From Desulfuromonadaceae bacterium (GTDB lineage: Bacteria > Desulfobacterota > Desulfuromonadia > Desulfuromonadales > Geopsychrobacteraceae), in assembly GCA_013138655.1 (NCBI GenBank), contig WTCI01000179.1, forward strand, positions 1-20,236: a DNA stretch of 20,236 bases, written 5' to 3'. The stretch's first letter is position 1; each line of letters begins with the position of its first letter. The position numbers and the translations under genes were made by a program. Of this stretch, positions 1 to 20,236 are shown one piece after another. The notes under the pieces are model-generated. The model ran no database searches. It was given only the letters and a program-made list of their open reading frames with translations, and was not told the DNA's origin.

Positions 1-46
1 TTCGCCCGGTACTGTGATAATCGAGGGCTTCTTGACGCATTGACAT
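1..46 (-). CDS. Malic enzyme (malate oxidoreductase, decarboxylating), N-terminal fragment
   Basis: The first 15 codons of a gene that runs off the left edge on the minus strand. The readable peptide is MSMRQEALDYHSTGR. It resembles the conserved N-terminus of bacterial malic enzymes, which often begin M(R)QEALDYH before a PTKP segment that would lie outside this window. These enzymes oxidatively decarboxylate malate to pyruvate with NAD(P) in the cytoplasm. The ATG at 46 is preceded by an AGGAGG ribosome site (plus-strand positions 57-62) at a 10-base spacing, which supports the start. A second ATG two codons in (position 40) is less well placed. With only 15 residues the family call rests on recognition of the N-terminus. 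The reading frame and ribosome site are seen directly. Confidence 0.6.
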   Translation of the reverse strand, partial: MSMRQEALDYHSTGR

Positions 47-62
47 AAGGGTGTGTCCTCCT

Positions 63-482
63 GATAGAGAGTTTTGTTCTGAGACTCTTGAAGTTAAGGG
101 GTTGGGATGAGCATTTCTTGGTTGTTCTGAATCAGCCACAAATTACAATTTGAATAAAAAATTATAGCCGTACTAAAAAAAAGTCAACAAGATTTGCTAC
201 CCAATTAGAATATAACTGCTTTTTCTTCTGACGCAATGCTGGTGCCAAAATTTAGAATATTTTTTTAGTTGTAATATTTCAATAAGTTATGTGCTCTGCG
301 TGCGCCATATGGTAATAATTTAGTTCTAAATGTGGTGAAGATTAGACAGATTGTGGCTAAAATTAGCCTATTAGATGCGGTGAAATTAGCTGAATATACT
401 ATGCGAAATCATACGATCGGTATTTTAATCCTGGATTCCCGGGTTGAGGGGGAAATCATTGCTCTGGACGGGTAATCAACTC
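63..482. other. AT-rich intergenic region between divergent genes
   Basis: About 420 bases separate the ribosome site of the malic enzyme gene from the promoter region of exbB. The stretch is clearly AT-rich with several A/T runs. Apart from the minus-strand promoter candidate at 161-187, I see no convincing gene, RNA or strong terminator. A 47-codon GTG-initiated open frame at 332-475 lacks a ribosome site and is treated as non-coding. The region probably holds regulatory sites for the two divergent transcripts. Confidence 0.6.
161..187 (-). promoter_or_regulatory. Candidate sigma70 promoter for the malic enzyme gene
   Basis: On the minus strand a perfect TATAAT (161-166) follows TTGACT (182-187) after a 15-base spacer. 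That spacer is shorter than the usual 17; a weaker TTGTTG three bases further upstream would give 18. The region is T-rich, as expected for an upstream promoter element. Transcription from here would give a leader of about 110 bases before the ATG at 46. This is a motif match only. Confidence 0.45.
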
Positions 483-511
483 TTGGAGCCTTTTCATCTT
501 TGTGTTATCTT
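483..511 (+). promoter_or_regulatory. Candidate sigma70 promoter for exbB-exbD
   Basis: TTGGAG (483-488) and TATCTT (506-511) are separated by 17 bases, each matching four of six consensus positions. The predicted start near 518 would leave a leader of about 30 bases before the exbB ATG at 550. It is the best-spaced pair in the region, but this is a motif match only. Confidence 0.4.
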
Positions 512-549
512 TTTTAAATTCATTCTGATGGCCTGAGGAATTGTTTGAA

Positions 550-1149
550 ATGCTTGATATTTTTCAAAAAGGTGGCCCATTGATGTACCCGATCCTGATC
601 TGTTCGGTGATTGGTTGGGCAATTTTTCTCGAACGAATCAGGACTTTTTTTCATATTCGGCGCAGTTTCCGTCCCTTATTTGAAGACGTTTGTCGTTTTC
701 TTCAGGAAGATAAACCTCTTGAGGCAGTTTCACTGTGTGAAAGCAGGAACACGCCACTGGCGAATGTTCTGCTGGTCGTTTTGACCAATCGAGGGAATAA
801 CCGGGCACACCTGAAAGAACTCGCTGAAGAGGTGGGTGAGCGTGTATCGATTTCTTTTCAGCGCTATCTCGGTTTGCTCGGAACCATCGCGACCGTCGTG
901 CCTCTGCTTGGCCTGCTTGGTACCGTGCTGGGGATGATCAAGGCATTTAACGTTATTGCAACAGAAGGGGTGGGAACCCCGATGACACTGGGTGGGGGAA
1001 TATCGGAGGCTTTGATTACCACCGCTGCAGGATTATCGGTTGCCGTACCGATGATCCTGCTCCATCGTTACCTTTCCAGCCGTGCTGAACAGTTAACGCT
1101 GGCGTTGGAAGAATTGACCATGCGGGTCGTCGATCTGGTCGGAAGATAA
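550..1149 (+). CDS. exbB: MotA/TolQ/ExbB-family proton channel protein
   Basis: A 199-residue inner-membrane protein of the ExbB/TolQ family. In complex with ExbD it uses proton flow to energise outer-membrane processes such as TonB-dependent uptake. A first transmembrane helix lies at about residues 12-27 (PLMYPILICSVIGWAIFLER). The family's hallmark follows near residues 105-130 (TIATVVPLLGLLGTVLGMI), and a last helix lies around 152-172 after the GGGISEAL segment. I prefer the ATG at 550 because the GAGG at 535-538 is 11 bases away; the in-frame TTG at 541 is too close to it. The exbD partner starts 4 bases after the stop, so the two are almost certainly cotranscribed. No TonB gene is in the window, so the outer-membrane client is unknown. 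TolQ cannot be excluded by sequence alone, but no tol-pal genes are nearby. Confidence 0.9.
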   Translation: MLDIFQKGGPLMYPILICSVIGWAIFLERIRTFFHIRRSFRPLFEDVCRFLQEDKPLEAVSLCESRNTPLANVLLVVLTNRGNNRAHLKELAEEVGERVSISFQRYLGLLGTIATVVPLLGLLGTVLGMIKAFNVIATEGVGTPMTLGGGISEALITTAAGLSVAVPMILLHRYLSSRAEQLTLALEELTMRVVDLVGR

Positions 1150-1153
1150 AGTT

Positions 1154-1567
1154 ATGGGATTTCGTCGTCGCACGATTGAAGAGCCCCGCGTTGAATTGAC
1201 CCCGTTGATCGACGTTGTCTTTTTGTTATTGATTTTCTTTATGATATCAACGACCTTTATTGAAAAACCTGGGCTGAAAATCAATCTTCCCGAGTCCTCT
1301 GCTCAACAGATAAGACAAGACAGTCTGGAGATTCAGGTCTATTTGTCTGCGAACGGTGACATCTATTTAAAACGTGAAAAAATTTCTCTGGCCGATTTAT
1401 TACATGAACTGAACAGCTACGGCGATCGGACAAATAAAATGACTTTTTTACTGATGGCAGACCGGGATGCACTGCACGGCAAAGTCATTCAGTTGATGGA
1501 TGCAGCGAAGATGGCAGGTTTCGCCACCCTGGCAATAGCAACAGATAAACCTGCTGGTTCTAGATAA
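1154..1567 (+). CDS. exbD: ExbD/TolR-family biopolymer transport protein
   Basis: A 137-residue single-pass membrane protein, partner of the ExbB just upstream. A short basic cytoplasmic N-terminus (MGFRRR) is followed by VELTPLIDVVFLLLIFFMI. This is the family's signature, with the proton-carrying aspartate at residue 20 in the transmembrane helix (about 16-36). The remaining ~100 residues form the periplasmic domain typical of ExbD/TolR, including a LLMADRDALHGKVIQLMDAAKMAG segment close to the family's 'D....Y..v......a...G' pattern. The length is normal. The ATG at 1154 has a GGAAG ribosome site at 1140-1144, inside the end of exbB. Loss of the adjacent ExbB would be expected to destabilise it, as is known for the family. 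Confidence 0.92.
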   Translation: MGFRRRTIEEPRVELTPLIDVVFLLLIFFMISTTFIEKPGLKINLPESSAQQIRQDSLEIQVYLSANGDIYLKREKISLADLLHELNSYGDRTNKMTFLLMADRDALHGKVIQLMDAAKMAGFATLAIATDKPAGSR

Positions 1568-1591
1568 ACGGTAAATATCAAAGGTGAAGCG

Positions 1592-2680
1592 ATGAGTAAT
1601 ACCCTGGCAATACTGACCGGAGGTGGTGATTGTCCCGGATTGAATGCCGTCATTCGTGGTGTGGTGCGTTCAGCAGTTGGTTTGCACAATTGGCGAGTGC
1701 TTGGTATCGAGGACGGTTTTGAGGGGCTGATCGGCAAGCTACGCACGCGGGATTTAACCCTTGATTCTGTCAGTGGGATTCTGCCGCGAGGTGGTACGAT
1801 TCTGGGAACCAGTAACCGTGGTAATCCTTTCAGTTATCCGGTGACTGTTAATGGAAAAATTGAACTTCAGGATATCTCCGATAGCGTCTTGCAAGAGTTT
1901 CAAAAGTCGGGTGCCGAGGTTTTGATCGCTGTTGGTGGCGACGGGACTTTAAAAATTGCCCAGGGTCTTTATGAAAAAGGTTTGCCGGTCATCGGCATAC
2001 CGAAAACGATCGATAACGATCTGCGGGCAACGGATGTGACCTTTGGTTATCGAACTGCAGTGGCCATTGTCACCGAAGCTCTCGATCGCCTGCATTCGAC
2101 GGCAGAAAGTCATCATCGGGTTATGGTTGTCGAAGTGATGGGGCGGGATGCCGGCTGGATTGCTCTGGAATCGGGAATTGCCGGTTCAGCAGATGTTATT
2201 TTGATTCCTGAAATCCCTTATTCTGTCGACCGTATCTGTGCCGCAATTGAACAGCGCAGGGGTCGGGGCCGCCGCTTTTCAATTGTGGTCGTTGCAGAAG
2301 GTGCTGTTGCCGCGGAAGGAAACAAGGTCCTGCTACAGACTGCCGCAGAAAATCTTGGTGTTGAACGGCTGGGTGGAATTGGGCATGCTGTAGCACAACA
2401 AATTACTGCTCAGTTGGATATGGAATCCCGGGTCGTGACTTTGGGGCATCTGCAGAGAGGTGGTTCACCGACGCCCTATGATCGGATTCTTGCCTCACGG
2501 TTTGGCGTCAAGGCTGTTGAGCTTATCGCGCAAAAAAAGTTTGGCAGGATGGTCGCGTTGCGCGGGCGCCAAGTTGTTGATGTTGAAATTGTCAGTGCGA
2601 TTTCTCAACTCAACCTGGTTGATCCTGCGGGTGAACTGGTTGCGACAGCTGAATCTCTTGGAATTATGGTCGGTCGTTGA
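1592..2680 (+). CDS. pfkA: 6-phosphofructokinase, probably ATP-dependent
   Basis: A 362-residue phosphofructokinase of the PfkA superfamily. It phosphorylates fructose 6-phosphate to the 1,6-bisphosphate in cytoplasmic glycolysis. Visible motifs are the N-terminal GGGDCPGLN loop (residues 10-18), GGDGT (115-119), PKTIDND (137-143, with D141 as the catalytic base position), MGRDAGWIA and the C-terminal LGHLQRGGSPTPYDR. At the two positions that separate donors, it has Gly (118, equal to E. coli G104) and Lys (138, equal to E. coli G124). Gly at 104 goes with ATP use. The Lys is shared with pyrophosphate enzymes and with the actinobacterial-type ATP enzymes, so ATP is predicted but not certain. 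AAGGTGAA ahead of the ATG serves as the ribosome site. The gene starts 24 bases after exbD and may share its transcript. Confidence 0.92.
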   Translation: MSNTLAILTGGGDCPGLNAVIRGVVRSAVGLHNWRVLGIEDGFEGLIGKLRTRDLTLDSVSGILPRGGTILGTSNRGNPFSYPVTVNGKIELQDISDSVLQEFQKSGAEVLIAVGGDGTLKIAQGLYEKGLPVIGIPKTIDNDLRATDVTFGYRTAVAIVTEALDRLHSTAESHHRVMVVEVMGRDAGWIALESGIAGSADVILIPEIPYSVDRICAAIEQRRGRGRRFSIVVVAEGAVAAEGNKVLLQTAAENLGVERLGGIGHAVAQQITAQLDMESRVVTLGHLQRGGSPTPYDRILASRFGVKAVELIAQKKFGRMVALRGRQVVDVEIVSAISQLNLVDPAGELVATAESLGIMVGR

Positions 2681-2716
2681 TTTTATTTATGATTGTTTAA
2701 AAGTGCAGGGCATCTG

Positions 2717-4741
2717 ATGACAAATATTTTTTCTCTCATTACCGAAAGCAGTGCTGCGAAAAGTACCAGTTCCATTAATCGCAGTGTCCTTTATTCTCTA
2801 GCTGGTCTTTTGCTCGGGGTTTCTGCGCCGATCGGTTGGATGCTGGTGCGTTTGGTTGTGTTTTATGACCCCGCGTTGTCGCTCTGGCAACAGACCATTG
2901 GCAATGTCCTGTTGAGTAACGTCAATATTGCCTTATTTCTTTATATGGGTGGAGGTACGGCCGTAGTCCTGGCGACTTTCGGCTATTTTATCGGTCGGGC
3001 TGCCGAACAAATCCATGCCCGGGCGACTAAACTCAACGAAATGAATATCACTGTAGCCAGCCAGAAAGAGGAGTTTGAACGAAAATATCGTGAATTGAAT
3101 GCCCGTATCGAAAACTTTCACGCGATCAGTGCAGGCATTTTAAAAACCACGGATTTACAGGAGCTGGTTGCTTTAACCGGAAACGGTTTGAGAGAGGTTG
3201 TCGATTATGATCGAGTGAACATCCTCTTAGTTGACCATGAACTCAAAGAGATTCGCCTGTCAAGCTGCCTGAGTCGTGATGGGGCGACAGATACTTCTGT
3301 GACGATACCTCTCGATGATCGGGCTGGTGTTCTCTATAAGACGGTCACTGAGATGCGGCATTATCTGATTGATGATATCGCCCTGATGACCCCTGATTTT
3401 CGGCTTAAACCTCCTTGTGACAGTATTGCAGCCTTGCGTGCAAAATGTTTTCTGGTTTGCCCGGTGATCGTTAGCGGTGTTGTTGAAATGATCATGACCG
3501 TTGATAATAAACTGACTGGGAACCCCTTGGACGAGGACGATGTAGATACCCTCAAACTGTTTGCTTCGCAACTTTCCGGAAGCATCACCCGATTACGCCT
3601 TTTCAGTGCTATCGAATCTTTGACCAAAGAACTGGAACGTACCTTTGGTCAACTCATGCAGTATCGCCAGGACAACCAGATTCTGATCAAAACCCTGAAA
3701 CGTGCATCAGCCTCAACCATTAGGCTGATTGCTGACAATGCCAATTCGGCCGATGTGGTACGTGATACCGTCAATGCCACCCAGTCTGCGTCAACACAGA
3801 TTTCGGCATCGATTGACGAAGTCGGAGAAAGCATCAATCAACTCTCTGAATTTATGGATAAATCGATATCGGCAATGACCGAAATTGCTGCAACCATTAA
3901 AGAAGTTGATGACAACAGTGTCAGTTCAAATGAAATGTCGGAACAGGTGCTGGAGCAGGCAGAAGGTGGTGTGGTTTCGGTTCGGGAAACCGTGACCGGG
4001 CTCAAAGGGATTGCCCGGGGGGTCGCTGAGGCGAACGAAAAAATTGATCAATTGTCGCGTTGTGGAGATGAAATCAACACAATCACAACGGTTATCACGG
4101 AAATCGCGCAAAAAACCAACTTGCTGGCATTAAATGCTGCGATCATCGCGGCGCAAGCCGGTGAGCATGGGCGTTCATTTGCTGTCGTCGCGGAAGAAAT
4201 TCGTGGGCTCTCGCAAAAAACGGCCCATTCTTCAGAAGCAATTACTCAGTTGATTCGTGATATGCACACCAATACCTCTGAGGTTGTGCATCAGGTCTGC
4301 CATGTTGAATCTTTGGTGACACAGGGGGTTGCTCTTGGCGGAAAAACCGAGCAGTCACTGGAGCAGATTTTATCAAGTGCGACGACCGCCAAAGATATGT
4401 CGAAAAATATTCGCCATGCGACCCGCGAAGTTTCCCGGTCTGCTGAATTTGTCACCAATTCAATTGAAGAATTGGGTGAGATGACAGAGCAGGTCTCAAC
4501 TGCTTCTCGTGAACAGGCCCAGGGAGTTCACGGGATTGTCCGTTCGATCGAAGACATCCGCACGATGGCCGATGAGATGGCAAATGTTGCGATACAGCAG
4601 CGTCAGGACAGCCGTGATATTGAGATGGCTGTGGAATCGGTCGCAGATATGTCCAAGCAGATTTTTGACGAAATGGACGCGCGTAGCGTACAGAGCCAAA
4701 CGGTTATTCGCCAATTGAAACAGCTTAAAGAGACGGAATAG
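2717..4741 (+). CDS. Methyl-accepting chemotaxis protein with cytoplasmic GAF sensor domain
   Basis: A 674-residue chemoreceptor. Two hydrophobic helices (about residues 23-50 and 70-94) are joined by only a short loop, so there is no real periplasmic sensor. A coiled segment leads to a GAF domain (about 133-294), the likely ligand- or redox-sensing part. The long C-terminal signalling hairpin has its tip at EIAQKTNLLALNAA (about 461-475) and couples to CheA/CheW. No HAMP domain is obvious and there is no C-terminal CheR-binding pentapeptide (it ends KQLKETE). The tip reads NAAIIAAQAGE where most receptors have NAAVEAARAGE, so two trimer-contact positions are altered (I477, Q480). The ATG at 2717 is chosen because AGGG at 2707-2710 lies 6 bases upstream; an upstream TTG at 2693 has no such site. 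A terminator follows the gene. Confidence 0.93.
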   Translation: MTNIFSLITESSAAKSTSSINRSVLYSLAGLLLGVSAPIGWMLVRLVVFYDPALSLWQQTIGNVLLSNVNIALFLYMGGGTAVVLATFGYFIGRAAEQIHARATKLNEMNITVASQKEEFERKYRELNARIENFHAISAGILKTTDLQELVALTGNGLREVVDYDRVNILLVDHELKEIRLSSCLSRDGATDTSVTIPLDDRAGVLYKTVTEMRHYLIDDIALMTPDFRLKPPCDSIAALRAKCFLVCPVIVSGVVEMIMTVDNKLTGNPLDEDDVDTLKLFASQLSGSITRLRLFSAIESLTKELERTFGQLMQYRQDNQILIKTLKRASASTIRLIADNANSADVVRDTVNATQSASTQISASIDEVGESINQLSEFMDKSISAMTEIAATIKEVDDNSVSSNEMSEQVLEQAEGGVVSVRETVTGLKGIARGVAEANEKIDQLSRCGDEINTITTVITEIAQKTNLLALNAAIIAAQAGEHGRSFAVVAEEIRGLSQKTAHSSEAITQLIRDMHTNTSEVVHQVCHVESLVTQGVALGGKTEQSLEQILSSATTAKDMSKNIRHATREVSRSAEFVTNSIEELGEMTEQVSTASREQAQGVHGIVRSIEDIRTMADEMANVAIQQRQDSRDIEMAVESVADMSKQIFDEMDARSVQSQTVIRQLKQLKETE

Positions 4742-4767
4742 AAGATTCCTTTTCGTCGACTTCGGGA

Positions 4768-4796
4768 AGCCTCTGAATGTGTATCAGGGGCTTTTT
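4768..4796 (+). terminator. Intrinsic terminator after the GAF chemoreceptor gene
   Basis: A 9-base-pair stem (AGCCTCTGA at 4768-4776 with TCAGGGGCT at 4784-4792, one G-T pair) and a 7-base loop are followed by a run of five T. It lies 27 bases after the stop of the chemoreceptor gene and probably ends the exbB-exbD-pfk-mcp transcript. Confidence 0.85.
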
Positions 4797-4799
4797 ATT

Positions 4800-4920
4800 G
4801 GTTTGCCCAGCGGAGCGGGCAACATTGCGCAGCCCGATACCTGGTCAGACCCGTGAGAATGGGGTTAGGGAGCCCGTATGTACGGTTCTGCGGGAGGTGT
4901 GAGGCACACCTCCCGATGTA
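4800..4920 (+). mobile_element. Group II intron-like 3' remnant (domain V/VI-like structures)
   Basis: A compact run of RNA-like structure without coding potential. GAGCCCGTATGTACGGTTC (4870-4888) looks like a shortened domain V of a bacterial group II intron, which normally starts GAGCC and ends GGUUC around a 34-base hairpin. Here the upper stem and the two-base bulge are missing, so splicing activity is not expected. It is preceded by GTGAGAATGGGGTTAG, similar to the usual lead-in, and followed by a perfect 11-pair hairpin with an AGG loop (4891-4915) in the place of domain VI. A further hairpin, TTGCCC...GGGCAA, lies at about 4803-4822. No reverse transcriptase remains. The position right behind an intrinsic terminator is what class IIC introns prefer. 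The resemblance is from recognition, not from a covariance search. Confidence 0.5.
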
Positions 4921-4945
4921 AAAATTTTGGTAAATTGGTCTGACC
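4843..4945. repeat. GGTCAGACC / GGTCTGACC pair flanking the intron-like structures
   Basis: Two 9-base words, GGTCAGACC (4843-4851) and GGTCTGACC (4937-4945), are exact inverted copies of each other and frame the domain V/VI-like hairpins. Each is itself a GGTC-N-GACC palindrome, so they are also near-direct repeats. They could form the base of a long-range stem or be unrelated protein-binding palindromes. The second copy lies 3-11 bases upstream of the -35 box at 4948. Confidence 0.4.
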
Positions 4946-4947
4946 GA

Positions 4948-4976
4948 TTGATTTGTGTCGCTATTTCGGTTAGATT
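4948..4976 (+). promoter_or_regulatory. Candidate sigma70 promoter for the TPR gene
   Basis: TTGATT (4948-4953) and TAGATT (4971-4976) have an ideal 17-base spacer, each matching four of six positions. A start near 4983 would leave about 30 bases before the ATG at 5014. It sits just after the GGTCTGACC palindrome, which could serve as an operator. Motif match only. Confidence 0.4.
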
Positions 4977-5013
4977 CTTGTGTCATTATACCTCTTTAGA
5001 CGGAATTGATATC

Positions 5014-5982
5014 ATGCTGAACGTTGACCAACCCCTGGATCCAGTCGAATACGGTTTCTGGTTGCCGCCGGAAGGAATGACCATTACCACCGGACCGGAT
5101 AACGAAGAGATTGAAATTCCGCAGATCCTTTTGCCGATTCACAAGGCTGAATTAAACGAATCTCCCGATCCTTCGGAAAAAGTCATTGGTGAAGGGATCT
5201 ATGACTATCTACGCCGTTTTCCGGATTGTCCGAATAACAGTGACTATGCGCGTATCCTGAGCGCTGCCTATCCTTTTTATATCTCAGATCTCGGCTCCCA
5301 AATTATTATGCTTGAGGTCAGGGAGGTTGATCCGCTTTACATCCGGCGTAAAATCAGCATGCTGAAAATCCTGGCCCTCCTGGAACCTGAGAATTACGGG
5401 CTGCTGCAACGCATCGGCATTGCCTGTTTTGAGCTGGCAATGATTTACACTGAGTTGATCAACGTGCGGCGTGAGCTGGCGGCCGCGCGACTTTGGCTGG
5501 AAAAAGCTCGGAGAAAACTTCCGGAAGAGATCGGCACATTGAATTATCTCGGCCAGGTTTGCTATTTGACCGGTGCCTATCCACAGGCCAAATTGTACTG
5601 GCAGACCATGTCTGATAGGCTTGACGACGGTGATGTCAAAGTCGAATTGCAACGTCGCATTGAAAAAGTTGCCTCCGGGCAACTGCCCGAGCAGCCTCTG
5701 ATCGACAGCCTTGAAGCCATCGGCATCGCCATGGAACATTATCATGTCGAGGAGTACCCGGAAGCCTGCATGATCATGGAACGCCTGGAAGAAGAAGGCC
5801 GTTTGCCTGATGAACTGCCTAACCCGGAGTTTTTCTACTTTCTCGGACTTTGCCGAGAAAAAACTACCGATCCAGCTGGTGCTTTTGAATCTTACATGAA
5901 AACGCAACAACTTGATCCAGCGCATCAAGCCGCCCAAGAAGGTCTGGACCGTATCACCGATAATAATCGGGAGTTGTCATGA
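5014..5982 (+). CDS. TPR-like tetratricopeptide protein of unknown function
   Basis: A 322-residue soluble protein without a signal peptide or membrane segment. The first ~90 residues are acidic and proline-rich (MLNVDQPLDPVEYGFW). The rest is helical, with paired helices of the tetratricopeptide type, for example around IGTLNYLGQVCYLTGAYPQAKLYW (about 185-207) and a C-terminal PEFFYFLGLCREKTTDPAGAFESYMKTQQLDP. Such repeats usually mediate protein contacts. I do not recognise a named family. The ATG at 5014 is chosen over an upstream in-frame ATG at 4927, which would place the promoter-like segment and part of the intron-like remnant's flank inside the gene; a GGAA at 5002-5005 gives a weak ribosome site. 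Its stop codon overlaps the start of a 59-residue membrane protein as ATGA, pointing to translational coupling. Confidence 0.8.
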   Translation: MLNVDQPLDPVEYGFWLPPEGMTITTGPDNEEIEIPQILLPIHKAELNESPDPSEKVIGEGIYDYLRRFPDCPNNSDYARILSAAYPFYISDLGSQIIMLEVREVDPLYIRRKISMLKILALLEPENYGLLQRIGIACFELAMIYTELINVRRELAAARLWLEKARRKLPEEIGTLNYLGQVCYLTGAYPQAKLYWQTMSDRLDDGDVKVELQRRIEKVASGQLPEQPLIDSLEAIGIAMEHYHVEEYPEACMIMERLEEEGRLPDELPNPEFFYFLGLCREKTTDPAGAFESYMKTQQLDPAHQAAQEGLDRITDNNRELS

Positions 5983-6158
5983 GCGATGTGCATTTTGCCG
6001 ACATTTTATTGATTCTAATTGTTTGCCTGGTGATCTGCATGATCCTCAGCCTGGTTCATCGTGCAAACAAGAAAGCGTCCCGGGATGGTGTTGATCCGGC
6101 AACAGACAAGATCCCCTCTGCGCAAAAAGAGTCGTCGGAAAGCATTGACAGTGAATGA
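5979..6158 (+). CDS. Small single-pass membrane protein (59 aa), unknown
   Basis: A 59-codon frame beginning MSDVHFADILLILIVCLVIC. One transmembrane helix (about residues 7-26, with two Cys) is followed by a basic HRANKKASR stretch and an acidic, serine-rich tail ending SIDSE. The positive-inside rule suggests a periplasmic N-terminus and cytoplasmic tail. The ATG overlaps the stop of the upstream TPR gene by 4 bases (ATGA), which is a strong sign that it is translated, by coupling. I know of no family for it. A role as a membrane anchor or partner for the TPR protein is a reasonable guess, nothing more. Confidence 0.65.
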   Translation: MSDVHFADILLILIVCLVICMILSLVHRANKKASRDGVDPATDKIPSAQKESSESIDSE

Positions 6159-6230
6159 ACTTAGCAGTATATCAATGGCGATTATCATCGTCCGTCCAGG
6201 CATCATTGTAACCCACGCAGGAGAAGACAA

Positions 6231-7535
6231 ATGAACCCACTCGCTGTGGAACTCAACGACCAGATCAAGGCCAGCAACCCGTACGTCCTCGACGTGCTTT
6301 CCGATCTCGGCAAAAATCTTTTCTTTCCGAAAGGCATTTTGACCCAGTCGGCAGAAGCCAAGGAAAAAGCTCACAAGTTTAATGCGACCATCGGGATTGC
6401 TACAGAGAACGGTGGTCCGATGTATCTACAGTGTATTCAGGATAAACTGCCCGGTTTTGAACCCAAGGATATCTATCCTTATGCCCCACCGGCAGGAAAG
6501 CCGGAACTGCGGGCTCTCTGGCGGGAAAAGATGCTGCGGGAAAATCCAAGCCTGCAAGGAAAAAATTTCAGCAACCCGATTGTTACCAATGCGCTGACCC
6601 ACGGGCTGTCGATTGTCGGTGACATGTTTGTCGGAGCAGGGGATCATCTGGTGTTGCCGGAAATGCTCTGGGGTAACTACAACCTGACTTTCGGCGTCTG
6701 CAACGGCGGTGTGGTCAAAAAATACAAAACCTTCACCGAGGCCGGTGGCTTCAACGTTGACGCCTTCAAGCAATGTCTCAAGGAAACTGCTGCAGAAAAA
6801 GGCAAGGCCGTTGTTATTCTCAACTTTCCGAATAACCCGAGCGGCTACACCCCGACCGTGGCCGAAGGTGATGGTCTGGTCGCCGCAATCAAGGAGGTTG
6901 CCGAGGAAGGCTGCAACATTGTCGCAATTACTGACGATGCCTATTTTGGCCTCTTCTACGAAGAGTCGCTGAAAGAGTCCCTGTACGGCAAACTGGCGAA
7001 CCTGCATGAGCGGGTTCTGGCGATCAAACTTGATGGTGCCACCAAGGAAGAATTTGTCTGGGGATTCCGCACCGGCTTTATTACTTTTGCCGCCGGCAGC
7101 AGCGAACCGCAAGCAGAACTGCTGACCGCCCTGGAAAAGAAAACCATGGGTTTGATCCGGGCGAAAATTTCCAACTGCCCGCATCCGTCCCAGACCTTTG
7201 TGATTGAAGCCCTGAAATCACCGGACTTCCTGACGCAAAAAGAAGAAAAGCTCCAGACCATGAAAGGTCGTGCGCTGAGAACCAAAGAGGTCCTCAGCGG
7301 TGATAAGTATACGGCTGCCTGGAACTATTATCCTTTTAACTCAGGATACTTCATGTGCCTGCAACTAAAGCGGGTTGATGCTGAACAGTTGCGTGTTCAC
7401 CTGCTCGACAAGTACGGAGTTGGTGCTATCTCAATTGGCAAAACAGATTTGCGGATTGCTTTCTCCTGTATCGCTGAAGAAGATATTCTCGAGTTGTTTG
7501 AACTGATTTTCCAGGCCGAACAGGATCTGGCTTAA
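6231..7535 (+). CDS. PLP-dependent aminotransferase, class I/II fold
   Basis: A 434-residue fold-type I aminotransferase, cytoplasmic, which would exchange amino groups between an amino acid and a 2-oxo acid. Key positions are visible. PNNPSG (200-205) supplies the cofactor-binding Asn202. ITDDAYFGL gives Asp235 and Tyr238. Lys272 in DGATKEEFVWGFRTG is the expected Schiff-base lysine, followed by Arg280 for the phosphate. The C-terminal DLRIAFSC carries the Arg that grips the substrate carboxylate. The substrate cannot be assigned from this; aspartate, aromatic or alanine activities all occur in related groups. The ATG has an AGGAGA ribosome site at 7 bases. The gene stands 72 bases after the small membrane protein and is closed by a terminator, so it may be last in the TPR operon or have its own promoter. 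Confidence 0.88.
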   Translation: MNPLAVELNDQIKASNPYVLDVLSDLGKNLFFPKGILTQSAEAKEKAHKFNATIGIATENGGPMYLQCIQDKLPGFEPKDIYPYAPPAGKPELRALWREKMLRENPSLQGKNFSNPIVTNALTHGLSIVGDMFVGAGDHLVLPEMLWGNYNLTFGVCNGGVVKKYKTFTEAGGFNVDAFKQCLKETAAEKGKAVVILNFPNNPSGYTPTVAEGDGLVAAIKEVAEEGCNIVAITDDAYFGLFYEESLKESLYGKLANLHERVLAIKLDGATKEEFVWGFRTGFITFAAGSSEPQAELLTALEKKTMGLIRAKISNCPHPSQTFVIEALKSPDFLTQKEEKLQTMKGRALRTKEVLSGDKYTAAWNYYPFNSGYFMCLQLKRVDAEQLRVHLLDKYGVGAISIGKTDLRIAFSCIAEEDILELFELIFQAEQDLA

Positions 7536-7556
7536 AACTTAACCCTGACATTGAAA

Positions 7557-7580
7557 AGACTCGCTTCGGCGGGTCTTTTT
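7557..7580 (+). terminator. Intrinsic terminator after the aminotransferase gene
   Basis: AGACTCGC (7557-7564), a very stable TTCG tetraloop, and GCGGGTCT (7569-7576) form eight pairs with one G-T, followed by five T. It lies 22 bases after the aminotransferase stop and only 12 bases before the next start codon. Confidence 0.92.
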
Positions 7581-7591
7581 GATTATGAAGC

Positions 7592-8887
7592 ATGAAAAAT
7601 CTACCACAGCAAATCGATCAACTGATCAACGATGTTCCGTCTCTTCGGTCGCTCATCGATCTAGCCGAGGAGATGGGGATAACTACCTGGCTGGTCGGCG
7701 GAGTATTGCGCGATCTGCTGTTGGAACGCCCCATTGCAGATATTGATCTGGCGGCAGCGGCAGACCCGACACCGCTGGCAAAAAACTGGGCGGCTCGTAG
7801 TGGTGGTCGCTGGTTCTGGCTTGATCGCGAACGCAAGCAGAGCAGGGTGTTGCTGCCCAATTGTTTGACGGTCGATTTTGCGCCCTTGCGTGCGCCCACT
7901 CTTGAAGCGGACCTGTTGCTGAGAGATTTCACGATCAACGCCCTGGCCTTTAAATTCAATCACACAGCGACCGACAACACTCTCATCGACCCACTGAATG
8001 GCTGTCATCATCTGGTAAAACGCGAACTGCATGTCACTTCACGACAGAGTTATGTCGATGATCCGTTGCGTATGTTCAAGGGAATTCGGCATGCGGTCAC
8101 ACTTGATATGCAGTTGTCTGAAACGACAGTTGCCCAGATTCAGGAATTTGCTCAACTGATTGAAAACGTGGCCGGTGAAAGAATTCGTGATGAATTGGAA
8201 AAAATCCTTGCTGCGGAGCAATGCTTTAGAGGAATCAGACTCTTACAGGAAACCGGACTACTGAGAGCTCTCCTCGGCCCGGCGCAAGGTTCGCTGGACA
8301 CTGGAGTGATGAAGGCCCTGCTTCAACTGGAACAGCAGATGGCACGGGTTCGGTTAATCGTCGGCCTGGAGGAAAAGGAGCCAATTCGAGAAGAATCCTT
8401 TTCGCAACACAGCATCTTTTTTCTCGCGGCCTTGCTTGCATATTATCAACCACAGAACTTGCCGGATATTTTGCATCGTAAGTTGCGGCTCAGCCGGCAA
8501 CAGCAGAAACTGATACTGGCGTTACAGCAGACACCGAGTGAACACTGGTTCAGACTGTCCGGACAATTGCCGACAGGCCGTCGGCAGGCATTGTTGGTTG
8601 AACAACTGGGGTATATGCCCGATGAACAACTGCTTTATCTCTCCGTTTCACCGAATCCATTGAATTTCAGCAAAGCCATTGAGTTGCAGGAGTCTTTTTT
8701 GACGCACCAACATCTCGGCCGGATTCCCGATATCCTCTCTGGTCAGGAGCTGCAAAAGTTGCTGACAGAGATGCCGGTTGAAACAACCAGCTTTTTCTTG
8801 AAACGCATCAAAGCAGCTGAAATTATTGGAGAAATAGCCGATAGGAATGACGCGTTGCAATGGCTCAATAAGAAAATAACTGATTGA
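7592..8887 (+). CDS. cca: tRNA nucleotidyltransferase / poly(A) polymerase family protein
   Basis: A 431-residue class II nucleotidyltransferase, the family that adds or repairs tRNA 3' CCA ends or polyadenylates RNA. Motifs in order are LVGGVLRD (34-41), the metal-binding D50-x-D52 in ADIDLA, a third carboxylate D95 in TVDFAP, RDFTINALAF (111-120), the nucleotide-templating DDPLR (156-160) and ERIRDELEKIL, which opens the neck helices. Two details are unusual: LLLRDFTIN has one Arg where RRDFTIN is common, and FKGIRHA replaces the usual R-A-x-R-F. The family covers CCA-adding, CC- or A-adding and poly(A) enzymes, and the motifs do not settle which. No clear ribosome site precedes the ATG, which follows the terminator T-run by 11 bases. 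The TGA stop lies inside the -35 box of a tRNA promoter. Confidence 0.85.
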   Translation: MKNLPQQIDQLINDVPSLRSLIDLAEEMGITTWLVGGVLRDLLLERPIADIDLAAAADPTPLAKNWAARSGGRWFWLDRERKQSRVLLPNCLTVDFAPLRAPTLEADLLLRDFTINALAFKFNHTATDNTLIDPLNGCHHLVKRELHVTSRQSYVDDPLRMFKGIRHAVTLDMQLSETTVAQIQEFAQLIENVAGERIRDELEKILAAEQCFRGIRLLQETGLLRALLGPAQGSLDTGVMKALLQLEQQMARVRLIVGLEEKEPIREESFSQHSIFFLAALLAYYQPQNLPDILHRKLRLSRQQQKLILALQQTPSEHWFRLSGQLPTGRRQALLVEQLGYMPDEQLLYLSVSPNPLNFSKAIELQESFLTHQHLGRIPDILSGQELQKLLTEMPVETTSFFLKRIKAAEIIGEIADRNDALQWLNKKITD

Positions 8888-8913
8888 CAAAATTGAGTAT
8901 CAATCACTATACT
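8884..8913 (+). promoter_or_regulatory. Strong sigma70 promoter for tRNA-Gly
   Basis: A consensus TTGACA (8884-8889) and TATACT (8908-8913) with an 18-base spacer stand 12 bases before the tRNA 5' end. The -35 box uses the last bases of the upstream gene, including its TGA stop. The bases after the -10 (CGCCCC) form a GC-rich discriminator, as is typical of stable-RNA promoters under stringent (ppGpp) control; the regulation is inferred. Confidence 0.85.
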
Positions 8914-8925
8914 CGCCCCACGCAT

Positions 8926-9001
8926 GCGGGAATAACTCAGTTGGTAGAGTATCAGCTTCCCAAGCTGAGAGTCGCGGGTTCGAATCCCGTTTCCCGCTCC
9001 A
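8926..9001 (+). tRNA. tRNA-Gly (anticodon CCC)
   Basis: A complete 76-base cloverleaf. The acceptor stem is GCGGGAA with TTCCCGC. The D arm is CTCAGTTGGTAGAG. The anticodon arm is TCAGC-TTCCCAA-GCTGA, giving anticodon CCC, which reads GGG glycine codons. The T arm is GCGGG-TTCGAAT-CCCGT, with the last pair a G-T wobble. The discriminator base T (8998) is followed by an encoded CCA (8999-9001). It has its own strong promoter and terminator and so is a single-gene transcript. Confidence 0.96.
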
Positions 9002-9004
9002 GTT

Positions 9005-9041
9005 AAAAAAAGGTCAGGTCTTAAGACCTGACCTTTTTTTT
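9005..9041. terminator. Strong intrinsic terminator after tRNA-Gly (bidirectional form)
   Basis: Nine perfect pairs, GGTCAGGTC (9012-9020) and GACCTGACC (9025-9033), around a TTAA loop. The stem is flanked by a run of A before it and eight T after it, so the stem can extend by A-T pairs. It terminates the tRNA transcript and has the symmetry needed to work in both directions. Confidence 0.93.
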
Positions 9042-9066
9042 GACCATTTGTAACTGTTCAGCGGGT

Positions 9067-9100
9067 CCATTTTTTGTACTCTGGCAAGGCCATTTTTTGT
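9067..9100. repeat. Tandem CCATTTTTTGT direct repeat in the hybrid-kinase leader
   Basis: The 11-base word CCATTTTTTGT occurs at 9067-9077 and 9090-9100, 23 bases apart (about two helical turns), between the tRNA terminator and the hybrid kinase gene. It could be a regulator-binding pair or part of a remnant of inserted DNA. The rest of 9042-9195 shows no gene and no clear promoter. Confidence 0.45.
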
Positions 9101-9195
9101 TTTCATCTCGTGGAGATTGAGCAAGCCCAATAAAAGCCAAACGAAGATTTGACCCCATTTGCTTTCGTTAAGGTTTTCTGGAGTTTTACAAAAGT

Positions 9196-12100
9196 ATGTC
9201 ATCAGATGTCCATATCCTTTTGGTAAACAGCAACCCCCAAGCGCGTGCTGTGCTGAAAAACACCCTGACTAAGGCCGGATATACCCATATCTCTGAGGCG
9301 GAGAATGGACGAGAAGCAGTAAAAATATTAGGTCAGGATGCTATCAAACTGCTAATTACCGACATCGAGATTGCCCCCCTCGATGGGTGGCGGTTGGGAC
9401 GCATGGTCCGGGCCGGGATTTTCAAGTGCGAAGACACCATTCCCCTGATCGTGGTTGCTTCCACATGGTGTGAACGGATCGCAGAAACTACGGCCAAAGT
9501 GTTCGGTTTTAACAAGGTAATACCGTTCGAAAAGCATGGAATGCTCCCTCAGGCGGTACGCAACAGTCTGCGTGACCCGGGATCAGCTTATCATAAACCG
9601 CGTGTCCTGATCGTGGAGGATTTCCCGGATACGGCTTTCCTGGCGAAGCGGATTTTGGCCCAGCGCTTCGAGATTGAAATCGCCACAGATGGCCAGGCGG
9701 GGCTTGACTCCTGGAGGCAGCACCGTCACGAACTGGTACTGCTGGATGTCATGCTGCCCAAGCTCTCGGGGCGCGAGGTTCTGCAGGAGATCTTGAAGAT
9801 TCACCAATTCCAGCCCGTGGTCATCATGACGGCCCACAGCACCATAGAACTTGCAGAGGAATTGATGCTGGAAGGAGCTGCCGACTTCATCGCCAAGCCC
9901 TTCATGGCGGAACCGCTTCGTCGCGTGATTGAGATCGCCTTGAAGCGAGAGGATTATCTGATCAGCAATGCCCAGTTTGCCGCCCGGGTTCAATCTCTGA
10001 ATGAAAGCAAGGATGCCCACCATAAAATTTCCCAGGGACACCAGCACCTGCTGGACAGCTTAGGTACCGTAATACTAAAGCTGGATGAAAAGGGCCGGTT
10101 GTTGTTTCTCAATAAAGAATGGGAACGTCTTACCGGTTATTCGATCACCGATTCGCTGGGGAAACATCTGAGTGATTTCCGCTATCGCAGCGACCACGCC
10201 GAGTGGAAAACGTTCCAACATCGCCTCGATGCTTTTCGGATCGGGGAACTCCGAGATTGCTCCCTCGAGCTCCCCTTGGCCAACAAAAAAGGGCAGCCCC
10301 TCTGGGCGAAGTGCCGCCTGGAGGCCATGTATTCGGAGGATGGCCGACAATCCGTTTCAGGTTGCCTGGAAAATGTTACAAAACGTAAAAGAGTGGAGGA
10401 ATTACTTCAAAAAGCCCACGACGAACTGGAAGACAGGGTCAGGGAAAGGACGGAGAAGTTCGAGAAAACTAACGAACTTCTCCGTCGCGAAGTGAATGAG
10501 CGTATAAGGGCGGAGGAGGAACTGGAAAAAGCCCGCTATGCCGCAGAAGAGGCGAGTCAGGCCAAAAGCCAATTTCTGGCCAACATGAGCCATGAAATCA
10601 GAACTCCGATCAACGGCATCCTCGGTATGGCTGAAATCGCCCTGGACACCGACCTTGATGAGGACCAACGCCAGCTGCTGAGAACCATTTTTTCCGAAGC
10701 CAACTCGCTTCTTGCCATTATCAGTGATGTCCTTGATTTGTCCAAGGTGGAGGCCGGCAAACTGGAGTTGGAGTCGATTCCATTTGATCTGCGCAACCTC
10801 ATAGAGGACCTGGCAACCAGTATGGGTTTTCGGGCCCAGCAAAAAGGGCTCGATTTTGTTTCTTTCATGGCGCCGCAGATCCCTTCCAAACTCTTTGGCG
10901 ACCCGGTCCGGTTGCGGCAGATACTGCTTAATCTCTGCAGCAATGCCCTCAAATTTACCAGCGCCGGCGAGGTGGTCCTCATGGTTGAAAAGCAAAAGGA
11001 CCAGGGCGACAACATAACGCTCCGCTTTCTGGTGAAGGATACAGGAATCGGCATTCCGAAAGAAAAGCAGGCCCTGATCTTTGAGAGCTTCTGCCAGGCC
11101 GACAGTACCACCACCAGAAAATATGGTGGAACCGGCCTGGGAACCACCATTGCCAAACAGTTGACAGAAATGATGGGAGGTCAAATCGGCCTCGAGAGTG
11201 AGGAAGGCAAAGGGACAACTTTCTGGTTTGCCCTGGAATTTTCCAAGCAGGAAGAACAGGCGCCTCCCCTTCCAGGTCAAGATATTGACCTGCAGGGTGT
11301 TCGTGTACTACTCGTCAATGACAATCGGTCCAACCGTTTGGCCTTAACAGAATATCTTCAAGCCTGGGGTTGTCTTACGACAGAACTTCCTTTCAATTCA
11401 AAAACCGGCACGATGCTTCTTGAGTGCGCCGACCAGCATGATTCATTTGACCTGATTGTCACCGACTTTCAAACCCTTGAAATGGGCGAATTTGGCCTCA
11501 TCGAGAGCCTCAGGTCACATGATCTGTTGAGCCAGGTGCCCATCGTCGCCCTGACATCGATCGGCAAAAAAGGGGATGGCGAGAAGTGTCGGAAAATCGG
11601 CATTGACTGTTATCTGACCAAGCCAATCAAACACGATGATCTGCGCCGCGCAATTGGCATGACCCTGGAGAAGATGGCAGGAGGGGATCCACAAAAAAGG
11701 CCGACACTGATTACCAGGCATTTCCTCAGTGATGAAAGCAGGAAAGACATCCGGATCCTATTGGCCGAAGACTATCCGACCAACCAGCAGGTGGCCATAA
11801 AGCACCTGGAAGGTGCCGGCTATCATGTGACCCTTGCCGAAAACGGCCAGATTGCAGTGGATAACTTCAAAAGGAAACAATTCAATCTCATTCTCATGGA
11901 TATTGATATGCCAGTGATGAATGGATACGAGGCAACCAGCGCAATCCGCGCTCTGGAGCAAAAGGCTCATTCCCTCACCAGATCGGTTGACGCAACGACA
12001 AAGACAAGGGTACCTGTCGTGGCCATGACCGCGCACGCCAAAAGTGGAGATCGCGAAACTTGCCTTGCCACAGGAATGGATGATTACATCAGCAAGCCAC

Positions 12101-12552
12101 TGCGAAGAAGTGATCTCCTTGCCTTGGTGGAGAAATGGGCCCTGCCCCGGAGCGCGGCCTCCCAGCAATCGGATCCGAACGCTGAAAGTGCGACAGCTTG
12201 CGGTAGCTGTACTAGCATGGATTATGACAAGGCCGTCGAGGAATTCCAGGGGGATGAGGCCTTCTTACGGAATGTCCTTCTCGGCTTTTTTGAGAATGTT
12301 GATAAACAGGCCGTTCGCATACGGCAAGCAATAGCAGATGATGACTCTGAGACGGTTAGAAGAGAGGCACATGCCATCAAAGGTGGGGCTGCCAACCTCC
12401 TGGCCATACCTTTGTCTGAAGCTGCGCGACAGCTTGAAGAACTGGGGAACTCTGCAGAACTGTCATCCATTCCGGCAGTATTTGAGAAACTGCTTTGGGA
12501 ATTGAATCGATTACGAGATGAGATGGAAGCACGGGAAAACCTAACAGCATAA
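9196..12552 (+). CDS. Hybrid sensor histidine kinase, REC-REC-PAS-HisKA-HATPase-REC-REC-HPt
   Basis: An 1118-residue phosphorelay protein with no transmembrane segment, so probably cytoplasmic. In order: REC1 (about 5-125), REC2 (135-250; E141, D142, D184, T212, K234), PAS (282-396), a coiled coil (398-455), HisKA with phosphorylated His466 in NMSHEIRTPINGILG, and HATPase (about 565-682; NALKF, DTGIGIP, GGTGLGT). Then come REC3 (702-822; D757, K809), REC4 (852-981; E858, D859, D902, T945, K967) and a C-terminal HPt with His1059 in AHAIKGG. REC1 keeps D56 but has NSN where the acidic metal-binding pair belongs; REC3 keeps only one acid there (N708, D709). Signals enter through REC1/REC2 and PAS, and phosphate can pass HisKA to REC to HPt to an outside receiver. 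A GGAG lies 14 bases before the ATG, a poor spacing. The stop overlaps the next gene's ribosome site. Confidence 0.93.
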   Translation: MSSDVHILLVNSNPQARAVLKNTLTKAGYTHISEAENGREAVKILGQDAIKLLITDIEIAPLDGWRLGRMVRAGIFKCEDTIPLIVVASTWCERIAETTAKVFGFNKVIPFEKHGMLPQAVRNSLRDPGSAYHKPRVLIVEDFPDTAFLAKRILAQRFEIEIATDGQAGLDSWRQHRHELVLLDVMLPKLSGREVLQEILKIHQFQPVVIMTAHSTIELAEELMLEGAADFIAKPFMAEPLRRVIEIALKREDYLISNAQFAARVQSLNESKDAHHKISQGHQHLLDSLGTVILKLDEKGRLLFLNKEWERLTGYSITDSLGKHLSDFRYRSDHAEWKTFQHRLDAFRIGELRDCSLELPLANKKGQPLWAKCRLEAMYSEDGRQSVSGCLENVTKRKRVEELLQKAHDELEDRVRERTEKFEKTNELLRREVNERIRAEEELEKARYAAEEASQAKSQFLANMSHEIRTPINGILGMAEIALDTDLDEDQRQLLRTIFSEANSLLAIISDVLDLSKVEAGKLELESIPFDLRNLIEDLATSMGFRAQQKGLDFVSFMAPQIPSKLFGDPVRLRQILLNLCSNALKFTSAGEVVLMVEKQKDQGDNITLRFLVKDTGIGIPKEKQALIFESFCQADSTTTRKYGGTGLGTTIAKQLTEMMGGQIGLESEEGKGTTFWFALEFSKQEEQAPPLPGQDIDLQGVRVLLVNDNRSNRLALTEYLQAWGCLTTELPFNSKTGTMLLECADQHDSFDLIVTDFQTLEMGEFGLIESLRSHDLLSQVPIVALTSIGKKGDGEKCRKIGIDCYLTKPIKHDDLRRAIGMTLEKMAGGDPQKRPTLITRHFLSDESRKDIRILLAEDYPTNQQVAIKHLEGAGYHVTLAENGQIAVDNFKRKQFNLILMDIDMPVMNGYEATSAIRALEQKAHSLTRSVDATTKTRVPVVAMTAHAKSGDRETCLATGMDDYISKPLRRSDLLALVEKWALPRSAASQQSDPNAESATACGSCTSMDYDKAVEEFQGDEAFLRNVLLGFFENVDKQAVRIRQAIADDDSETVRREAHAIKGGAANLLAIPLSEAARQLEELGNSAELSSIPAVFEKLLWELNRLRDEMEARENLTA

Positions 12553-12564
12553 GGAGACACAGTG

Positions 12565-12960
12565 ATGAAAATTTTGGTCGTCGATGATGAATTTGTGAGT
12601 CTGCAGAAACTGAGTCTGCTGCTTTCCGCATACGGAAAGTGCGATGCCGCAACCAACGGAGAGCAAGCCCTGGAAATGTTCAGGATTGCGCACCAGCAAA
12701 ACACCCCTTATAGCCTGATCACCTTGGATATTGACATGCCCGGGATGGATGGTCCGACCGTTGCCGAGCACATCCGGCAGTATGAATTGGAATCCGGCAT
12801 CACTTCCATGGAACAGCAAGGAAAGATCCTCATGGTTACGGCCATGACCGATGGCAAAAGCATTATGTCTTCCTTCAAGAAAGGTTGCGAGGGGTATCTC
12901 AACAAACCCTTCAATGAGGAGACAATCCGAGTTAGCCTGGCGAACATTGGAATCCTATAG
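12565..12960 (+). CDS. Single-domain response regulator (CheY-like)
   Basis: A 131-residue stand-alone receiver domain. It has the full active site: the acidic pair D7-D8 (ILVVDDE), the phosphoacceptor D55 in LDIDMPGMDG, T92 in VTAMTD and K114 in LNKPF. There is no output domain, so it must act by protein contact or as a phosphate carrier. A strong ribosome site, AAGGAG (12551-12556), overlaps the stop of the hybrid kinase; the ATG at 12565 is 8 bases away and preferred over the GTG at 12562. The tight linkage makes it the likely acceptor from the kinase's HPt domain. A short insertion (about residues 74-86) lies between the phosphoacceptor and T92, as in REC4 of the kinase. Confidence 0.92.
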   Translation: MKILVVDDEFVSLQKLSLLLSAYGKCDAATNGEQALEMFRIAHQQNTPYSLITLDIDMPGMDGPTVAEHIRQYELESGITSMEQQGKILMVTAMTDGKSIMSSFKKGCEGYLNKPFNEETIRVSLANIGIL

Positions 12961-13098
12961 GATCTAGTGCCCCGTGCGGTTAACCCTGTCTGCTAATTCC
13001 GGCCCTTTTGCCCGCTGTCATGATTGCGGCTCCTTGATTTAATGCCGCCAGAGGGTTATAGGGCTTTTTCTTTGCCTCTGATTCCGGATTTTAATCAC

Positions 13099-13287
13099 AT
13101 GCTGACTGATCGACAAATCAAGTGCTCCCGTTGTGGAAGACCAACAGAGTGGAACGGAAATCCCCATCGTCCGTTCTGCTCTGAAAAATGCCGCTTCATT
13201 GACCTTGGTCGCTGGGCAAACCAGGAATATGCGATCGATGGCGGTAGAGTACCACAGCGTGAACGGGACGATGAATTAGACTATTGA
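13099..13287 (+). CDS. yacG: YacG-family DNA gyrase inhibitor / zinc-binding protein
   Basis: A 62-residue zinc-finger protein. IKCSRCGRPTEWNGNPHRPFCSEKCRFIDLGRWANQEY shows the family's two Cys pairs (CxxC at residues 9-12 and CxxxC at about 28-32) and the invariant RPFCSxxC and IDLGxWA segments. In E. coli YacG binds GyrB and inhibits gyrase. I start at the ATG at 13099 because it gives the normal family length; in-frame ATG 13042 and TTG 13024 would add 19 to 25 unrelated residues. No strong ribosome site precedes any of them. It is followed closely by queD. Confidence 0.88.
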   Translation: MLTDRQIKCSRCGRPTEWNGNPHRPFCSEKCRFIDLGRWANQEYAIDGGRVPQRERDDELDY

Positions 13288-13313
13288 GATCCCGTCAAAC
13301 AAAAGGAGACGAA

Positions 13314-13685
13314 ATGTATCATTTGACCATACAGGCCCATTTTGCGGCAGCACATAATCTGCTGAACTACGATGGCGACTGTGAAAATCTGCACGGTCAC
13401 AATTGGAAGATTGAAGTGACGGTGAAAACTGAGTCACTCGATGATGCCGGGCTCGGGCTCGATTTTAAGATCCTGAAAAAACACACTAATAAGATTATGG
13501 ATTCCCTGGATCATAAATATCTTAATGACTTGGAGCCGTTTCGCGGGATCAGTCCATCCTCGGAACATATTTCAAAATTTATTTTTGACAAACTGAAGAA
13601 AGAATTGCACAAATATGACGTTGAGTTAGAAAAAATTACTGTCTGGGAATCGGATAATGCCTGTGCCAGTTACACCGAAAGCTGA
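13314..13685 (+). CDS. queD: 6-carboxy-5,6,7,8-tetrahydropterin synthase
   Basis: A 123-residue QueD enzyme of the tunnelling-fold (PTPS/QueD) family. It converts 7,8-dihydroneopterin triphosphate to 6-carboxytetrahydropterin, the first dedicated step in queuosine and other 7-deazaguanine synthesis. The zinc-binding histidines are H14 (AAAHNLL), H27 and H29 (LHGHNW), and the catalytic Cys is C23 (DCENLHGH). The late WESDNACASY segment carries the substrate-binding Glu. AAGGAG lies 5 bases before the ATG at 13314, so an in-frame ATG at 13284, just inside the end of yacG, is rejected. The gene's last 29 bases overlap the start of queE, the next enzyme in the pathway, so the two are coupled. Confidence 0.95.
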   Translation: MYHLTIQAHFAAAHNLLNYDGDCENLHGHNWKIEVTVKTESLDDAGLGLDFKILKKHTNKIMDSLDHKYLNDLEPFRGISPSSEHISKFIFDKLKKELHKYDVELEKITVWESDNACASYTES

Positions 13686-14418
13686 AGCGAATTTGACAGA
13701 AATCTTTTCTTCGCTTCAGGGAGAGGGGATTCTGGTTGGTTGTCGACAGATTTTTCTTCGTTTTGCCGAGTGCAATCTCAACTGTCGCTATTGCGATACC
13801 GATTTTTCCAAAACCGAATTCTGCCGGGTTGAACCTCTCTCTGGTGCCGGGCCGACAGAGTTGATCGCTAATCCGGTGGGACAGGATTCTCTGCTTAAAC
13901 TGGTTGACCACTGGTGCCGGGAAGCTCCCGGCGCCCATCATTCGATCAGCCTGACAGGGGGGGAACCTTTATTGCAGCAGCAGACCCTGATCGAATGGTT
14001 GCCGCAGTTGCGCAAATTGCTGCCGATCTATCTTGAAACCAACGGAACACTGCCTGAGCTATTGGAGCCCCTGTTGGCACATCTCGATTGGATTTCGATG
14101 GACATTAAGCTTCACTCGCAAACCGGGCTGACAACGGATTGGGATGTCCATCGGCGTTTTTTGCAATTGGCCGGCAAAAGAAATTGTTACGTGAAAATGG
14201 TTGTGGGTGTCACAACTCCCGACTCGGAACTGCGGATGGCCGCAGAACTGATAACCGAGGTTTCAAAAAACATTCCTTTGATTCTGCAACCTGTCACGGT
14301 CGGTCATAAAGTGTCAGTCAGTCCCCGGCGCTTGCTGGCAATGCAGCAGCGGGTCGCAACAATTCATGAAAACGTCAGGATAATTCCACAAACACATGTT
14401 TTTATGGGCCTTATCTAG
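13657..14418 (+). CDS. queE: 7-carboxy-7-deazaguanine synthase (radical SAM)
   Basis: A 253-residue radical-SAM enzyme that makes 7-carboxy-7-deazaguanine from the QueD product. The iron-sulfur cluster motif is CxxxCxxC (C39, C43, C46 in ECNLNCRYCDT). EIFSSLQGEG at 15-24 is the family's substrate-contact N-terminus, and LTGGEPLLQ is the SAM-binding GGE motif. The C-terminal region (LQPVTVG, RIIPQTHVFMG) is also typical. The ATG at 13657 lies 29 bases inside queD in another frame; a later TTG at 13693 would cut too close to the EIFSSLQGEG motif. queC and queF are not in the window and must be elsewhere if queuosine is made. Confidence 0.95.
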   Translation: MPVPVTPKAEANLTEIFSSLQGEGILVGCRQIFLRFAECNLNCRYCDTDFSKTEFCRVEPLSGAGPTELIANPVGQDSLLKLVDHWCREAPGAHHSISLTGGEPLLQQQTLIEWLPQLRKLLPIYLETNGTLPELLEPLLAHLDWISMDIKLHSQTGLTTDWDVHRRFLQLAGKRNCYVKMVVGVTTPDSELRMAAELITEVSKNIPLILQPVTVGHKVSVSPRRLLAMQQRVATIHENVRIIPQTHVFMGLI

Positions 14419-14459
14419 CATTAACAAGAAACGACTTTAACTGTTTCACGCAATCGTCA

Positions 14460-14663
14460 ATGCTGATATCCGATTTAGCTGGGGAGCGATTTTCAGCGGG
14501 ACGAAAAAAACCGAAGCGTTTTGATTTGAATGCCGGCTGGGTGGGCCTGAGGAGATCTGGAAAAAAGACGACAGAGAAAGGGGCTCAGTTGGAGAAGTTG
14601 TCCGAGTTGATGGGCAGGCTTGAGAGCTGGTACGATCTAAATCACGGCAAATTTTTTCAATAA
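14460..14663 (+). CDS. Hypothetical small basic protein (67 aa), doubtful
   Basis: The only open frame of any length between queE and coaD. It would encode a 67-residue, strongly basic protein (FSAGRKKPKRFDLNAGW) with a helical C-terminus (LEKLSELMGRLESWYDL). I do not recognise it. There is no ribosome site before the ATG at 14460, and its last 27 bases overlap the 3' end of the convergent coaD gene. Upstream the frame is open for only a few codons. It could be a real small gene, the tail of a decayed one, or chance. If it is not a gene, 14419-14636 holds nothing else I can identify. Confidence 0.3.
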   Translation: MLISDLAGERFSAGRKKPKRFDLNAGWVGLRRSGKKTTEKGAQLEKLSELMGRLESWYDLNHGKFFQ

Positions 14664-15125
14664 TTCTTCCTTGACCAGCGGCGGCACGAATTTACTGATA
14701 TCACCGTTCAGTCGGCCGACTTCTTTGACGATTGACGAGCTCAAATAGGCGCACTCAGGTGAAGTCATCATGAACAGAGTTTCAACCTGCTCGCAGACCA
14801 TATGATTCATCTGCGCCAGTTGGAATTCATATTCAAAATCGGGGGCAGCACGCAATCCGCGCAATATAACTCGCGCTTTTTTCCGGACGGCATAATCAAC
14901 CAGTAACCCGCTAAATGCATCAACCTGAATACGTGGATTGTCGTCAACCACACGGGAAATGATATCTAGCCGTTCCTGAACGGAAAAAAGGCTGTCTTTC
15001 TCCGAGTTGCAGGCAACCGCAATGATGACCTTTTCAAAGATTTCCAGTCCGCGCCGAACGATATCTATGTGCCCATTGGTAAAAGGGTCAAAGGATCCGG
15101 GATAGATGGCAATATGTCGATTCAT
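14637..15125 (-). CDS. coaD: Phosphopantetheine adenylyltransferase
   Basis: A 162-residue enzyme that transfers AMP to 4'-phosphopantetheine, the fourth step of coenzyme A synthesis. The nucleotidyltransferase signature is IAIYPGSFDPFTNGH near the N-terminus (with TxGH), and the second motif is LSSSIVKEV near residue 128. VILRGLRAAPDFEYE is also typical. Length is normal for the family. I start at the ATG at 15125, where GAGGG lies 5 bases upstream; a further-upstream ATG at 15146 falls inside rsmD. The rsmD stop and this start are separated by one base, so the two form a coupled pair, an arrangement common in bacteria. Confidence 0.96.
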   Translation of the reverse strand: MNRHIAIYPGSFDPFTNGHIDIVRRGLEIFEKVIIAVACNSEKDSLFSVQERLDIISRVVDDNPRIQVDAFSGLLVDYAVRKKARVILRGLRAAPDFEYEFQLAQMNHMVCEQVETLFMMTSPECAYLSSSIVKEVGRLNGDISKFVPPLVKEELLKKFAVI

Positions 15126-15126
15126 T

Positions 15127-15696
15127 TCATCCCTCAAATGAGTCATCCAAACAATAAAGATGGATCATCGTTGAACCATACTTGCGATTCTCGATCAATT
15201 GCAACCCGGCAATTTCAGCAATGGCTTCGTCCGCAGCCGATTCGACACAGATTATTCCATCTTCAGCCAGGAGTTGCAAGGATTCAATCTTTTCCAATGC
15301 TTGGACAATATATCCCTGTTTGTAGGGCGGGTCGAGGAGAACGAGATCAAAGGGGCCGGATGACAGCAAGCAGGGCAGGGCAGCAAGTGCATCAGAGCGG
15401 ATCAACCTGGCAACCGAGGTGAATTTGCAGCGCCGGATGTTTTCTTCAATCAGTTTGGCTGCAGTGTTACTGGAATCGACGAGAACAGCGGATTCGGCAC
15501 CACGGCTCAAGGCTTCAAGTGATTGGGCCCCCGTGCCGGCAAAAAGTTCGAGAACATTAATGCCGGAAAAAGTGCCGAGTCGATGGGTCAACATACTGAA
15601 CAGAGCTTCCCGAACCCGATCGGGAGTCGGGCGAATATCCTTGCCGGAAAAAGTTGCCAACTGACGTCCTCGTGCTGTGCCGCTGATAATTCTCAT
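15127..15696 (-). CDS. rsmD: 16S rRNA (guanine(966)-N(2))-methyltransferase
   Basis: A 189-residue SAM-dependent methyltransferase that modifies G966 of 16S rRNA. It begins MRIISGTARGRQL and continues with IRPTPDRVREALF (21-33), both typical of RsmD. The SAM-binding motif is VLELFAGTGAQSLEALSRGA (48-67) and the catalytic motif is DPPY (122-125). A GGGAG ribosome site lies 8 bases before the ATG. It is transcribed away from the dGTPase-family gene and directly precedes coaD, with one base between stop and start. Confidence 0.95.
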   Translation of the reverse strand: MRIISGTARGRQLATFSGKDIRPTPDRVREALFSMLTHRLGTFSGINVLELFAGTGAQSLEALSRGAESAVLVDSSNTAAKLIEENIRRCKFTSVARLIRSDALAALPCLLSSGPFDLVLLDPPYKQGYIVQALEKIESLQLLAEDGIICVESAADEAIAEIAGLQLIENRKYGSTMIHLYCLDDSFEG

Positions 15697-15785
15697 GCTA
15701 ATATGCTCCCGGTCCCGGTTAACCGCTTAACCAGCGTATTCTTTTTTGCGAGACCATCTGCTTTAGACAATGTGCCGAAATCGGT

Positions 15786-15798
15786 GTTGAAATTCAAC
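15786..15798. promoter_or_regulatory. GTTGAAATTCAAC palindrome in the rsmD / dGTPase intergenic region
   Basis: A perfect six-base inverted repeat around one central base (GTTGAA-A-TTCAAC), 38 bases before the dGTPase-family start codon and about 90 bases before rsmD. It could be an operator for either divergent gene. No convincing -35/-10 pair is visible beside it, and it may be chance in a short intergenic region. Confidence 0.25.
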
Positions 15799-15835
15799 CT
15801 GATTCCGTGAATAACTTCATTCCAAGGAGCCATCC

Positions 15836-16969
15836 ATGCGTTTCAACGGACTTGCCGGCTATGCCGCCCACAGCGAACAGAGTCGCGGGCGTGCCCATGC
15901 AGAACCCTATAAGGATAACCGGTTAGCCTACGAGCGTGACCGGGATCGCATTATCCATTGTGCGGCATTTCGCCGACTGGAATATAAAACCCAGGTCTTT
16001 GTTAATCATGAAGGGGACTATTACCGCACCAGGTTGACACATTCTCTCGAAGTCTCCCAGATTGCCCGGGGCATTGCCCGCAGTTTGCGTTTGAACGAAG
16101 ATCTGATTGAAGCCCTGGCACTCGCTCATGACCTTGGACATACTCCTTTCGGCCATACCGGTGAAGATGTCCTCAATCGGTTGATGAAAAGCCACGGTGG
16201 TTTTGAACACAATCGTCAGTCGTTACGTGTTGTCGAAACCCTTGAGCAACGCTACCCTAATTTTGATGGCTTGAATCTCAGTTGGGAAACCCGGGAAGGG
16301 ATCATCAAGCACTCGTCAGATTATGATTCTGCCGGCAGCGAAGCAATTCGCGATTATGAACCGGGATTGCGACCGACGCTGGAAGCGCAGATCATCGATC
16401 TGGCTGATGAAATTGCTTACAACAATCATGATATTGATGATGGGCTGAAAGCCGGCTATATCAAGCTGGAAGATCTTTCTCAAGTGGAAATATGGCAGCA
16501 GACCTGGCGAATGGTCGGTGAGAAGTTTCCGGTCCTTGATGAAAAACGTCAGGTGCTACAGACCATCAGCCATCTGATTGGCGAATTGATCCGCGATCTG
16601 GTTGTGACAACCACCCATAATCTGGAAAAACTCAATATTCAAACTTTGACAGATATTCACCGACAACCGCTAAATCTGGCCAGCCTCAGCTCTGAAATGC
16701 AGGGGATGAATCACCAACTGAAGAAATTTCTCTATAGCAAACTGTACAAACATTACAAAGTTGAAAGAATGCGCGTTAAGGCCGAGCGATTTCTGACGTT
16801 GCTGTTTGAAAACTACCGGGAAAATCCTTCTTTGCTGCCGGGAAAATATCAGCAGAGATTTGCCACTTATGGAACGGAAAGAGTGATTTGTGACTACATC
16901 GCCAGCATGACTGACCGTTATGCGCAGGATGAATACAAGCGCCTCTACGAACCCTTTGAAAGGGCATAA
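15836..16969 (+). CDS. dgt: dGTPase-like HD-domain triphosphohydrolase
   Basis: A 377-residue member of the deoxyguanosinetriphosphate triphosphohydrolase-like family, which removes triphosphate from dNTPs. The metal-binding HD residues are visible: H69 in RTRLTHSLEV, the H98-D99 pair with H102 and H107 in AHDLGHTPFGH, and D191 in DLADEIAYN. The N-terminal RDRDRIIHCAAFRRLEYKTQVF is also a family signature. The length fits the shorter dGTPase-like (Dgt type 2) group rather than the ~500-residue E. coli Dgt, so substrate preference may be broader than dGTP. AAGGAG lies 6 bases before the ATG. It is convergent with the next gene, leaving only 9 bases between stop codons and no separate terminator. 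Confidence 0.9.
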   Translation: MRFNGLAGYAAHSEQSRGRAHAEPYKDNRLAYERDRDRIIHCAAFRRLEYKTQVFVNHEGDYYRTRLTHSLEVSQIARGIARSLRLNEDLIEALALAHDLGHTPFGHTGEDVLNRLMKSHGGFEHNRQSLRVVETLEQRYPNFDGLNLSWETREGIIKHSSDYDSAGSEAIRDYEPGLRPTLEAQIIDLADEIAYNNHDIDDGLKAGYIKLEDLSQVEIWQQTWRMVGEKFPVLDEKRQVLQTISHLIGELIRDLVVTTTHNLEKLNIQTLTDIHRQPLNLASLSSEMQGMNHQLKKFLYSKLYKHYKVERMRVKAERFLTLLFENYRENPSLLPGKYQQRFATYGTERVICDYIASMTDRYAQDEYKRLYEPFERA

Positions 16970-16978
16970 GGTTGATGG

Positions 16979-17581
16979 TCATGTGGAATGGGAGGCAACC
17001 CAGTCGCGCATGGCTTGCAACTCCCCGAACGTCAGATTCGGACGCAATATTTCCAAGGCCCGTTGTCGGTACGCTTCTAGTGCGGGCTGTTGCCGGCAAA
17101 GAGACAGCATCTCCTGCACCGCCTGATCATTCTCAGCCAGGCTTTTCAAATTCTCCAGGCCCTGAAAAACCTGCAAAACTTTTCCACCCAGGAGGGCGCC
17201 GACACAAACAATACTTCCCGCAACCAGACCGGTCAGCAAACTTCCTGTCAGTGTCTCAGCTTTCCAACCATAAAGGATTCCCGCGACAGCCAGCATCGCA
17301 ACCAGGGAAATGCCGGCAACAGAGATGATATCGGCTGTTTGCAGGCGTTTTTTCAAACCACTGGCCAGCAGGATTGCGGTCGCCGTTGCCAGGCCGACAG
17401 CCAACAACAGGCCGTATCCAGAAAGCAAATCGAAATAGTAGATGCCCAGAAGAATCAGCCCGTGACTTGCATCCGACATAACAGACCATTTAATCTGTTG
17501 CTTTTTCAGCAGCAACAGGCGTGCTTTTTCCCGTGCAAGCTCCTGGCGGGACGGCGGCGGCTGGGAAAGGTCGAAGGTCAC
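16979..17581 (-). CDS. Predicted four-helix membrane protein of unknown function
   Basis: A 200-residue protein I do not recognise. A basic, helical N-terminus (RQELAREKARLLLLKKQQIKW) precedes four hydrophobic stretches at about 38-53, 56-76, 84-104 and 112-134. The last ~65 residues are soluble and helical (QVFQGLENLKSLAENDQAV), with a closing LTFGELQAMRDWV. The even number of helices and basic N-terminus suggest both ends are cytoplasmic. It starts 2 bases after the yhbY stop, so it is coupled to that gene and last in the azlC-azlD-yhbY operon. Nothing in the sequence indicates an enzyme or transporter motif. Confidence 0.75.
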   Translation of the reverse strand: MTFDLSQPPPSRQELAREKARLLLLKKQQIKWSVMSDASHGLILLGIYYFDLLSGYGLLLAVGLATATAILLASGLKKRLQTADIISVAGISLVAMLAVAGILYGWKAETLTGSLLTGLVAGSIVCVGALLGGKVLQVFQGLENLKSLAENDQAVQEMLSLCRQQPALEAYRQRALEILRPNLTFGELQAMRDWVASHST

Positions 17582-17583
17582 AA

Positions 17584-17880
17584 TTAGGATTTCGGCAGGG
17601 CGATTTTCTGCTCTGTGCTCTGTCGAAAAAGCAAAATGCTTTTCCCGAGGATTTGTGCAACGGCAGCTCCCGTAGCGGTCGATAACTTCTCGGCAACCAC
17701 TTTACGGTCACTCAGACAACCTTCCTGCAATTTGACCTTGATTAATTCATGAATTTCCAGGGCTTCATCCATAGCCGTAATCACGGCATCGTTGACCTCT
17801 TCCTTGCCGATCATCACGATCGGCTTGAGATGATGACCGAGGCCGCGTAAATAGCGGGCCTGTTTTCCCGTCAGTTGCAT
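17584..17880 (-). CDS. yhbY: YhbY-family CRM-domain RNA-binding protein
   Basis: A 98-residue single CRM-domain protein associated with ribosome assembly (pre-50S in E. coli). MQLTGKQARYLRGLGHHLKPIVMIGKEEV is the typical start, and VITAMDEALEIHELIKVKL is the family's most conserved stretch. AGGAGA lies 6 bases before the ATG at 17880, so a longer frame beginning at 17934 and overlapping azlD is rejected. The C-terminus ends IALPKS, close to the family's usual end. It lies 13 bases after azlD and 2 bases before the unknown membrane protein. Confidence 0.94.
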   Translation of the reverse strand: MQLTGKQARYLRGLGHHLKPIVMIGKEEVNDAVITAMDEALEIHELIKVKLQEGCLSDRKVVAEKLSTATGAAVAQILGKSILLFRQSTEQKIALPKS

Positions 17881-17893
17881 TATTTCTCCTGAT

Positions 17894-18217
17894 TCAGATG
17901 AACATCCCGGCCAGCCAGTACAACAGCATACCAATCAGCACGGTGCCGCCGAGACTACGGGTTTTTAGCGCAAAGATCAATGTTGGAATTGCCACCAGGA
18001 ATTCAGGTTTGCCAAGTTGCAGGCTGCGAGTTGCAGAATCGCTGAACAGTGATGGAGCAAGTAAAGCGCTGAGGATGGCTACCGGGATCAAGTCCAACCA
18101 ATCGACCAGCCATCGGGGTAACTGTTTGTGGGCCAGATAGAGCAGGGGGAGGGCCCGCGGCACGTAGGTCACCAACCCCATGCCGGAAAACAGGAAGAAA
18201 TAGTCAATAAAGGTCAT
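17894..18217 (-). CDS. azlD: AzlD-family branched-chain amino acid exporter small subunit
   Basis: A 107-residue protein with three to four transmembrane helices. TYVPRALPLLYLAHKQLPRWLVDWLDLIPVAILSALLAP is the conserved core of AzlD (BrnE-like) proteins. With AzlC it forms a two-part exporter of leucine, isoleucine and valine, or in some species methionine or azaleucine. Its start overlaps the azlC stop by 4 bases, so the two are translated together. No separate promoter is visible. Confidence 0.93.
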   Translation of the reverse strand: MTFIDYFFLFSGMGLVTYVPRALPLLYLAHKQLPRWLVDWLDLIPVAILSALLAPSLFSDSATRSLQLGKPEFLVAIPTLIFALKTRSLGGTVLIGMLLYWLAGMFI

Positions 18218-18891
18218 TTTCTCACCCGCTGGCGTCGCTTCAGGAAATAGCCGCAGGTTGCAGCACTCATTGACGCCCCGACGATATACGAGTCCCCGGG
18301 AATCAGCTGGTACCAGGCCACCGAGATCGCTGCTGCAAGCAAACCGGTGACAATGTAAATACGGCCCTGCAATTGAAACACCAGCAGGCAGATGAACATC
18401 CCGGTCAGGGCATAATCGATCCCGAATGCTCCCTGGGGGACGAATTGGCCGACCAGCGTCCCGGTCACCGTCGCCAGAATCCAGACTGCGTTAGCCAGAT
18501 GATTGACAACCAGGGCCCGCCAATGATCCCAGTTGCCGTCACGAAAACGTGTTATGTTGACGGCAAAACTCTCGTCGGTGATTCCATAGGAATAGAGCGC
18601 GAGAAACTTTCGACTGACCCCGGACAGGTAAACAGCCAAGGCCGAACTCATCAAGGTGTGGCGCAGATTGACAAAGAAGGTGGTGAGAATGATGGCAGGG
18701 ATAGCCGCCCCGGCGACCAGCATCGCCACACAGATAAACTGGGCGCTACCGGCAAAGACCAGCGTTGACATCATGGCGACCGCCCACCAGGGCAGCCCGG
18801 CTTTTTGGGCCAGCACTCCAAGGGCCAGGCCAATCGGAAAATAGCCGAGACAGATTGGCCAGGCCGCAGCAGCTCCTTCTTTTATGCGCAT
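18214..18891 (-). CDS. azlC: AzlC-family branched-chain amino acid exporter large subunit
   Basis: A 225-residue membrane protein of the AzlC/BrnF family. Typical segments are WPICLGYFPIGLALGVLAQKAGL at the N-terminus, VFAGSAQFICVAMLVAGA and FFVNLRHTLMSSAL, with seven or so hydrophobic helices over the full length. It works with AzlD to export branched-chain amino acids across the inner membrane. The start at 18891 matches the family's N-terminus, but no clear ribosome site precedes it. A terminator-like hairpin (18914-18949) sits in the leader 23 bases upstream and could be an attenuator or a terminator of the preceding gene. Confidence 0.93.
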   Translation of the reverse strand: MRIKEGAAAAWPICLGYFPIGLALGVLAQKAGLPWWAVAMMSTLVFAGSAQFICVAMLVAGAAIPAIILTTFFVNLRHTLMSSALAVYLSGVSRKFLALYSYGITDESFAVNITRFRDGNWDHWRALVVNHLANAVWILATVTGTLVGQFVPQGAFGIDYALTGMFICLLVFQLQGRIYIVTGLLAAAISVAWYQLIPGDSYIVGASMSAATCGYFLKRRQRVRK

Positions 18892-18913
18892 ATTATTACG
18901 ATCAAAAAGAGGA

Positions 18914-18949
18914 AATGCAGGCTTTTCTCATAAAAAGAAAGCCCGCATT
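18914..18949 (-). terminator. Hairpin in the azlC leader: attenuator or second terminator
   Basis: On the minus strand AATGC and GGCTTT pair with AAAGCC and GCATT around one mismatch, with two further inner pairs, giving about 11 to 13 pairs. The stem is followed by TTTCCTCTTTTTG, a broken T-run, so termination would act only in the azlC direction. It lies 23 bases upstream of the azlC start and 50 bases after the rhodanese terminator. Confidence 0.55.
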
Positions 18950-18993
18950 CAAGGATAAGTGATATCTGAATCCGTGGTGACATGGGGGGTAAT

Positions 18994-19023
18994 GAAAAGC
19001 TGGCAGGGGGTGCTCTGCCAGCT
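18994..19023 (-). terminator. Intrinsic terminator after the rhodanese gene
   Basis: On the minus strand AGCTGGCAG and CTGCCAGCT (9 perfect pairs, plus-strand 19015-19023 and 18998-19006) enclose an 8-base loop and are followed by a short T-run (AGCTTTTC). It lies 18 bases past the rhodanese stop codon. Confidence 0.8.
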
Positions 19024-19041
19024 CCATAAAACAGGTCGGGT

Positions 19042-19758
19042 TTATTTGACGGGCAGACCGGATTTAAGCCATTTCTGCATTCCACCATCCAGCAGGGCGA
19101 GATCGCTCAACCCTTTCATTGAAAAATAGCGATAAGCAACACCAGCACGTTTACCGTTCAGGTCAACAATAACAAGCTTCTTGTCTTTCGGCAAACTATC
19201 AACGATACCAGTGAGCTGGCTCAGGTTGGCATTGACCTTTTCAGCATCAATAGAATTTTTGGCCAGTTCGTATGCCGGGCGTATATCGACAATAACAAGA
19301 TCGGCACCACCGTCAATCATCTCTTTGAGTTTTTTTGCACTGATTTTGTTGATCTTAATTTTGGGCAATTTTTCAATAGTTGTTGTCGGATACCCTGCCT
19401 TTAACCAGGCCGGCAGCCCATCACGATAAGCGTAGACTTTGCTATAACCCATTTCATCAGCCAAACTGGCTGAAGTAACAGTAGCCGTTCATTTTCGTCC
19501 AAGGCAATAAAATGCAAGAGGTGTACTCTTGTCCGCAGGCAATTTCGTTTCGAATTCAGGATTAGAAATGTTAACGGAACCTGTAATGTGAAGATTGTTA
19601 TACTCAATGAGACTCAGTGGATTGATGACAAGAATATCACCACTATCCATTTTAGCTTTGAGATCTGCGGTTGAGATCTCAGACCATTTTGCAAAAGCGG
19701 TACTTGATACCGCCAAGACTAGAACACTGACACATAGAAAAATCCAACACCGTTTCAT
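19042..19758 (-). CDS. Secreted tandem rhodanese with in-frame UGA, candidate selenoprotein
   Basis: Reading the TGA at 19489-19491 as selenocysteine gives one 238-residue protein. A signal peptide (MKRCWIFLCVSVLVLAVSS, cut near AFA-KW) sends it to the periplasm. The first rhodanese domain (about 26-120) holds the active loop FYCLGRKU at 83-90. Cys85 is the expected sulfur-carrying Cys, and the UGA (residue 90) falls where related periplasmic rhodaneses have the second Cys of a CxxxKC loop. The sequence after the UGA continues the fold without a gap (SLADEMGYSKVYAYRDGLPAWLKAGYP). The second domain (about 135-238) has Asp-Leu-Asn-Gly-Lys-Arg at its loop, with no Cys, and is probably not catalytic. 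A stem-loop begins 15 bases after the UGA. AGGG precedes the ATG by 6 bases. Alternatives are a recent nonsense mutation or a sequencing error. The protein would handle sulfane sulfur or redox chemistry; the substrate is unknown. Confidence 0.8.
19455..19491 (-). promoter_or_regulatory. Candidate bacterial SECIS element with its UGA
   Basis: Downstream of the UGA (19489-19491, minus strand) a perfect six-pair stem, TCAGCC (19468-19473) with GGCTGA (19457-19462), carries the loop AGTTT. One more C-G pair can form beyond a T-T mismatch. The loop begins 22 bases after the UGA and has G then U at its second and third positions, as in the GGUCU loop of E. coli fdhF. The bulged U of fdhF is not clearly matched. 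Distance, loop size and loop G fit known bacterial SECIS rules; SelB binding is inferred. Confidence 0.6.
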
Positions 19759-19794
19759 TTTTTGCCCTTTCTTTTGATTGATTTCATTTTGCGA

Positions 19795-20236
19795 TCATGC
19801 ACCCCACTCCAGCAACGCTGAAGCTTCACCTGTTGACTTACTGTTTTCATCGGTATTCATAGTTAGACTCTGCTCATCACGTAATTTGAACTGAGACAGC
19901 AACTCTCGCAGCTTTTCAGCCTGACCGGAAAGCTGTTCAGAGGCAGCCGCACTTTCTTCTGCATCGGCTGTATTCGCCTGTGTTGTACGGTCAATTTGCT
20001 CAACACCGACGTTGATCTGTGAAAGTCCCTGCGCCTGTTCATTACTTGACCTTGCAATATCCGAAACCAGACCAGAAACCTCCGAAATCGAATCTACAAT
20101 GCTGGATAGCGCCTGATCTGTCCGATCAGCTATATCGCTTCCTTTTTTCACCCTATCGACAGACCCCTGAATGAGATCAGCCGTTTCACTTGCAGCCTTG
20201 GCACTGCGGGCAGCAAGGTTTCGCACCTCTTCTGCA
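19795..20236 (-). CDS. Methyl-accepting chemotaxis protein, C-terminal part
   Basis: The last ~146 residues of a chemoreceptor whose start lies beyond the right edge. It opens with AEEVRNLAARSAKAASETADLI, which lies just after the signalling tip in the family. Long heptad-patterned helices follow, with methylation-helix motifs (SSNEQAQGLSQINVGVEQID and ESAAASEQLSGQAEKLRELL). The C-terminal tail (ALLEWGA) has no CheR-binding pentapeptide. It differs from the GAF receptor at 2717-4741, in keeping with the normal AEEVRNLA here against AEEIRGLS there. The rhodanese gene starts 36 bases downstream in the same direction, so the two may be cotranscribed. Confidence 0.93.
   Translation of the reverse strand, partial: AEEVRNLAARSAKAASETADLIQGSVDRVKKGSDIADRTDQALSSIVDSISEVSGLVSDIARSSNEQAQGLSQINVGVEQIDRTTQANTADAEESAAASEQLSGQAEKLRELLSQFKLRDEQSLTMNTDENSKSTGEASALLEWGA

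Follow-up and report, generated by a model that had tools for sequence, protein, structure and literature searches.

The exported, UGA-decoding tandem rhodanese encoded in the window, the 20,236-nucleotide stretch of Desulfuromonadaceae bacterium contig WTCI01000179.1 analysed here, is moderately likely to form a two-gene sensing module with a single family of chemoreceptors, which taken as a whole is the best explanation of our data. The protein is best read as a Cys/Sec redox co-receptor in the periplasm that serves a dedicated chemoreceptor, a partnership that appears likely. The rhodanese gene lies on the minus strand (19042..19758), as do all the window features described below, and runs from ATG to TAA over 238 residues with a single in-frame UGA. 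The first-pass annotation had joined two minus-strand open reading frames of 89 and 140 residues through one TGA into this frame, and we likewise found no other in-frame stop. The N-terminus resembles a signal peptide, as had been claimed, although this was judged by eye from the sequence (putative residues 1–23, cleavage after AFA, 19690..19758; pLDDT 55–56 in the structure model). Rhodanese domain 1 (residues 30–120, 19399..19671; Pfam PF00581 and the structure model) carries the C-x4-U active-site loop, in which the TGC codon of Cys85 (19504..19506) marks the rhodanese catalytic Cys position and UGA codon 90 (19489..19491) is assigned to selenocysteine from sequence and alignment. Rhodanese domain 2 (about residues 136–238, 19045..19353; alignment and structure model) has Asp199 (19162-19164), not Cys, at its catalytic position, where the Cys relatives of the FYCLG group have Cys.

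Both proposed rhodanese domains were recovered as PF00581 stretches in a Pfam scan (83.4 bits; gathering score 22.2), and rhodanese structures matched both halves of the structure model of the 238-residue protein (mean pLDDT 91.7). The score above gathering, the rhodanese fold of the model and the Cys85 of the active-site loop together place the protein in the rhodanese family. Cys85, which had been described as retained, is Cys in all 50 aligned tandem rows. The loop had been given as FYCxxxKC, which fits the window (FYC85LGRKU90) but not the relatives, where the residue before Sec is K, T, R, D or S; judging from the aligned sequences, the conserved pattern is C-x4-U/C.

Upstream of the rhodanese gene and on the same strand is the 3' end of a chemoreceptor (MCP) gene (19795..20236), which encodes an MCP signalling domain (PF00015) and is cut by the contig end; a full copy is present in the sister species (L031). 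Its stop codon is separated from the rhodanese ATG by 36 bases. We found that a same-strand MCP gene directly adjoins 11 of the 13 Sec genes in the FYCLG group, counting that of the window: it lies upstream in the window and in L031–L034, four relatives from the same family, downstream in L100, L104, L105 and L106, and on both sides in L102 and L103. The MCP gene is thus upstream in one family and downstream in four others. At L101 (G025) there was no MCP within about 6 kb on each side, and at L035 the contig ends at the rhodanese gene; these are the two exceptions. By comparison, an adjoining MCP would be expected at about 0.7% of loci, a figure derived from 26 genomes with 3 to 20 MCP genes each on the assumption of 1000 genes per megabase. 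None of 11 Cys loci of the FYCLG group (12 Cys genes with L017 left out) had an MCP neighbour up to 6 kb on each side, the stretches of L110 and L119 being shorter on one side. One genome (G008) has two Sec rhodanese genes, on contigs C214 and C99, and a separate receptor of the same family lies downstream of each (L006/L100 and L050/L105).

The deeper Sec loci L113 (FYCMG) and L115 (IYCMG and FHCLS) are adjoined by histidine (sensor) kinases instead. Cys locus L109 neighbours a PAS histidine kinase, and the Cys relatives L133 and L134 (FYCKGPKC, another group) have an MCP of a different kind downstream, which shows that a sensory neighbour is not tied to Sec. Such neighbours may be a general trait of the wider rhodanese family, the strict pair being, as far as gene order indicates, a feature of the FYCLG Sec branch. 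Head-to-tail pairs of Sec tandem rhodanese genes were also observed at L115:4302 and 5135 (IYCMGLDU, FHCLSDRU), followed by a histidine kinase on the same strand, and at L135:5280 and 4463 (TYCMGHDU, FHCLSERU). Downstream of the rhodanese gene, the window (17894-18891) and the sister locus L031 carry AzlC/AzlD branched-chain amino acid transport genes; we do not consider them part of the module because other genes occupy that place in L032–L034.

In ten adjoining receptors from five taxonomic families (L031–L034, L100, L104, L105, L106 and the downstream receptors of L102 and L103), the first 205 residues can be aligned; the upstream receptors of L102 and L103 group apart, together with another receptor of L103. 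Members of this sensory-domain family matched each other at 1.2e-8 or better (8 of 10 members), and the best of 38 other MCPs reached E 0.033. The comparison set derives from 62 MCP matches in G008, G042, G376 and G053, 7 of which lie beside the rhodanese or in its receptor cluster; 38 of the remaining 55, taken among the matches listed, were tested. When a profile of the ten sensory domains was searched against 136 genomes of the order, it returned nine strong matches (232–278 bits, inflated in that the profile was built from adjoining receptors themselves), all of which adjoin a Sec rhodanese. The remaining 17 matches scored 30–62 bits and were unpaired, some of them in genomes that carry the Cys form (G090, G016, G133). 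This search revealed no close unpaired family member in the 136 genomes and no match at all in G025, the genome of L101. At L133 and L134, the sensory part of the downstream MCP is weakly like the family (best E about 1e-4), and another MCP in each stretch matched it at 3e-7 to 3e-5.

The sensory domain is predicted to be a four-helix bundle, and the receptor neighbours carry HAMP (PF00672) and MCP signalling (PF00015) domains. No invariant Cys was present in the alignment of the ten sensory domains, which favours binding over thiol transfer to the receptor. The downstream receptor of L102 (6864-9029) ends in a hemerythrin domain, and its upstream receptor (3808-5976) has a CZB zinc-binding match under the cut-off. 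By gene comparison, the rhodanese forms a conserved gene pair with one receptor family, as expected of an accessory protein or co-receptor, and from adjacency, exclusivity and the change of side we infer that the two proteins work together.

The main competing explanation, which we consider rather unlikely, is that the rhodanese is an ordinary periplasmic selenoenzyme, a thiol-disulfide or persulfide reductase or a sulfurtransferase that protects or feeds the cell, and that the chemoreceptor is merely co-regulated and responds alone to the same chemical. Such an enzyme would suit the resemblance of Cys85 and Sec90 to a redox pair, the retention of a Sec rhodanese without the receptor in G025 and the 11 examined Cys loci without an MCP neighbour, and the portions of reviews available to us present rhodanese selenoproteins without sensory partners; yet all strong receptor-domain matches in the 136 genomes sit beside the rhodanese, and the pairing persists where the receptor has switched sides, both of which speak against this explanation.

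For the co-receptor reading we can offer a mechanism only tentatively, at somewhat less than even odds: a Cys85/Sec90 switch would sense sulfane sulfur or redox state and bind the four-helix sensory domain, resulting in selenium-dependent chemotaxis. In the periplasm, a persulfide would form on Cys85 from sulfane sulfur, or an adduct from another soft electrophile, and Sec90 would attack it from across the same loop to release sulfide. The resulting Cys85–Sec90 selenenylsulfide would be re-reduced by a periplasmic thiol. This formation of a persulfide at Cys85 and its resolution by Sec90 would follow from the chemistry of known rhodaneses and Sec-Cys pairs. Domain 2, with Asp in place of the catalytic Cys, could serve in docking or regulation. 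Once loaded or oxidised, the rhodanese might contact the sensory domain and change receptor signalling, steering the cell along a sulfur-compound or redox gradient. The Desulfuromonadales have a sulfur-reducing habit, and it is for this reason that we guess at such a ligand. At stake are the means by which these anaerobes locate sulfur compounds or redox conditions, and whether Sec is used in signalling as well as in catalysis. Predicted rhodanese selenoproteins are listed in reviews, which in the portions available to us describe the functions of most predicted selenoproteins as not clear; a conserved partner provides a testable hypothesis for one of them.

That codon 90 is read as selenocysteine is, on comparative grounds, nearly certain. 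This reading, proposed by the first-pass annotation, is supported by the UGA/Cys column, by a SECIS-like hairpin with compensatory changes and by selA, selB and selD in the genome. The suggestion that the UGA pairs with Cys in homologues held when the alignment was made: among 50 tandem rows, window included, 20 have UGA at this column, 29 have Cys and one (L092) has Gly. On a tree built without the UGA column there were five switches between Sec and Cys, at least four of them forced by well-supported branches. The same TGA is present in the sister species (97% protein identity) and in three members of the same family (68–77%). Since it stands in other genomes, a sequencing slip, which resequencing would correct to TGC or TGG, is unlikely. 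Among the 136 genomes of the order, full-length relatives occur with exactly one TGA or with none; by motif, 11 of these genomes carry the FYCLG Sec form, G008 in two copies, and 12 carry the FYCLG Cys form. Further relatives were found in the phylum and class. In domain 2, Asp occupies the position in 18 of the 20 Sec rows, the exceptions L095 and L126 having Cys there, and Cys occupies it in 23 of the 29 Cys rows. We do not claim a coupling of Sec with the domain-2 Asp, as only one of four independent tree pairs differs in both traits (sign test p = 1).

Just 3' of the UGA we identified by covariation a SECIS-like stem-loop (19457..19473) in which columns 19–25, counted from the U of the UGA, pair with columns 29–35 around an apical GUU. 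The bacterial SECIS consensus is one of distance from the UGA and of a G in the loop. The apical loop lies 22 bases past the UGA, a distance that is fixed across the Sec genes, and loop position G26 is nearly invariant in the 20 Sec genes, so that the hairpin has the position and the apical G of a bacterial selenoprotein gene. The sequence evidence supports a role for this hairpin in directing the reading of UGA codon 90 as selenocysteine. Across these 20 genes (19 distinct), 95.6% of the cells in six pairs are paired, and the covariation score is 0.433 with 14 cells changed on both sides. None of 500 shuffles reached 0.433, and sliding the partner by 1 to 3 columns left at most 59.6% of cells paired. 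Because related sequences can exceed such shuffles, the Cys genes serve as the control that matters: in 12 of them, 77.8% of cells were paired and the covariation score was 0.111 with 3 two-sided cells, no better than shuffles. RNAalifold, to which the stem was not supplied, recovered it from the Sec genes but not from the Cys genes. Two pairs, 22-32 and 23-31, are invariant throughout both sets, as they lie inside conserved Ala codons; they raise the paired percentage in both and leave the covariation unaffected. Folding energy alone was rejected as proof of a SECIS element because the z-scores are weak (-2.14 for the window and -0.77 to -0.09 in five other Sec genes), and the case thus rests on covariation.

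Viewed gene by gene, all five core pairs are also possible in two of the 12 Cys genes (L017, L019), and among the 20 Sec genes L095 has four of them. Of 5766 in-frame positions in these genes, 49 carry the five core pairs, true sites included. The gene-by-gene count is without L053, L055, L128 and L130, and its labels L096–L099 denote the neighbouring gene of each pair, with four distinct genes covered. A hairpin model (R1) was applied to eight held-out single-domain Sec rhodaneses. It matched the UGA site in the four of FYCSG type (E = 0.0015, 0.0018, 0.021 and 0.4), missed the four of FYCR type and matched none of the 12 Cys loci at E up to 1. In L051, R1 matched away from the UGA at E 0.37, so by E-value the weakest FYCSG match (0.4) is no better than chance. 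With four of eight held-out sites found and the FYCR type missed, R1 was rejected as a general SECIS detector. A scan for promoters and terminators gave a single site resembling each, which does not exceed the yield from shuffled sequences.

The expected selenocysteine machinery was recovered in part. A single contig of the genome that contains the window (G000:C84:6134-10566) carries selD, selB and selA together, all three scoring above their curated cut-offs, and SelD has a UGA of its own, in SGUAAK; selC, the tRNA-Sec gene, was not found over the cut-off in this 364-contig, 93% complete draft. Eight of ten genomes of the genus have a tRNA-Sec over the cut-off, and the copy in the sister (G080) was confirmed by ARAGORN. 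The 2.2 kb around the sister's tRNA-Sec had no match in G000, in a search run without a control, and the sister's rhodanese region matches the window at 92–98%. The simplest reading is that the missing tRNA-Sec is likely a gap in the draft assembly.

Two further readings of the TGA are both very improbable. In the first, the UGA would be read in this lineage as Trp, as Cys by misreading, or bypassed without a SECIS element. A metagenomic relative (P0002, 69% identity, 2786-base contig) is indeed listed with Trp at the Sec column, although table-4 translation of a TGA would give exactly that residue and may account for it, a real TGG being the alternative. None of the 50 aligned rows, to which P0002 does not belong, has Trp; the hairpin covaries, the Sec machinery is present in the genome, and TGA ends 9 of the 20 window open reading frames taken as genes, on which count general UGA reassignment was rejected. 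The second, a true stop with the 89- and 140-residue pieces as separate products of a split gene or pseudogene, accords with the 11 of 19 database matches that are pieces of 136–140 residues (the three that were read start after the UGA), but it was rejected on the common TGA, which recurs in several families within the order and also beyond it, and on low dN/dS both sides of the TGA where computable, and the break falls inside a rhodanese domain of a frame otherwise free of stops. Among five near relatives, dN/dS could be computed on both sides of the TGA for three of the ten pairs, two of them with dS near saturation; the values before and after it were 0.08/0.08, 0.08/0.08 and 0.08/0.06. 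The near-identical pair L001-L002 gave 0.49 downstream of the UGA, a value resting on very few changes. The 136–140-residue database entries show that annotation splits such genes, and for a single-domain FYCSGxTU relative 37 of 42 database matches are pieces of 89–95 residues, 94 being the length up to its UGA.

The class had been described as not wholly new, and rhodanese selenoproteins are indeed known. A 2026 review (PMC13188914), in the portion available to us, gives five forms: UxxS, UxxG, CxU, UxxG and UxxxxU. An NCBIfam model is named for two of them, NF041203 and NF045694, and the window protein scores under the cut-off of each. The C-x4-U tandem form is a variant among these known rhodanese selenoproteins. 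Among the matches listed in our literature search, there was no link between a rhodanese or selenoprotein and a chemoreceptor; Haft and Tolstoy 2025 may overlap with the present work. Form 1 (UxxS, PF00581, WP_010941598.1) is described in the available part of the review as a predicted bacterial rhodanese selenoprotein (PMC13188914). In four single-domain genes of family f22, which we take for Geobacteraceae, FYCSGxTU precedes RGS (three genes) or GQS (one gene). This agrees with UxxS, and the genes may represent form 1, the WP_010941598.1 family. These FYCSG genes share the C-x4-U spacing and hairpin position of the window gene and are single-domain, whereas the window protein is a tandem. 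FYCSGxTU rhodanese selenoproteins were observed at the f22 loci L127–L130 and also at L126.

TsoB (NF045694; form 5, UxxxxU) is, in the same portion of that review, a rhodanese/DsbD fusion-like selenoprotein (PMC13188914). It has the same loop spacing, and its N-terminal part matches window residues 29–131. TsoB differs in having Sec at both loop positions and in being named as a DsbD fusion, whereas the window protein has Cys then Sec and a second rhodanese domain; the latter scored 42.7 bits against NF045694, far from the cut-off of 805. The best NCBIfam match by E-value (4e-21) is rhodanese_LYCAU (NF041203, form 3), also a rhodanese-related (seleno)protein, which has C-x-U where the window protein has C-x4-U; the score of 75 bits lies under the cut-off of 115. 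Short C-x-U rhodaneses like form 3 (LYCAU, LYCTU or FYCAU) occur in the same order at L054, L056–L060, L063 and L064.

Among known structures, the tandem rhodanese 6mxv and the sulfurtransferases 1e0c and 1rhd place rhodanese folds over both halves of the chain, but the whole does not superpose on 6mxv (rmsd 11.2 over 208 residues). Classical rhodaneses have their catalytic Cys in the C-terminal domain, whereas that of the window protein is in the N-terminal domain. The partner receptors resemble other MCPs (PF00015, PF00672) in their HAMP and signalling domains and in the predicted four-helix bundle of the sensory part, and Pfam 4HB_MCP_1 was over its cut-off in L031 only, among the family members scanned. 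They differ from other MCPs in that their sensory-domain family is tied to the Sec rhodanese.
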